Below, one piece after another: positions 1-64,000 of a stretch of 64,000 nt of DNA. The stretch covers positions 1 through 64,000 of the forward strand of contig NZ_JADEWV010000002.1 in the NCBI RefSeq assembly GCF_015207455.1. The letters run 5' to 3'. The translations under genes were made by a program, and so were the position numbers. Numbering within the stretch: position 1 is the stretch's first letter; every line of letters starts with the position of its first letter. Source of the stretch: Microcoleus sp. LEGE 07076. Its GTDB lineage: Bacteria > Cyanobacteriota > Cyanobacteriia > Cyanobacteriales > Microcoleaceae. The notes under the pieces are model-generated. The model worked only from the letters and a program-made list of their open reading frames with translations, was not told where the DNA came from and made no database searches.

Positions 1-53
1 GGCTAGAAGCCCATCCCACAAGAAGAAAAAGTTTGTGGGATGGGCTTCTAGCC
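1..53. repeat. Perfect 21-bp inverted repeat (hairpin)
   Basis: Positions 1-21 are perfectly complementary to 33-53, leaving an 11-base loop (22-32). The arm may extend left of the window. There is no T-run after it, so it reads as a dispersed cyanobacterial palindrome rather than a terminator. Related fragments (GGGCT..AGCCC next to CCCCACAA) occur near 53270 and 63130. Confidence 0.8.
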
Positions 54-176
54 CGTCCTAAGTATTTTTACAATTCAAGTCTATTGTAAAAACATCCATA
101 CAAAACATAATAGTTTCTCCAGCTTCATCCCAGAAAATCAGTGCATTCAGCATCAACATATCCTGCCGACGGAATA

Positions 177-431
177 TTACTTCGGATTCTGTACCCGCGC
201 CGGTACATCAGTCAATCCGGCCTTCTGCATCAGCGAAATCACCCCTACAGATAGAATTCCCCCAATAACTACCCCGACAACTATCAGGATGAGAAAAACT
301 TTTTGCAGAGTTTTTTTAGTAGCCGGGTGGTACTGTCTCGGCAATGGTTCACCTTGCTCGTCAACTTCTTGCTCCAAGGGGTCTAGCGGATCGGAGGGAT
401 TTGAGTTAAAAGGATTGGGTGCTTGATTCAT
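177..431 (-). CDS. Small single-pass membrane protein, unknown function
   Basis: This 84-residue protein has a polar, Pro/Asn/Asp-rich N-terminal half (about residues 1-43). One hydrophobic segment follows at about 45-67 (core ILIVVGVVIGGILSVGVI), then a short tail. The layout suggests a single membrane anchor with a cytoplasmic N-terminus, but no family is recognised. It sits alone on the minus strand, about 85 bases downstream of the 516-1115 gene on the same strand, so the two could be co-transcribed. Confidence 0.6.
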   Translation of the reverse strand: MNQAPNPFNSNPSDPLDPLEQEVDEQGEPLPRQYHPATKKTLQKVFLILIVVGVVIGGILSVGVISLMQKAGLTDVPARVQNPK

Positions 432-515
432 GGCTAGTTTTGGTTAAAGGAGATTGACAACTATTTTAACTTGCGATTTGCAGGCAGCAGCTTCAATAAT
501 ACATTCTGGTTTTAC

Positions 516-1115
516 TCAAGACTCGATAAAATTTATTAAGATACCTAGAATTTTAGCAACATTATTAATAAAATATTCGCTGGTGTCAATCTCGATCGCA
601 CTTCCTTCTAGTTTGATAAATTTCCAGATACTCCCAGTTGTGATAACTCCATAAATTGTCTGAATGTCATTTTCTTGACGCTGGTTAAATATTTGTGCTG
701 CGATCGTTTCTGCCATGCACTGCCCCAATCCGGATTGAATGTTGTCATTTTTGGCTTCAACCAAGGCGATAACTGGGGATTCAATGACTAGCTGTTCGGG
801 CGATCGGCTAATTAGGAAATCGCAATAACCGCTCAAACCCCTAGCAGCGTCTACATTGAATTCTCGACCTGAAAATAAACTCATCCGTTGCGGTAGCCTT
901 TTTTTGATTTCAACTAATATTGGCGCGACAATTAGCTCTGAGCGAGCTTTCTCGGAATTAATTTCTAGCGCTAAAGGCAGATTGAATTGCAAAGTTTCTT
1001 GCAAAAAACTGCTCGGTTCTATTTCGGGAATGTGGGCAAACAAGCCAACCGTTCTATTCAAGGTTATGCCAAAATTGGTCTTAATTTGTTCGACGCTAAA
1101 TTGACTGTAGGGCAT
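516..1115 (-). CDS. Conserved hypothetical protein, PD-(D/E)XK nuclease-like
   Basis: A 199-residue protein. The central stretch has a YCDF segment (about residue 97) and an ALVEAK motif (about residue 116), spaced like the catalytic D...ExK core of PD-(D/E)XK folds. The downstream [18 protein letters not shown] segment is typical of a family of cyanobacterial proteins of unknown role. No DNA-binding domain is visible. The nuclease-fold assignment is inference from the motif pattern; activity is not implied. Confidence 0.6.
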
Positions 1116-1248
1116 TTCAATCCCTCTCCCGAAAAATTAAGTGTTTTTAAGAAGCTAACATTATATCACTTGAGGCGCTAAAATTTTGAAGCGGGGGTAT
1201 TTATATACTTGGCTGCTTGTCCAATGCTTTGTGTTAAAGATAATTACT

Positions 1249-1476
1249 ATGACCTTACGCGAACTTCAAGACCGAGCACTGAGGTTGTCTGCCGAGGAGC
1301 GATGGCAGTTAATTAATGCTTTGATGCGATCGCTCCAACCGAAAGCCCGATCGAAGGTGAAGCCGAAGGGTTTAGCCGCGAGTTTAATTGGCATTGCGAA
1401 AACGGACGCGCCACCACCTACAGATGCCGAAGTAAAGGCAATGTTAGATGAGCGGTTAGTGCAAAAGTATCTCTGA
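1249..1476 (+). CDS. Putative antitoxin of a PIN-domain toxin module
   Basis: A 75-residue protein beginning MTLRELQDRALRLSAEERWQ, the pattern of small cyanobacterial antitoxin-like proteins that precede PIN toxins. An upstream in-frame ATG at 1186 would add 21 hydrophobic residues of doubtful value, so ATG 1249 was chosen. Its TGA stop (1474-1476) shares one base with the ATG of the next gene (TGATG), showing translational coupling with the toxin. A transcription-repressor role is inferred from module architecture. Confidence 0.65.
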   Translation: MTLRELQDRALRLSAEERWQLINALMRSLQPKARSKVKPKGLAASLIGIAKTDAPPPTDAEVKAMLDERLVQKYL

Positions 1477-1899
1477 TGAAAGTTTTATTTGATACCAATG
1501 TTTTACTGGATGCAATGCTGGCCCGCGAACCTTTTGTAGCGGATGCTGCTTTTTTACTGAATGCAGTTGAATCGGGGCGAGTTGAAGGGTTTATGTCGGC
1601 GACAACGGTTACGGATGTGCATTATTTGGTGGGACGACAAACCAAGAGTTCTGAAGCTGCGATAGCTGCTGTAACTCGACTGTTGGCATTAATGGAAATT
1701 TGTGCGGTGGATCGAGAGATTCTGGAGCAAGCGATCGGGCTGGGATTGCCTGATTTTGAAGATGCGGTGCAGATAGCGTGCGATCGAGTTAGAGTTAGAG
1801 GCGATCGTTACTCGGGATGTGAATGGATTCGCAGGGTCGCCGATTTCCGTTTTGTCGCCTCAAGAACTGAGAAATCGGTTTGACCTAGCAGAGGGCTGA
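1476..1899 (+). pseudogene. PIN-domain (VapC-like) toxin, frameshifted near its C-terminus
   Basis: The N-terminus MKVLFDTNVLLDAML carries the first PIN acidic residue, and LPDFEDAVQIAC (to about 1781) carries the later ones. The reading frame then runs into an unrelated tail and stops at 1883. In the +1 frame the sequence from 1801 encodes AIVTRDVNGFAGSPISVLSP and ends at 1897-1899, which is the normal end of this family. A one-base shift therefore lies between about 1782 and 1800, where GTTAGA is tandemly repeated. The last strand carrying a conserved TRD/N is lost, so the toxin is probably inactive, unless this is a sequencing error. Confidence 0.75.
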
Positions 1900-1978
1900 A
1901 TAAATTAGGCGATAGGTGTTTCATCGCCGCCTTAAAAGCGTCCAAATGAAACACTTACAACAAAAGTATCGGTATCTG

Positions 1979-2653
1979 TTATGCTTCTGCTTTCGACAAA
2001 CGATCGAGAGAAATTGTTGCCGCTTGAGATACTTGCCGATTGCTGTCTTTTTCTAAGTATTTCAAAGCCGAAACGCTCTTGGTACTGGGCAAATTCCCCA
2101 AAGCTTCAGCCAGCCTCTGCCGGATCAGCCAATCTTCCGATTGAGTAAAATCGAGGATGCGATCGATCGCGCTAAGGTCCTTAATTTCCCCCAAAGCCGA
2201 AATCGCCGCCTGCTGAATCACCACTTGCTCGCATTCGAGAGCTTTCAGCAGCACGTCGCGAGCCCGGGGATCTTTGAGATTCCCCAGAGAAACAGCAGCA
2301 CTGAAGCGCACCAGCCATTCAGTATCTTCGTAAAAAGCCCGCACCAAAGCCTCAAAAGCTCGGATATCTTCCAGATAGCCCAAAGCACCGGCAGCGTCAG
2401 CGCGAATGCCGTAATCAGGTTCAGTTTCTAGCAATTTGACTAGAATAGGATAGGACTCAGCAGTAGGTTTGACTCCGAGAGCAAACACAGCCATCGATCG
2501 CACTTGCAAACTTTCATCATTCAACACCTTTTTAATCAAAGGTACAGCCTCTGCTGCCGACACGTTCCGCAAGTTAGCCAAAGCCACCATCCGATCGGCT
2601 GAATTTTCGCTTTCTAACTTGGCTGCAATTTGCTCTAAGCTTAAAGTTGTCAT
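1979..2653 (-). CDS. nblB: HEAT-repeat protein, NblB-like phycobilisome degradation factor
   Basis: This 224-residue protein consists almost entirely of about six HEAT-like units (for example VRSMAVFALG, IRADAAGALGYL, VRFSAAVSLGNL, IQQAAISALGEI, IRQRLAEALGNL). Length and repeat type match cyanobacterial NblB, a relative of the CpcE/CpcF phycobilin lyases needed for phycobilisome breakdown under nutrient stress. No cpc/apc genes are adjacent, so a general HEAT scaffold or another lyase-like protein remains possible. Confidence 0.6.
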   Translation of the reverse strand: MTTLSLEQIAAKLESENSADRMVALANLRNVSAAEAVPLIKKVLNDESLQVRSMAVFALGVKPTAESYPILVKLLETEPDYGIRADAAGALGYLEDIRAFEALVRAFYEDTEWLVRFSAAVSLGNLKDPRARDVLLKALECEQVVIQQAAISALGEIKDLSAIDRILDFTQSEDWLIRQRLAEALGNLPSTKSVSALKYLEKDSNRQVSQAATISLDRLSKAEA

Positions 2654-3010
2654 TATCGGTAAATCTTGTAGTAAAACTTTACATTCTGGTTATTTTGATT
2701 ATAAGTGAGTCTCCGGTTAAAAGCAGGCAGTAAAAACCGCCCCGCCTATCTTACCTTTTCAAACTGATGAGACGATGGATCAGAAGCTCACATTAAGAGA
2801 AATAATCAATCACAAAGTCTATTATTAAAATCCCAAGCACAGGCGAGGTGTTTCTGGTGTTTCTGCCGCTCTCTAAGGCTTTATTTGCCCGAGAGTTAGA
2901 TCGGTTTTCCAAAAAATGCAACTAGCCCGCGCTCCAAACCCGCTGTGCGATCGTTCGCAATTCCCAATCGAAAATGGTATTAGCCGCTCTCTGACAACCT
3001 GCCATCAACT
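2654..3010. other. Intergenic region, divergent promoters expected
   Basis: 357 bases between the divergent nblB-like gene and the CBS-GAF kinase gene. No ORF, hairpin or repeat was recognised. Promoters for both flanking genes should lie here. Confidence 0.5.
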
Positions 3011-5485
3011 ATGTCCTTGTACCACCCACCCTTTTACTCCTCAGCATTAGAACAAGCGATCGACCGCTACCCCCTAACCGTGGAGCCTGATACTTCCTTA
3101 GCAGCGGCGATCGCCCTGATGAGTCAGTTACACAATAGTTGTCCCCTAATCAAAACACCTTTACCCTCTGACCGGGGGGCGATGACCGAAATCTCAGCGC
3201 CCGACAAGGTGCGGGCCCGCTGCGTCCTAGTGGTGCAAAACCAGCAGACTATTAGCACAAGCAACTTATCCGACAACCCCAGCCGCGGGCTGTTGCTGGG
3301 CATATTAACTCCCGCCGACTTAGTGACGCTGATCGCTTCTGCCAAAATCGACACTCAGAAAAAAGTAGCCCTGCACAAAATACCAATTTCCGAAGTAATG
3401 TCTCCGGTGTCGGTTTTCCTCACAGCATCCGACGACCAAGACGTATTCGGCGCTTTATCCTTATTTCGCCAGCACAAAATTCGCTATTTGCCGATCGTCA
3501 ATCAATTTCGCCACTTGGTAGGAGTGCTCACCCGGGAAAGAATTCGCCAAGTATTGCAGCCTTCAAACATTCTTAAATTGCGGCGGGTAGCAGAATTGAT
3601 GACTACGCCAATTACAGCGCCCCACACCAGCTCGCTCAAAAGCATAACCGAATTGATGTCAGAGCATCAAGTCAGTTGCGTAGTCATTACAAAAAACAAA
3701 GAACTAACAATGGAGAAGCCCAAAGATGACTATACCTCCATTTTTCACTATTCCTTTCACCAACCTTTGGGAATTATTACCGAATACGACATCCTGCAGG
3801 CACTGTTTCTCGAACTAAATTTCGAGCAAACCCCAGTTCAAAAAGTCATGAGAACTCCCCTGCATTTTCTGCAACCTTCCGATTCTCTGTGGACGGCGCA
3901 CAAACAAATGCAGCAGCAACAAGTGCAGCGGTTGGTCGTGTGCGGGGGGCGCGGAGAACTGTTGGGAATTATTACCCAAACCAGCTTGCTCCGAGTCCTC
4001 GATCCGACAGAAATGTACCGAGTAGTCAAACAGTTGCAGCAGTCGGTTTATCAACTGCAAGCGGAAAAATTGGAACTGCTGCAAAGCCGCAATGCCAAAT
4101 TGGAACAGCAGGTGCGCGAACGGACTGCCAAACTCCACGAACAGGTACAGCGCGATCAGCTGTTAACTCAAATTTCCTTGCGGATTCACCAATCCTTAAA
4201 CCTCGAAGAAATTCTCCACGCCAGCGTCGATGAAGTCCGGCAAGTTCTGCAGGCCGACAGAGTAGCCATCGTGCGTTTGGAGTCAAGGGATTTTGGCATT
4301 GTCGTGGCAGAATCCGTTGCCTCCAAATGGTCTTCTATCTTGGGAGAAATCATGCCAGATCAAATGTGGAATCAATCTGCCTTGGCAATGGAACAGGAAA
4401 TATATGCCGTCCCCGACATCGACCAAGCTAATTTGAGTGCCGAAACATCTGCGCGCTTGCTGCAAGCGCAAATCAAAGCTTATTTGATTGTACCAATTTT
4501 GCAAGACAGCAATTTGTGGGGGGTGATGTGCGTCCATCAATGTTCCAAATCGCGGCAGTGGCAGCCTCCGGAAGTGGATTTGCTGCTGCAACTGGCAACT
4601 CAAATCGCGATCGCCATTCAGCAAGCCCAGCTCTACCAGCAAGTACAAAATCTCAACACCGATCTCGAATGCCAAGTCCAAGAACGCACTGCCCAATTAC
4701 AACAAAAAGTTCAGGAACTCCAGCATTTAAACGTCCTCAAAGATGAATTCCTCAGCACTGTGTCTCACGAACTGCGAACGCCTTTAGCTAATATGAAAAT
4801 GGCTATTCATATGCTGAAAGTTTCTCCCACACCGGACAGGAGACAAATTTATTTAGAAATTTTAGAAACAGAATGTACTAGAGAAACCGATTTGATTAAT
4901 GCTTTGCTCGATTTGCAGCGGCTCGAAGCAGCAGCTTGCCCGATCGACCTCGAACCAGTAAACTTAGAACTCTGGCTGCCTACTATAATCGAGCCATTTT
5001 ACGCCCGCGCCCAGAACCGCCACCAGCATTTGCGAATAGAGTGCGATCGCCACCTCCCCACAATCAGTTCCAACCGCGCTAGTTTGGGACGAATTTTAGC
5101 AGAAATCCTCAACAATGCCTGCAAATATACTGCCAGTAACGGCGAAATATCTCTCAGGATAGAGTGCAACAACCAACACTTGGAAGATGGAGGAAGCGGG
5201 GAAAATCCGATCCAAGCAACTGATTTTACTTCCTCTATCCAATTTATACTCAGCAATCAATCGTCGATTTCGATAGAGGAATTGCCTCGAATTTTTGATA
5301 AGTTTTATCGAGTTCCCAATGCTGACCCCTGGAAACAAGGAGGTACAGGTTTGGGTTTAGCTTTGGTTCAAAAACTTGTCGAACAGTTGCAAGGAAAAAT
5401 TGAGGTTGAAAGCAGCAATGGCTGGACTAATTTTACCGTAACATTTCCTACCAACCTGGATGAGAATGAATCGGCCATCAGTTGA
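3011..5485 (+). CDS. CBS-GAF sensor histidine kinase
   Basis: An 824-residue soluble kinase with no membrane segment. Tandem CBS domains fill about residues 15-350 (PISEVMSPVSVFLTASDD, VAELMTTPITAPH, VQKVMRTPLHFL are CBS-start motifs). They are followed by a coiled coil (about 350-385), a GAF domain (about 395-540), a second coiled coil, a HisKA box with phospho-acceptor His in [15 protein letters not shown] (about 587), and a HATPase with N box EILNNACKY and G2 box GGTGLGLALV. It likely senses adenylates or another small ligand through CBS/GAF and phosphorylates an unlinked response regulator, since none is adjacent. Confidence 0.9.
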   Translation: MSLYHPPFYSSALEQAIDRYPLTVEPDTSLAAAIALMSQLHNSCPLIKTPLPSDRGAMTEISAPDKVRARCVLVVQNQQTISTSNLSDNPSRGLLLGILTPADLVTLIASAKIDTQKKVALHKIPISEVMSPVSVFLTASDDQDVFGALSLFRQHKIRYLPIVNQFRHLVGVLTRERIRQVLQPSNILKLRRVAELMTTPITAPHTSSLKSITELMSEHQVSCVVITKNKELTMEKPKDDYTSIFHYSFHQPLGIITEYDILQALFLELNFEQTPVQKVMRTPLHFLQPSDSLWTAHKQMQQQQVQRLVVCGGRGELLGIITQTSLLRVLDPTEMYRVVKQLQQSVYQLQAEKLELLQSRNAKLEQQVRERTAKLHEQVQRDQLLTQISLRIHQSLNLEEILHASVDEVRQVLQADRVAIVRLESRDFGIVVAESVASKWSSILGEIMPDQMWNQSALAMEQEIYAVPDIDQANLSAETSARLLQAQIKAYLIVPILQDSNLWGVMCVHQCSKSRQWQPPEVDLLLQLATQIAIAIQQAQLYQQVQNLNTDLECQVQERTAQLQQKVQELQHLNVLKDEFLSTVSHELRTPLANMKMAIHMLKVSPTPDRRQIYLEILETECTRETDLINALLDLQRLEAAACPIDLEPVNLELWLPTIIEPFYARAQNRHQHLRIECDRHLPTISSNRASLGRILAEILNNACKYTASNGEISLRIECNNQHLEDGGSGENPIQATDFTSSIQFILSNQSSISIEELPRIFDKFYRVPNADPWKQGGTGLGLALVQKLVEQLQGKIEVESSNGWTNFTVTFPTNLDENESAIS

Positions 5486-5849
5486 TTTGAGCTTTGATAT
5501 TCACTCCACCAATTAATCTGGGAGATTGAACAAGAGTCGGAAATCTGTAAAAGTGCGATCGTTTCTAAGCCAAATCCCGATCGAGCAAAAAACTTGCACT
5601 CGGAACGATCGAACCAATCTTATATCATTTTTCTAAAAATTTGCAACAGTATCAAGGGCGGGTTGTTGAATATTTTGGCTTATAGCACGGATCTGGGTGA
5701 ACCAGCCCCACAAAAACTGTTGCAAAATTTTTGAGAATTAGTATTGTTGCGATCGTCCTTTTCTGACCCGAGTCAACAATCAACAGTCAACAGTAAACAG
5801 TCAACAGTCAACAGTCAACAATTCCCCAGGAGTGCAACCGGAATTGATA
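5486..5849. other. Intergenic region with heptamer repeats
   Basis: 364 bases between convergent genes. A tandem array of the 7-mer CAGTCAA and variants occupies about 5771-5823, just after the 3' end of the tyrosine kinase gene. No ORF or clear terminator is seen. Confidence 0.6.
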
Positions 5850-8222
5850 TCACTCTTTTTTCGGAGCTAGCTTGCGGATACCCGACTCTACTGGTACAAA
5901 ATTTAAATATTCATTTTTATCTTCCAAAGCTAATGATTGAGATGGTTGATACTTCTTGCCTTTAATGGAATGATTGGCAACTGTACCCAAGCAGGGTATG
6001 CCAAAATTTTCTAATTGGCTGAAAACTTTTTGGACTACAGAAAACTTGGTCTGGCGAATTGCTACAACCATCAGTATGCCATCTGTGCGCGCCGCTAAAA
6101 AATTCGCATCTTTACTGTCAACCAGCGGCGGCGTATCGTAGATAACTAAGTCAAATGTTGCGTGAAGTTCTTCCATTAAATACTGCATCCCGGATGAGGC
6201 AAGCCGTCTCGCAGCACCGGGAACAGGAAGACCGGCAGTTAATACAAAAAGATTATCTTCTAAATGCGATCGCTGGATAATTTCGCTGGGTTGGTATTTA
6301 TTGTCGAGCAAGTTGCTCAATCCATTGAGATTAGGCAGTTCCAACAGCAAGTGCAGGCTGGGCGAATGCAAATCGGCATCTACTAACAACACTCGCTGGC
6401 CCGCCAGCGCTGCCACGTGAGCTAAATTTAAAGCAACAGTAGATTTGCCTTCGTCAACTGTAGCCGAACCAACAGCCAAAGATCGAATGGTTCGATTGGA
6501 AGAAAGAAAGCGAATATTAGTATAAAGAGAGTCAAAAGCTTCTATAAATTCCGAAGCAATTTTTTTATTCCCCTCTTTTCCTTCAAGATAAGCATAGGAA
6601 TTAGCAATAGAAGGGGGAAATTTTTTAGCATTTTTGTCCCTAGGAATCACTCCCAATAAAGGTGCATCAAACGCATCTTTAACATCATCAGCAGAGTACA
6701 AAATATTGCGGAACTTTTCAATCAGGATAGCGACTCCCAAACCCAACACGATCCCCCCAACAATTGCCATGAAAAATTTGTTGGCATTTTTCGAGGCAAC
6801 TGGAATCAAGTTACCCTTTGGATCTCGTGGTATCCGGGGCTCGGAAATTATTTCCCAAGGTACTTGGCTTTGAGCAGCTTGGACGCGCAGAGTTTCTCGC
6901 TGAGCTAAAAGTTGATCGCGGGTGCGGGCTGCTATGTCTAATTGCTGTTGCAGTTCGTTGTAGCGGCGGGCTATGCTGGGGAATTCTCTGGCTTGTCGGT
7001 TCAAATTGTTTTTAGTTTGGGCGATCGCCTGACTGCGAGCTTCTAAAACTTGAACTTGGTTAGCAGTATCAACCAATTGTTTAATCAAGCCTATGCGAAT
7101 CGAATTTTGAAAATTCTGAACTTTAGCATTCGCTTGCGTTCCTACTAAATTTTGCCCCAAAATTCGATCTGTTTGCTGGTTGAGCAAAGCTACTAAATTT
7201 GCCCGCTTGCGCTCTAAAGCTTCCACTATTGGGTTAGCGGATTTAAAACGAGCTGTTTCTACAGCAATCTGACCTTCTACTTCCTTAACCTTAGTCAGCA
7301 ACTCTTTATATTGAGGTTCTTCGCTTAAAGCTGAAGCAGCAATAGCTTCATTCGGTGTAAAATCTAATTGTTTTTGCAAGTTTGCATACAGCATTTTCTG
7401 TTCCTGCAGCAGCCTTTGAGTTTCTAACTCTAAAGTTTCTATGGTACGAACTTGCTCGATCAATTGCGCGCCTTGTTCTTTAGGATCTGTAATCTTTTGC
7501 TGCTGCTGTATCACCTGCAACTCTGACTTCAGGTCATTGACGCGCTTGCTTAGTCCCGGAAGCTGGTTTTCTATAAACTTAACACCTTCACCAATGCGAC
7601 TCTTGCGTTCGTCAAGGCTGTACTTTAAATATTTCTTTTTAGTTTCTTCTAAAACAAACTGAATTAATTCAGGGTTCTGCCCCAGGAAACGAACTTCCAA
7701 AATTTTAGTTAGCGTCATTTCATTCTCTCCGAGGCGCAAAACGACCAATCCTTTTTTAAGAAGTTCCTCAGTCATTTCTGGATATTTTTTTTGGACTTGT
7801 TTCGTAATAGCCGATAGCATCTCAGGACTCTGAAGAATTTGAAGTTGAGTTGCGTAGTCCAAACTAAAAAAATCTCGATTAGGCACTCCCCCCCCCTCGC
7901 TGCGATTGGCGAGTGCGGAGGGGTCAGCAATTCTGGCCTCCGTTGTCACGGGTTCCACTAGCAGCCGAAAATCGCCTTGATATGTTTTCTTGCTTTGCTT
8001 GATCTGAAAATAAACTCCACCGCCTGCTAGACCTACAATCCCGATGATGACTAGGGCTTTTCGCGCAAAAGTCCTAAACAACGGCTTGAGATTCAATCCT
8101 TTCTGAGGCTGCGCGCTTAACTCTTCTCCCTCGTCAACGGAAAATTGCTGCACCTGTCTGCTCTGGTTGCTAATGGGTACGATATGAGCGTCCTGTTCTT
8201 TTTCCATGTTGACCTCTTTCAT
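5850..8222 (-). CDS. Wzc-like polysaccharide chain-length protein / tyrosine autokinase
   Basis: 790 residues in the GumC/Wzc family that controls exopolysaccharide export. A Wzz-type domain has a first membrane helix at about 53-70 (ALVIIGIVGLAGGGVYF) and a long coiled-coil periplasmic region (about 200-460). A second helix lies at about 485-505, and a BY-kinase domain occupies about 545-730 with Walker A (DEGKSTVALNLA), Walker A' (VLLVDADLHSPS) and Walker B (LVIYDTPPL). The A loop reads TVDEGKST rather than the usual PGEGKST. The tail has only two tyrosines (KKYQP, NEYLN) instead of a tyrosine cluster. A second in-frame ATG lies 5 codons downstream. No glycosyltransferases are adjacent. Confidence 0.88.
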   Translation of the reverse strand: MKEVNMEKEQDAHIVPISNQSRQVQQFSVDEGEELSAQPQKGLNLKPLFRTFARKALVIIGIVGLAGGGVYFQIKQSKKTYQGDFRLLVEPVTTEARIADPSALANRSEGGGVPNRDFFSLDYATQLQILQSPEMLSAITKQVQKKYPEMTEELLKKGLVVLRLGENEMTLTKILEVRFLGQNPELIQFVLEETKKKYLKYSLDERKSRIGEGVKFIENQLPGLSKRVNDLKSELQVIQQQQKITDPKEQGAQLIEQVRTIETLELETQRLLQEQKMLYANLQKQLDFTPNEAIAASALSEEPQYKELLTKVKEVEGQIAVETARFKSANPIVEALERKRANLVALLNQQTDRILGQNLVGTQANAKVQNFQNSIRIGLIKQLVDTANQVQVLEARSQAIAQTKNNLNRQAREFPSIARRYNELQQQLDIAARTRDQLLAQRETLRVQAAQSQVPWEIISEPRIPRDPKGNLIPVASKNANKFFMAIVGGIVLGLGVAILIEKFRNILYSADDVKDAFDAPLLGVIPRDKNAKKFPPSIANSYAYLEGKEGNKKIASEFIEAFDSLYTNIRFLSSNRTIRSLAVGSATVDEGKSTVALNLAHVAALAGQRVLLVDADLHSPSLHLLLELPNLNGLSNLLDNKYQPSEIIQRSHLEDNLFVLTAGLPVPGAARRLASSGMQYLMEELHATFDLVIYDTPPLVDSKDANFLAARTDGILMVVAIRQTKFSVVQKVFSQLENFGIPCLGTVANHSIKGKKYQPSQSLALEDKNEYLNFVPVESGIRKLAPKKE

Positions 8223-9214
8223 ATTTTTTTGGTGAAATCAGCTTTGTTGTGTGTCCCTTGTGATTGATACTTTCATCCTTGACTTCAGGATATCACAGGA
8301 GATTCTTGGTTAGTCGGTTCTTGTTCCTGCTGATAGTTCTCACTACTTTCACATAATATACAAATATAACTAAATCTTTATGTTTTGCCTGCTGCAAAAG
8401 TTTTTTTACTAATTGCTGGAGAGTTGTATCCGACTGTCTGTATTTTTGTCTGCTGTGTTGTGCTGCTCTTCTGGGTTTCTGGGGGGCTGTCCCAATTTTT
8501 TTAGGTAACGCTGAGTTCGGTGACCGCTCGCGCGATAACTTTACCAAAGTTTTACAATTTGCCCTTACACCTCAGCAGCCGATCGCGCTGCTATTGCCTT
8601 GTCGTCTATTATGCCACTTTCCTGTTGAACGTCAACTGTAGCACCTGTTAACTTACCTGCTAATTGACCGACTACAAAGTTTGGCATTTTCCCTCTAGAT
8701 ATAATTAGCAGCATTCAGCAGATTTTTGGAACGGCAACTAATCGAATCAATTTCCGACAAAAATCTGTCTTTTCTTGATAATTATCAACTTTTTGACGAG
8801 TTGGATGACTGCTTAAGTCCATCTATAGCATTTCGAACTCTCATAGGAGGTGCCCTAGCGGCAAAACCAGGCATAGGGCCTAGGGCATAGCGCATACCTC
8901 ACAACGCGATCGAACCGTTATAGTTACTTTTTTTATATACCCGATTTACCGCTACTATCATATCATAAACTACTCTCAAGAGAGCGAAACCGACATATTT
9001 TTTAATGATTGGTGAGTTGAAAGTCGATCGACCTTGTGAAACACTCAAACTTTATGAGTGTTTATACCGGGGCGGAGCGAGTTGCTGACGACACATTATT
9101 AAGGGAAGAAAAAGAGTTATCACATAATGGAACGATTGCTATAGATATCGCCCGGATTAGCTCTTTGTAGTTGTTAGTTTTTGAGTTTACTAATTCCACA
9201 TTGCCGATCGCCCT
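8223..9214. other. Long gene-poor region
   Basis: About 990 bases without a credible gene. An 84-codon open frame at 8293-8547 has atypical composition and no recognisable family. The region holds a 101-bp MITE-like element (8823-8923), listed separately. The remainder is AT-rich spacer. Confidence 0.6.
8823..8923. mobile_element. MITE-like dispersed element, copy 1
   Basis: Imperfect terminal inverted repeats: CTATAGCATTTCGA at the left, and the complement of CTATAACGGTTCGA at the right. The interior holds four tandem heptamers of the type RGGCATA (8869-8896). The outer parts match the copy at 32015-32111 in inverse orientation, while the heptamer core differs entirely. No coding capacity is present. 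Confidence 0.6.
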
Positions 9215-10642
9215 TTACTGTTTTTGTGCTTTTTTTTCTCGAAGTTGCAACAAGATTGCTGCATGAACTTCGCGGGTAATCGGATAAAAATATGTCAGAA
9301 TCATGCCGCAAATTAAAGCAATTGTGGGCCCAGGACCGATCGCAAATCGAATCGCCAACAGCGCAGAATCCGGCTGTACGGGCGCAGGCTGTCCCTGAAC
9401 TGTGGCAAGAAATCCAGCTTGTTCTAATGCTTGTCCTACAAACCACAAGCCCACTGCCAAACCAATTTTTTGCAGCAAAACCATAAATGAATAGAACACG
9501 CCTTCACGTCTTTCACCTGTTTGGAGTTCGTCGAGTTCAATCACATCCGGTATCATCGACCAAGGTATGAGATAAGCAGTGGAAACTCCCACCCCGGCCA
9601 TGACTGCTAACAGGTACATCTGGACTACTTGTCCCGGTTGCAGGAAAAACAGTCCGGCTTGGGCGATAATCCACAAACTCATGCCCATAAAATAAACAGC
9701 TTTTTTGCCGTATCGCTCGCTGACTTTACTCCAAACAAATAACATGGCGAGTGCAGTGCCTTGAACGGCGATCGCAGTTTGGGTAAAAGTTGCTGGTGGC
9801 AGTTTCATCCAGTTGATGACAAAATAGGGTAAAATAGAAGCAGTTAATTGGACTCCCAGCCAAGAACAGAGATAAATTCCTATTACGTATAAAAAAGGAC
9901 GATTGTTAAATGCAATCCGCAACTGTTCTTTCAACGGCAAGGAAGTTGAACTGTCCTCTACTGGATGTTCTTGCAATTGAGATAAAACCTGTTTGCGGGT
10001 TCCCAAAAAGCACCAGTACAAAGGCAACACAGAAATCACTGCACAAAGTGCGCCTAATACTAAGTATTTTTGGATGTCATCTTTAACTATTGCAAAGATA
10101 ATTTGCGCTATAATTAGTGACAAAATGCTGCCGCCGATGGAGAAAGAAAACCGGAAACTGTTAAGGCTAGTGCGTTCGTTGTAGTCTTGGGTTAATTCTG
10201 GGGTGAGGGCGGTGTAAGGCAGGTTGACGGCGGTGTAGGCGGTGTTAAACAAAATGCCGATCGCCACATAGTACCAAAACAGTATCGTCGGATCTTTGCT
10301 GGGAACAATCCACTGCAAAAAGAAGAAGATGCCGAAAGGAATTGCGCCGTAAACCATCCAAGGATAGCGGCGGCCCCACCGATGAGATGTGCGATCGCTC
10401 AAAACCCCCACAATCGGGTCATTTATGGCATCCCAAACCTTGCCAATTAACAAAATGTTACTAGCAGTACCCGCAGCCAAACCGGCGACGTTGGTAAAGA
10501 AAAACAGCAGGAAAAATACCAGAACATTCGCAGTAATTGCGGGGCCGAGGTCTCCGGCGCCGTATGCTAATTTTGTTGAGAAACTGAGTTTTTTGGTTTC
10601 GGGGTTGTTGGCTGCTGGTTGAGGTGGGGAAGTATTGCTCAT
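9215..10642 (-). CDS. GPH-family sugar:cation symporter (MFS)
   Basis: 475 residues and about 12 membrane helices. The signature DAINDPIVGVLSDRTSHRWG followed by RRYPWM is diagnostic of the glycoside-pentoside-hexuronide (MelB-type) family: the Asp residues in helix 2 take part in cation coupling, and the RWGRR loop is conserved. The family imports sugars with Na+ or H+. The substrate cannot be told from sequence, and no sugar-metabolism genes are adjacent. Confidence 0.88.
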   Translation of the reverse strand: MSNTSPPQPAANNPETKKLSFSTKLAYGAGDLGPAITANVLVFFLLFFFTNVAGLAAGTASNILLIGKVWDAINDPIVGVLSDRTSHRWGRRYPWMVYGAIPFGIFFFLQWIVPSKDPTILFWYYVAIGILFNTAYTAVNLPYTALTPELTQDYNERTSLNSFRFSFSIGGSILSLIIAQIIFAIVKDDIQKYLVLGALCAVISVLPLYWCFLGTRKQVLSQLQEHPVEDSSTSLPLKEQLRIAFNNRPFLYVIGIYLCSWLGVQLTASILPYFVINWMKLPPATFTQTAIAVQGTALAMLFVWSKVSERYGKKAVYFMGMSLWIIAQAGLFFLQPGQVVQMYLLAVMAGVGVSTAYLIPWSMIPDVIELDELQTGERREGVFYSFMVLLQKIGLAVGLWFVGQALEQAGFLATVQGQPAPVQPDSALLAIRFAIGPGPTIALICGMILTYFYPITREVHAAILLQLREKKAQKQ

Positions 10643-11261
10643 AAACTTTTGTTGCGGGATTTTTGGGCAGTCGCAGTCTTTGCAGTAGGAGTATAACTCA
10701 CGCTAGGCCGCAATACTAAGTTTTTTTGGGCGATCGGGATGATTTTGAATAATCGGTAATTCGTAGTCGATAGACAAATGCTTCCCAAGCATAATCGCTG
10801 ATTCGTCAAGATCTTGTGCATCGAGCAAGTACAGCATTTTTGCTCTGTTGCAAATAGCGTTTATTTGTATTGGCGGTGTTCCCAGTTCGCTGACACCGAC
10901 ATCGCACCCTTGGAGGCAGATGCGGAAACAAAACAGCTACAGCATTTTTTTTGATTTTTTGTTCGCTGTTTGCCGTTTTATTGCGAAATATTTTGGTTGT
11001 TACATGAGTTGTTAATCCGATAATATTTATGCTGTTACTACCAAATTTGGGTAACATACTCCCTGGATAATGGAACCGCGAAGACGCAAAGCACGCGAAG
11101 AGAAGAGGAAAGAGAAGAGAAAAAAGAAGAGTCAGAAGCTCGAGGGGATGGCAAACTTGGATTTTGGATTAAATTCTCAACCGGGTTTGTAGGCAGAATT
11201 ATAGTTTTAGCGATCTACAAAAAAACCGGGTTTGAGCGGGCAAGAGGGCGCAATTTTTGTG
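10643..11261. other. Intergenic region with one small possible ORF
   Basis: 619 bases. On the minus strand 10703-10837 is a 44-codon ORF beginning MLYLLDAQDLDESAIMLGK. Its amino-acid composition looks protein-like, so it may be the end of a decayed gene or a tiny protein, but no family is recognised. Near 11080 lies a GA-rich stretch with a 'cgcgaagacgcaaag' motif, which recurs in inverse near 63280 and is probably a dispersed repeat. Confidence 0.4.
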
Positions 11262-11939
11262 CTACAAATTTTGTTTGATCGTGTCGCAGCACTCAGCAAC
11301 TGTTGCTCTTTGTTCCATTGCTACTACCAAGGCTTCGTAAGCTGATTTGTGGTTTTCGATTAGGTTTTTGGCTCGCAGGGAAGCCCAGTTTTGTTTGAGT
11401 TGAATTTCTGAGTTGGGACGGCGCAGTTGTGTGAAGATGGCGCTGATTTTTGTGCGGTCTTCTGCGCCTCCTCGTGCATTGCCGTAAACAAATTTTTCGG
11501 CAACTATTCCGGCCATCCACACGGTACAATATTGGTCTAAAAGTTGGGTGGAAAGAGTGCCGCTTTGGAGTTGCAATGCTAGTTTTTCGTCTTCAAATCG
11601 GACGCCGCCTTGGGCTGTTTGACCTTGTTTGAATGCTTCAAGTGCGCTGAGGGCGTAGCTGGTTACGGGAATTCCTAACAGGTGGGCGACTAGGAAGTGT
11701 CCGGCTTCGTGGTGGATGATGCGATCGCGATTTTGCTTGGAACTTCCCCCCAGCCAATCTACTAAAATTGCGCCGCCTTGACCTTGCCACTGGAAACTGT
11801 CGAGGGTGGCTAGACCCAACAGACAAAAAGTGGCGATCGCAGGTACGGCCTCTGGTAAGTTGAATAGGGGCCCTAACAATATTGAAACGGTGATGGCGAA
11901 GATAGAAATAGCGATAAGATTCAAAGATGTGTCTTTCAT
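11262..11939 (-). CDS. Membrane-anchored M41-like zinc peptidase without AAA domain
   Basis: 225 residues. Two hydrophobic stretches (about 5-28 and 33-47) are followed by a peptidase domain with the zinc motif HHEAGHFLVAHLLG (His/Glu/His about 77-81). A later VWMAGIVAEKFVYG..GGAEDR segment supplies the FtsH-like third ligand region. FtsH (M41) normally carries an AAA ATPase in front of this domain; here it is missing and the protein is complete at its N-terminus, so it is an ATP-independent FtsH-peptidase-like protein known in cyanobacteria and plastids. The upstream 5' UTR contains a heptamer array. Confidence 0.75.
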   Translation of the reverse strand: MKDTSLNLIAISIFAITVSILLGPLFNLPEAVPAIATFCLLGLATLDSFQWQGQGGAILVDWLGGSSKQNRDRIIHHEAGHFLVAHLLGIPVTSYALSALEAFKQGQTAQGGVRFEDEKLALQLQSGTLSTQLLDQYCTVWMAGIVAEKFVYGNARGGAEDRTKISAIFTQLRRPNSEIQLKQNWASLRAKNLIENHKSAYEALVVAMEQRATVAECCDTIKQNL

Positions 11940-12244
11940 TATTAGGAATTGGTTATTGGTTATTGGTTATTGGTTATTTGTTATTTGTTATTGGTTATTT
12001 GTGATTAGACCAACAACTAGCAACTAACAACTGACTACGGACTAATGTTGAGTTTCGTAGTGTATATCGCACATTTGACCAAAATCTACACAAGCCAGAT
12101 CGCGCGGGCCGGTGCGCGAGGACCCGGACTTTAGCTGAAAATGCCATCTTCCAGTTTGACTGAAAATTGCCGATCGGAAGCCACCTATATTAAAAAGATC
12201 TTAAAATAAATTAAAGTCAAGTAAAAGTGTTAGTGGAATCCTTC
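11940..12244. other. Intergenic region with AACCAAT/AACAAAT heptamer array
   Basis: 305 bases between divergent genes. A run of 7-mers (plus strand TTGGTTA/TTTGTTA; minus strand AACCAAT/AACAAAT) covers about 11947-11999, starting about 8 bases upstream of the M41-like start codon and reading A-rich on that gene's sense strand. The rest is promoter space for the RseP-like gene. Confidence 0.6.
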
Positions 12245-13345
12245 ATGTCAGTTTTGGCAGCGATCGCAGTTTTAGGTATCTTGATTGTCGTTCACGAACT
12301 CGGCCACTTCTTGGCGGCGAGACTTCAACACATTCACGTCAACCGCTTCTCCATCGGTTTTGGCCCCATCCTCTGGAAGTATCAAGGCCCGGAAACTGAA
12401 TACGCCCTCCGCGCCTTTCCCCTGGGAGGTTTCGTCGGTTTCCCGGATGACGATCCAGAAAGCACTATTCCCCCAAATGACCCGAATTTGCTCAAAAATC
12501 GCCCCGTGCTCGATCGGGCGATCGTCATTAGCGCCGGGGTGATTGCCAACTTGATTTTTGCTTACTTCCTCCTGGTGGTGCAGTTGACCACTGTCGGCGC
12601 TGCATCCATGAACTACCTACCGGGAGTTAAAGTACCGGAAGTCGCAGCAGAAGTTAGTTCGGCAGCTCAAAAAGCCGGAATTCGATCGGGCGACATTGTT
12701 CTGTCTGTTGACGGCAAAGAATTGGGTGCCAACAGCGAAGCAATCAAATCTCTAGTCGCAGCCATCCAAGATCGTCCCAACCAACCTTTGGCATTGGAAA
12801 TTCAGCGCCAAGAACAAAAATTTGTGGTGACAGTCACTCCCGAACTGTCGCCCGACGGTAAAGGTCGCATTGGGGTGCAGCTAACTTCTAACGGGACTGT
12901 CGTGCGCCAGCGGGCGGGAATTCTAGAGGCGTTTACCCTGGCTGCGACTGAATTTGAGCGGATTGTAGTGCTGACTGTTCAAGGTTTCGGGCAGTTAGTT
13001 AGCAATTTCAGCCAGACTGCTGAAAAGTTGTCCGGGCCTGTGGCGATTGTGGCTGCTGGTGCAGGGATTGCGCGATCGGATGCAGCAAATTTGTTTCAGT
13101 TTGCTGTGCTAATTAGCATCAATTTGGCTGTGATTAATATCTTGCCTTTACCTGCTTTGGATGGCGGTCAGCTAGCTTTTTTGTTAATAGAAGGACTCCG
13201 GGGCAAACCTCTGCCAAACCGCCTTCAGGAAAATGTGATGCAGACTGGTTTGATGCTGTTGCTGGGTTTGGGAATTTTCTTGATTGTTCGCGATACTGCT
13301 AATTTGGCAGGCATCGATTTGATGCACAATCTTCGACAGCAGTAG
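12245..13345 (+). CDS. RseP-like site-2 zinc metalloprotease (M50) with PDZ domain
   Basis: 366 residues from ATG 12245; a GTG at 12227 is possible but adds only six residues. Helix 1 carries the zinc-binding HELGH (about residues 17-21). A PDZ domain lies mid-protein (AGIRSGDIVLSVDGKEL), and a late helix carries NILPLPALDGGQL, the third-ligand motif. Such enzymes cleave membrane-bound anti-sigma factors or other substrates within the membrane. The gene stands alone on the plus strand. Confidence 0.88.
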   Translation: MSVLAAIAVLGILIVVHELGHFLAARLQHIHVNRFSIGFGPILWKYQGPETEYALRAFPLGGFVGFPDDDPESTIPPNDPNLLKNRPVLDRAIVISAGVIANLIFAYFLLVVQLTTVGAASMNYLPGVKVPEVAAEVSSAAQKAGIRSGDIVLSVDGKELGANSEAIKSLVAAIQDRPNQPLALEIQRQEQKFVVTVTPELSPDGKGRIGVQLTSNGTVVRQRAGILEAFTLAATEFERIVVLTVQGFGQLVSNFSQTAEKLSGPVAIVAAGAGIARSDAANLFQFAVLISINLAVINILPLPALDGGQLAFLLIEGLRGKPLPNRLQENVMQTGLMLLLGLGIFLIVRDTANLAGIDLMHNLRQQ

Positions 13346-13470
13346 TCAGTTGATAGTTGGCACTTGGCAGTAGTCAGTAGTCAGTTGGCAGTAGTCAGCA
13401 GCCATTAGTCATTACATAGCTGATGACTGCTGACTAATATAAATTAACCACTAAAAATGGAGAAATAGCA

Positions 13471-14229
13471 ATGGTCACACAACTGCAATCTCCCGAAAAA
13501 GCAAAGATTATCTATCCAGATGATAACGGCGAACCAATGTCTGACAATACCGAACAGTTTAGATTGATCGTGTGGATCAAAGAAAATTTAGAACTGTTAT
13601 TTGCCAGCATGGCTGATGTTTTTGTAGCGGGAAACTTACTGTGGTATCCAGTAGAAGGAAATAACAAGATTTCTCAAGCGCCAGATGCGATGGTAGTCTT
13701 CGGAAGACCGAAAGGTTATCGAGGCTCCTACCAGCAGTGGAATGAAGAGAACATTGTGCCGCAAGTGGCGTTTGAAATTTGGTCGCCGGGAAATCGCCTG
13801 ACTCCGATGCTGCAAAAATTGAGATTTTACGAACAATACGGCGTAGAAGAATATTATCTATACGATCCAGCAAATGTGGATTTGACTATATGGGAGCGCC
13901 GAGAGCAACGATTAGAACCAATCGAAGAAGTGAACGGCTGGGTAAGTCCCAGAATGGGAGTGCGGTTTCAAGTATCAGAAACTGAACTGGAAATATTCAG
14001 GCCTGATGGCACACCTTTTGTGAGTTTTGTGGAGCTCGCTCAACTTCGAGAACAAGCAGAATCAAGGGCTGAACAAGAACGGCAAAGGGCCGAACAAGAA
14101 CGGCAAAGGGCCGAACAAGAACGGCAAAGGGCCGAACAGGCAGAAACTATGCTGGAACAAGAACGATCGCGCTCGCAAGCTTTAGAAGCGAGACTCCGAG
14201 ACATGGGAATCGACCTCAATCAGTTGTAA
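13471..14229 (+). CDS. Uma2-family (DUF820) PD-(D/E)XK protein with coiled-coil tail
   Basis: 252 residues. The Uma2 core (about 1-190) shows ISQAPDAMVVFGRPKG with the conserved PD, VAFEIWSPGNR with the catalytic-type E, and FYEQYGVEEYYLYDP. A highly charged coiled coil follows, built of the 7-residue unit RAEQERQ repeated about four times. It is encoded by near-perfect 21-bp tandem repeats (about 14062-14139). The family is massively expanded in cyanobacteria and of unsettled function. A paralogue lies at 17204-17926. Confidence 0.88.
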   Translation: MVTQLQSPEKAKIIYPDDNGEPMSDNTEQFRLIVWIKENLELLFASMADVFVAGNLLWYPVEGNNKISQAPDAMVVFGRPKGYRGSYQQWNEENIVPQVAFEIWSPGNRLTPMLQKLRFYEQYGVEEYYLYDPANVDLTIWERREQRLEPIEEVNGWVSPRMGVRFQVSETELEIFRPDGTPFVSFVELAQLREQAESRAEQERQRAEQERQRAEQERQRAEQAETMLEQERSRSQALEARLRDMGIDLNQL

Positions 14230-14316
14230 ATGACTAATATCAACTTCGATCGATTGACCGCAATCAGTAAGGTTCGTAGTACGTCCTGGTGTCCGCACTA
14301 CGAACCGTTTTTGAGA

Positions 14317-14458
14317 TAACAAATAACAAATAACAAACAACAAACAACAAATAACAAACAACAAACAACAAACAACAAATAACAAATAACAAATAACAAA
14401 TAACAAATAACAAACAACAAACAACAAACAACAAATAACAAACAACAAATAACAAATG
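14317..14458 (+). repeat. AACAAAT/AACAAAC heptamer array abutting the nth start codon
   Basis: About 20 tandem 7-mers alternating AACAAAT and AACAAAC run straight into the start of nth; the last unit contains the ATG itself (AACAAATG). This is the short tandemly repeated repetitive sequence type known in cyanobacteria. Similar arrays precede proB, the M41-like gene and the GNAT gene in the same sense orientation. Confidence 0.85.
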
Positions 14459-15100
14459 ACCAAAAAGTTAAGTTTAAAACAAAAATCGCTCGAAATTCTG
14501 ATTCGCCTCAAACGCCTGTATCCAGAAGCTCCCTGCACTCTCAACTATGAAACTCCCGTGCAGTTGCTGGTGGCTACGATTCTCTCGGCTCAGTGTACGG
14601 ACGATCGAGTAAATCTGGTAACGCCGGCGTTGTTTGAGCGTTTCCCCGATGCGGTGGCTTTGGCAAATGCTGATTTAGATGAATTGGAGCGTCTGGTGCG
14701 ATCGACTGGCTTTTACCGCAATAAGTCTAAAAATATTAAAGCTGCTTGTTGGGCGATCGTCAACAAATTCAACAATCAAGTGCCGCAGCAAATGGAACTG
14801 CTGCTAGAATTGCCCGGAGTTGCCCGCAAAACGGCTAATGTCGTCCTCGCCCACGCTTTTGATATTCATCAAGGCGTGACGGTAGACACTCACGTCAAGC
14901 GTTTGAGTCAGCGGTTGGGATTGACTGAACACGCCGATCCTCCAAGGATCGAGCGGGATTTGATGCTATTGTTGCCGCAGCCGGATTGGGAAAATTGGTC
15001 AATTCGGTTAGTGTATCACGGTCGGGCAGTTTGTAATGCGAGAAAGCCGATTTGCAATATTTGCCAACTTGCAGATTTGTGCCCTTCTGCTAATAGTTAG
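14456..15100 (+). CDS. nth: Endonuclease III (DNA glycosylase/AP lyase)
   Basis: 214 residues. It contains the helix-hairpin-helix ELPGVARKTANVVLAHA (about 121-137; its Lys is the Schiff-base nucleophile), the catalytic Asp in VDTHVKRLSQRLGL, and the [4Fe-4S] loop C-x6-C-x2-C-x5-C (CNARKPICNICQLADLC) near the C-terminus. It removes oxidised pyrimidines in base-excision repair. The start codon is the end of a long heptamer array, so the 5' UTR is repetitive and no Shine-Dalgarno is visible. Confidence 0.95.
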   Translation: MTKKLSLKQKSLEILIRLKRLYPEAPCTLNYETPVQLLVATILSAQCTDDRVNLVTPALFERFPDAVALANADLDELERLVRSTGFYRNKSKNIKAACWAIVNKFNNQVPQQMELLLELPGVARKTANVVLAHAFDIHQGVTVDTHVKRLSQRLGLTEHADPPRIERDLMLLLPQPDWENWSIRLVYHGRAVCNARKPICNICQLADLCPSANS

Positions 15101-15143
15101 ATTTTCCACCAGTTTCAGAAATAGGCAAGATGCCTTTCCCACA

Positions 15144-15322
15144 AAAAAGCTTAAATAATTGTGGAACAGGCATCTTGCCTGTTGCCAAAAAAGCTTAAAT
15201 AATTGTGGAACAGACATCTTGCCTGTTGCAAAAAAAGCTTAAATAATTGTGGAACAGGCATCTTGCCTGTTGCCAAAAAAGCTTAAATAATTGTGGAACA
15301 GACATCTTGCCTGTTGCAAAAA
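15144..15322. repeat. Four tandem 44-bp palindromic units
   Basis: The site AAGCTT recurs at 15147, 15191, 15235 and 15279, exactly 44 bases apart. Each unit contains ACAGGCA-tct-TGCCTGT (or the variant ACAGACA), able to form a hairpin. An inverted fragment (GGCAAGATGCC) lies just before the array. Related single copies occur near 33376 and 26735. The array sits between nth and rpsN. Confidence 0.85.
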
Positions 15323-15422
15323 TCTTGTCAACAAAAAAAGTAATTAAAATAAAAATGATCCGAAATGACCAAAATATAGTAAAATTGTAGATTGTGATTT
15401 ATCTAAGGATATAAACTGAGTT

Positions 15423-15725
15423 ATGGCTAAAAAGAGCATGATCCAGCGCGAGAAAAAGCGCCAAGCACTCGTAGACAAGTACGCTGACAAGCGCGCCGAC
15501 CTGAAAGACCAGTTCGACCAAGCTGCGAATCAGATGGACAAAATGGCGATTCACCGCCAACTGCAACAGCTACCCCGCAGCAGTTCTCGGACTCGCTTGC
15601 GGAACCGCTGCTGGGCAACAGGACGGCCAAGAGGTTACTATCGCGACTTCGGACTTTCTCGCAACGTGATGCGAGAAATGGCTCACGAAGGTCTTTTGCC
15701 CGGTGTAGTGAAGTCTAGCTGGTAG
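15423..15725 (+). CDS. rpsN: 30S ribosomal protein S14
   Basis: 100 residues, the standard length of the long, zinc-free S14. N-terminus [15 protein letters not shown]-terminus with [20 protein letters not shown] and [11 protein letters not shown], the 16S-binding core. Bacterial S14 is often in the spc operon, but in cyanobacteria it stands alone, as here. Confidence 0.97.
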
Positions 15726-16006
15726 CAGTCAGTTGACAGTTGACAGTTGACAGTTGTTAGTTGTCATGCCAAATTCTGGCTTTATACCCCATTCTTGTCA
15801 TTGCAATCGCCAGCAAAGCAATCGCACAAACTGTGGCAATTATGGAGAATTTATAAATCGGATTTGGGAGCGGTGTTAGTTAGCAGTTGTCAGTTGTCAT
15901 TAGTCTGAAGGAAGAAGGAAGAAAAAACTCGCAATTAATTGGCAGGATTATGTTTTGGGTTGATTCTTGTTTGGTAATTCTAAGTTAAATCTTCCTCCTT
16001 TTAGCT

Positions 16007-16336
16007 TCATTGGCCGCAGCATTTATCGATACCGAGACTTTCGAGTAACAAGTCGCTGACGGCATTGGCGATCGCAAATTCGCCGTAAAAGCTTTTAGAA
16101 AAATCATAGGCCTGCATTTCGGTGACGATCGCAATTACGAGGCTGCCCACATCATTTTCGCCTTCCATACGCTGGCGGACATAGATTTGGGCAGCTCTTT
16201 TAGCTATTTGCTGGTTGGCAGGTTCTGGGATAAACTCGGAGTCTAGCCATGCAAGCAGCGTTTGTTGGAGCCATTGACCTTCTTGCTCGGGGTTTTTTGC
16301 CGGCGGTAAGGTAATAGGTTCGATAGTTTCAGACAT
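16007..16336 (-). CDS. Conserved hypothetical protein
   Basis: 109 residues, soluble and acidic, with a helical pattern (EGQWLQQTLLAWLDSEFIPE.. ANQQIAKRAAQIYVRQR). It resembles a cyanobacteria-restricted family of unknown function. It is divergent from aat across a 64-base gap. It ends with Cys-Cys-Gly-Gln. Confidence 0.6.
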   Translation of the reverse strand: MSETIEPITLPPAKNPEQEGQWLQQTLLAWLDSEFIPEPANQQIAKRAAQIYVRQRMEGENDVGSLVIAIVTEMQAYDFSKSFYGEFAIANAVSDLLLESLGIDKCCGQ

Positions 16337-16400
16337 AATTATTCCTAATTGCTAATGTTGACTTTGAAAAGTTAGCGGACGAAGGACAACTGATAAATAT

Positions 16401-16979
16401 ATGCAATATGATATACCGTCAATTATACAAGGATACGCCCAAGGCTACTTCTTGATGGCAAATGACGGCGAGGAAAGTTTGGGGTGGTATTCGAGCCGCC
16501 AGCGGGCGCTGATTCCGCTGGATGAAAGATTTACCTACCCCACATCGCTGCGCCGCCAACTCAATCAAAATCGGTTTTCGGTGGCTGTCAACCGCGATTT
16601 TGGGGCGGTGGTTGAGGGTTGTGCCGATCGCGAAACTACTTGGATTTCTAAGGAACTCAAGCAGATTTACTGGGGTTTGTATCAGGCCGGTTGGGCTTAC
16701 AGCTTCGAGACTTGGTGCGGCGACGAATTGGCGGGCGGTATTCTCGGATTGTCTATAGGCGGTGCGTTTATTGGGGAATCGATGTTTTACCGAATTCCCG
16801 AAGGTTCTAAGGTGGCGATGGTAAAGTTGGTAGAGAGATTGCGCGATCGATCTTATCTGATGTTCGACGCTCAAATGAACAATCCGCACCTCGAAAGATT
16901 CGGAGCTTATACTGTGAAACAGAAACAATATAACACTCTTTTGCAAGCAGCTTTAAAACGCAAATGTTCATTGTTTTGA
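16401..16979 (+). CDS. aat: Leucyl/phenylalanyl-tRNA--protein transferase
   Basis: 192 residues, close to family length. Motifs: QGYFLMANDGEESLGWYSSRQRALIPLD at the N-terminus, then GGILGLSIGGAFIGESMF and MFDAQMNNPHLERFGA, the Aat active-site segments. The enzyme adds Leu or Phe to N-terminal Lys/Arg of proteins, marking them for ClpS/ClpAP degradation (N-degron pathway). Confidence 0.92.
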   Translation: MQYDIPSIIQGYAQGYFLMANDGEESLGWYSSRQRALIPLDERFTYPTSLRRQLNQNRFSVAVNRDFGAVVEGCADRETTWISKELKQIYWGLYQAGWAYSFETWCGDELAGGILGLSIGGAFIGESMFYRIPEGSKVAMVKLVERLRDRSYLMFDAQMNNPHLERFGAYTVKQKQYNTLLQAALKRKCSLF

Positions 16980-17203
16980 CAACATAAAATTGACGAATGA
17001 GACCCGCACAAGAAAGCTTTCTACGACAATATTGCAGCCGCGCATTTAACAGGCAAAAAAACCTGTTTCTAGGAGTGGTAGCCTGTCAGTCATAAAAATA
17101 TACAAAGCGTGTCCTTAGCCTTAGCTAAAATGTTCATACGCGCTATAATAGCTAAAAATAAAATAGTACAATTAAACAGAGATACTTCTCGGAGACAACT
17201 ACT

Positions 17204-17926
17204 ATGCAAGTCACAACCAAAGAAATCATTTATCCCTCCAGCGACGGTCAACCAATGGCAGAAAGCACAATTCAATACAAATTCATTGTCACCGTCAAAG
17301 AAGGTTGCGAGCTGCTGTTTAAAGATGACCCCAACGTGTTTGTAGCCGCCGATTTACTCTGGTATCCCGTTGAGGGGAGAATAGATATTTCTCAAGCACC
17401 TGATACGATGGTCATATTTGGGAGACCCAAGGGCGATCGACTTTCCTACATACAATATCGAGAGGATAATGTCACTCCTCAAGTCGTCTTTGAGATTCGC
17501 TCCCACAACGACCGCCAAACTAAAATGAATAAAAAACTGGCATTTTACCAGCGTCATGGAGTTGAGGAATATTACCTTTACGATCCAGAAAGAAATGAGT
17601 TGGAAGGTTGGCAAAGAATTGAGGGAAATTTAGAAGTTATTGAGCCGATGGAGGGATGGATTAGTCCGAGATTGGGAGTGCGATTTGAATTAGGAGAAGA
17701 TGGGTTAGAAATTTATCGACCTGATGGACAAAAGTTTCTTTCCTATTCCGAATTAGATGAACAGCGAGAATTAGAGCGGCAGCGTGCCGAACAAGCATCG
17801 CAGCGTGCCGAACAAGCATCGCAGCGTGCCGAACAAGCATCGCAGCGTGCCGAACAAGAAGCTCAAAAAGCCGAACGTTTAGCCGCCAGACTGCGCGAAT
17901 TGAACATCGATCCAGATAGCATCTAA
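17204..17926 (+). CDS. Uma2-family (DUF820) protein with coiled-coil tail (paralogue)
   Basis: 240 residues, clearly paralogous to 13471-14229: ISQAPDTMVIFGRPKGDR, VVFEIRSHNDR, FYQRHGVEEYYLYDPE. The C-terminal coiled coil uses the 7-residue unit RAEQASQ, repeated four times and encoded by an almost perfect 21-bp repeat (about 17779-17860). The repeat sequence differs from the other paralogue's, so the two tails expanded independently. Function unknown; PD-(D/E)XK fold by family. Confidence 0.88.
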   Translation: MQVTTKEIIYPSSDGQPMAESTIQYKFIVTVKEGCELLFKDDPNVFVAADLLWYPVEGRIDISQAPDTMVIFGRPKGDRLSYIQYREDNVTPQVVFEIRSHNDRQTKMNKKLAFYQRHGVEEYYLYDPERNELEGWQRIEGNLEVIEPMEGWISPRLGVRFELGEDGLEIYRPDGQKFLSYSELDEQRELERQRAEQASQRAEQASQRAEQASQRAEQEAQKAERLAARLRELNIDPDSI

Positions 17927-18418
17927 GCCGGAATAAATGCTAATAAACCCGGTTTATTCAGAAATCGGGTTTCTGGGGATTGCGGTTATTTCTGCTTATA
18001 AGACTTACGCATCAAGACTCATCGAAACCAAGTTTTTGCGGTTTTGCCAACTGTAACACGTCTTCTGGGCAAAAACCAGGTTTCTGACCGCCCCTGCGTA
18101 ATATTATGTTTGTTCGATCGACCATTATTCCCGTAGGGGCTCCCCTAACCAAAAATATCTGCCAACAATCTCCAATCTCATAAACCCGCCCCGGCTTTGA
18201 TCCGGGTCAATTGAGCGGACATGATATAAGTCTGATTCTTGTAACGGCCAATCGGAAATTTGGTCGATCGCCCCCCAACTCCAATTACATATACTACAAT
18301 ATATAATACAGATATTTGAGCCAAAATCCTCGGGACTCAAAAAAATCCTAATCGCAGCCCCTTGAATGTGCAAGAATATTCAAGCAAACATTATTAAATC
18401 ATACATGGAGAAATTGTT
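17927..18418. other. Intergenic region upstream of leuS
   Basis: 492 bases. Fragments of the AAACCCGGTTT / CAGAAA..GGGTTTCTG palindromic repeat type lie near 17946-17985 and 18065. A TATAAT box at 18302-18307 is a plausible -10 element for leuS. No ORF is supported. Confidence 0.45.
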
Positions 18419-20974
18419 GTGGAGTCCAAATACAACCCCCAATCCATAGAAGAAAAATGGCAGGAGACATGGGCACAGCAAAACTTAGACCAAATGCCAG
18501 AAGATACCCAAAAGCCTAAATTTTATGCCTTATCCATGTTCCCCTACCCGTCGGGAAACCTGCACATGGGCCACGTCCGCAACTACACAATTATCGATGT
18601 AATTGCCAGACTCAAGCGAATGCAAGGCTATCGCGTACTCAATCCGATGGGATGGGACGCTTTTGGTTTGCCGGCAGAAAATGCGGCCATCGAACGCGGA
18701 ATTCCCCCCGCAAAATGGACTTATCAAAATATTGCCCAAATGAAAGGCTTATTTCAGCGCCTGGGTATTTCTTTCGACTGGACAAAAGAAGTTACAACCT
18801 GTTCTCCCGATTATTATCGGTGGACTCAGTGGCTGTTTTTGCAATTTTTAGAAGCAGGATTAGCGTATCAAAAAGAAGCCGCAGTTAATTGGGACCCCAT
18901 CGACCAAACAGTCTTAGCAAACGAACAAGTAGACAACGAAGGTCGTTCCTGGCGTTCCGGTGCCAAAGTCGAGCGCAAATTATTGCGGCAGTGGTTTCTC
19001 AAAATTACCGATTACGCCGAACAGTTATTAAATGACTTAGACAAATTGCCAGATTGGCCCGAAAGAGTCAAACTAATGCAAGCAAATTGGATCGGTAAAT
19101 CTGTCGGCGCTTACTTGGAATTTCCGATTGTGGGAATCGATGAAAAAATCGCTGTTTTTACCACTCGACCAGACACAGTTTATGGCGTGAGTTACCTTGT
19201 TTTAGCACCGGAACATCCGTTAACTCAGCGCGTGACCACCGCCGACCAAAAAGCCGCTGTTGACACCTTCATCAAAGAAGTTGCATTGCAAAGCGAAATG
19301 GATCGCACGGCTGATGACAAACCGAAGCGCGGTATCCCCACAGGTGGCAAAGTAATCAACCCTTTTAACAATGAAGAAATCCCGATTTGGATCGCCGATT
19401 ACGTGCTGTACGAATACGGCACCGGCGCAGTCATGGGAGTACCCGCCCACGACACCCGAGATTTCAAGTTTGCCAATCAATATGAACTACCTATTAAAGT
19501 AGTAATTGTCGATGATGATGAAGTTCCGCTCACGGAAGCTTACACGGAACCAGGAATTATGATTAATTCCGAAAGCTTCAACGGCATGGATTCAATTAAA
19601 GGCAAAGCCGCAATTATTCAAGCTGCCGTAAATTCAGGTTGTGGCGAAGCGCGAGTGCAATATCGCTTGAGAGATTGGTTGATTTCTAGACAGCGTTATT
19701 GGGGCGCTCCGATTCCGGTAATTCACTGTCCTAAATGCGGAACTGTCCCCGTCCCGCAATCGGATTTACCCGTATTGTTGCCGGAAAATGTGGAATTTAC
19801 GGGCAAGGGTTCGCCGTTGGCGAAGATGGAAGATTGGGTAAATGTTCCTTGTCCGAGTTGCGGCACTCCGGCGAAGCGAGAAACGGATACGATGGATACT
19901 TTTATCGATTCTTCGTGGTATTTCTTGCGCTATCCCGATGCGAAAAATCAAGAGCAAGTTTTCGATTCGGCGAAGACGAATGATTGGATGCCTGTTGACC
20001 AATATGTCGGCGGAATCGAGCACGCAATCCTGCATTTGCTGTATTCGCGGTTCTTTACGAAGGTTTTGCGCGATCGGGGTTTAATCGACTGCGACGAACC
20101 ATTTAAACGCCTGTTAACTCAAGGCATGGTGCAAGCAATGGCCTACAAAAATCCCGTTACTGGCAAATATGTTCCCCCAGCAGATGTAGACCCTGCAAAT
20201 CCCAAAGATCCGCAAACAGGCGAAGCTTTAGAAGTCTTTTATGAGAAAATGTCAAAATCAAAATACAACGGTGTTGACCCCTTGGAAGTTATGGAGAAAT
20301 ATGGGGTAGATACGGCGCGAATGTTTATTTTATTCAAAGCGCCGCCTGAGAAAGATTTGGAGTGGGACGACGCTGATGTAGAAGGACAATTCCGCTTTTT
20401 AAATCGCGTTTGGCGCTTGGTGACAGAGTTTGCTTCACTCCCCCCAGTCCCCCCCGCTCAAGAGGGAGAAAAAGATGTGCTGAGCAAAGCTGAGAAAGAT
20501 TTGCGACGGGCGATTCACACTGCAATTAAGGAAGTGCGAGAAGATTTGGAGGGCGAGTATCAGTTCAACACTGCTGTTTCTGAAATGATGAAATTGAACA
20601 ATGCCCTGGCTGATTCTAAATGTAAAGATTCGCCTGTTTATGCAGAAGGAATTAACACTTTAATTTTGCTGTTAGCGCCTTTTTCACCGCATATTGCTGA
20701 TGAGTTGTGGCATTTGATTGGTAACAGCGAATCGGTGCACACGCAAACTTGGCCGATTGTGGATGTTTCAGCATTAGTTACCGATGAAATTACGCTGGTA
20801 ATTCAGGTGATGGGCAAGACTCGCGGCACAATTCAAGTGCCTTCTGGTGCTGATAAAGCTGGTTTGGAAAAGTTCGCTCGCGAGTCGGAATTGGCGAAGC
20901 GTCACCTGGAAGGTAAGGAGATTAAAAAGGTGATAGTAGTTCCTGGAAAGTTGGTAAATTTCGTGGTAGCTTGA
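18419..20974 (+). CDS. leuS: Leucyl-tRNA synthetase
   Basis: 851 residues from a GTG start; the ATG at 18405 is out of frame. Class I signatures: [15 protein letters not shown] (HIGH equivalent, about 41-55) and KMSKSKYNG (KMSKS, about 615). The editing (CP1) domain occupies about 225-410, and two zinc-type CxxC pairs (CPKCG, CPSCG) lie at about 440-485. The C-terminal anticodon-binding and tail domains are complete. Charges tRNA-Leu in the cytoplasm. Confidence 0.97.
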
Positions 20975-21058
20975 TTGTAACTGCTGATAGGTGTCGTACA
21001 CTTATAGGCTCTATACAAGCATAAGCTAATTTTCAAAATCAAAATTGTTGGCGGAGGG

Positions 21059-21874
21059 CTATTGTTGACTATCTGAGTAGACAAGTTGCCCCCGTCTAAC
21101 TAACTTTAAGGGGATTTTAGGATTATTAAGTGCGTCATTTCTGACTCTCAGCTTTTCTTCCCATTCTTGAAATTTAGGTTCTAGAAGTTCAGGTGTGAGT
21201 TTGTAAATTTGTTTGAGAGTTATCCCTTCATATAATCCAATATACCAAGCTCCAAGTTTACGATATTTTTCAAGTATAATTTCATTCAAATGATGGTGAG
21301 TAGTGACCCCACCGCTTCTATTGAGAGCAATATTTATTGTTTTAAGTTCGTATTCTTTTCCTTCAGCATCAATAGCATCGTTTCCTTCACGTCCAGGCGA
21401 TATCCGCAGCCCTAAAAGGATTAATAACTGTAAAGTCTTTCCCCCGTTATCTTGAAAAATATCCGCAATACCATATTCACTAGCCAGATTTTGCAATTCT
21501 TGAATGCTTTTCATAGCATTTTCTAGCCGTTTAGCATCTGAAATGCGTTCTGCATCCGTGGTAACAGCCTCTTCAACAGGCTCCACAACTGACGGAGAAA
21601 CTGGTTCAGCTATTAGGGTGCCAATAATATCTGTACTCTCGCCGCTTTGGCTAAAACTGATTAAATAAGTAGCGGGTACATCGAGGGCTTCAGCTAAAGC
21701 GAAAATAACTTCAAAGGATGGCGATCTTTGGCCGCGTTCCAATAAGCTGATATAGTCAGTAGTCTTGTCTATGAGTTCTGCTAGCTCCTCCTGTGTCATC
21801 CTTTTTTCTCGGCGTAACTGACTTACCTTTGCCGCAAATTGTTGTCTGGCTTCTTTGTAATTCATACCCCTCAC
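21059..21874 (-). CDS. PvuII-type restriction endonuclease fused to an N-terminal C-protein-like HTH
   Basis: 271 residues. Residues about 8-72 form an XRE-type HTH (MTQEELAELIDKTTDYISLL), like the controller (C) proteins of R-M systems. After a linker (about 75-115), residues about 122-271 match R.PvuII throughout: EYGIADIFQDNGGK, GREGNDAIDAEGKEYELK and THHHLNEIILEKYRK. The catalytic triad equivalents are Asp166, Glu176 and Lys178, and the base-contacting histidines are 193-195, so the nuclease should cut CAGCTG as a homodimer. In PvuII itself C and R are separate overlapping genes; here they are one polypeptide. An alternative start lies three codons in. The methyltransferase gene is divergent. 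Confidence 0.92.
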   Translation of the reverse strand: MRGMNYKEARQQFAAKVSQLRREKRMTQEELAELIDKTTDYISLLERGQRSPSFEVIFALAEALDVPATYLISFSQSGESTDIIGTLIAEPVSPSVVEPVEEAVTTDAERISDAKRLENAMKSIQELQNLASEYGIADIFQDNGGKTLQLLILLGLRISPGREGNDAIDAEGKEYELKTINIALNRSGGVTTHHHLNEIILEKYRKLGAWYIGLYEGITLKQIYKLTPELLEPKFQEWEEKLRVRNDALNNPKIPLKLVRRGQLVYSDSQQ

Positions 21875-21886
21875 AATTCGTAAAAA

Positions 21887-21901
21887 CGAACTGAAAGTTC
21901 G
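21887..21901. promoter_or_regulatory. Perfect inverted repeat, candidate C-box
   Basis: CGAACT-gaa-AGTTCG is a perfect 6-bp inverted repeat ending 12 bases upstream of the fusion gene's start. The ACTnnnAGT core resembles C-protein operators. It could be the autoregulatory site of the fused HTH; no binding data. Confidence 0.5.
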
Positions 21902-21939
21902 CTTTTTGAATGGTACGAAGAATTTTTACACGAGACAAC

Positions 21940-21990
21940 GTACGGAAAGTACGGATTTATTCAGACTGACAGTACGGATTGTCATATAAT
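21940..21990 (+). promoter_or_regulatory. Methyltransferase promoter with GTACGGA repeats
   Basis: GTACGGA occurs at 21940, 21949 and 21972, the last two within the 10-mer AGTACGGATT (21948-21957 and 21971-21980). GACA...TGTC (21968-21971, 21980-21983) forms a short dyad over the third copy. A perfect TATAAT at 21985-21990 is a likely -10 box for the methyltransferase, so the repeats lie where a regulator would control it. Confidence 0.5.
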
Positions 21991-22036
21991 GAGAGCAGGC
22001 TGTGTCTGTTGTACCTTAAACTAATCTAAATTACAC

Positions 22037-23041
22037 ATGAGTAACATTTGGCCCGCCCCAGTTTATACCACGAAATACGGTCAATCTTATTTGGGAGATT
22101 CTCTTCATCTCCTGAATAGTCTTGCTAGCAATTCTGTAGATTTGGTGATTACATCCCCTCCTTTTGCATTGCAACGCAAAAAGAGTTATGGAAATGAAGA
22201 TCAAGATTTATATGTTGATTGGCTGCTGGGCTTTGCTTCTGAAATTAAAAGAGTTCTCAAGGATACTGGAAGTTTTGTTATAGACCTTGGAGGTGCTTAT
22301 CAAAAAGGAATACCTGTACGCTCGCTGTACAATTATCGCGTCCTGATTAGGTTATGTGACGAATATGAATTTAAACTTGCTCAAGAATTTTTCTGGTTTA
22401 ATCCTTCAAAACTTCCATCTCCTATAGAGTGGGTGAATAAAAAGAAAATTAGAGCTAAAGATTCTGTGAATACTGTTTGGTGGCTTTCTAAAACTAATCA
22501 GCCTCAAGCGAATGTTACTAAAGTTAAAGTAGAGTATTCTGATAGAATGAAAAAACTTTTAAAAAAGGCTGATGAATTTTACACGCCCAAAGAACGTCCT
22601 TCCGGCCACAATATTAGCGAGCGATTTGCCAAAGATAATGGAGGTGCAATTCCATCTAATTTGCTAGAAATTGCTAATTCAGAAAGTAATTCTCAATACT
22701 TGCGTTGGTGCAAAGAGTTTAATGTTAAGGTGCATCCAGCACGCTTTCCTCAAAGATTGCCGTCATTTTTTATAAATTTTCTGACTGAACCAGGAAACTT
22801 GGTAGTAGATATTTTTTCGGGTTCTAATACTACTGGTCATGCAGCAGAAGAATTATCAAGAAAATGGATAAGTTTTGAAAAGGAAAAACAATATATTGCT
22901 GCATCAATATTTAGATTTTTGCCTCAAGAATCTTTTGGGCAAGCGGAGACAATATACCACCAATTGTTAACTGAGGAATCATCAGGATTGATTTTACCTC
23001 AAAATAGGCTACTTTTTGAACTTAATAATTATTGTTTTTAG
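22037..23041 (+). CDS. PvuII-type N4-cytosine DNA methyltransferase
   Basis: 334 residues, colinear with M.PvuII. It has SPPF (about 40-43, the N4-cytosine/N6-adenine catalytic motif), YGNEDQDLYVDWLLGFA, FWFNPSKLPSPIEWVNKKKI, DRMKKLLKKADEFYTPKERP and the C-terminal SAM-binding DIFSGSNTTGHAAEE (permuted order). It should methylate the inner cytosine of CAGCTG and protect the host. The gene is notably more AT-rich than its neighbours, consistent with horizontal acquisition. It is divergent from the endonuclease, as in the PvuII system. Confidence 0.92.
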   Translation: MSNIWPAPVYTTKYGQSYLGDSLHLLNSLASNSVDLVITSPPFALQRKKSYGNEDQDLYVDWLLGFASEIKRVLKDTGSFVIDLGGAYQKGIPVRSLYNYRVLIRLCDEYEFKLAQEFFWFNPSKLPSPIEWVNKKKIRAKDSVNTVWWLSKTNQPQANVTKVKVEYSDRMKKLLKKADEFYTPKERPSGHNISERFAKDNGGAIPSNLLEIANSESNSQYLRWCKEFNVKVHPARFPQRLPSFFINFLTEPGNLVVDIFSGSNTTGHAAEELSRKWISFEKEKQYIAASIFRFLPQESFGQAETIYHQLLTEESSGLILPQNRLLFELNNYCF

Positions 23042-23063
23042 TGGGCTAAGTCGTCGATTTTTG

Positions 23064-23969
23064 ATGAGAGTTTCCACAATGCTCGAAATAGAAAATATCT
23101 CCAGACAGTGTTTTAAGTTGCTATTTTTTATAGGAAAGATTTTGGCGATCGCCTACATTGCTTCTTGTATACTCTTGTTTATTCTGCAAACTCGTTTGAT
23201 ATTTGGGCCAACACCTACGATCGCCAAAACACCGGATGCCTTTAACATTGCTTACGAGGAAGTTTGGCTACCAGTTAAAGCTCGATCGCCCAAAATAGAG
23301 AAACTTAACGGTTGGTGGCTGCCGGCGGCGACTCCACAGCCACTAGGAACCCTATTGTACCTGCACGGTAGGGGTTTTAACATCGGCGCGAATATCAATC
23401 AGTCTTACCGCTTTCGGCAATTGGGTTTTTCGGTATTGCTGATAGATTACCGGGGTTACGGCCGTAGTCAAGGCAGTTTTCCCAGTGAAGCTCGGATATA
23501 CGAAGACGCAGAAATAGCTTATAATTATTTAGTGAAACAGCGGCAATTGTCGCCCAGCGAAATCTTTTTGTACGGTCATTCAATGGGAGGTGCTGTTGCT
23601 GTGGAATTAGCGATCGCCCATCCAGAAGCTGCGGGATTAATTGTTCAAAGTTCGTTCACTTCAATGCTGGATATGGTAGAACGCTACAGTATGATGCGGC
23701 TGTTTCCGGTGCGGCTGCTGCTGCGGCAAAAGTTTGATTCTTTGACTAAGATTAAATTGCTGCAAATTCCGGTTTTGTTTGTACACGGAACTGCCGATCC
23801 TTTGATTCCTGCTGCGATGAGTAAAAAGTTGTATGCTGGTTCTCCCGAACCCAAGCAAATTTTGCTGGTTCCTAATGCTAAGCACAATAATGGAGATGCT
23901 TTTTTCAACAGCAGGGAATACCGCCAAACAATTGTTAATTTCGCAGCAGATACATCTACAATGAGATGA
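23064..23969 (+). CDS. Alpha/beta hydrolase, membrane-anchored
   Basis: About 301 residues from ATG 23064; ATG 23079 is equally possible, while an upstream non-ATG start would overlap the methyltransferase gene. A hydrophobic anchor lies near the N-terminus (LLFFIGKILAIAYIASCILL). The fold shows LLYLHGRGFNIG (oxyanion HG), DYRGYGRSQG, the nucleophile elbow YGHSMGG, the acid Asp in VHGTADPLIP and the His in NAKHNNGDAF. It is BEM46/YqkD-like; substrate unknown. Confidence 0.85.
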   Translation: MRVSTMLEIENISRQCFKLLFFIGKILAIAYIASCILLFILQTRLIFGPTPTIAKTPDAFNIAYEEVWLPVKARSPKIEKLNGWWLPAATPQPLGTLLYLHGRGFNIGANINQSYRFRQLGFSVLLIDYRGYGRSQGSFPSEARIYEDAEIAYNYLVKQRQLSPSEIFLYGHSMGGAVAVELAIAHPEAAGLIVQSSFTSMLDMVERYSMMRLFPVRLLLRQKFDSLTKIKLLQIPVLFVHGTADPLIPAAMSKKLYAGSPEPKQILLVPNAKHNNGDAFFNSREYRQTIVNFAADTSTMR

Positions 23970-23985
23970 ATCCAGATTGCGCTAC

Positions 23986-24849
23986 CTATCTGTAAATTAT
24001 TTGTACTTTATCTCCCAATTCTAGCTGCAAGACAGATTGAGCGCTGCCGCCGCAAACGGCAATTTCTACCCAACCGTCAGAACCAGTTATGGCAATTAAA
24101 TCCCCTGGCTTGCTGTCGCTGTAGGTTTTACCGCTGGGGATGCAAATTGCATCAAAATTATTGCTAATTGTGACTGACCAATTGTTCCCTGTAATGCAAT
24201 TAGTCGGGATATTTGTAATTAGATTACCGAAGCGATCGCAATATTGAACGCAACCTTCGATACCTGTGGCTGTAACGGTACAATTTGGTATCTGTAGCTG
24301 CACTAAACTTGCAGGGTCTATCTGCTCTCCCAACTCCTCCAACCGCACCCCATTCGCCAAATGAGCGCCCGCAGCAGCGAAAATATCGCGGCCGTGAAAA
24401 GTGCTGCTGGGTTCAGGTGTGCGCCAGTATTTAGAATTAGTCAGTTCGACGGCGGCGATCCTCTTCGTTGGCGCAGCCCCCGTAGGGGCGGGCTTTCCTT
24501 CGGATCGCTTCGCTAACGCTAACGCCCTTTCCCGATTCAACACTCCGCTAAACAAGCCGTTATCCGGCCCGACAAGGAAGCAATTAGCACATTTAATGGC
24601 GATCGCCCTTCTGCTACTTCCTACCCCCGGATCGACGACAGCAACGTGCACCGTTTCCGCTGGAAAATAAGCAAAAGCAGTCATCAAACAAAACCTGGCC
24701 GCCGCAATATTTTGAGATGGTATTTGGTGCGTAATGTCAATCACTTTGAGTTCAGGGTTGATTTGGGCGATCGTACCTTTCATCACTCCCACATAAACAT
24801 CACTCAATCCAAAATCCGTCAGTAGAGTTATAATTCTATTTTTAGACAT
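23986..24849 (-). CDS. SAM hydroxide adenosyltransferase (DUF62 family), with repeat-encoded insertion
   Basis: 287 residues. N-terminal TLLTDFGLSDVYVGVMKG, VVDPGVGS and FLVGPDNGLFSGVL identify the SAM-hydrolysing family related to fluorinase and chlorinase, which splits S-adenosylmethionine to adenosine and methionine. Between SGVL and IAAVELTNSKYW about 25 residues (RERALALAKRSEGKPAPTGA...) have no counterpart in the family. They are encoded by a palindromic repeat at about 24456-24533. The start codon lies only 18 bases from that of the divergent DUF3598 gene. Confidence 0.85.
   Translation of the reverse strand: MSKNRIITLLTDFGLSDVYVGVMKGTIAQINPELKVIDITHQIPSQNIAAARFCLMTAFAYFPAETVHVAVVDPGVGSSRRAIAIKCANCFLVGPDNGLFSGVLNRERALALAKRSEGKPAPTGAAPTKRIAAVELTNSKYWRTPEPSSTFHGRDIFAAAGAHLANGVRLEELGEQIDPASLVQLQIPNCTVTATGIEGCVQYCDRFGNLITNIPTNCITGNNWSVTISNNFDAICIPSGKTYSDSKPGDLIAITGSDGWVEIAVCGGSAQSVLQLELGDKVQIIYR
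24456..24533. repeat. Palindromic repeat inserted in frame within a CDS
   Basis: Contains GCAGCCCCCGTAGGGGCGGGC and, further on, CGGATCGCTTCGCTAACGC, sequences typical of dispersed cyanobacterial repeats rather than of protein-coding DNA. Length is about 75 bases (25 codons), so the adenosyltransferase reading frame is preserved. Confidence 0.65.
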
Positions 24850-24867
24850 ATATCAAAAGGTAAAAAT

Positions 24868-25719
24868 ATGGGATCGCAATGGGAAAACTTTCTGCAAAAT
24901 ATGGGAGAATGGCACGGTTCCTTCACTCAGCTATCAGCGCGAGGAGAGGTAATTCAAGATACTCCCAGCATTATTTCTCTCGAAGGACTCAATGACAACA
25001 AAACAGTGCGTTTAAAACTCCAGCGCTTTTCCCCAAATCCTAGTGGCGGCGAACCGGAAGTTAGCGAACTTGTTCGAGAATATCAGAATTTGGGACGGGA
25101 TATCCTGTTTTTTGAGGATGGAGATTTTTGTCAGGGTAGTATTCAATTAGCGCCTTATTCTGAGTTTGGTGCCGAGTTTGGTTTTATCTACAACTATCGG
25201 CGGTTGCGCTTCGTTCAACTCTACAATACCGACGGTCATTTATCCAAACTCACCTTAATTCGCGAAAAACAGCTTGATAAAAATATCCCCGAACGTCCCC
25301 CTTTAACTGTTGATGCTTTGCTGGGAGAATGGGAGGGCGAAGCCGTGACAATGTATCCAGACTCGCGAAATCCTGATTCCTATTCTACAAATTTACAATT
25401 GCATTTGGATGCAGCCGATCGCCTCATGCAAAAAATCACTTTTGGCGATAGTCTCAATCCTCAGATTATCGCTTCTAGCGCCAGGATTGACGGTTCGGTT
25501 CTCTATTTTAACGAAGGTTCTGCGCCGATGCAAGTGGTGTTGCTTCCTGACGGCGGTTCTTGTACAATACCCGTGAAAGTTGAATTCAGAAAGCCTACTT
25601 TTTTTGAGGCTGGTTGGTTGGTTGAACCGAATTTGCGATTTCGGATGATGCGAAGTTATAACGATCGGGGTGAATGGATCAGTTTGACTTTAATTAAAGA
25701 ACGGAAAATTAGTCATTAG
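24868..25719 (+). CDS. DUF3598 protein (lipocalin-like, cyanobacterial)
   Basis: 283 residues. The N-terminus QWENFLQNMGEWHGSFTQLS and the repeated ..GEWEGEAVTMYPDSR.. halves are characteristic of DUF3598, a two-barrel family found in cyanobacteria and plastids. The exact role is not known; similarity to bilin-binding CpeS-type barrels has been noted for related folds. A weak AAGG ribosome site precedes ATG 24868. Confidence 0.8.
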   Translation: MGSQWENFLQNMGEWHGSFTQLSARGEVIQDTPSIISLEGLNDNKTVRLKLQRFSPNPSGGEPEVSELVREYQNLGRDILFFEDGDFCQGSIQLAPYSEFGAEFGFIYNYRRLRFVQLYNTDGHLSKLTLIREKQLDKNIPERPPLTVDALLGEWEGEAVTMYPDSRNPDSYSTNLQLHLDAADRLMQKITFGDSLNPQIIASSARIDGSVLYFNEGSAPMQVVLLPDGGSCTIPVKVEFRKPTFFEAGWLVEPNLRFRMMRSYNDRGEWISLTLIKERKISH

Positions 25720-25879
25720 TCACTAGGGGCGGTGCCAAGAGTGCCCGCCCTCAAGCGTCAGTAGTCGTAGGTTGCGTCGCCACCTCTAATCCCTAAAAAA
25801 ATCGACTTTTCGAGCAGCGACGCACCTTAGCATTAGTCCGCGGTCATGATATCATGCCTAGTCGATTGCTTTTGAAAAA

Positions 25880-25942
25880 GTTTGTAGTAAGGACTTTAGT
25901 CCTTATTTACTATAATTGAGGACTAAAGTCTTCACTACAAAC
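25880..25942. repeat. Dispersed palindrome family A, copy 1
   Basis: GTTTGTAGTAAGGACTTTAG at the left is mirrored by its near-complement at the right, separated by a short AT-rich loop. Other copies: 37541-37598, 50462-50519, 50539-50596. Confidence 0.85.
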
Positions 25943-25946
25943 CTTT

Positions 25947-26624
25947 TTAGGAAGCAGATTTTGTTTCTTGGGTTTGCGACTGAATCACAGCACTCCAATC
26001 ATCATTGTCAACCGCAGATTCTAAATCCTTACCGCGTTCTGCATCACTTTTTGTTGCTGTTTCTAACTCTTTGGTAAGAGTGGAATCAGCCATTGCTTTA
26101 CGCAATTTTAGCTTCTTTTCTTCATAAGCTTTTTGTTCGTCAGCAGACATAGCAGCGCGGGCTGCTGCACCTACCGTACTCGCCCACATTTCGCTGTCTG
26201 CGCCGTTTCCAGGGGGAATGCTGCCGAGTTCTGCTATCCAAGAATCGCGCAAGTTTTCCATTTCTTCCCGCTTGGGAAATTTGAAAGTTTGCACGCGCAG
26301 AAATGCACAATTTTCGCTGCCATTTTGGGCGATGTGACCGTTGAGAGAAAGCAGGATATTTCGCGAATAACCTATATACTGAGTTTGATGGGAATTGTCG
26401 ATTACGGCATAAACACCGGCGACTTTGGCGTTAGTTGCCAAATCTCGCCACGTATCGATCGCCATTATTTGCGTTCCGTCATTTTCTAATGCCGGAATTG
26501 CCGCGACTGCGCTGTGTTCTGAGTCGGAACTGTATAAAAAATTGTGCAGTCCTTCATGGGCTACAGGTACGTTTTGATGTTCGATTGGTACATCTTGACT
26601 GACATTTACTGGATTGACTTCCAT
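25947..26624 (-). CDS. GIY-YIG nuclease-like protein
   Basis: 225 residues. GVYAVIDNSHQTQYIGYSRN (about 71-90) matches the GIY-YIG core, and R/H residues follow (LNGHIAQ). A Lys/Glu-rich helical tail (about 165-225) is likely a coiled or disordered extension. The family includes homing nucleases and repair enzymes, but stand-alone cyanobacterial members like this are uncharacterised. The usual catalytic Glu cannot be assigned with certainty. Confidence 0.7.
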   Translation of the reverse strand: MEVNPVNVSQDVPIEHQNVPVAHEGLHNFLYSSDSEHSAVAAIPALENDGTQIMAIDTWRDLATNAKVAGVYAVIDNSHQTQYIGYSRNILLSLNGHIAQNGSENCAFLRVQTFKFPKREEMENLRDSWIAELGSIPPGNGADSEMWASTVGAAARAAMSADEQKAYEEKKLKLRKAMADSTLTKELETATKSDAERGKDLESAVDNDDWSAVIQSQTQETKSAS

Positions 26625-26773
26625 AAAACCAACTTCCTCAAAAACTGTAAGTTTACGAATTAAATCCCGCTTTCAGGGGCGGGAGCGGGGGCCGAGCCCT
26701 ACTCCCCACTATAAAATTCTCTTTGTGGAACAGGCCCGAAAGCCTGTTCTCTTGTTTTTTTGCCCTTATCTAC

Positions 26774-27637
26774 TTAACTTACGGCTATTTGTTGGATTTC
26801 CGCGTCAGTTAATTTAACTTCGATCGCCCGCACGGAGTCTTCGATACTCGATATTTTTGTCGCAGCCGGAATCGGCACGACGCAAGGAGATTTTGCCATC
26901 AACCAAGCTAATACTATACAGTAAACTGAAACCTCTTTTTCTGCCGCTAATTTGGCGATCGCAGGTATATCTTGCAAGCTGGTGACGCGGCGGCTTCCCC
27001 CCAAAGGACTCCAGGGAAAAAATGTCAGTTTTTCTGCTTCGCAATATTCCAGTACGCCGTCGGATTCCGGCTGTCTGTGCCACGGATTGTACTGATTCTG
27101 CACCGAGACAATTTCTACTGTATCGCGGGCGCGTTTGATCTGCTCTACAGAAAAATTGGAAACTCCAACAAATCGAATCATTCCTGCTTCTACTGCTTCT
27201 TTTGCCGGTGCTAGGGCTGCTTCGATTGTATAGCCCGGATCGGGCGAGTGATACTGCCAAAGGTCGATCGGCTTCTCGCCGCCAAGCGCTTCAAAACTTT
27301 CCCGAATTGTCTGGCGCAAATGGTGGGGATTGCCGTTGCGCGTCCAAGCACCTTGAGGCCGCATTAAGCCGCCTTTAGTGGCGACAGTAACAGCCCGAAT
27401 ATCTCCGGTGTACTCTTGCAAAGCTTTAGCAATCAGGTGCTCGTTGTGGTGTTTGTCGGATTCATCTTCGCAGTAAGAATCTGCCGTATCAATCAGCGTG
27501 ACACCCAAATCCAGGGCGCGATGAATTACCGCAATTGCTTGCGATTCAGGCGGCCGGCCGCTTAACGACATCGGCATACCTCCCAGACCGATCGCGCCGA
27601 TGTTAAAATTAGTGTTTCCCAGTTTTTTTGTTTTCAT
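26774..27637 (-). CDS. Aldo/keto reductase
   Basis: 287 residues, a TIM barrel. Catalytic tetrad positions are visible: Asp and Tyr in LIDTADSYCED, Lys in TVATKGGLM, and His in IDLWQYHSPDPG. GVSNFSVEQIKRA is the conserved strand-6 motif. It reduces aldehydes or ketones with NADPH; substrate unknown. It is monocistronic by spacing. Confidence 0.9.
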   Translation of the reverse strand: MKTKKLGNTNFNIGAIGLGGMPMSLSGRPPESQAIAVIHRALDLGVTLIDTADSYCEDESDKHHNEHLIAKALQEYTGDIRAVTVATKGGLMRPQGAWTRNGNPHHLRQTIRESFEALGGEKPIDLWQYHSPDPGYTIEAALAPAKEAVEAGMIRFVGVSNFSVEQIKRARDTVEIVSVQNQYNPWHRQPESDGVLEYCEAEKLTFFPWSPLGGSRRVTSLQDIPAIAKLAAEKEVSVYCIVLAWLMAKSPCVVPIPAATKISSIEDSVRAIEVKLTDAEIQQIAVS

Positions 27638-27873
27638 TCGTTAGCCCTCGTTTCCGTAGTTTCTTGAGAGTTTAGATTTCAAGGATATCTTGAAATTTTA
27701 CATTTTTTTTTCCGAATATAAGTAGAGGCAGATTTTTTTCTATATTTTTTATGTAAGCTGTACCGTATTTGAATTTACAGATCGACTATTCCCCACTCCT
27801 CAAACCTTCTCCCCCTCTCCCCCTCAAACATCACAGACAATCTCTTGCTGCGCTGCCAACCTTAGCTGCTTAC

Positions 27874-28668
27874 TCAACTCGAAGCGCTGGTGTAAAAGCG
27901 GAGTGCAAATTGCCAGAAGTAGCGGGAGAAAAATAACAGCCCGATCGCCAAAACACCCGCCCCTGCGATCCAAACAATTTCACCTCTGCCCAGCATGGCT
28001 TCTGCCGGCACAGTAGTCAAGAAAGCAACGGGAACTACAAAAGTGAAGAAAAATCGATAAGCTGCGGGATAAGCTGCCATTGGAAATCTACCCGCTTCCA
28101 ACAATCCTCTGAGCACTTCAGTAACGTTGTAAATCTTGACAAACCAAATGCTGGTTGCACCTAACATAAACCAGATACTGTAAAGAGTAACAGTTCCGAA
28201 TAACAGCGGTATTGCTGTTAAAAAATAGTTGCCAATTCCGACTTCCAACTTATTAGCAGCATACAGCAGCAGTGCCGCGCCGAAGATTAAATCTGGGATT
28301 CCCCAAGGAGAAACTGTGTTTGCAGACAGCCAGAATTGGGAATTGATGGGTTTGAGAAGTACGAAATCCAGAGTACCTTGCTGCACTCGATCGACAATAC
28401 GGCTGAGGTTCGGTGCCAAAAAAGTTGAGGAAAACCCCTGCAAAATCGTAAAAATCCCGAGTACAACTAAAGCTTCTTCCCATGAATAGCCCGAAAACCT
28501 GTAGCCTGTACGGTAAAACAAAAACAGTCCGAACCAACTACCAGCCAGGTTTCCGAGGCTGCTGAGGGCTGCGAGGACAAAGTTGATCCGGTATTCGAGC
28601 TCCGCAGAGATCGCCGCACCCCAAAACAATTTCAGTACCTGCAAATATCGTCCCATGTTTGTCGCCAT
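27874..28668 (-). CDS. ABC-2 type transporter permease
   Basis: 264 residues with about six hydrophobic helices. FILQGFSSTFLAPNLSRIVDRVQQGTLDFVLLKPINSQFW is the hallmark of the cyanobacterial/actinobacterial ABC-2 permease family (DUF990-related), usually encoded with an ATPase and a second permease. Neither partner is adjacent, so they are encoded elsewhere. The substrate is unknown. Confidence 0.82.
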   Translation of the reverse strand: MATNMGRYLQVLKLFWGAAISAELEYRINFVLAALSSLGNLAGSWFGLFLFYRTGYRFSGYSWEEALVVLGIFTILQGFSSTFLAPNLSRIVDRVQQGTLDFVLLKPINSQFWLSANTVSPWGIPDLIFGAALLLYAANKLEVGIGNYFLTAIPLLFGTVTLYSIWFMLGATSIWFVKIYNVTEVLRGLLEAGRFPMAAYPAAYRFFFTFVVPVAFLTTVPAEAMLGRGEIVWIAGAGVLAIGLLFFSRYFWQFALRFYTSASS

Positions 28669-29129
28669 TTTTTGCGGTTGAAATACTTAAATTTTCTCTG
28701 ATTGTAAAGCTTGTATAAAGCCAAGTGCTGTGCGGTCGATCGTTTCACTATAACAATAAATTATTGATGTCGCTTAGTTAAGTATTTTTACTGACACGCA
28801 GTATTAAGTTTGTTTACAACAAAGTTACACAAAAACTACACTTATCTATTTAAGTGCATTTCAAACTCATATATTTCGGCAAGTATTAAGCATATTTGAT
28901 GTTTTAACAACAAGTATGGCTAAACAGATTAGAAATACTGATATGTTACAACTCTTCATATTATAAAATTTTGAAAACCATCTAGCCATACCCAGAACCA
29001 ACACTTAGGATGGTGCATACGTACTCGCAAGGAATACGTAACGAGCAATACGTAATCATACGTATAAAAATCACTGAGAAATCACTTCAATAAATCAACT
29101 TAAGTAAGAACACGTAAGGAAAACAAGAC
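28669..29129. other. Long leader region before the 19-codon ORF and radical SAM gene
   Basis: AT-rich 461-base region with three features. A 9-bp inverted repeat GTATGGCTA/TAGCCATAC (28914-28922, 28983-28991) encloses a 16-codon ORF at 28916 (MAKQIRNTDMLQLFIL). Four TACGTA palindromes follow at 29018, 29035, 29049 and 29059. An AAGGA ribosome site lies before ATG 29130. It is longer and more ordered than other spacers here, so it likely carries regulation. Confidence 0.5.
29018..29064. promoter_or_regulatory. Cluster of four TACGTA palindromes
   Basis: TACGTA occurs at 29018-29023, 29035-29040, 29049-29054 and 29059-29064, with start-to-start spacing of 17, 14 and 10 bases. Four copies of one hexanucleotide palindrome in 47 bases upstream of the small ORF suggest an operator. 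Confidence 0.45.
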
Positions 29130-29189
29130 ATGGATGCTTTAACATTATCCAGACTGGGCGTCAAGCACACCAAGAGTGCAGTAGCCTAA
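29130..29189 (+). CDS. 19-residue ORF, possible peptide substrate of the adjacent radical SAM enzyme
   Basis: ATG 29130 to TAA 29187-29189 encodes MDALTLSRLGVKHTKSAVA. An AAGGA Shine-Dalgarno sits at the right distance upstream, and the stop is only 27 bases before the radical SAM start. It could be a very short RiPP-type precursor, or a leader peptide controlling translation of the next gene. No Cys, Trp or Tyr is present, so a crosslinking substrate would have to use other residues. Assignment is by position only. Confidence 0.4.
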   Translation: MDALTLSRLGVKHTKSAVA

Positions 29190-29216
29190 TCGCTCAGGAT
29201 TAATACAGGATTCGAC

Positions 29217-30203
29217 GTGACAACCCCAGTCACTTTTTACGGAATTGTTAACGAACACTGCAATGTTAAATGCCGCCAGTGCGAGTATTGGCGGCTCAAA
29301 GAATATAAAGACGAAATGACGATCGAAGATTGGGAAAAAGCCTTATTGAGCGTCAAAGAATTTGTCGGCGAATTTTCCATCAACTTTAGCGGGGGCGAAC
29401 CTTATATTAAAAAAGGTTTTCTAGACTTGCTAGCTTTTGCCAACAAAAATGGCATTCACGCCGGCGTAACCACCAACGGTTATTGCATGACCAAGGAAAA
29501 TGCTGCTAAAACTGTGGCGGCGCGTCCTTTTAATGTGAATATGTCCGTTGACGGGCCGAATGCAGAATTGCACGATTATTTGCGCGGTCAACCCGGATTG
29601 TTCGATCGGCTTTCCAAAGGAATCGGTTATCTGCGAGCTGAACAAGAAAAACAAAACGTCCTGTTTCCCATCAACGTCAAACCCACTATCAATCGGCTCA
29701 ACTTCCGCCACCTAGAGGAAATTGTAACCTGGGCTCAGGGAATTGGAGCGACGACGGTGAACTTCCAACCAGTCAACCGCTGGACACCAGAAACCTACTC
29801 GGAATTGTGGATTGAAAAAGAAGACGTGGAGGAATTTTCACAAGTCATTGAGCGCTTAATTGAGATGAAGAAAAATGGCGCGCCAATTATGAACAGCGAT
29901 GAAGTATTGCGTTTGATGGTGCCTCACTTTGCAGAAGAAAAAGCTCCCGATTCAACTCGTCCTTGTCGCGTTGGACTGCGTAATTACTGGATTGATACGC
30001 GCGGCGACGTGAAATTGTGCGATGAGTTTCCGGTGATTGGAAACGTGAAAGAGGAAAGCGCCCGTGCGATTTGGTATGGCGAAAAAGCCCAGGAAGTCCG
30101 CCGCGATACTTTGAATTGCGGCAAGCTTTGTCTGATTACTTGCGTCTCGCAAAAGACGATTTTCGACAAGGTGAAAATGGGGATGAAGTTATTGAAGAAT
30201 TAA
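29217..30203 (+). CDS. Radical SAM protein with C-terminal SPASM-like cysteines
   Basis: 328 residues from a GTG start. C15xxxC19xxC22 (CNVKCRQC) binds the [4Fe-4S]-SAM cluster, and SINFSGGEPYIKKGF is the GGE motif. The C-terminus has extra cysteines (RPCRVGL, VKLCDEF, NCGKLCLITC), arranged like a SPASM/twitch auxiliary cluster; this is common in peptide- and protein-modifying radical SAM enzymes. The only local candidate substrate is the 19-residue ORF just upstream. The reaction is unknown. Confidence 0.85.
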   Translation: MTTPVTFYGIVNEHCNVKCRQCEYWRLKEYKDEMTIEDWEKALLSVKEFVGEFSINFSGGEPYIKKGFLDLLAFANKNGIHAGVTTNGYCMTKENAAKTVAARPFNVNMSVDGPNAELHDYLRGQPGLFDRLSKGIGYLRAEQEKQNVLFPINVKPTINRLNFRHLEEIVTWAQGIGATTVNFQPVNRWTPETYSELWIEKEDVEEFSQVIERLIEMKKNGAPIMNSDEVLRLMVPHFAEEKAPDSTRPCRVGLRNYWIDTRGDVKLCDEFPVIGNVKEESARAIWYGEKAQEVRRDTLNCGKLCLITCVSQKTIFDKVKMGMKLLKN

Positions 30204-30242
30204 CTTTGTTAATATCCGGGGCGGGTTGATTTCTCGCCGCCG

Positions 30243-30388
30243 AGAAACCGGGTTTTTGCAACAAATCTCGGTTTAGTACCACAAATCTAGAAAGAAACCC
30301 GGTTTCTGGGAGGCGGCCAGAAACCGGGTTTCTGCGACAAATCTCGGTTTAGTACCACAAATCTAGAAAGAAACCCGGTTTCTGGGAT
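30243..30388. repeat. Two tandem copies of a ~76-bp palindromic repeat
   Basis: Each copy begins AGAAACCGGGTTT and ends AAACCCGGTTTCTGG, mutually complementary, with a shared interior containing GTACCACAAATCTAG. Offset between copies is 76 bases. Lies between the radical SAM gene and ndk (convergent), where it might also end transcription. Confidence 0.8.
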
Positions 30389-30418
30389 TGAGGTGCGATT
30401 TTTTGGAGAATATCAAAA

Positions 30419-30868
30419 CTACTCCACAATCCAAGGAGTTAAACAAGGAGTCCAACTACTCAATTCTTCAGCTTTGAACCACAGGCTAATTTCCTGGTTC
30501 GCAGTTTCCACAGCATCAGAACCGTGAATGATATTGCGGCCGACATTCACAGCCAAATCGCCACGAATTGTTCCCGGTTCAGAATTCAGAGGATTTGTAG
30601 CGCCAATCATTTTTCTCGCCGAGGCCACAACGCCGGATCCTTCCCACACCATCGCCACCATCGGCCCGGAAGTGATGAAGTCTACCAGTCCCGCAAAAAA
30701 TGGTCTTTCTTTGTGTACGGCGTAATGCTGTTCGGCTAGTTCGCGACTCGCCGTGATTAGCTTCATCCCAACTAGCGTGAAGCCTTTGGCTTCAAAACGA
30801 CCGATAATTTCGCCGACGAGTCCGCGCTGTACGCCGTCGGGCTTAATCGCTAAAAAAGTCCGTTCCAA
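30419..30868 (-). CDS. ndk: Nucleoside diphosphate kinase
   Basis: 149 residues, the family length. N-terminal [20 protein letters not shown]. The active-site His is in [20 protein letters not shown] (about residue 115). Transfers gamma-phosphate between nucleotides. ATG start is unambiguous; convergent with the radical SAM gene. Confidence 0.97.
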
Positions 30869-31189
30869 GATTAACTCCTATTATTTTCTTAACCGATCCA
30901 AAAGACAGAGTAGCTCAGAATGCACCTAAAGGCAATTCTGAAAATATAAAATAGTTATTTTAAAATTTACGCAGAACCTTTATCTGTTGGGTGATGATAG
31001 CTGCAACTTACTCCTATTTTGAAACTTGCTAGGATCCAAATCACAATATTTGGTGACTAAAAACACGCTTAGGTGCGATTTTAATTACAAATATCTACGA
31101 TCTAAAACACAAATATTTGGGATTGACCAGATAGATAATTAAGGGAGGTACTAACATTGTATTGAAAACTCTTACTGTGGCACGAAACT
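30869..31189. other. Intergenic region
   Basis: 321 AT-rich bases between divergent ndk and the next gene. A strong Shine-Dalgarno-like GGGAGGT at about 31143-31149 lies 41 bases before the annotated ATG 31190 and is followed out of frame by a short TTG-initiated ORF. Imperfect repeats of ACAAATAT and ATTTGG occur near 31045-31120. No gene. Confidence 0.4.
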
Positions 31190-31948
31190 ATGAAAGAGAT
31201 TGTAGCATTCATCGACAAAAAAAAGCAACTATTCACAAAATTGCCTTTATTTGAATTTTTAGCTAATAAACACATTCACCCGAATCAACGACTAATTTTT
31301 GCACCTTTACTCGCTCCTTTTGCTGTGGGGTTGAGCGACTTGAATAAGTACGTCCTCCGAGAATCTTCTAGCAACAACAAGGTTCAGGAATTGATTAACA
31401 AGTATACTTATAAAGAAAACTACTATTGGCACGGGTATCTGCAACATTTAGAGACATTGGGATTTAACCAATTAATGAGTTGCGGGGACTTCAGATTGCT
31501 TTGGGGTGAAGAAACTCAAAAAACTCGATCGCTGTGTTCGGTGCTCGAACGCTACGCTTGGAAAGCCTCTCCGGTTCAGAAACTGGTGTTAGTCGAAGTT
31601 TTGCAAGGAACCGCCACAGTTTTTTTTGAGGCGGCGCTAGCAGTGGTAATGGAATTACAACAAGTTACCAATAAAGAATATGTTTATTTTGGAGGAGGTT
31701 ATGTGGGTTTGGAAAATGAGCGCATTTTAAATACACCTGAAATGTTGCAGGTTTTGGCGGAGATAGAACTTACTGAGTCGGAACAGCAAGCAGCTTTAGA
31801 ATTAGTAGAAAATGTATTTGAATTATTTACAGAAGCGATGAAAGAGCTGTTCGGACACAGCAAAACAAATTCTTGTAATACTGTGCTGCAAGTGTCGTCA
31901 ATTTCTGCGATCGATCGCGCTTTCGACTGTTTGGATGTTTGTCAATAG
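31190..31948 (+). CDS. Heme-oxygenase-like-fold protein, unknown function
   Basis: 252 residues, all helical. ENYYWHGYLQHLETLG, SLCSVLERYAW and FFEAALAVVMEL fit the seven-helix heme-oxygenase-like scaffold used by TENA and by non-heme di-iron oxidases. A full set of metal ligands cannot be assigned by eye. It is not a classical HO1 heme oxygenase. It stands alone on the plus strand; see the displaced ribosome site noted for 30869-31189. Confidence 0.55.
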   Translation: MKEIVAFIDKKKQLFTKLPLFEFLANKHIHPNQRLIFAPLLAPFAVGLSDLNKYVLRESSSNNKVQELINKYTYKENYYWHGYLQHLETLGFNQLMSCGDFRLLWGEETQKTRSLCSVLERYAWKASPVQKLVLVEVLQGTATVFFEAALAVVMELQQVTNKEYVYFGGGYVGLENERILNTPEMLQVLAEIELTESEQQAALELVENVFELFTEAMKELFGHSKTNSCNTVLQVSSISAIDRAFDCLDVCQ

Positions 31949-32014
31949 TCATCTGCACATAAACCTGTTCAAAACAGGCTGTCCGACCTGTTCTACAATC
32001 ATTATTGGAGATGT

Positions 32015-32111
32015 CTATAGCGGTTCGATCGCGTCGTGAGGTATGCCCGATTCCCGATTCCCGATTCCCGATGCCCGACACCACCTCAAATGAGATATCG
32101 AAATGCCATAA
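32015..32111. mobile_element. MITE-like dispersed element, copy 2 (inverted)
   Basis: Same ends as 8823-8923 in inverse orientation: CTATAGCGGTTCGATCGCG at the left, and the complement of GGCATTTCGATATCTCAT at the right. Its interior holds five heptamers of the type CCCGATT (32046-32080) in place of the other copy's different heptamers. It ends four bases before the proB stop codon. Confidence 0.6.
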
Positions 32112-32114
32112 CGC

Positions 32115-33224
32115 TCAAACAATTACTAAATTATCTCGGTGTACCGCTGTTTCTACGCCTGCATAGCCTAAAATTTTAGCAATTTTATCTGACTTGCAGC
32201 CCTGGATTTGTGTTAATTCTAAACTGCTATAATTCACAAGTCCTCTGGCAATTTCCTTGCCTTCTGTGTCGCACAACTGCACGGAATCATCAGCTTGAAA
32301 TTCTCCTTCTACTCGCGCAATACCGGCCGCTAACAGGGATTTTCCGCTGTGGGAAATTGCCTTGACAGCACCGGCATCTAAATACAGTTTTCCTGCTGGA
32401 ATTAGCACGTTGGCTATCCAGTGTTTGCGAGCGTTTACAGGGCGAGGTTGCGGCTCGAATTGAGTGCCGATCGACTCTCCGTTAAGTATTTTCTCGATAT
32501 TACCAGGAAAGCAGCCGTTTGTGATGACAGTCCGCACTCCCGATGCTGTGGCTATTCTGGCGGCTTCAATTTTGGTCACCATTCCGCCGGTTCCCCAACC
32601 GCTGCGGGAATCTCCTGTTTTTACCTGAAATTCTGTGAGCTGTGCCATATTTTGGACTAGGGCGATCGGCTGCGCGTCGGGATTGCTGCGCGGATCTGCC
32701 GAATACAGCCGATCGACATCTGTGAGCACGAACAGCCAATCTGCTTCTACCAAACTCGCTACTAGCGCCGAAAGCGTGTCGTTATCGCCAAATTTGAGTT
32801 CGTCTACCGCTACAGTATCGTTCTCGTTGACGATCGGAATCACGCCCAACCGTAGCAGTTGCCCAAACGTATTGCAAGCATTAACATAACCGTTGCGCTG
32901 CACTAAATCGCCTCTGGTGAGCAATACTTGGGCGATCGGCTGTTGTAGAGTAGTAAACAAGTCATCGTACACGCGCATCAGCCGCCCTTGGCCCACGGCA
33001 GCCACAGCTTGTTTCAGAGCAATATTTCGCGGGCGTTCCGTCAAACCCAAGCGCGCGCAGCCCACTCCAACCGCACCAGAAGAAACCAAAACTACTCGAT
33101 GGCCGATCTGCCGCAGACCTGCTAAAATTTCGACTAATGCAGCAATAGTTGAGAGAGCTAAGTTTCCGGTAGTCGATCGAGTCAGGGTCGAAGTTCCTAT
33201 TTTAACAACAATAGTTTTAGTCAT
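32115..33224 (-). CDS. proB: Glutamate 5-kinase
   Basis: 369 residues. An amino-acid kinase domain ([58 protein letters not shown]) is followed by a C-terminal PUA domain (about 275-360), the standard two-domain form. It catalyses the first step of proline synthesis. The ATG immediately follows an AACAAAT heptamer array on the sense strand. It is the last gene of the minus-strand set ruvX-DUF3727-mltG-yqeG-proB. Confidence 0.95.
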
Positions 33225-33273
33225 TTGTTATTTGTTATTTGTTGTTTGTTATTTGTTATTTGTTATTTGTTAT
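33222..33273 (-). repeat. AACAAAT heptamer array abutting the proB start codon
   Basis: About seven 7-mers (AACAAAT, one AACAAAC on the minus strand); the last unit contributes the A of the proB ATG, exactly as at nth. Confidence 0.85.
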
Positions 33274-33630
33274 GACAATCAGAGCTTTTTTATTTAATTG
33301 CGATCGAGTTCCAAACGGCCTATTCATAAACAATATTTCAAATTAATTACTAATATACCTCTCCAATAACTATTGTGGAACAGGCATCCTGCCTGTTCCA
33401 AACAGGCTTTTTATGATATGTCTAATCACTGATGATACCAAATCCGGGTAATATATGATTCGGCGGTTGAAACCGCGTCTACACAAACGATGTCGGCCTG
33501 CGCCGACTGGTTCATAAAGGGTATCCAAAACCCGAATTTGGTATGACTGCTAACTACTAACCAGTTACCAATGACTAATGACAACTAACTACTGACTACT
33601 GACTACTGACTACTGACTACTGACTAATGA
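33274..33630. other. Intergenic region with three repeat types
   Basis: Holds a single GTGGAACAGGCATC-type palindrome (about 33374-33412), a copy of dispersed family B (33461-33510), and a GACTACT heptamer array (about 33584-33625). No gene is supported. Confidence 0.6.
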
Positions 33631-34152
33631 CTAATCTTTAATTTTCAGAGATGCCCCCAAAGCTTGAGAAACCCATACTTCAAAAGAGCGCACCGGATAC
33701 TTGCGAAGCGCATAGCCAGCATCAACCATTGGCTCGACTAAAATAGTAAACATACCCAAACGATTGCCGGCCAAAACATCAGTAAACAGCCGATCGCCCA
33801 CCATCGCCACCTGTTCCACCTGCAAATTCATCGCCGTCACAGCTTTTCGCAACTTGCGGCGCGACGGTTTAGCAGCACCCGTGATGTAAGGTAGATTCAA
33901 AGACTCAGCAATTCTACCGATCCGAGTTTCACTTAAATTATTGCTCGCCAACCACAGCGATACTATCGGTTTAATTTCTTCCACCCACAGGCTGAGTTCG
34001 GGAGAAGCATTCATTGATGTAATCGGAACGAGAGTTTCGTCTACATCCAAAACTAATCCTTTAATCTGATATTCCTGCAGAATATCTGCCGTTAAATTCA
34101 CAATCGAATTGCCTAAAACTAAGTCAGGCTGTAATAGTTTACCCCAAGTCAT
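33631..34152 (-). CDS. YqeG-family HAD phosphatase
   Basis: 173 residues. HAD motif I LVLDVDETLVPI (about 35-46), motif II SLWLASNN, and motif IV GDRLFTDVLAGNRLGM place it in the YqeG IIIA subfamily. Bacterial YqeG and its plastid relative are phosphatidylglycerophosphate phosphatases, so a role in PG synthesis for thylakoids is plausible. Position between mltG and proB is typical of cyanobacteria. Confidence 0.85.
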   Translation of the reverse strand: MTWGKLLQPDLVLGNSIVNLTADILQEYQIKGLVLDVDETLVPITSMNASPELSLWVEEIKPIVSLWLASNNLSETRIGRIAESLNLPYITGAAKPSRRKLRKAVTAMNLQVEQVAMVGDRLFTDVLAGNRLGMFTILVEPMVDAGYALRKYPVRSFEVWVSQALGASLKIKD

Positions 34153-34287
34153 AATGATTTTAGATTTTAGATTAAAGAATCGAGAAATAAGAAATTGGAA
34201 GTTAAAGATTTAAAAAGTAAAAAATCAAAAGCGAGCGTTATTGCTTTTGCTTTGTTACTTTTTACTTATGTGTTAGTGATTGCCAAT

Positions 34288-35412
34288 CTATTGACCCGAT
34301 CGCACTTTTTGGTCAACTTGAGCCACAGCAGCATTGTGTTCCGCCAGAGTGCGGCTGAAAATGTGAGTGCCATCGTACCGAGCCATAAAATACAGATATT
34401 CCGTATTTTCAGGAACCAGAGTCGCTGACAAACTGGCGATTCCCGGAGACGCGATCGGAGTTGGTGGCAGCCCTACGTTGAGATAAGTATTGTAAGGAGA
34501 AGGCGTTTCCACCTGCTTAAAAGTCAAAGGCTTCTCCTTAGTTTGCCTGATGCCGAGGGCATATTCAACTGTAGGATCGGATCCCAAGGGCATATTATTT
34601 TTCAGACGGTTGTTGAACACCCCTGAAATGAGATTGCGCTCGCTCGCCACCACAGCTTCTTTTTCCACAATACTAGCCAGCGTTACCCACTCTTTTAAAG
34701 AAAGCTTAGTATTGTTCTGATTTTTTTGATATACCGGTAAAGCCAAGCGCTCGAAACGATCGAGCATTTGTTCGATCGCAGCTTCCGGGCTAACGGCATC
34801 GCCGTCTAGCTGATAAGTATCCGGGTACAAAAACCCTTCCAAATGAGGCAAGCCGCTCGGTAGCCAAGGGTACTTAGCGTAGGGAACTTGACTCGCCGCC
34901 GCCAAAAAATCCCGAGCCGGGAAAAAACCTTGGGCTTCAAAATAAGCGCTCATTTGTTGCATTGACCACCCTTCTGGAATCGTGAAACTCTGCTGTGCGA
35001 CTTCACCTTTCCAAATTTTCTCAGCTACCGCACTCAGAGGTTGAGTCGGCGACAGTTGGTAAGTTCCGGCTTTAAAATCTCCGTCGCGGTTTTGCATCGT
35101 CAGCCAGCGGGCCCACATATTCCATGCTCCTGCCGATCGAATTAAGCCCGCAGCTTCCAAATCCTGCCCGATTTTTTGACTGGAAGTACCGGGGGGGATT
35201 TGGACTGTCACAGCAGCCTCATCTCCTGGTGTAGTTGACGTTTCAGCGATTTTAGGAGGGGCAGAAGCCCAGCTCCACCAAGCCCAGCCCTGCCAAGCGC
35301 AAATTCCCCAAATTACTGGCAGCAAGGCCAGATAAAACAACCATTTAGAAAATTGCGGAGTAGCTTTTCGGCTCTCTCGCGGGCTGCTTTTTGTCAGTTG
35401 TTGTTTGCTCAT
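34288..35412 (-). CDS. mltG: Endolytic murein transglycosylase MltG
   Basis: 374 residues. A cytoplasmic N-terminus is followed by one membrane helix (about 25-47), a LysM-like subdomain, and the YceG catalytic domain: EGFLYPDTYQL, ASIVEKEAV (catalytic Glu), GVFNNRLKNNMPLGSDPTV and SPYNTYLNVGLPPTPIASPG. It cuts nascent glycan strands to terminate elongation. Confidence 0.93.
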   Translation of the reverse strand: MSKQQLTKSSPRESRKATPQFSKWLFYLALLPVIWGICAWQGWAWWSWASAPPKIAETSTTPGDEAAVTVQIPPGTSSQKIGQDLEAAGLIRSAGAWNMWARWLTMQNRDGDFKAGTYQLSPTQPLSAVAEKIWKGEVAQQSFTIPEGWSMQQMSAYFEAQGFFPARDFLAAASQVPYAKYPWLPSGLPHLEGFLYPDTYQLDGDAVSPEAAIEQMLDRFERLALPVYQKNQNNTKLSLKEWVTLASIVEKEAVVASERNLISGVFNNRLKNNMPLGSDPTVEYALGIRQTKEKPLTFKQVETPSPYNTYLNVGLPPTPIASPGIASLSATLVPENTEYLYFMARYDGTHIFSRTLAEHNAAVAQVDQKVRSGQ

Positions 35413-35659
35413 AGTCCGTTGTCCTGGATAATCGAGGGTTAACTAGCGACTAATGACTGATGACCTGCGATTGATGACCGAAAAGTTACGAATACAAGCC
35501 CTTTAAAAGACTCTATTCATGTGGCCCAATTCAAAAGCCCGATCGCGAAGGCAGAAGCGGCCATAAGAGAAAAAGTTCGCTCGGGCGAGCAGTTTACTTT
35601 TAATAAAATCGTAAAAAATGCTGCTTTTTGCCCTCTGGTCTTCAGCCTGCTATTTAGAG

Positions 35660-36235
35660 CTAATCAAGCTCGTCAAAAAACTGGTCTTCTAGCATGGGCA
35701 ACATCGGTTCCAGCCTTTGGAATTCTTCTTCCGAGAGCAATTCTGGCTTGCCGTCATCATTGATTCGAGCCAAGATAAAGAACGGGTCCAGAGGCGTATA
35801 AATGGCATATTCCTGTTCTTCGTGATAGAAGCTGGTCAGCCACATCAGTTCCTCAAAGTCCGACTCCTCATCAGCATCGGCCTCCGGCGCCAAATCCTCC
35901 TCGGGAAATTCCGGCAATTCGCCAACCACAGTCAGTGTCACCGCCGTGCGCCGGAGTGTCAAGTTCTGCTCTTGCAGAACAACTTTAGCAATATCAAAAA
36001 TTTTGTCAATTTCGGTCTCGTCTTCTACAGGAATTGCTGATTCGTCAGTTTCGTCTCCGTGCCAAGTAAAAATTTCTACCGGAGAGTCGATCGGAATCAG
36101 CAAAGCGTATTCTTGACCTTCTAGGTTCATCGAATGCTCTATGTTGCAAGTGAGCGAGCGCCCTAATTCATCCGTCAGGGTGACGGACTCTTCGTTGGAA
36201 CTGCCATTCTCTTTGCGGTTTGGGGATGAGGACAT
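35660..36235 (-). CDS. DUF1292/DUF3727 protein
   Basis: 191 residues, very acidic. The N-terminal half (SVTLTDELGRSLTCNIEHSM) is DUF1292-like. The C-terminal half (EELMWLTSFYHEEQEYAIYT) resembles DUF3727, specific to cyanobacteria and plastids. It lies between ruvX and mltG; the function is unknown. Confidence 0.82.
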   Translation of the reverse strand: MSSSPNRKENGSSNEESVTLTDELGRSLTCNIEHSMNLEGQEYALLIPIDSPVEIFTWHGDETDESAIPVEDETEIDKIFDIAKVVLQEQNLTLRRTAVTLTVVGELPEFPEEDLAPEADADEESDFEELMWLTSFYHEEQEYAIYTPLDPFFILARINDDGKPELLSEEEFQRLEPMLPMLEDQFFDELD

Positions 36236-36539
36236 CGCGTCTATCTTAATTTTCCGTCAATATTTCAGTAATGTTTGCTTGACAATTGGGAGTTTTCATC
36301 TTCGATCTTCTGGTGGCGCGGGCGATCGCCAGTCCACAAGCTTAAACCGCGAGACTCGCGGCATTTTCCACGCGGAGAGTGCAGCGTTTAAATTTCAGTC
36401 GAGTCCAGAGCGATACTGAAGACAAATCACAATTTTGTGCTGCTTCAGTACCGAGGGTACAGCGAAATTTTCTCAAGTATGTCAACGGTTACAGGTGTGC
36501 GTAGCAAACTTGCACAACTTAGGATATCACGCCTTCGTT
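36236..36539. other. Intergenic region
   Basis: 304 bases upstream of the DUF3727 gene. No ORF on codon or homology grounds; HIP1-like octamer near 36321. Nothing else recognised. Confidence 0.5.
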
Positions 36540-36976
36540 AAAAGCTATCACCGAAAAACGAGCCCGGCGTGCCCCTGGCTTTAGACACGGGGAGGAAGTC
36601 GGCTGCGGTTTCAACCGCCTTCAATATTTCTTTACACAACTGATTGAAAGGTTGGATTAGAATTAGATTGCAAGTAAAACAACCATCTATGTGTTGAAAC
36701 ACTCTAGTATCGGAGAAATCCCGGCACAGTGAGCCACCACACTCCTTGAGGAGTAGTAAGCCTGTATAACTGACAAGTAATGGCAGAGTGTGAAGCGTAC
36801 CTATCTGGCATTGTGATGGATTATGAAAGCAAACACAATTTAAAAGTAAGCGCAATTGCAATACCCTTTATACTGGTAGTTGTTTTGAGCGTATAGATGT
36901 GCTTTGATAACGCCTTTGAGAGTTTTCGGATTCATTCAAGAATCCCCGTGGCTTCAGCCCTGGGGAGTATCAAGAT
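36540..36976 (+). mobile_element. Relic of an IS605/IscB-type element with candidate structured RNA
   Basis: Two hairpins of the kind found at ends of cyanobacterial IS200/IS605-superfamily elements: GTGCCCCTGGCTTTAG..GGGG (about 36570-36595) and CCCCGTGGCTTCAGCC..GGGG (about 36943-36967). Between them lies a strongly structured segment, 36715-36830, in which CACACTC (36738-36744) pairs with GAGTGTG (36786-36792), or alternatively ACTCC-ttga-GGAGT folds locally. No transposase or nuclease ORF remains. The right hairpin overlaps the last codons of ruvX. Confidence 0.45.
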
Positions 36977-37430
36977 TGGGAACGGAGGCGATATTTTGTC
37001 TTCTGCTGTCCAACCACCGCTGCAAAATCAGGGCCGCTGCTTTGCGGTCGATCGATCCCTTATTTTGTGACAGCGGAATCCCTTGTGCTTTGATCAATTC
37101 CTCTGCCTCAACCGAAGTCAGGCGCTCATCTACGTATTCTAGGGGGAGTTCTAAGGCCTCGGCGATGCGGCCAGCATATTTCTGCACTTGTCGCGCTTGA
37201 TTGCCCAATTCTCCGTTCATGGAGTAGGGCAAGCCTGCAACCAAAATTTTCACTCCGCGCGCTCGGACGAGCTCTCGCAGACAAGCTACATCGCGATCGA
37301 AGGACGATCGCACTAGAGTAGTAATCCCCGTAGCGATTAAACCTGTTCCGTCACACCCGGCGATGCCGACTCGTTTGCTGCCGATATCTAATCCGAGGGC
37401 TGAAATCCATAATTTTTGGTTGGACATCAA
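36954..37430 (-). CDS. ruvX: Putative pre-16S rRNA nuclease / Holliday junction resolvase RuvX
   Basis: 158 residues. RNase H-like YqgF fold: ALGLDIGSKRVGIAGCD (first Asp), VDERLTSVEAEEL (Glu) and SIDRKAAALILQRWLD (last Asp). The C-terminal DTPQG and the stop codon (36954-36956) come from the right-end hairpin of the adjacent mobile-element relic, so the original C-terminus has been replaced. An AAATCTA heptamer run (37436-37472) lies just upstream. Confidence 0.9.
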   Translation of the reverse strand: MMSNQKLWISALGLDIGSKRVGIAGCDGTGLIATGITTLVRSSFDRDVACLRELVRARGVKILVAGLPYSMNGELGNQARQVQKYAGRIAEALELPLEYVDERLTSVEAEELIKAQGIPLSQNKGSIDRKAAALILQRWLDSRRQNIASVPNLDTPQG

Positions 37431-37435
37431 TCAAT

Positions 37436-37472
37436 TTTAGATTTTAGATTTTAGATTTTAGATTTTAGATTT
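37436..37472 (-). repeat. AAATCTA heptamer array upstream of ruvX
   Basis: Five tandem 7-mers, TAGATTT on the plus strand, begin about five bases upstream of the ruvX ATG. Two-unit versions precede yqeG (about 34157) and mnmG (about 55280), again A-rich on the sense strand. Confidence 0.8.
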
Positions 37473-37540
37473 ACTTACAAACAAAAAATTAAGCATCGTC
37501 AAAAGCGCGAAGGAAGAAGCACAAAAGTTGAGTTTTTTCA

Positions 37541-37598
37541 GTTTGTAGTAAGGACTTTAGTCCTCTGTTTTTTGCGGACGGTCGTCCTCACTACAAAC
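37541..37598. repeat. Dispersed palindrome family A, copy 2
   Basis: Starts GTTTGTAGTAAGGACTTTAG and ends CCTCACTACAAACC, with a diverged centre. It lies between the GNAT gene's 3' end and ruvX. Confidence 0.85.
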
Positions 37599-37645
37599 CG
37601 TTTTGATGCGATTCATCTAGCGGACATTCGATCGGGAATTAATTT

Positions 37646-38962
37646 CTATTCTGGCGCGCCGTCTTGAGGCAATTCCGGCAACTTCAGAGGCAAAATGCTG
37701 TTGGCCTCTGTTGCTGCTGATTCGGAATTTTGGTCGTTCAAGGGGTTAATTCGATCGGCTTTACCGTTTCCAGACTCCGCCAAAAATGGTTTGATTTCAG
37801 ACGAAACGGGTCTTGCTGTTGCTTCAGGGGCGATCGGGCCGAGCCAGGACATTCTGCCCGGTACTGGTTTGCGAGTTGGCTGGAAGCTCTGCAACACTTC
37901 TGAGAGTTGGAGTCCTTCGAGAGAGACTAATTTGGACTCGCGCAATTTGTGCCACACCGATCGAGACATCAGCAAACTGTGTTCCACGCGCACGGCTCCA
38001 AATTGCTCTAAATAAGCTTCGCGTTCGGGTTGATAGTCAGCCGAAGCTACTTGCAGGCTTTGAACTGGGAAGTCTTGAACCAGGCGCGCCATCTGGGATA
38101 GCAGTTCTGGGTACAGCCAAGTGTATGCCGGGTGTACGGTCAACTGGGCGACGTGCGGTTGGTGGCCGTTGCGGGATAGCTGCACCTGAAAATAGCCGAT
38201 CGCTGCTTTGCGCTGCGGTTCAAATACGTAGCCACTGACTACCTCTGTTTTTCCCAGCCACTGTTTGACACCTTCGACTAAAGCGCCGAAAAAACTGGTT
38301 TTGAAGTCTTGAATGTGCCGATCGAATACTTGGCGCACCAAGGGCGGCATTGACGCGGTATCGAGTTGGTACAGCAATTGAGCGTCGGCGTTGCTCACCG
38401 GCAGCAGGTTGGGCAAATCTGGCGTTGAGTTTGCCATCAATTGCAGGCGTTCCGGGGCGATCGTCCAGTAAGTCATCTGGGCCAACGGCTGAAACCCGTT
38501 CTGCCGATACAAAGCCAGGGAGGTTTTGTCGCCGACATTCACCTCCAGCAGCCAAGTCCGTGCTTCCCAGACTGCCTCAAAGCAGTACCGCAGCAGCATT
38601 GAACCAATGCCTTTGCTCCGGGCTTCTGGGTCTACTCCGATGCGATCGATCCGCCAAGTGCTGCGGGTGCGGTTGAAAGGAGAAATCTGAATTATGCCTT
38701 TAACTTTACCCTCTTCTTCAGCAACGTGGGCGCGAAATACCGACTGGCCAGTGTTTGGAAACAAGCTAAAAATTTTCAGCAGTCCGTACCACCGACGAAT
38801 CTGCTGCAATTTTCTACCCAGTACCAAGTCACAGCTTGCGCCCTTGCGGTTTTCTGGATTTTCGGCTGTTTCCGTGCACAGTTGTTCCATCGCCTCGATG
38901 TCGCGGTACTGAAACTGGCGAATCACAACCTGGTTTTGGTTTTGAGAGCTAAATGAAGTCAT
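37646..38962 (-). CDS. GNAT-family N-acetyltransferase, long cyanobacterial form
   Basis: 438 residues. An N-terminal GNAT domain (about 10-170) has the acetyl-CoA loop RIGVDPEARSKGIGSMLLRY and LYRQNGFQPL. A second domain (about 190-345) also has a GNAT-like layout (GYFQVQLSRNG...QLTVHPAYTWLYPELLSQM), and a Pro/Ser-rich tail follows. Substrate is unknown. A long AACCAAT heptamer array lies about 26 bases upstream of the start. Confidence 0.8.
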   Translation of the reverse strand: MTSFSSQNQNQVVIRQFQYRDIEAMEQLCTETAENPENRKGASCDLVLGRKLQQIRRWYGLLKIFSLFPNTGQSVFRAHVAEEEGKVKGIIQISPFNRTRSTWRIDRIGVDPEARSKGIGSMLLRYCFEAVWEARTWLLEVNVGDKTSLALYRQNGFQPLAQMTYWTIAPERLQLMANSTPDLPNLLPVSNADAQLLYQLDTASMPPLVRQVFDRHIQDFKTSFFGALVEGVKQWLGKTEVVSGYVFEPQRKAAIGYFQVQLSRNGHQPHVAQLTVHPAYTWLYPELLSQMARLVQDFPVQSLQVASADYQPEREAYLEQFGAVRVEHSLLMSRSVWHKLRESKLVSLEGLQLSEVLQSFQPTRKPVPGRMSWLGPIAPEATARPVSSEIKPFLAESGNGKADRINPLNDQNSESAATEANSILPLKLPELPQDGAPE

Positions 38963-38987
38963 ATAGAAATTCTCAAGTAAGGTATAA

Positions 38988-39057
38988 ATTGGTTATTGGT
39001 TATTGGTTATTGGTTATTGGTTATTGGTTATTGGTTATTGGTTATTGGTTATTGGTT
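38988..39057 (-). repeat. AACCAAT heptamer array upstream of the GNAT gene
   Basis: About nine perfect tandem copies of TTGGTTA on the plus strand (AACCAAT on the gene's sense strand). Confidence 0.9.
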
Positions 39058-39265
39058 GGCGAGTCCCTCACGAAAGTTGAGAACCGTAATAGCACGAAAC
39101 AGGACAACAAAAATTAAAAAATCAAAGATATTTAAGAAAGGGGAAGAGTTAGGGAAGTTTTGATTTTTGAGTTCAAAACTTAGAACTTTTAATTCTTCAC
39201 CCTTTCTCGGTCGATCTAAAATTAAAAATTTCAAATCATTTGTTTGAATTTTTAATTTTCAGTTT

Positions 39266-40453
39266 TCAACTCAAGATTTCGCTCGGCAGAGGTCGAATCA
39301 ATACGACCGGTGTTCGCTCGTCAGCATTCCCGGCTGGGTTGCTGTGCAAGGCTTGCTCTAAAAATGTTACCGATAAATCGGAGGTCGCTGCTAATATCTT
39401 AACTGCTTTCAAGTCGTTAGCGTCTACGATCGCTGCGGCAAGTCCGGTTTCTCGTTGGATTTCTTCTACAACTTGCTGGGGATTGTCCGGGCCTAGGACA
39501 ATAAATTGGTCGAAGGGAGGCAAAGTTCCCGTAACGTCGTCAATCAGCCTGGCTTGTTCTCCTGCTAGTTGGTAAAAGACTCCCGGTTTACCCAATATTT
39601 TAGCCACAGCGCCGATCGCAAATGCCGCGACTACGCGCCCTGGGCCGACTACATCAACCAATGTCTGCATTCCGCAAGCTGTGGCCAAACTCGACGTGGG
39701 CAAGAAAAACAAGCAAACTCGCTTGGCTGCCCATCCGGGTTTGACTTCGCTGGGATGGCGGTAGCGCCCCTGCATCAAAGCTAGGGGAGTTTCTGCCAGA
39801 GCAACAATATCGCCTTTCTGGGCGCGCGGCACCACGTAACGCTTGACAATTTCGACCGGATCGTCTAGTTCGGCCAGTATGTGGGTGCGAATTGGCAAGA
39901 CTTCGGCAACTCCGACATTGCGGGCGGTGGGTACGGTGTCGGAGTTGGGAAATTGCAGCGGGACTACTACGTTGCGGACTTTGGGGATGCGCCCGCCCGG
40001 GCCGTAGGTGATGAAATGTATTTGCACCCAAGCTGACTGCAATTTGCTTAAATCTTGCCCTTGAATTTCTACAGAAACTTTAATTTTCGTGGTTTTTTTG
40101 GCTTTAACAATATAGCCGAACCAGTAATCGTCTGCTCTTGCTTTTGCGTCTTCGTGACAAGGAATCACTTTTGTCTGGGAAGTGACGCCATCCAAACTTG
40201 CATCTGACAGCAGTTTCACCTGTGCGCGCACATCTGGCAACATCACCTCAAACCGCTGTGTCAGGTTGCGGAACTCCATTTCTCCCACCAAAAGATATCG
40301 GTTGGGTTCGTTTATGGCTAAGTGCCATTCTCCGGCTGTAAGTTCTAGTTTATTTGGACTCCCAGTCCGGCGATAGTTCAACTCTAGGCCCAATCCGCCC
40401 AATGCTAGCAGCGAACCGGCTGCTGCGATTCCTGTTGCTAAAGTCTCAATCAC
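39266..40453 (-). CDS. CofE-like (F420-0:gamma-glutamyl ligase-related) protein
   Basis: 395 residues. An N-terminal hydrophobic helix (LATGIAAAGSLLALGGLGL) and an all-beta region (about 40-190) precede a C-terminal domain. That domain has RTHILAELDDPVEIVKRYVV and KGDIVALAETPLALMQGRY, resembling the CofE fold. Cyanobacteria do not generally use F420 in this way, so the name reflects homology only. Conserved in cyanobacteria; function unknown. Confidence 0.7.
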   Translation of the reverse strand: MIETLATGIAAAGSLLALGGLGLELNYRRTGSPNKLELTAGEWHLAINEPNRYLLVGEMEFRNLTQRFEVMLPDVRAQVKLLSDASLDGVTSQTKVIPCHEDAKARADDYWFGYIVKAKKTTKIKVSVEIQGQDLSKLQSAWVQIHFITYGPGGRIPKVRNVVVPLQFPNSDTVPTARNVGVAEVLPIRTHILAELDDPVEIVKRYVVPRAQKGDIVALAETPLALMQGRYRHPSEVKPGWAAKRVCLFFLPTSSLATACGMQTLVDVVGPGRVVAAFAIGAVAKILGKPGVFYQLAGEQARLIDDVTGTLPPFDQFIVLGPDNPQQVVEEIQRETGLAAAIVDANDLKAVKILAATSDLSVTFLEQALHSNPAGNADERTPVVLIRPLPSEILS

Positions 40454-40670
40454 TCAAATCACCGCCAATAATATTTTGTGTTTACTTTAGTCGATCTCGG
40501 GTACTTCGAGATCCGATCCGGCAGTAATTGGATTTGCAGGCTTGGCTGGCGGCGATTCTTGCGTCTGTGGCGGGCTGTGGGGATGGGGTGTGCGATCGCA
40601 CTTTGGGATGCACCTCCCGGGCGAGATCCCTTGAGTTAAAATGTAGAATATCAAATTACCTCGTCTCGCG

Positions 40671-41087
40671 ATGCCAGCTAAAGATATCTACCATGATGCA
40701 GTCAAGCAAGCACTGATTAAAGATGGCTGGCTGATAGTTACTGAAAACTATGTGCTGGAATATGGCGGGGATAAACTCTATCCAGATATTGCGGCCGAAA
40801 AGTCGATCGCAGCAGAATTGCAGGGACGAAAAATTATTGTTGAGGTGAAGAGTTTTTTAGGGCGATCTTTCATGAACGATCTAGAAGGCGCTGTAGGGCA
40901 GTATATCATTTACCGCAATATCTTACAAGCCTAGCAATCCGAGTATGAGTTGTATTTGGCCATAGCCAACACAGTTTATAACGGTGGCTTTCAGAAGAAA
41001 ATTGCCAAATTAATTGTTGAAACTAATCGAGTAAAATTGCTAGTTTTTGACCCGGAAGGGGAGGTAGTTGAGCGATGGAAAAATTAG
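40671..41087 (+). pseudogene. xisH-like gene with an in-frame amber stop
   Basis: Codons 1-87 (MPAKDIYHDAVKQALIKDGW ... YRNILQA) are the N-terminal two-thirds of XisH, an endonuclease-fold protein (PDIAAE..IIVEVKSF core). TAG at 40932-40934 interrupts it. The same frame then continues with QSEYELYLAIANTVYNGGFQ to TAG 41085-41087, giving the normal length of about 138 codons. The intact tail shows that the stop is recent, read through, or a base-call error. It overlaps xisI by 13 bases. Confidence 0.85.
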
Positions 41088-41443
41088 ATTATTATCGTCA
41101 TTTGATTCGGAAAGTTTTAACTGATTATTATGAGTTGGACGCAAAATCTACCGATTTAACGCTAGAAAGTGCGCTGATTTTTGACGAAAGGCACGACCAT
41201 TATTTATTGATGGTAATGGGTTGGGAGGGACAAGAACGGATTAAGGTCAATACTATTCACGTGCGATTGCGGGATGGCAAAATTTGGATTGAGGAGGATT
41301 GGACAGAAGATGGGGTGGTGACAGATTTGTTGCAGGCTGGGGTTTCGCGGGAAGAGATTGTTTTGGCGTTTCATCCACCGCATTTACGGCAATATACAGA
41401 GTTTGCGATCGCAAACATTGTGCAATTCCATCTCACCATCTAA
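41075..41443 (+). CDS. XisI-family protein
   Basis: 122 residues: MEKLDYYRHLIRKVLTDYYE, DHYLLMVMGWEGQERI, IWIEEDWTEDGV and EEIVLAFHPPHLRQYTEFA are family hallmarks. XisH and XisI were first named as factors controlling excision of the nitrogenase fdxN element in Anabaena. The pair is far more widespread than that element and probably acts as another system, toxin-antitoxin-like by layout. The gene overlaps xisH. Confidence 0.9.
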   Translation: MEKLDYYRHLIRKVLTDYYELDAKSTDLTLESALIFDERHDHYLLMVMGWEGQERIKVNTIHVRLRDGKIWIEEDWTEDGVVTDLLQAGVSREEIVLAFHPPHLRQYTEFAIANIVQFHLTI

Positions 41444-41489
41444 CCTAATTCGCTCGTATTAATCTCACAAATCAGTTTTGGTATCAAAG

Positions 41490-41861
41490 ATGAAACCCGT
41501 ACAAATTTGCGTTCTCATGCTTATAGAAATCGCCACTCTTGCTATCTTCACTCCCAAGAGTGCAAGCGCTCAATCCATCACAGACAAAAGCTGCGTCGCC
41601 GATATTGTAGGTGAAGATATTGGCTCACAAGTTAATATCAGATCGGGTGCGGGAAGCATTTTTAGCGTTGTAGGCACTGTCTCGGTAGGAAATCTAGTCA
41701 TTGTCGCCAATGACGACCAAAATAAAAGTGCTGTCGTATCTCCACTCAGTCGCAAAGATAGTGAAGGAAATGTCTGGTATTTGACGACAAGATTGAGAGC
41801 AAGTGAGTACAAAGGTTGGATCAAAGCAGACTTTTTGAAACTCAGATGTCCTAATCCCTAG
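41490..41861 (+). CDS. Secreted SH3-like domain protein
   Basis: 123 residues from ATG 41490; a TTG four codons upstream is less likely. A signal peptide (VCVLMLIEIATLAIF-like core, ending at about ASAQS) is followed by one bacterial SH3 domain: VNIRSGAGSIFSVVGTVSVG ... GWIKADFLKLRC. Two cysteines (CVAD, KLRC) could form a disulfide. It probably binds the cell wall in the periplasm. Confidence 0.75.
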   Translation: MKPVQICVLMLIEIATLAIFTPKSASAQSITDKSCVADIVGEDIGSQVNIRSGAGSIFSVVGTVSVGNLVIVANDDQNKSAVVSPLSRKDSEGNVWYLTTRLRASEYKGWIKADFLKLRCPNP

Positions 41862-42329
41862 GTGTGGCGATCAACAAGAAGAGGCACTTTGCACGCACTC
41901 TCTCTTTTATTTTACTTTAAATATGCGATCGCCCCAAACAACTCTCGATCGCACTTATCTGAGTCTATGTACTTAAGTATTCGTCACTAACACTCAAGTA
42001 TCAATTGGGCAAAAATCCTACGAGAATCTCCTGATATTTATTTAGCAGGAAATCGCGAACAAGACTTAGAGGACGCGCTTACCTCATCAACCTCGTTTCT
42101 CCGATGAACTTAGAGAAGCTTAGAGAAGTCCTGCTGTGCGGGCGAGGTATTAAATTAATTGCAAAAAATATTGGCTTAAACCATTTTTGGGTTAATATCG
42201 ATCCATAACCACAAATTAGGTGATACTAAAATAAGAGCGATCGCCCGATCGATGTCTATAAAAAAACAGCTCGCCTAAGTGTAGTCGAACAAAAATAATA
42301 TCCGCCTCACTGCGATAACGAGTTGCCCT
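41862..42329. other. Intergenic region before the kinase operon
   Basis: 468 bases with no intact gene. About 42016-42100 reads KILRESPDIYLAGNREQDLE before a stop, possibly a fragment of a decayed gene, but no family could be named. The promoter of the two-gene kinase operon should be here. Confidence 0.4.
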
Positions 42330-45146
42330 ATGTCATCACCCCAGCCTTCAATCCTCAATAAACTGATTAGTAATGTACCGCTGCGAACCGTGTTAATTGT
42401 CCCTTTCGTACTACAAATCATCGGGGCGGTCGGCATTGTTGGTTACTTGTCTTTTCGCAACGGACAGAAAGCAGTCAACGATTTGGCATCTCAACTGCGG
42501 ACAGAAGTCAGCAGCCGCATTAACCAGCATCTAGACAGCCAACTCAATACAGCGCGTCATCTTGCAGAAATCAACGGCGATGCTGTCGATCTCGGATTGC
42601 TAGACTACCAGAATTCAAAACAGCTAGGACAGTTTTTCTGGCAGCAGTTGCAAAATTACAATTTCGGCTATATTGGCTTTGCTTTTACCTCTGGTGATTT
42701 TGCAGGCGCTGGGCGTTTTTTTGAAGACAATCGCGTCACTGTTGATGAAGTTTCTCTGTCACGCAATGCCAACCGTAATTGGTATATTTTCAACACCGAC
42801 ACAAACGGAAATCGTACAAATCTTGCTATTAATAATGGAGTATATATTGCCAAACAAGAAGGGTGGTACGTGCAGACAGCTCTAGCAGGAAAACCCACAT
42901 GGAGCCTTTATCAGTGGCAGTCTCCACCTTACACGCTTTCTGTTGCGGCAAACCGACCGGTATACAATAAAAATAGGCAATTAATTGGCGTAATTGGAGT
43001 TGACCAACGCCTTACACAAATTAGCGATTTTTTGCGTAATTTAAATGTTAGTCGTTCCGGTAGAATCTTCATTATCGAACGGAGCGGGCTGATTGTTGCC
43101 TCCTCCAGTTTAGAGAAACCTTTCACAATTGTCAGCGAAAAAGCGCAGCGACTAGCGGCAATTAACAGCAGCGATTTGTTAATTGCTAATACTGCTCAGT
43201 ACCTGAAGAATCGCTTTGAGAATTTTTCTCAAATCAAACAAGGTCAGCAGATTGAATTTATGTGGAAAGGTCAGCGTCAGTTTGTCCAAATTTCACCCTG
43301 GAAAGACGAGTGGGGATTGGATTGGTTGGTAGTTGTGGCGGTTCCTGAATCCGATTTTATGGGGCAAATTAATGCTAATACTCGCACCACGATTCTATTC
43401 TGTATCGGCGCTTTAATTGTGGCGACGATTGTGGGTTTTTATACTTCCCGCGTGATTGCTGAGCCGATCGCAAAATTGAGCAAAGCATCACAGGATCTCG
43501 CCTCCGGAAAGTTCGTTAGCGAAGCCCTCGAAGAGGATCGCACTGTGGAATTCTCCGGTAAGAATGAACTGGGTGTGCTTTCGGAATCTTTCAACGATAT
43601 GGCGCAGCAACTGCGCGACTCTTTTACAACCCTCGAAAACACCAACGCGGAGCTCGAACAGCGCGTCGAAGAACGCACCGTCGAACTCAAAATTGCCAAA
43701 GAAATGGCAGACGGTGCTAACCGCGCCAAAAGCGAATTTTTGGCTAACATGAGCCACGAATTGCGAACTCCCCTCAACGGCATTTTAGGCTACGCGCAAA
43801 TTCTCCAGCGCAGCGAACCGATGACGCAAAAAGGACGCGGCGGCGTTGATATTATTTATCAGTGCGGTTCGCACCTGCTAACGCTGATTAATGATGTGTT
43901 GGATTTGTCGAAAATTGAAGCCCGGAAACTCGAATTGCATTCCACTGCCTTTCACCTACCTTCATTCATCCAAGGTGTTGCCGAAATCTGCATGATTCGC
44001 GCCCAGGAAAAGGAAATTAGCTTTGATTTGCAGATTGATTCGCAACTCCCGACGGGGGTTTGCGCTGACGAGAAACGTTTGCGGCAAGTGCTGTTGAATT
44101 TGCTGGGAAATGCGGTTAAGTTCACGGAAACAGGCGGAGTGATATTTCAGGTTAATGTAATTAAAGATGCTGAGTTTCCAGATTCAAGTTCTCCGTTAGA
44201 TGGAATTGAAAAAATATACAAAATTAGGTTCAGAGTTGAAGATACAGGCCCGGGAATGACACCAGTACAAGTTGATAAAATATTTCTACCTTTTGAGCAA
44301 GTAGGTGAGCTGAAAAAACAATCGGAAGGCACCGGATTGGGACTCGCGATCAGTCAAAAGATTGTGGGTTTGATGCAGAGTGAAATTGCGATCGACAGCC
44401 GTGCAGGAGTGGGCAGTATTTTTTCCTTTGAAGTGTCGCTCCCGGAGGCGCAAAATTGGGCCGAGAGTTCGAGAATCGTCGAACAGGGGGCTGTTTTGGG
44501 TTACGAAGGTGAAAAACGCAAAATTTTGGTGGTGGATGACAGGTGGGAAAATCGGGGGGTGTTGGTGAACTTGCTAGAACCGATCGGCTTTAAGATGATT
44601 GAAGCGGCTGATGGTAAGGAAGGACTCGAGATCGCTTTAACCACCGCACCGGATTTAATTCTCACGGATTTAGCCATGCCGGTGATGGACGGATTCGAGT
44701 TTTTACACCAAATCCGCGCTCATCCTCAACTGCGAGATGCGATCGTGTTAGTGTCGTCTGCAAGCGTGTTTGAGATCGATCGCCAAAAGAGCTTGGATGC
44801 AGGCGGAAATGATTTTTTGCCAAAACCAGTGCAAGCAGATGTATTGCTCGGCTTACTTCAAAAATATTTGCAACTGGAGTGGGTATATGACGACACAATA
44901 ACTCTGGGTAAAAAAGCGCAAAATCCGATGCCAAATGAAATGCAGATTCCGGCGATCGAGATTTTGCAGTTGTTAAACGAACAAGCTGAAGCAGGCGATT
45001 TGGACACAGTAATCGAGATTGCCGAGCAAATTCAAACAGCGAATCCAGAACACGCGATTTTTGCCCAAAAAATACTCGTTTTAGCCGAAAAATTCCAAGT
45101 CAAAGAGCTGCTGGCATTGATTCAGGAATATTTATCACAAGCATAA
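42330..45146 (+). CDS. Hybrid sensor histidine kinase (Cache-HAMP-HisKA-HATPase-REC)
   Basis: 938 residues. TM1 lies at about 18-38, a periplasmic double-Cache-like sensor at about 39-345, TM2 at about 351-372, and HAMP plus coiled coil at about 373-460. HisKA follows with [17 protein letters not shown] (His about 478), then HATPase ([28 protein letters not shown]), and a REC domain ([13 protein letters not shown]; phospho-Asp in [12 protein letters not shown]; Lys in LPKPVQ). A 60-residue helical tail may be an HPt remnant but lacks an obvious HPt motif. It is ten bases upstream of the next kinase gene and surely co-transcribed. Confidence 0.93.
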
Positions 45147-45156
45147 GGAAAATATC

Positions 45157-46428
45157 ATGTTTGAGTCAGAAAAAAAATTTATTTTGATAGTAGATGACAG
45201 TGCCACAAATTTAGCAGTTCTGTCGCAAGCCTTAAAAACAGCAGGTTACAAAGTGCGGGTAGCCGTGGACGGAGAATCGGCGCTGGCGATGCTGCGAAAA
45301 TGTGCAATAGATTCCACAAAAAACCCTTTCCCCGAACTAATATTGCTGGACGTGCAAATGCCTGGAATCGACGGCTTTGAAACTTGTCGCAGAATTAAAG
45401 ATGACCAGGAAACAAAGACAATTCCAGTCATTTTTATGACGGCTTTAGCAGATGCCGAAAGCAAGATAAAAGGATTGTCATTAGGTGCAGTGGATTATAT
45501 CACCAAACCCTTTGAACAAGACGAAGTAATTGCCAGAGTTAACATTCACTGGCGGCTCAAACAGTTAACCGACAATCTGGAAGAGCAAGTTACGCAACGC
45601 ACCTCCGCTTTGCAACAAGCTCAAGTCAAGGTAGTGCAGCAAGAAAAACTGTCCGCCCTGGGTCAACTCGTGGCGGGAGTCGCCCATGAAATTAACAACC
45701 CGCTGAGTTTTATGGTCAGCAACATTGCGCCTGCAAAGGAATATCTGGCTGAGATTACAGAAGTTCTTAGCTTATATCAAAAACACTACCCTGAGCCTGC
45801 ATCAGATATCGTTAGCAAGATTGAAGATATTGATTTGGAGTTTGTGATTGAGGATTTTTCTCACTTGTTGGATTCTATGGAAGTAGGCACTGAACGGATT
45901 AAAGATATTTCGCTGTCGCTGCGTAATTTTGCTCGTTCGGATGGAGATATTGCTAGTGCGATTGAGCTGCACCAAACTGTAGATAGTACGCTGTTGCTGT
46001 TAAAACACCGACTCAAGGATCAAGGATGTCGCCCGGCCATTGAAGTTATCCAAAACTACGGTGAATTGCCCTTAATTAAATGCTATCCCGGCCCGATGAA
46101 CCAAGTGTTTATGAATTTGCTAGCAAATGCGATCGATGCTGTGGAAGAGGCTTGGGAAAAAGACCAGCGTCCTCTGAATATTACGATTAGCACGGAAGTT
46201 TTGCGCGAAAGTGCGATCGTCCGAATTGCTGATAACGGGTTGGGAATGGCGGATGAGATTCAACAACATTTGTTTGAACCTCTGTTTACGACAAAAGCGG
46301 TGGGTAAGGGCACCGGGCTGGGATTGTCGATTGCTAAGCAGATTGTGACGGATAAGCACGGCGGTCAATTGTTCTGCAAGTCGATAGCCGGGAAAGGTAC
46401 TGAATTTGCGATCGAACTTCCTATTTAA
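45157..46428 (+). CDS. Response regulator-histidine kinase (REC-HisKA-HATPase)
   Basis: 423 residues. The N-terminal REC domain (LIVDDSATNLAVL, ILLDVQMPGIDGF, YITKPF) is followed by a coiled coil, then a HisKA-type box (SALGQLVAGVAHEINNPLSF, His about 182). The HATPase has NQVFMNLLANAIDAVEE and GKGTGLGLSIAKQI. An N-terminal receiver suggests it is the phosphorelay target or feedback partner of the hybrid kinase ten bases upstream. No output domain is present, so signalling continues elsewhere. Confidence 0.92.
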   Translation: MFESEKKFILIVDDSATNLAVLSQALKTAGYKVRVAVDGESALAMLRKCAIDSTKNPFPELILLDVQMPGIDGFETCRRIKDDQETKTIPVIFMTALADAESKIKGLSLGAVDYITKPFEQDEVIARVNIHWRLKQLTDNLEEQVTQRTSALQQAQVKVVQQEKLSALGQLVAGVAHEINNPLSFMVSNIAPAKEYLAEITEVLSLYQKHYPEPASDIVSKIEDIDLEFVIEDFSHLLDSMEVGTERIKDISLSLRNFARSDGDIASAIELHQTVDSTLLLLKHRLKDQGCRPAIEVIQNYGELPLIKCYPGPMNQVFMNLLANAIDAVEEAWEKDQRPLNITISTEVLRESAIVRIADNGLGMADEIQQHLFEPLFTTKAVGKGTGLGLSIAKQIVTDKHGGQLFCKSIAGKGTEFAIELPI

Positions 46429-46458
46429 TTTTAATATTATTTGCCGTCAATTACCCTT

Positions 46459-46522
46459 GGTTCGATCGTTCGGAATGCGAGTCCTCGGATGGATGCGGAC
46501 TCGCATTCCGAACGATCGAACC
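46459..46522. repeat. Perfect 26-bp inverted repeat between convergent genes
   Basis: 46459-46484 and 46497-46522 are exactly complementary, with a 12-base loop. It lies between convergent genes. It lacks a T-run on either strand, but such a stem could still block read-through both ways. It contains the HIP1-like CGATCG core in each arm. Confidence 0.9.
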
Positions 46523-46527
46523 GTAAA

Positions 46528-47289
46528 TTAATAGCTAATTTGCAAAGTCACAGAAGCTTCAATCTGCTGTTCCCCTCCCACCACAGGCGTTGCAGCCTCA
46601 GCAGCAACAGCCCTAGCAGCAAATTGGCGGTACACAGGATTTGGCGCGATCGCACCGTTGACTTGAATTCCCTGAATTTCTCCGCGCTTGAGGTTGAGCG
46701 CGCTCAAGACTGCATCCGCTTGCGCTTGAGCGTCTTGAGTGGCTTTTTTGAGTGCTTGTTTTTGAGCTTGTTCGATCGCACTTTCGGCGGCGACAAAACT
46801 CACACCTTGAATGCGGGTTGCTCCGGCGCTCACCGCATCGTCGAGCAAAGTGCCGGCAGATTGAGTATTGATGCGAAAACTGACGGTATTCGTAGCAGTA
46901 TAGCCTGTCAGCCGCTGCTGGTTGTTTTCGTAGCTGTAATTCGGGCTGAGGGTAATGCCGGCAGTTTCGAGTTTTTCTACTTGGCGCGATCGCAGCAACT
47001 CTACCACAGCGGACGATCGTCTCGCCGCTTCCTGCTGCACCTCGGTCGCCGTTTTCCCCTGCACCTCAACCCCCAGCCGCACTTCAGTTTGAGTTGTCTG
47101 AATCGCTTCCACACCTCGCCCAGTAACTGTTAGCGTTCTGATCCGCTGTTCTTGAGCCTGTACCGGATCTAATCCTGCGAAACTCACGAGAGTTAAGGTT
47201 AAACATAAAGCTGTTATCAGGTTGCGGAAATTGATTCTAGTATTGCGTTGCAAATTTGAATTCATAAACTTCATTCTCCTCACATACAA
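46528..47289 (-). CDS. SIMPL (DUF541) domain periplasmic protein
   Basis: 253 residues; an internal ATG (position 6 or 9) may be the real start. A signal peptide (LITALCLTLTLVSFAGL, cleavage near VQAQEQ) precedes a SIMPL domain: TLTVTGRGVEAIQTTQTEVR ... LSPNYSYENNQQRLTGYTAT ... ISVTLQISY-like end. The related Brucella BP26 forms channel-like assemblies. Function in cyanobacteria is unknown. Confidence 0.85.
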   Translation of the reverse strand: MYVRRMKFMNSNLQRNTRINFRNLITALCLTLTLVSFAGLDPVQAQEQRIRTLTVTGRGVEAIQTTQTEVRLGVEVQGKTATEVQQEAARRSSAVVELLRSRQVEKLETAGITLSPNYSYENNQQRLTGYTATNTVSFRINTQSAGTLLDDAVSAGATRIQGVSFVAAESAIEQAQKQALKKATQDAQAQADAVLSALNLKRGEIQGIQVNGAIAPNPVYRQFAARAVAAEAATPVVGGEQQIEASVTLQISY

Positions 47290-47385
47290 CAGATGATATA
47301 CTTGACCTTCGCCTAGGAATTGCTAAATCTCCAGCCCGTTACATTTTTAGCAACTAAAAATTTTAGTCATTGGTCATTAGTCAGT

Positions 47386-47455
47386 AGGGGCGGTGCCAAG
47401 AGTCCCCGCCCTCAAGCGTCATTAGTCATTAGTCATTAATCATTAGTCATTAGTT
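47386..47455. repeat. Dispersed repeat plus AGTCATT heptamer array upstream of the YkvA-like gene
   Basis: 47386-47420 (GGGGCGGTGCCAAGAGT...) is nearly identical to 25725-25765 (the part after the DUF3598 gene). It is followed by about five heptamers AGTCATT reaching to within six bases of the ATG. Confidence 0.75.
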
Positions 47456-47460
47456 TTTAT

Positions 47461-47844
47461 ATGCAATCCTTAAAACAAGCTGCCCGCCAACTCAAAAAAG
47501 AAACTTACGCTGTTTATTTAGCCAGTACAGACGAGAGAGTACCTTGGTCTGCGAGAGTTTTAGCAGGTGTGACAGTTGCCTACGCCTTTAGCCCGATCGA
47601 CTTAATTCCAGACTTCATCCCAATTCTCGGTTACTTGGACGATTTAATAATTGTACCATTAGGAATTTGGCTGGTAATCAAGATGATTCCGCCACAAGTT
47701 TTAGCCGAGTGTCGGGAAAAAGCAGCGGCAGAAATAGAGCGAGGAAAACCGATAAATCGGACAGCCGCTGCTGTAATTATTGCCATCTGGATCGGCTTGG
47801 GAATATTAGCTGCAATTTTGATGAAACAAATATTGAAACGTTAG
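47461..47844 (+). CDS. YkvA-family (DUF1232) membrane protein
   Basis: 127 residues. The core AYAFSPIDLIPDFIPILGYLDD is the DUF1232 signature, with hydrophobic helices on either side and a final helix (AAAVIIAIWIGLGILAAIL). Function unknown. The ATG directly follows an AGTCATT heptamer array (about 47420-47455). Confidence 0.85.
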   Translation: MQSLKQAARQLKKETYAVYLASTDERVPWSARVLAGVTVAYAFSPIDLIPDFIPILGYLDDLIIVPLGIWLVIKMIPPQVLAECREKAAAEIERGKPINRTAAAVIIAIWIGLGILAAILMKQILKR

Positions 47845-47944
47845 AATACCCGGCGGTTGCAACCGCGGCTATACAGACACTCACGCGACGGGAGCGGGTT
47901 GAATAATAAGCGGTAAAATTATGTTTTACGTTATTCTATGTTCG

Positions 47945-47991
47945 TCCGCGGAGGCGGACATCGTTTGTGTAGACGCGGTTTCAACCGCCGT
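47945..47991. repeat. Dispersed repeat family B
   Basis: GTCCGCGGAGGCGGACATCG followed by TTTGTGTAGACGCGG and TTTCAACCGCC. Other copies: 50658-50701 (same strand) and 33461-33510 (inverse); a decayed one at about 47847-47890. Confidence 0.8.
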
Positions 47992-48108
47992 CCGATATTC
48001 ATGATATTATATTGGATGGCGATCGCACCCAACCTTAAAAAAACTCCCTGTATCAAACACTAAGTATTATTTATCCCTTAAAAAAATCCAACAACTAACT
48101 ATCTAGCT

Positions 48109-50454
48109 ATGACTCAAACTACCGATCACCTCAGCCACCTCAACCCATCCCAGCGCCAAGCAGTCGTCCATTACAACGGGCCGCTGTTAGTAGTAGCAGG
48201 CGCTGGTTCCGGGAAAACCCGAGCTCTAACTTACCGCGTAGCTAACTTAGTTCGCACCCACCGAGTCGATCCAGAAAATATTCTGGCGGTGACTTTTACG
48301 AATAAAGCCGCTAGGGAAATGAAAGAAAGAATTGAGAAATTGCTGGCGACTCAGCAAGCCGAAGCTGAATATGGGAAACCTTTGACGGAGTTAGCGCCGG
48401 AGGTGCAAACCAGATTGCGATCGCAAATTTACCACAGAATTACCAAACATATTTGGATGGGGACTTTCCACTCTTTGTGCGGCCGCATTCTCCGCTACGA
48501 CATTGAGAAATATCAAGACGAAAAAGGTCGCCAATGGAAGAAAAATTTTTCGATTTTTGACGAGTCAGATGCTCAAAGTATCGTCAAACAAATCGTTACC
48601 AAAGTCCTCAACCTCGACGATAAGAAATTTGACCCGCGCAAAGTCCGCTACGTCATCAGCAACGCTAAAAATCAAGGCTTGTCGCCTCAAGAATTCCTCG
48701 CCGCCGAACCGGATTACAGAGGGCGCGTGATCGCCGATGTTTACAGCCGCTACCAAGATGCTTTAGCAGCTAACAACGGCTTGGATTTTGACGATTTAAT
48801 TCTCGTTCCTGTTAAACTTTTGCGCCAAAACGAGCAAGTCTTAAATTATTGGCATCAAAAGTTTTGCCATATTTTAGTTGATGAGTACCAAGATACTAAC
48901 CGCACTCAATACGATTTGATTCGGATGTTAGTCACGAATAACGTTGACCCCAAAAACTTCGACAAATGGCAAAATCGATCGATTTTTGTAGTGGGCGATG
49001 TCGATCAATCTATTTACAGTTTTCGGATGGCAGATTATACCATCTTGCTGGAATTTCAAGAGGATTTTGGCGATGGTTTGTCGGACGAGAAGACTCAGAC
49101 AATGGTAAAATTAGAGGAAAATTATCGATCGCGCGAAAACATCCTGCAAGTCGCCAACCACTTGATCGAACACAATACCGAACGCATCGATAAAATTCTG
49201 CGCCCTACTCGCGAACCGGGAGCTCCGATTGTGGTGTGGCGCGCCGACAATGAACTAGAAGAAGGGCAATTTGTAGCGGGCCAAATTCATTCGTTGAAGC
49301 GCCAAAACTCGGAATACGAACACGGGAGTAACTTTGCGATTCTCTACCGCACCAACGCTCAATCTCGCTCCTTTGAAGAAGCGTTAATGCACTTGGACAT
49401 TCCCTACAATATTGTCGGCGGTCTGAAGTTTTACGATCGCAAAGAAATCAAAGATATCCTAGCATACCTGCGGACGATCGCAAATCTCGACGATAGCGTC
49501 AGCCTCAAACGCATCATCAATACTCCCCGCCGCGGCATTGGCGACACCACATTTGGTAAAATCGAAGACGCTGCAACTCAATTAGGTATTCCGCTGTGGG
49601 AAATTCTTAGCGATGAATCTTCTGTCAATACTCTAGCAGGGCGATCGGCAAAAGCTATAATTAAGTTTGCCGCCATGATCGGTCATTGGCAACAAAAACT
49701 TGAAACCACGCCAGCGTCGCAAATTGTCCAAGGAATTATCGAAGATTCTGGTTACATTGACGATTTAAAAAACCAAGGAACCGAAGAAGCAGAAAACCGG
49801 ATCGAAAACGTTCGAGAATTGTACAACGCGGTGTTACAATTTGAAGAACAAAACGAAGAACCGACCCTAACATCATTTTTAGCAAAAGCATCCTTAGCCT
49901 CCGATTTAGATGACTTAAAAGAAGACGATTCCCGCGTCTCGCTGATGACGCTGCACTCAGCAAAAGGGTTAGAATTTCCCGTAGTGTTTCTAGTCGGAAT
50001 GGAACAGGGTTTATTTCCCAATTTCCGCAGTTTGGACGACCCGAAAGCAATTGAAGAAGAACGCCGTTTGTGCTACGTCGGCATCACTCGCGCCCAGGAA
50101 TTGCTATTTCTCACCCACACTCGCGAACGCCGCCTCTGGGGAGGCTTCCGGGAACACTGCACCCCTTCGCTATTCTTGGGAGAATTGCCCACACATTTGC
50201 TGGCGGGAAGTGCGAAGAAAAGTAAGACAGCTAAAACGGCTGCATCTCAGGGAAAGACTAATAATTCAGCAGCCCATTCTGGGAGTTCTCCATCAGAGTG
50301 GAAAGCTGGGGAACGAGTTTTTCATCATGCTTTTGGAGTCGGAGAAATTACCCACGTTTTGGGAGAAGGCGATAAAACTAATCTGGCAATTAAGTTTACA
50401 GGTTTGGGCCGCAAAATCATCGATCCGAGAACGGCGAAGTTGCAGCGAGTTTAA
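48109..50454 (+). CDS. pcrA: UvrD/PcrA-type ATP-dependent DNA helicase
   Basis: 781 residues. SF1A motifs: Q motif LNPSQRQAV, Walker A AGAGSGKTRALTYR, motif II LVDEYQDTNRTQY, motif III VGDVDQSIYSFRMAD, motif IV-V LMTLHSAKGLEFPVVFLVG and motif VI EERRLCYVGITRAQ. The C-terminal Tudor-like domain that binds RNA polymerase in PcrA is present (RVFHHAFGVGEITHVLGEGD). It acts in repair and in removing stalled polymerases. Confidence 0.95.
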   Translation: MTQTTDHLSHLNPSQRQAVVHYNGPLLVVAGAGSGKTRALTYRVANLVRTHRVDPENILAVTFTNKAAREMKERIEKLLATQQAEAEYGKPLTELAPEVQTRLRSQIYHRITKHIWMGTFHSLCGRILRYDIEKYQDEKGRQWKKNFSIFDESDAQSIVKQIVTKVLNLDDKKFDPRKVRYVISNAKNQGLSPQEFLAAEPDYRGRVIADVYSRYQDALAANNGLDFDDLILVPVKLLRQNEQVLNYWHQKFCHILVDEYQDTNRTQYDLIRMLVTNNVDPKNFDKWQNRSIFVVGDVDQSIYSFRMADYTILLEFQEDFGDGLSDEKTQTMVKLEENYRSRENILQVANHLIEHNTERIDKILRPTREPGAPIVVWRADNELEEGQFVAGQIHSLKRQNSEYEHGSNFAILYRTNAQSRSFEEALMHLDIPYNIVGGLKFYDRKEIKDILAYLRTIANLDDSVSLKRIINTPRRGIGDTTFGKIEDAATQLGIPLWEILSDESSVNTLAGRSAKAIIKFAAMIGHWQQKLETTPASQIVQGIIEDSGYIDDLKNQGTEEAENRIENVRELYNAVLQFEEQNEEPTLTSFLAKASLASDLDDLKEDDSRVSLMTLHSAKGLEFPVVFLVGMEQGLFPNFRSLDDPKAIEEERRLCYVGITRAQELLFLTHTRERRLWGGFREHCTPSLFLGELPTHLLAGSAKKSKTAKTAASQGKTNNSAAHSGSSPSEWKAGERVFHHAFGVGEITHVLGEGDKTNLAIKFTGLGRKIIDPRTAKLQRV

Positions 50455-50461
50455 TAGCTTG

Positions 50462-50596
50462 GTTTGTAGTAAGGACTTTAGTCCTCATCTATCAAAGGAC
50501 TAAAGTCTTCACTACAAACCTTTGAGTTTAATAGCTTGGTTTGTAGTAAGGACTTTAGTCCTCATCTATCAAAGGACTAAAGTCCTCACTACAAAC
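50462..50596. repeat. Tandem duplication of palindrome family A after pcrA
   Basis: Two nearly identical copies (50462-50519 and 50539-50596) offset by 77 bases. The spacer duplicates the last codons and stop of pcrA (GAGTTTAATAGCTTGG at 50447 and 50524), so the duplicated unit includes the gene's 3' end. Confidence 0.88.
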
Positions 50597-50657
50597 CTTT
50601 GCCGGTTGAAGAATGGGCGGTTAAATTGGCGGTAAAAATTACATTGTTTTCTTTACA

Positions 50658-50701
50658 CCGCGGAGGCGGACATCGTTTGTGTAGACGCGGTTTCAACCGC
50701 C
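50658..50701. repeat. Dispersed repeat family B, copy
   Basis: Same as 47945-47991 from CGCGGAGGCGGACATCG to TTTCAACCGCC. Confidence 0.8.
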
Positions 50702-50899
50702 ATCTGCATCTCATAGAAAAGCAGAAATCAAAACATCAGCTTTTATGCCTTACAGTCAATTTACAACGATCGGCAAAGTTAAAGAAGCCTTCAATTCACA
50801 GCAGTGGAAGGAATCAGATTTCTGCCGGAAATTGAGCCGATCGCACCCGCGACAGTTTTGCAAACCCTACCAGCACAGAAAAAGCCCGTTCTGAAGCTA

Positions 50900-51100
50900 T
50901 TATTCGATTACCTGAGATTCCACACGCCTGTATTTACCCGCCAAACGTTCTCGACGCTGGCGGCGGTTGTCAGCTTCAAATATGGCAATCGCTTCATCTA
51001 ACTTCAAATTGAAAGCGTCCAACTGTCGGCAGACTTCACGCACCTTTTCAACGTGTCGCTTTCTGGTTTCAGCGTCGGGGATTCTAGGTTGTTGATTCAT
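50900..51100 (-). CDS. Small hypothetical protein
   Basis: 66 residues from ATG 51100, which overlaps the stop of the upstream gene as ATGA. Charged and helical (RKRHVEKVREVCRQLDAFN, EADNRRQRRERLAGKYRR). A TTG start four codons earlier is less likely. Paired with 51097-51441; unknown function. Confidence 0.55.
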   Translation of the reverse strand: MNQQPRIPDAETRKRHVEKVREVCRQLDAFNLKLDEAIAIFEADNRRQRRERLAGKYRRVESQVIE

Positions 51101-51441
51101 GGCAAATTCCAATCCATTTTGATTTCTCGGATAGTTGCTTCTGAGGCATCGACAGCCGCCTCTGTTTGTTCTATCGTTCTATACAGAAACTTTAACGTAT
51201 CCGCAGTGGCAGCGAGTTGAGATTCTGCCACCTGCTGCAAAAGCCTGTACAAACGATTGTAAGGGTTTCTCAACCTTTCCTTAACATTATCCTGGGATTC
51301 TAGTTCGGGGAGTGTTGCTTCTGTCTCGCCAAACTGCTGCATTAAAATATATTCTGTGGCGGTTGTTTCGTTGAGGATTTCCACTAGCCGTCGCTGCAAT
51401 CTGAAAATTGTGTTCAGGATGTCATCAGGTAGCTTTGCCAT
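51097..51441 (-). CDS. Small hypothetical protein, helical
   Basis: 114 residues, predicted largely helical (LNTIFRLQRRLVEILNETTA, NRLYRLLQQVAESQLAA). Coupled to the next gene by an ATGA overlap, which suggests a two-protein module, toxin-antitoxin-like in layout only. No family recognised. Confidence 0.55.
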   Translation of the reverse strand: MAKLPDDILNTIFRLQRRLVEILNETTATEYILMQQFGETEATLPELESQDNVKERLRNPYNRLYRLLQQVAESQLAATADTLKFLYRTIEQTEAAVDASEATIREIKMDWNLP

Positions 51442-51614
51442 TGTCCTTAATTTTTAGGGATCACAACTTAACACAATATATCAGAATGTTTGCTTCCTCT
51501 CATTTGAGTTTTAATCAAGAGCGATCGCAATCCTAATTTACCACATTTAAGCCTAACTAAAAGCATCCAGATTACCAGCATCCATATCGATCCGTGAGGT
51601 CGCTTTCTTCAATC

Positions 51615-52901
51615 CTAAAATCTCAAATCGAGCGCACTTCGCATCGCCAAAAGCGCAACTCCATAAGCAGCAGCAGTCTGAACCGGCGTTTCAACAGGCA
51701 CTTTTAAATAACGCTTTCTAATCGCACTCCAAACCGCATTTTTAGCACCGCCGCCAGCAGTATAAACCTTTGTCAAAGGCGTTGCACCCAACTCCTGCAA
51801 TAATTGATATCCGCGCGCTTCAATCCGCGCGATACTTTCTAGCAAACCGTGCAGAAATTCCACTGAATCAGTCGGACGCGGTTCGAGTTTTGGCGGCAAA
51901 TTCGGGTCATTAATCGGAAAACGATCGCCATTTTTCAACAGTGGGTAATAATCCAGTAAACTCTCTTGCTCTGGATCGATTTGTGTGCTATAAGTTGTTA
52001 ACTCCGCATCTGTAAAAAAGTGTCGTAGCACCGCACCTCCCGTATTAGACGCGCCTCCAACCAACCACAAATCGCCTAATTTGTGACTGTAAATTCCGTA
52101 TCTAGAATCATCTACGCGGGTATGACTTAACAGTTTGACGGCTAAAGTGGAACCGAGAGAAGTTACTGCTTCCCCCGGAGAATTGACACCGCTTGCTAAA
52201 AATGCTGCAATGCTATCGGTTGTGCCGGCACAAACTGTACAATCGCCGGGAAATCCGAAGCGACTCCTCACTTGATCTGTAACTTCCCCTACAGGCGTGC
52301 CCGGTGCGACAACTTGCGGCAATTTAGGCGTTGCGGCGCCCGCAATTCCCTGAATCAGCCAATTCGGATAGCCCAAAGTATCAACATCGAAACCGAGTTT
52401 CAAAGCATTGTGATAGTCGCTAATTCCTAATTTTCCGTGCAATAAAAAAGCCAGCCAGTCAGCTTGATGCAGGAAAACCGTAGGGGCGGTGGATGGTGCG
52501 TGCCCGCCCTCCAACCACCACAGGAGTTTTGCCAGACTGGATGTAGCGCTTAATACTGTGTGGTTGGCTGGGGCGATCGCCCGCAACGTCTCTGTAACGG
52601 CTGCACCGCGCGCATCGTTGTATAAAATGGGTTCGCATACGGGTATACCGTCAGTATCGCACAGCATGACAGTGGAAGATGTGCCGTCAAGGGCGATCGC
52701 CCTTACCTGATTGCGGATTTTTGGGGGGATTTGGTCAATTACAGCCGAGAGTGCATTTTCCCACACCGAGGGCAATTCCGACTGTTGTTGGCCGTTGTTA
52801 GCAAAAGTATATTCAGTCTCGCAATGGATTGTACCCTGGGAGTCGATGATTGTCGATCGCGCGCCCGTGGTGCCGAAATCTATTCCCAAATAAAGATTCA
52901 T
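51615..52901 (-). CDS. FGGY-family carbohydrate kinase, D-ribulose kinase-like
   Basis: 428 residues, colinear with the characterised Synechococcus elongatus sugar kinase (SePSK, a D-ribulose kinase): YLGIDFGTTGARS, ALDGTSSTVMLCD, LYNDARG, SATSSLAKL, DYHNALKLG, CAGTTDSIAAFLASG, EAVTSLGSTLAVKLLS and AGGGAKNAVW. The segment EGGHAPSTAPT (about 131-141) is encoded by GC-rich repeat-like DNA at about 52480-52512. It phosphorylates a pentulose, probably D-ribulose. Confidence 0.88.
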   Translation of the reverse strand: MNLYLGIDFGTTGARSTIIDSQGTIHCETEYTFANNGQQQSELPSVWENALSAVIDQIPPKIRNQVRAIALDGTSSTVMLCDTDGIPVCEPILYNDARGAAVTETLRAIAPANHTVLSATSSLAKLLWWLEGGHAPSTAPTVFLHQADWLAFLLHGKLGISDYHNALKLGFDVDTLGYPNWLIQGIAGAATPKLPQVVAPGTPVGEVTDQVRSRFGFPGDCTVCAGTTDSIAAFLASGVNSPGEAVTSLGSTLAVKLLSHTRVDDSRYGIYSHKLGDLWLVGGASNTGGAVLRHFFTDAELTTYSTQIDPEQESLLDYYPLLKNGDRFPINDPNLPPKLEPRPTDSVEFLHGLLESIARIEARGYQLLQELGATPLTKVYTAGGGAKNAVWSAIRKRYLKVPVETPVQTAAAYGVALLAMRSALDLRF

Positions 52902-53357
52902 TGGCCACTCCCGCGAATTTTCCTATTTTGAGGAAACCCAAACTTTTAGGTGCATCCGATCAATGTTTATCATACATAGGGCGGGTTTGCCACCATTTTA
53001 AGTAGGTAGGTGGTTTCAACCGCTACTGGCGATCGAGAATTAGGAAAAGCGATCGACTTACATCATAAAATCTTTAAAATTGGTTAACTCACTGCTATGA
53101 TTGTACCTCACTTTTCGCTCCAAAAGCAATATATCAATACGCGATTGCTAAGCATGATTGTATGTTCATTCCCAGAAGCCAACCTACATAGATTTGTTGA
53201 GTTTTAGCCATAACCCAACGGTATTGCGATCGGCTGTCCGACAAATAAACATTGTATGTTCATGGCGGGCTATAAGCCCAACCCCTACTCCCCACAACAA
53301 GGGGATTTTTTCTAAGCATTCAATGTAAATGCGGCAACAGCTTATTAATTATTCTCC
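52902..53357. other. Intergenic region
   Basis: 456 bases between convergent/tandem minus genes. Holds a decayed family-B fragment (TGGTTTCAACCGC about 53008) and a CCCC-acaacaa-GGGG stem followed by T6 at about 53290-53312. That stem would terminate plus-strand transcription, but no plus-strand gene precedes it. No gene is supported. Confidence 0.45.
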
Positions 53358-55274
53358 CTACTTTCCCAAACCAACAGGCTGCTGGCGGTTGCGAACTTCC
53401 AAAAAAATCAACAAAGCATTAACATCCGCCGGATTCACCCCACCAATCCTCGATGCTTGTCCAATAGTCAACGGCCTGATTTTTGTCAACTTTTCCCGCG
53501 ACTCCTTCGAGAGAGTTCCAATTGCCATATAATCCAAATCTGCAGGCAATTGGCGGCGTTCGTGTTTGGCAATATCATCAATTTGATTTTGCTGTCTTTG
53601 CAAATAACCGGAATATTTGAGGTCAATTTCAGCAGCATCTTTTTCCGCCAACTCAAGACTGGAATTACCTAAATTGTACCGTTCCAAATCAACATAATGA
53701 AAACCAGGACGGCGCAGCAAATCGGCCAGAGTTATCGAACCTTTAATCGCTTGTTGGGTGTCGGCAAAAATTTCCTTCCCAAGCTGTTCGTGTTCTTTCA
53801 CCCGAGTCGAGTACAAACGGGCTTTTTCCGCCACAATATTAGCTTGTTTGCGCTCAAATAACTCCCAACGCCGATCGCAAATTAAACCGATTTCTCGTCC
53901 GAGCGGAGTCAAGCGTTGGTCAGCATTGTCCGATCGCAACAACAGCCGGTATTCCGATCGCGAAGTCAACATCCGGTAAGGTTCCCGCAAATCCTTCGTA
54001 CACAAATCATCAATCAAAGTCCCGATATAACTTTGCTCGCGGGGAAACACCACCATCTCCTGATTTTTCGCGAATCTAGCCGCATTAACCCCCGCCACAA
54101 TCCCCTGTGCCGCCGCCTCCTCATAGCCAGTCGTACCATTCACCTGACCCGCGCAAAACAGCCCTTCAATCTTCTTAGTCATCAGCGTCGGAAAACACTG
54201 AGTTGCCGGCAAATAATCGTACTCCACAGCATAAGCAGGGCGCATCATCTCGCACTTTTCCAAACCAGGCAAAGTCCGCAGCATTTGCAACTGCAAACTT
54301 TCCGGTAAACCAGTCGAAAAACCTTGGATATAAAGTTCAGGAATATCCCTACCTTCCGGTTCAATAAAAATCTGGTGACTTTCCTTATCCGCAAACCGGA
54401 CAATCTTATCTTCAATACTCGGACAATAGCGCGGCCCCTTCGCATCAACCCAGCCGCCGTAGACTGGAGAAAGGTGCAAATTATCTCTAATTAACTGATG
54501 AGTTTCCGGCGTAGTTCGAGTTAGGTAACAAGGCATTTGTTCCCGTTCCACCCAAACTTCAGGATCGAAACTAAACCAACGAACTTCTGCATCTCCCGGC
54601 TGCGGTTCCATGTTGGTATAATCGAGAGTCCGCTTGTCAACTCTTGCCGGAGTTCCAGTTTTCAACCTGCCAGTTTCAAAGCCCAAACGGTTGAGAGTTT
54701 CTGTTAAACCGACTGCCGCAAATTCTCCAGCGCGTCCGGCTGGCATCGACTTATTTCCCACCCAAATTGTGCCACCTAAAAAAGTGCCTGTGGTGAGAAT
54801 TACGGCTTTGCATTCAAAGGCAACACCGAAGTAAGTTTCGACTCCGATTACTTCTTCATTTTTGCCCAAAACTAAGTCTGTAACCATCGCTTCGCGGACG
54901 GTCAAATTGAGTTGATTTTCGACAATATTGTTCATCACGGCGGCGTATTCGCGCTTGTCGGTTTGTGCTCGCAGCGCCCAAACTGCGGGGCCTCTGGAAG
55001 CGTTGAGGACGCGCTTTTGCAAATAAGTGCGATCGGCCATTTTGCCAATTTCCCCACCCAAGGCATCCACTTCGTTAGTCAGTTGAGTTTTAGCCGGGCC
55101 ACCCACAGCCGGATTGCAAGGTTGCCACGCAATTTTATCGAGATTGAGAGTGAGGAGAAGAGTGCGACAGCCGAGGCGAGAAGTGGCGAGGGCGGCTTCG
55201 CAGCCCGAGTGTCCGGCACCAACTACGATGATGTCGAAACTGTCTTGGAATTGTACGGAAGTTTGTGCGGTCAT
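53358..55274 (-). CDS. mnmG: tRNA uridine-5-carboxymethylaminomethyl modification enzyme MnmG
   Basis: 638 residues, family length. The FAD-binding Rossmann motif [20 protein letters not shown] starts at about 15; [27 protein letters not shown] and [19 protein letters not shown] are GidA signatures. The C-terminal helical MnmE-binding domain is complete. With MnmE it modifies U34 of several tRNAs. Two TAGATTT heptamers lie just upstream. Confidence 0.97.
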
Positions 55275-55337
55275 TCGATTTTAGATTTTAGATTGAAATA
55301 ATAAACATCTGGCAAAATTAGGTTTTAGTTTCGTCAA

Positions 55338-55691
55338 TTAAAACTCTTCCTCTCCATTAGTGTAGCTGCTTTCTTCAAACATTGATGTTAATCCAGTAAT
55401 TTTTACAGGTGGTCGATCTTTGAATTCTACGACAAATGACAATTCCCCACCCATTGCCGCGATATAACTTTGTAAAGTAGATACCAACAAATCCGCACGG
55501 CGTTCGAGTCGCGAGACATTTTCTTGACGCATATTTAATAATTCTGCCATGCGAATCTGAGTGAATTTCCTGGCTTTTCGTAAGTCTTGCAAGGTCATTT
55601 CTTCAGCCATTAATTCAACCGATCGCTTTTCGACTATTGCTCGTTGGTCGGGAGGTAAATTATCCATAACAGTCTTCAGGCTAATTGTCAT
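55338..55691 (-). CDS. HigA-like XRE antitoxin
   Basis: 117 residues. A central HTH (ARKFTQIRMAELLNMRQENV then SRLERR) is preceded by a helical segment and followed by a beta/helical tail. It overlaps the end of the upstream toxin gene by 11 bases. Toxin-first order matches HigBA modules. It probably neutralises the toxin and represses the operon. Confidence 0.82.
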   Translation of the reverse strand: MTISLKTVMDNLPPDQRAIVEKRSVELMAEEMTLQDLRKARKFTQIRMAELLNMRQENVSRLERRADLLVSTLQSYIAAMGGELSFVVEFKDRPPVKITGLTSMFEESSYTNGEEEF

Positions 55692-56052
55692 CTCTTTCTT
55701 GCTCCATTAACTTAGTCAAATGGTCGGCAAATCTACTATCTGCTATTTTAATTAGTTGCTTGTAAAATCGCTTTTCACTTCCACCAGATTTGTCCCCAGC
55801 TACCAACAAAATCGCAAATCGGTGGGGGTCAAATGCAAAAGCGACTCGCCAAACTCCATCAGCCGCCTGAAACCTAAGTTCTGACCTATTCGTGTAGGTA
55901 GAACCATTGAGGGTATCGACGTGAGGACGCTTGAGGTTGGGACCAAATTCTTGTAACAGTGTCAGTTTTGCTAAAAGCTCTAATCTGACATCAGTGGGGA
56001 ATTCGGTAAACTCAGAGTGAAAATCAGAGTGAAACTCAATGTTCCATGTCAT
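55681..56052 (-). CDS. RelE/HigB-superfamily toxin
   Basis: 123 residues. KLTLLQEFGPNLKRPHVDTL, LRFQAADGVWRVAFAFDP and KRFYKQLIKIADSRFADHL are the Gp49/HigB-like RelE signature. A likely ribosome-dependent mRNA interferase. First gene of the module, ATG start clear. Confidence 0.82.
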   Translation of the reverse strand: MTWNIEFHSDFHSEFTEFPTDVRLELLAKLTLLQEFGPNLKRPHVDTLNGSTYTNRSELRFQAADGVWRVAFAFDPHRFAILLVAGDKSGGSEKRFYKQLIKIADSRFADHLTKLMEQERDDN

Positions 56053-56169
56053 TTGGGTAGATTATGCCTTACATAGCATATTATAGGCAATAGTCGATCG
56101 AGTAACAATATGCACAACAGCTTAAAATAGATGTAAGGTAAGTCCCTATACCCTCACCCTACTAACACC

Positions 56170-56403
56170 ATGACACAGATCGCCCTTTCCGACCTTCCCG
56201 AAACCATCCAAGCCCTACTCACCCAAGCCATACAAACAGGCCAACCCCTCACCATCGCCCAAAACGATCGACCTGTTGCCATTATCTCCCCCATCAAAAA
56301 AAGTAAAAGATCGGCTTTCGGATCTGCCAAAGATAGCGGCAAAATTATCGGAGATATCATCGAGCCAACCTCGAACCTCGTAACTTGGGATGTCTTGTCA
56401 TGA
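56170..56403 (+). CDS. Phd/VapB-type antitoxin
   Basis: 77 residues. The N-terminal half (LPETIQALLTQAIQTGQPLT then NDRPVAII) has the Phd/YefM-like pattern; the disordered C-terminal half would wrap the toxin. Its TGA (56401-56403) overlaps the toxin's ATG at 56400 (ATGA). Confidence 0.82.
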   Translation: MTQIALSDLPETIQALLTQAIQTGQPLTIAQNDRPVAIISPIKKSKRSAFGSAKDSGKIIGDIIEPTSNLVTWDVLS

Positions 56404-56789
56404 AACTCTTGCTAGATACCCACATTTGGCTGTGGTATCGTCTTGGGAATCCTCGCCTATCAACTACTTTACAAATGGCGATCGCTAACGAAGAAAATGA
56501 ACTTTGGTTAAGTCCCATTAGCATTTGGGAAACCCTACTACTCGCTGAAAAAGCAAGATTAACCCTAGAACCTACACCAGAAAAATGGATTCAAAAAAGC
56601 CTACAAGAACTGGACACAAAAGAAGCAATTCTCACCAATGAAATTGCCATTCTGAGCCGTCAACTAGAGCTAATACACCAAGACCCCGCAGATCGATTCA
56701 TTGCCGCCACCGCCGTTCATTATGGACTAACCCTCGCCACCGTAGATGCCAACCTAACCCAAGCTACTTGCCTAAATACTCTCAGCTAA
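56400..56789 (+). CDS. VapC-type PIN-domain toxin
   Basis: 129 residues from ATG 56400. PIN motifs: LLLDTHIWLWY (first Asp), SPISIWETLLLAEKARL (Glu) and HQDPADRFIAATAVHYGLTL followed by VDANL (last Asp cluster). An endoribonuclease by family. Complete, in contrast to the frameshifted PIN gene at 1476. Confidence 0.88.
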   Translation: MKLLLDTHIWLWYRLGNPRLSTTLQMAIANEENELWLSPISIWETLLLAEKARLTLEPTPEKWIQKSLQELDTKEAILTNEIAILSRQLELIHQDPADRFIAATAVHYGLTLATVDANLTQATCLNTLS

Positions 56790-57025
56790 TCCAAAATTTT
56801 GCACGCCGCAAACAACTTTAATAATTCTGCCATGGGAAATTTGGATCGATTATGCCTTACATAGCATATTGTCAGACACCCGCGACTGCAAGAGTCCTGG
56901 GTTCCTTGTGGCGGTTTTGTTAATTACCTCACACATCGCGCCAAAAAAGCTCTACAATAAATACGGTTAAGGATGAACCCCCTTATCCAAGCAAAACCGA
57001 CTAGCAATTGCCCTGCTCTGGAAAT

Positions 57026-59116
57026 ATGACAACTCAGCCCTCTAAGCGCGAGCAAGTCGAACCACTGCTCGAAGCACTGGAATACATAGCTAAAATGGTT
57101 AAACAGCGTGGGGCCTTCAACCGAAATGATATTCCAATGCTGCTCTCGGCGAGTGGCGTTGACCCGGAATGGGGCGAAGAGCAACTCAAACGGTGGGCAA
57201 AAATATTAAAAGCAGTACACGAAGACTCTAGCAAGCTACAGCTTGGGCAAGACGCTTTGATGAAGTTTGGGATTCCCGAAGCTCACGCAATGCTGGCAGT
57301 CTCTATGGTGTCAACAGGAGCGTCCAAACCAGGGCCCTTGAGCGCTAGTAAGTCTCGGTTGGACTTTGGCACCCTAAGTTCAGGCGAACCTGTTAAGGCT
57401 GAATTCGAGGTGCAGGGCGGGCCTGGTGAAATTGTAGTCGAGAGCGATCGGGTTAGGGTAGACCCAAGGCAGTTTAGCGGTGGCAACACCAAAGTCAGGT
57501 TAGAAATCAGCCCTCTGAAAAGTGGACTCCTCTGGAGTTCAATTAAATTGGTAGCGGCGAATGAGACTTTAGAATTGCCCGTGATGGCTCAGTGGAGTGA
57601 TGTTCCCAGAACATATAGCCAACAGACTCTAGTCGTAGATGCTAATGGTGGCGGGGACTGCAAAACGATTGAGGAAGCGGTACAAAAAGCTCAAGCAGGC
57701 GCTACCATTGAGGTAAAAGCTGGTGTCTACCACCTCAGTCTGCCATTACAGATTGATAAACCCCTCGTGTTGGTTGGGGAGGGGATGGATGTGACGAAGA
57801 TAGTCTGTGAAGCTGAGGGCTATGTTGTCAAGTACACAGGTGATGGTCTGTTTTTGGCTCACGATTTGACATTTGATCATCAAGGGTTTCAGTGGGCTAA
57901 TGTGGTTGAGGTGGTGACAGGTGAGATTGATTTCCGTCGGTGTCGATTTACAGGCGGGTTTTTTGATGCAGGTGGGAATCGTGGTGGTACGGGTCTTTAT
58001 CTGTTAGGAGATGTACGCGGTAGCGTAGCAGAATGTGAGGCAACTAACAACGGTTTACATGGCATATGTGTAGCTAATCAAGCGCAACCAACCCTAGAAG
58101 CCAATACCTGTCAGGGTAATAAATATGCTGGCATAGTTTACTTCGGTAACGCGACAGGAACCGCCCGTCAAAACACCTGCACTGGTAATGAGCTGCATGG
58201 CATCGCTGTGCAAGAGCAAGCGCAACCAACCCTAGAAGCCAATACCTGTCAGGGTAATAAATATGGTGGCATAGTTTACTTCGGTAACGCGACAGGAACC
58301 GCCCGTCAAAACACCTGCACTGGTAATGAGATGAATGGCATCGGTGTGCAAGAGCAAGCGCAACCAACCCTAGAAGCCAATACCTGTCAGGGTAATAAAT
58401 GTGGTGGCATCGTTTACTTCGGTAACGCGACAGGAACCGCCCGTCAAAACACTTGCACTGGTAATGAGACGAATGGCATCAGTGTGCAAGGGGAAGCGCA
58501 ACCAGTCCTAGAAGCCAATACCTGTCAGGGTAATAAATATCGTGGCATCGCTTACTCCGGTAATGCGGCAGGAACTGCCCGCCAAAATACCTGCATTGGC
58601 AATGAAATAGATGGCATCAGTGTGCAAGAGCAAGCGCAACCAACATTAGAAGCCAATACCTGTCATGGTAATAAACAAGATGGCATTTACTACTCCGGTA
58701 ATGCGACAGGAACCGCCCGTCAAAATACCTGCACTGGTAATGAAATAGATGGCATCAGTGTGCAAGAGCAAGCGCAACCAACCTTAGAAGCCAATACTTG
58801 TCATGGGAATAAATATCGTGGCATCCTTTACTCCGGCAACGCGACAGGAACCGCCCGTCAAAACACCTGTACTAGCAATGAGACGAATGGCATCGCTGTG
58901 CAAGAGCAAGCGCAACCAACCCTAGAAGCAAATACCTGTCAGGGGAATAAACAAATTGGCATCGCTTACTTCGGTAATGCGACAGGAACCGCCCGTCAAA
59001 ACACCTGCACTGATAATGAGATGTATGGCATATATGTAGTATCCACTGCTGACCCTATACTAGAAAACAATTACTGTGATGAAAATCAACAGAAAAATCT
59101 TGAAGACCAGAGGTAA
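57026..59116 (+). CDS. Right-handed beta-helix repeat protein, putative client of the TerY-P-like triad
   Basis: 696 residues from ATG 57026 (an upstream TTG is also open). Residues about 1-85 are helical (PLLEALEYIAKMVKQRG, GEEQLKRWAKILKAV). About 92-190 form an Ig-like beta domain (SKSRLDFGTLSSGEPVKAEF). About 200-340 is the helix cap and first coils (GGGDCKTIEEAVQKAQAG, as in pectinesterase-like folds). Residues 346-667 are seven exact-length 46-residue repeats, each two coils (GIxVQEQAQPTLEANTC and GIxYxGNATGTARQNTC), then a cap. Asn and Cys ladders recur on every turn. No signal peptide is seen, so it is probably cytoplasmic. The vWA gene starts 68 bases downstream. Confidence 0.88.
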   Translation: MTTQPSKREQVEPLLEALEYIAKMVKQRGAFNRNDIPMLLSASGVDPEWGEEQLKRWAKILKAVHEDSSKLQLGQDALMKFGIPEAHAMLAVSMVSTGASKPGPLSASKSRLDFGTLSSGEPVKAEFEVQGGPGEIVVESDRVRVDPRQFSGGNTKVRLEISPLKSGLLWSSIKLVAANETLELPVMAQWSDVPRTYSQQTLVVDANGGGDCKTIEEAVQKAQAGATIEVKAGVYHLSLPLQIDKPLVLVGEGMDVTKIVCEAEGYVVKYTGDGLFLAHDLTFDHQGFQWANVVEVVTGEIDFRRCRFTGGFFDAGGNRGGTGLYLLGDVRGSVAECEATNNGLHGICVANQAQPTLEANTCQGNKYAGIVYFGNATGTARQNTCTGNELHGIAVQEQAQPTLEANTCQGNKYGGIVYFGNATGTARQNTCTGNEMNGIGVQEQAQPTLEANTCQGNKCGGIVYFGNATGTARQNTCTGNETNGISVQGEAQPVLEANTCQGNKYRGIAYSGNAAGTARQNTCIGNEIDGISVQEQAQPTLEANTCHGNKQDGIYYSGNATGTARQNTCTGNEIDGISVQEQAQPTLEANTCHGNKYRGILYSGNATGTARQNTCTSNETNGIAVQEQAQPTLEANTCQGNKQIGIAYFGNATGTARQNTCTDNEMYGIYVVSTADPILENNYCDENQQKNLEDQR
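58061..59026 (+). repeat. Seven tandem 138-bp coding repeats
   Basis: Exactly 7 x 138 bases, starting at codon Gly (GGCAT) in each unit. Neighbouring units are almost identical at DNA level, including synonymous sites, which points to recent tandem amplification and makes copy number prone to change. Confidence 0.92.
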
Positions 59117-59184
59117 AACTTGTGGTCTTCACGTCCAAAGCCCAAACTAAAATTTGATTGTTTGTAAAACAAAAAGGAGCTTGT

Positions 59185-59892
59185 ATGAGTATGTGGAATG
59201 TCGAAATGCCAGCTAGCGAACAGCGTCGCTTACCTGTGTACTTGCTGCTAGATACTTCTGGCAGCATGGCGGGCGCACCTATTGAGTCGCTGCGTATGGG
59301 ACTAGAACAGTTTAAAAATGAAGTTCTTGATGATGAAATTTCCCGCCCCTGCGTTCATGTTGGCGTTATTACTTTTGGCAATGATGCTGAGCTAGTCACG
59401 GGGAATTTACAACCTATCAATTCTTTCGAGCCGCCAACCCTAAATGCTGAAGGAGTGACGCGGTTAGATAAAGCTTTTAAAGTATTGCGCGAATCTATTG
59501 ACCGAGATTTAAGACGTCCAATACAAGGCGGACGCAGGGGTGATTTTAAGCCTATAGTTTTTATACTGACTGATGGGCAACCTACAGATGACAATGGCTA
59601 TGAAAGCGACCTTTTGTGGAAGCATGAGCATGAAGCCCTGATTAATCGTCCCACGGGGCAGATCAAAATTAATGAAATTGTTGCTGCTGGCTGCGGCGAA
59701 AATGTCCAAGACACTACCCTCAAGGCTATTAGCACAGGTAAAGCTTTTCGCATGGGGACAAGTCAAGCTGCCTTTGTTGCTCTGTTCAAGTTTGTGTCAA
59801 TGAGCATTGCTTGTTCCCTAGCGCAGGGTAGCAACCCCGATGATGGTTTTAATTATACACCGACACCAAATGGCATGACTCCTATTCCTTAA
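59185..59892 (+). CDS. TerY-like vWA-domain protein
   Basis: 235 residues from ATG 59185, preceded by AAGGAG. The vWA fold shows a complete MIDAS: LLLDTSGSMAG (DxSxS), the Thr in EGVTRLDKAF and the Asp in ILTDGQPTDD. Length and the RRLPVYLLLDTSGSM start match TerY, the adaptor of tellurite/stress (Ter) systems. It likely recognises targets or bridges kinase and phosphatase. It is first of the vWA-PP2C-kinase order. Confidence 0.92.
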   Translation: MSMWNVEMPASEQRRLPVYLLLDTSGSMAGAPIESLRMGLEQFKNEVLDDEISRPCVHVGVITFGNDAELVTGNLQPINSFEPPTLNAEGVTRLDKAFKVLRESIDRDLRRPIQGGRRGDFKPIVFILTDGQPTDDNGYESDLLWKHEHEALINRPTGQIKINEIVAAGCGENVQDTTLKAISTGKAFRMGTSQAAFVALFKFVSMSIACSLAQGSNPDDGFNYTPTPNGMTPIP

Positions 59893-59959
59893 AAAAGTCG
59901 CAACTTTCACGCTCTCAGGGTTCAATTAACCCTCGTTTCCCACCTACCGGATTTTTTTT

Positions 59960-61513
59960 ATGAAGCAAGGTTTTGCAATTGGCGATCGAATTTTGGGTCG
60001 TTCTGGCGATACTCATCCTGACTGGAGTGTTGCCCATGCCGTTCTGCAATCATACCAAATAATAGGAGCCAGCGCCGTCGGCAAATTACACTTAGCAAAG
60101 GGAACGCCGCGAGACGATGCTTTTGCAATTCGTTCCTACGGCCCTTGGTTAGCAGTCGGAGTCTCCGATGGTGTAGGTTCGCGCCCTCTTTCCCGCTATG
60201 GCGCAACCTATGTAGCGGAAGCACTGGCATCTCTGTTACTGCGTTCTTTTCCCCCGTCTTTGCAAGAGGAACTGAAGGCAAACGAAACGGTTGTTCCTTC
60301 CACTCACAAATCAAATTATTCTCTATCATATCAGGAGTTAAAACCCGATATACCTAACACACAAATCATACAGAAAGAAGCTAAGAAGAGTTTAGGATTC
60401 GAGGATTCAAAAGATAGCGACGAAAAAAAGTATCGTGATGAAAGCATAAAAGAGCATTGGGAAGATGCCTTGGATTTATTGAGTAAAAACATGAGGGAAT
60501 GCGGTTCGCAACCACACTCTAATTCAACAGATTTACAGCAAGCTGCATCAGTAGGATTGTGGTCTAATAACAACCCTGTTGTTGACCAAGAAAACGAACC
60601 CTCGAATGAAGGTGATAGTAATGATTTAGACGAGCGAGAAAACATATCAAATGAAGAAAATAGTAATGATTTAGACGAGCGCAAAAATACATTAGATGAA
60701 GAAAATACTAATGATTCAAACGAGGAGAATAAACCAGGAAATGAAGGTGATATTAATGCTTTAGCCGATCAAAATGAACCTATTAAGGAAGATGATGGTA
60801 ATGCTTTAGACGATAAAGACAACTCATCAAATGAAGCTGATAATAATAAGGCTTTAGACGCGCAAGAAAAACCACTAAATGAAGATGAGAGTAATGCTTC
60901 AAACAATACTAGAGGGCAATCAGAAAAAACTGAGGAAGAGCAAAAAGATAATTGCGCTCCTAAAAATTCTTCTGATTTAGAAGAAAAAATGCGCCAAGCA
61001 TTTAAAGAGGTTCATCAGACTTTAAGCAGGCAGGCCACATATCTGGGAGTAGAGCTAAAAGACCTCAGTTGCACAGCATTAGGACTGCTTCTCAATGTAG
61101 AAACGGGCGAGGTAGCTGTAGGACAGGTAGGCGATGGAGTGATACTGGGGCTGACTGCACAAAAAGAAATCAAACATTTAGTTGAAGCTGAGAACACAGG
61201 AGACTCGCAATCTACTCATACCATAAATCGTTCTGACTTTGAACAGCATCTAAAAGTGGAAAGTATGTCGCTTTCAGATCAAGATTTTCAATCTTTATTT
61301 GTGATGACAGACGGGGTATCAGAGGATGTAATTTATTCGGAACCATCGGCTTTAAATAAATGGGGACAAGCGATAGATAACAACCTCAGAAATTCTGCAA
61401 ATTTAGCAGAATCGAGTGTTGGTATGTTGAATTGGTTGGCCACCTATCATATCCCTGGAAGCTGGGACGATCGCACGTTGATAGTGATTACAAAGAATCA
61501 GGATACACCGTAA
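59960..61513 (+). CDS. PP2C-family protein phosphatase with long acidic insert
   Basis: 517 residues. PP2C halves: about 35-110 (RDDAFAIRSYGPW, VSDGVGSRPLSRYGA) and about 335-515 (DLSCTALGLLLNVETGEVAV, GQVGDGVILGL, VMTDGVSED, SWDDRTLIVI); metal-binding Asp residues are intact. They are separated by about 225 residues of low complexity, rich in Asn, Glu and Asp, with imperfect units such as NEENSNDLDER (mainly 60594-60915). The insert is unusual for the family and may be a flexible or regulatory loop. Its TAA overlaps the kinase ATG (TAATG). Confidence 0.92.
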   Translation: MKQGFAIGDRILGRSGDTHPDWSVAHAVLQSYQIIGASAVGKLHLAKGTPRDDAFAIRSYGPWLAVGVSDGVGSRPLSRYGATYVAEALASLLLRSFPPSLQEELKANETVVPSTHKSNYSLSYQELKPDIPNTQIIQKEAKKSLGFEDSKDSDEKKYRDESIKEHWEDALDLLSKNMRECGSQPHSNSTDLQQAASVGLWSNNNPVVDQENEPSNEGDSNDLDERENISNEENSNDLDERKNTLDEENTNDSNEENKPGNEGDINALADQNEPIKEDDGNALDDKDNSSNEADNNKALDAQEKPLNEDESNASNNTRGQSEKTEEEQKDNCAPKNSSDLEEKMRQAFKEVHQTLSRQATYLGVELKDLSCTALGLLLNVETGEVAVGQVGDGVILGLTAQKEIKHLVEAENTGDSQSTHTINRSDFEQHLKVESMSLSDQDFQSLFVMTDGVSEDVIYSEPSALNKWGQAIDNNLRNSANLAESSVGMLNWLATYHIPGSWDDRTLIVITKNQDTP

Positions 61514-62898
61514 TGCAAAAAGTAACCATAACGCAACAACTCAGCGATCTGCTGCCATACCAAATTGAAATTGGTGATAATCCCGACCACATCGGCGGTG
61601 AAGGCAAAATATTTTTTAGCCTCGATAACCGCTATGTGGTTAAAATCTATAACCAACCAGGGCCTGATAAAAAGAATTTGCTGGAAAATGTCATCAAATT
61701 AGGCAAAAACTTAGGCGAAGATGCTCATTTATTAGCTTGGCCTCTGGGAATTGTCGATAAGTTAGATGCAGAAGATTGTTTGGGATGTGTTGGTCTAAAA
61801 GTACCCTCATCCCATGTCAACTTAACTAAACTAATCTACACACGCAATGAAGCTATTAAACAAATTCAGCAGGGAAGAAACTGGCTTGATTATTTGAAAA
61901 TAGCTCGAAGTATTGCAGCAGCAGTTCGCACGATTCACGGCAAAGGAATGGCTCATGCTGACTTGCACTGGAAAAACTTTTTAGTTGATATATCTACTGG
62001 TGAAGCTATTTTAATTGACCTCGATGGTTTAGTAGTTAAGGGTTTTTTACCACCGCAAGTCAAGGGGGTACGAGGCTTTATCGCACCGGAAGTGGAAATG
62101 GGACTGGCGAAGCCTTCAGAAGCTACGGATCGCCATAGTGCGGCTGTACTGATTTTGTGGACTTTGCTGTTCCGCAATGTGATGGAGCCTCAAATTTGCT
62201 ATGATGCGGAGGATGATAATAACGATGGCATTCTTGGCTACGGGGAAAAAGCTTGTTTTAGCGAGCATCCGAGCGATCGGCGCAATTGGCCACCAAGCAT
62301 TGGTTTGCCCTTAATTCGCCAGGGATTTCCGAGTTTCAAAATGTTAACGCCAAAGCTTCAGGAGTTGACTGAAAAAACACTAATTGACGGCCTTCATGAT
62401 GCCAAGAAACGCCCGCAGGTATGGCAATGGGAGAAGGCATTGGCTGAAGCGCAGGATGTGACTATCTGTTGTTCTCACTGCGAGCAATCTTTTATCTATC
62501 CTTACTGGATTCACCCAGCACCGCGTCGCCACTGCCCTTTTTGCGGTACGAGCGTGCGATCGCCTCGGCCGGTAGTATTAGAGTTATTAGAAGAAAAAAC
62601 TAAAGGAATTTACCTCCCAACTCGATCGATTGTTTTAGATCGCGATCGGCCTTTATTTGTTGATACGATCGAGCGTTCTCAAATCCCGCCTTTTAACCGT
62701 GATGGTTTACCAATTTTGGGGCGGACTATCTGGGATGCTAACAAAAGCATACATTGCCTGATTAGTGAAAATGGTACTGCGTGGCAACTTCTGACTGCTG
62801 GAAGTGGCATTATTAAATGTGGTAAATCTGTAGAATTGCGACGGGGTTTAGTGCTTTATTTTTCTGATGCTAAGCGTTTGTTGCGAGTAGTAGAGTAG
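61513..62898 (+). CDS. Protein kinase with C-terminal zinc ribbon (TerY-P triad kinase)
   Basis: 461 residues from ATG 61513, coupled by TAATG to the phosphatase. Kinase domain about 10-315: glycine-rich GGEGKIFF, the ATP-binding Lys in VVKIYNQ, catalytic GMAHADLHWKNFLVD (about 145-159), DLDGL as the DFG equivalent and FIAPEVE as APE. A zinc ribbon (CSHC..C..C, about 320-345) and a beta-rich C-terminal domain follow. The divergent HADLHWKN loop fits the triad kinases rather than Hanks-type PknB kinases. It presumably opposes the adjacent PP2C on a shared substrate. Confidence 0.92.
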   Translation: MQKVTITQQLSDLLPYQIEIGDNPDHIGGEGKIFFSLDNRYVVKIYNQPGPDKKNLLENVIKLGKNLGEDAHLLAWPLGIVDKLDAEDCLGCVGLKVPSSHVNLTKLIYTRNEAIKQIQQGRNWLDYLKIARSIAAAVRTIHGKGMAHADLHWKNFLVDISTGEAILIDLDGLVVKGFLPPQVKGVRGFIAPEVEMGLAKPSEATDRHSAAVLILWTLLFRNVMEPQICYDAEDDNNDGILGYGEKACFSEHPSDRRNWPPSIGLPLIRQGFPSFKMLTPKLQELTEKTLIDGLHDAKKRPQVWQWEKALAEAQDVTICCSHCEQSFIYPYWIHPAPRRHCPFCGTSVRSPRPVVLELLEEKTKGIYLPTRSIVLDRDRPLFVDTIERSQIPPFNRDGLPILGRTIWDANKSIHCLISENGTAWQLLTAGSGIIKCGKSVELRRGLVLYFSDAKRLLRVVE

Positions 62899-63355
62899 CA
62901 GAAATGGTTGATAATTGCGATCTAATTCCTGATTATTTCCTACTTACACGAATCACCATTGTTCGGAAATATTTTAGACTAATTGTATAAAATATGATAA
63001 TTATTTTAATTTGATTTGAGCGAAAGAGCGATCGCCCTGACTTTCCCATCTCCATACAAGCGATCGCCTCCTCCAAGCTTCCCGATCGGAACTTATAAGC
63101 TGTTGGGCATCTAAATTGTATTTTTTGTGCGGGCTTTCTGGCCCACCCCACAAGAACTTTATCAAATTTGACTATACAGTTTAAATGCACAACAACTTAT
63201 CGGACAATTCTGTAGATTGCTCCCCAACAGCTAGAAAATTACCTACATCTTCTCTCCTCTTCCTTTGTGACCTTAGCGTCTTCGCGGTTCAACAATTCCG
63301 TACTTGTCCAGTTTTGCGCTACGCTAAACAAAAAAATCTCAACAAACGTACACAA
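62899..63355. other. Intergenic region
   Basis: 457 bases after the kinase gene. HIP1-type GCGATCGCC octamers near 63029 and 63060. A GGGCTTTCTGGCCC palindrome is followed by ACCCCACAAG near 63130, related to the hairpin at position 1. The inverse of the GA-rich motif at 11080 lies near 63250-63290. No gene is supported. Confidence 0.5.
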
Positions 63356-63688
63356 GTGAAATATTTCTTCTTATCCGACGGTTGGAAAGTTGGGCGCGTC
63401 TGGGGAGTCGGCGGCGAATGGAATCACTCCGCCTGGAGGCGCCAGCCGGACATCCAACAGCTAAACCTCTGCCTTTGCGATAGTCGCAACGAAAAAATGT
63501 GGCTTTACCGCGTAGAAGATGCCGTACTGATGGTAGAAGTCCAACCCGGGCCCACCGTCGATCGCACCGATCCGGCAAAAAATATTGGCAACGTCACTCT
63601 TACCAGACTCATCGATGCCGAGCAAGTTCTCGAACGCCTCGGGACGATCGCCACCCGCTGCGAAATCAGCAACCCGCAATTAATGTAA
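63356..63688 (+). CDS. Conserved cyanobacterial protein upstream of psbB
   Basis: 110 residues from GTG 63356; the longer upstream open frame has non-coding composition. YFFLSDGWKVGRVWGVGGEW, WRRQPDIQQLNLCL, EKMWLYRVEDAVLMVEV and LTRLIDAEQVLERL look like a conserved small protein found near psbB in cyanobacteria. It is soluble, with unknown function. About 200 bases separate it from psbB. Confidence 0.7.
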   Translation: MKYFFLSDGWKVGRVWGVGGEWNHSAWRRQPDIQQLNLCLCDSRNEKMWLYRVEDAVLMVEVQPGPTVDRTDPAKNIGNVTLTRLIDAEQVLERLGTIATRCEISNPQLM

Positions 63689-63835
63689 TGCCGAACATAT
63701 TGCAATCGGTTCTAACACTCGATACACTTCTTTAAATAACTTTCATTTTTATGCATCCACCTTTAAAGGTAGAGGGCATTCGGCAAAAGGCAGAATTTAA
63801 ACCCCGGACATCACTGTCCGCGATCGAGAATCTGA

Positions 63836-64000
<165 letters not shown>

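Follow-up and report, generated by a model that had tools for sequence, protein, structure and literature searches.

The closest described relatives of the locus reported here are the TerY-P systems. As related in PMC11090510, the TerY-P triad of Anantharaman et al. (2012) comprises a vWA protein, a PP2C phosphatase and a kinase with a C-terminal zinc ribbon, and TerY-P, which is attached to restriction systems, is hypothesised to act as a phospho-switch that senses metals. The OB-fold variant of TerY-P is anti-phage (Gao et al., 2020, via PMC7699616 and PMC11090510), and a zinc-ribbon TerY-P triad is attached to an accessory module in Type II and III-A CoCoNuT systems (PMC11090510). In these sources the triggers and targets of TerY-P are stated only as hypothesis.

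In the window examined here (the whole 64,000-nucleotide stretch of DNA that was analysed) a vWA, PP2C and zinc-ribbon kinase triad, in the order given in that account of Anantharaman et al., is preceded by a gene for a beta-helix repeat protein, and the locus supplies a linked, dedicated partner for the switch. A link between a beta-helix protein and TerY-P was not found in the literature searched, a scope outside which the founding TerY-P paper lies. Compared with the triad as PMC11090510 relates it, the window has one vWA gene only and adds a fourth, diversified beta-helix/ASH gene; its kinase falls in a deep, separate clade and the locus has no ter genes. The three-gene logic is also that of the Gao anti-phage system as conveyed by PMC7699616 and PMC11090510, but the kinase of that system has an OB fold, whereas the window proteins gave no match to the PADLOC TerY models, which we took to represent the Gao variant, and reached only E 0.028 with PADLOC STK_OB. 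The resemblance to CoCoNuT lies in the attachment of an accessory module to the triad; the McrBC GTPase, CnuH and CnuE are absent from our locus (ORF list, Pfam scans). Mokosh is similar in another respect, in that the beta-helix/ASH head of TerY-P partners has a counterpart of the same kind on cyanobacterial MkoA-like helicases, but the cassette contains neither a helicase nor MkoB and the Mokosh-like pair of this genome is a separate locus (G000:C438). Finally, the repeat protein shares its coil fold and N/G-I consensus with NosD-type parallel beta-helix repeats (TIGR03804, PF13229), from which it differs in its probable cytoplasmic location, its near-identical DNA repeats, its apparently selected variable positions and its additional N-terminal helical and ASH-like domains. 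The cassette seems to be a cell-defence or stress device that has gone unrecognised, with the repeat protein as its sensor.

The triad and its relation to ter plasmids

The features of the cassette and of the insertion that carries it are listed below; G089 is a genome of the same class as the window genome but of a different order.

56112..63270, no strand assigned: strain-specific insertion of ~7.2 kb with a PIN gene and the four-gene cassette (blastn to genus-mate G350)
57026..59116, plus strand: beta-helix repeat protein, 696 aa (Pfam Beta_helix, E 1.6e-63; orthologue at the same place in G089)
59185..59892, plus strand: TerY-like vWA protein, MIDAS intact (Pfam VWA, E 8.5e-8; aligned with TerY-P vWA proteins)
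59960..61513, plus strand: PP2C phosphatase with a long acidic insert (Pfam PP2C_2, E 1e-27; alignment)
60597..60896, plus strand: 45-bp minisatellite encoding part of the acidic PP2C insert (TRF)
61513..62898, plus strand: TerY-P kinase with kinase domain, zinc ribbon and C-terminal beta-rich domain (tblastn; alignment)
62470..62544, plus strand: zinc ribbon of the kinase, C320-C323 / C341-C344 (four cysteines invariant in six kinases)

The first-pass annotation had described four consecutive plus-strand genes with intact vWA, PP2C and kinase residues and an overlap between the last two genes, and closer inspection agrees on each point. The beta-helix, vWA, PP2C and kinase genes are successive plus-strand ORFs at 57026-62898 (ORF list), and TAATG at 61511-61515 contains both the PP2C stop and the kinase start, with one base common to both. 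In alignments the MIDAS residues (DTSGS, T and D) of the vWA protein, which is 35-37% identical to TerY-P vWA proteins, the Asp pairs of PP2C and D150, N155 and D169 of the kinase are conserved across homologues, while K44 of the kinase is present in only part of the alignment. The kinase scores under the Pfam cut-off (Pkinase, E 9e-7), and its zinc-ribbon cysteines C320, C323, C341 and C344 are invariant among the six kinases aligned. Between the two halves of PP2C lies an acidic low-complexity stretch of about 200 residues, built partly from the 45-bp tandem repeats (TRF); this insert is much longer than that of the G089 orthologue. A promoter and terminator scan of the cassette gave matches no commoner than those in shuffled sequence, with no terminator-like site on the plus strand between the four genes.

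The window kinase is 29-30% identical to kinases of enterobacterial ter plasmids over up to 94% of its length (tblastn, E 9e-45), and 2317 plasmid records have some match to it. The gene order in the one enterobacterial plasmid examined is vWA, TerD, vWA, TerY-C, PP2C and then the kinase, and that of a Hymenobacter plasmid is TerD, vWA, vWA, PP2C, kinase, so that the order vWA-PP2C-kinase is common to the window cassette and the ter plasmids. As judged by sequence comparison, the triad is homologous to the TerY-P triad of these plasmids, an assignment made at first pass and upheld by both homology and gene order: the locus has a vWA protein with an intact MIDAS, an adjacent PP2C with its metal-binding Asp residues and a zinc-ribbon kinase homologous to those of ter loci. 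In the kinase tree the window kinase groups with its G089 orthologue in a deep clade of their own.

Neither TerC nor TerD was found among the ORFs surrounding the cassette that were scanned or read; an association with ter genes is common for TerY-P but not strictly defining. The earlier description of the locus as a stand-alone variant without TerC or TerD is correct as to the local absence of ter genes, but its stand-alone status is uncertain because TerD paralogues occur in the genome, with six TerD-family matches elsewhere. Three TerD-family matches lie in a row on one contig (G000:C360:2-2569). The same genome also contains a second vWA-PP2C-kinase triad (G000:C459; L051 5582-9771) with a different, longer kinase of 809 aa, the vWA of which matches PADLOC TerY weakly.

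Insertion site and partner genes in other genomes

The insertion sits between the mnmG/toxin-antitoxin genes and the psbB side. In genus-mate G350 the site is empty: homology (blastn, L066) breaks off at 56111 and picks up again at 63271, 10 bp separating the two blocks, and the PIN gene and four genes therefore make up an inserted segment of about 7.2 kb. The site is a hotspot, occupied in other genus-mates by a DNA methylase, a transposase or sensor kinases. No exact 12-mers common to both flanks of the insertion were found. The PIN-domain (VapC-like) gene lies within the insertion at 56385-56789, just upstream of the cassette. A toxin-antitoxin pair of HTH and Gp49-like (HigB type) genes at 55338-56052 is placed outside the insertion, since G350 and G333 have it too at the corresponding site.

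The kinase is patchily distributed, being carried by one of the 30 genus members listed and by one of 29 genomes in the family of G089. In a sample of 292 genomes from across the phylum, G089 was the only genome besides that of the window to yield the head domain of the beta-helix protein, and likewise the only other one with a close kinase orthologue. In G089 the order beta-helix, vWA, PP2C, kinase is the same, and the kinase is 59% identical to that of the window. In G231, G116 and G325, which have a more canonical TerY-P kinase, a gene for a short beta-helix with a HYDIN/ASH-like Ig domain follows directly after the kinase (canonical partners, below). Each of the five long-form TerY-P loci that oxygenic cyanobacteria yielded thus has a beta-helix/ASH neighbour; a wider search of the class added no further TerY-P loci. 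When profiles were compared with hhalign, the beta-helix start and the Ig domain of the canonical partners both matched the window protein with the domain order swapped, the match being weak with the canonical partner as a single sequence and firmer with more rows. The model of the canonical Ig domain also matches HYDIN 2e6j.

The first-pass annotation had proposed that the beta-helix protein is a dedicated substrate or effector of the triad and that the four-gene order should be sought in other cyanobacteria. The order does recur, in G089, and together with the neighbours at 5/5 loci this bears out the dedicated linkage; no triad lacking an adjoining beta-helix gene was seen in close relatives, as those without the beta-helix gene lack the whole cassette. 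TerY-P is nevertheless found without a beta-helix gene in G016 and G018, from other classes of the phylum, and on ter plasmids, so the gene is not essential to the triad. A single origin of the beta-helix link is not shown by the kinase tree, in which the window type appears as a separate clade.

In G278 (L047 5975-9999) a partial canonical partner gene has two vWA genes and a CAP-like gene as neighbours; the genome yielded no TerY-P kinase, and the locus looks eroded. A wider scan of genome contigs, seeded on exact short peptides and so liable to miss distant relatives, gave no match to the beta-helix head and a single locus with the kinase, in a Roseilinea MAG. There the kinase homologue (L052 9959-11383) is split into two ORFs and has no upstream PP2C or vWA gene; it may be a remnant, a transfer or a binning error. 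Viral contigs gave no match in the scan, and neither the beta-helix head nor the canonical partner was found on plasmids.

The same module was encountered on helicases. The profile of the canonical partner matches the N-terminus of proteins of ~1600-1700 residues in G000:C438 and G056, and in a profile search a genus-mate has a similar open frame with a canonical-partner match. The two proteins examined are SF1 helicases with AAA_11/AAA_12 domains which match MkoA of Mokosh (E 7e-107 and 4e-114), and the gene after each matches MkoB. TerY-P kinases match the PADLOC MkoA model near positions 100-230, and MkoA is therefore normally kinase-like where these variants carry the beta-helix/ASH head. 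The shared module ties TerY-P to Mokosh-type helicases, and the fusions may be taken to support a defence role by guilt by association, which is not proof. At G000:C438:88876-96296 (L049 8877-16297) the beta-helix/ASH head and MkoA-like helicase form one protein of 1729 aa, followed by MkoB, and in G056 (L048 6102-16018) the corresponding pair comes directly after a type I restriction gene.

The beta-helix protein and its coils

The following features were located within the beta-helix gene.

57059..57310, plus strand: N-terminal five-helix domain, residues 12-95 (AF2 secondary structure)
57341..57598, plus strand: Ig-like HYDIN/ASH-type domain, residues 106-191 (Foldseek; hhalign)
58079..59031, plus strand: tandem array of 138-bp units, 6.9 copies (TRF; pN/pS)

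The earlier identification of a beta-helix protein holds for the repeat region, but the protein also has the N-terminal helical and Ig/HYDIN-like domains. In the AlphaFold2 model (pLDDT 87 on average and about 97 across the repeats) the beta-helix spans residue 201 to about 688, and the repeat clears TIGR03804 by a wide margin (222 bits, cut-off 19.45). The Ig-like domain matches the HYDIN PapD-like domain 2e6j (Foldseek, E 1.4e-4) and the Ig domain of the canonical partners (hhalign, probability 75%, E 2.6e-5).

Each 138-bp unit encodes two 23-residue coils which alternate in type, and coils of the same type within a gene share about 86-88% of their DNA. The differences between them are concentrated, with 43-52% falling in four of the 23 codons (positions 8, 9, 12 and 14). 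At these positions pN is 0.400 in the window gene and 0.419 and 0.402 in two G089 genes, compared with overall pS values of 0.214, 0.184 and 0.170, respectively; since the coils are not independent and the repeats recombine, such dN/dS-like ratios are approximate. The bootstrap intervals of the pN excess (0.058-0.237 for the window, 0.111-0.278 and 0.182-0.256 for the G089 genes) all exclude zero, framework pN is 0.026-0.057 in the three genes, and columns identified as variable in one gene proved variable in the other genes too. Judging by the DSSP register of the model, residues 12 and 14 are expected to face outwards on strand PB1, since their neighbours 11 and 13 are conserved hydrophobic residues, and positions 8 and 9 should lie in the preceding turn. 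From these comparisons the exposed coil residues appear to be diversified by natural selection, in a long array known from two genomes only.

The second G089 gene is an orphan of 1706 codons about 70 kb from the cassette (L024 5066-10186), with 57 coils, one of which has a 16-residue insertion. The constant heads of the two G089 paralogues, which are of recent origin, are 97.9% identical (pN 0.017, pS 0.029), yet the proteins have no identical coils in common, and pN at the variable positions of paired coils is 0.376. Framework pS between them (0.15) is greater than the constant-region pS of 0.029, a sign that recombination has shuffled the coils. Repeated 18-mers are almost absent from other beta-helix genes in related genomes. 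Diversification of the DGR type was considered, but the variable codons do not look adenine-specific by eye.

Proposed role of the cassette

In our view, with about even confidence, the locus is a TerY-P-type four-gene cassette that serves as a defence device against phage or other invaders, in which the beta-helix protein is responsible for recognition and regulation. The constant head and diversified face make this protein look like a recognition subunit rather than merely a kinase substrate. In the mechanism that we infer, the vWA adaptor protein, PP2C and zinc-ribbon kinase would form a reversible phospho-switch, to which the helical and ASH-like head of a cytoplasmic beta-helix protein would dock. 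Its stacked coils could offer a ligand-binding face with four variable residues per coil, diversified through coil duplication, shuffling and selection. Binding of a ligand from an invader or from damage would tip the balance between kinase and phosphatase, and the signal would be passed on by phosphorylation of the beta-helix protein itself or of a putative downstream target, for which no candidate was found. The more specific picture of an intracellular immune receptor, in which a constant head carries an expandable array of 14 to about 57 coils, each exposing a few variable residues under selection, with recombination shuffling the coils and the kinase and phosphatase reading them out, is put forward tentatively, as a possibility that we would not yet favour. 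If true, it would be a solenoid recognition module similar in logic to LRR or TALE arrays. The locus provides a testable idea, namely that a diversified solenoid recognises something and drives a phospho-switch.

The proposal at first pass, in which the beta-helix protein is a dedicated phospho-substrate or effector whose face Thr and Ser residues are reversibly phosphorylated, altering assembly or binding, seems to us rather unlikely. The linkage of its gene to the triad is as expected of such a substrate, and Thr at coil position 2, beside the core Cys, is kept in nearly every coil (13/13, 18/18 and 54/56), so phosphorylation of the face is possible. However, this Thr may be structural, the canonical partners have a short beta-helix without a Thr ladder, and a fixed substrate leaves selection for changing residues unexplained. 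The hypervariable residues around PB1 are the strongest repeat signal and fit recognition better.

It is quite unlikely that the cassette responds to stress or metals in the manner of the ter operon (tellurite, oxidants), in which case the beta-helix protein would be a scaffold and the TerD paralogues would act in trans. This reading draws on the homology of the triad to ter plasmids, on the six TerD-family matches in the genome and on genes adjoining a related triad in G018 which look TerD-like by eye; no ter gene was seen at the locus, and neither a diversified repeat face nor the Mokosh-type fusions would be expected of a metal scaffold.

We find it highly doubtful that the coil variability reflects relaxed constraint on an exposed loop of recent repeats, with no recognition role. 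The repeats are young and recombining, and beta-helix coils generally tolerate change at such sites, but relaxed sites should not exceed synonymous divergence, and pN is about twice pS in three genes in cross-validated columns.

The reading of the beta-helix protein as a carbohydrate-active enzyme, surface protein or adhesin placed beside the triad by chance, suggested by Foldseek matches to phage tail proteins, alginate lyases and epimerases, is extremely improbable and was rejected on anatomy, as these matches are at the level of the fold (about 8-16% identity), no signal-peptide-like start is seen by eye, one Cys is stacked in each coil and the linkage recurs at every one of the five loci.
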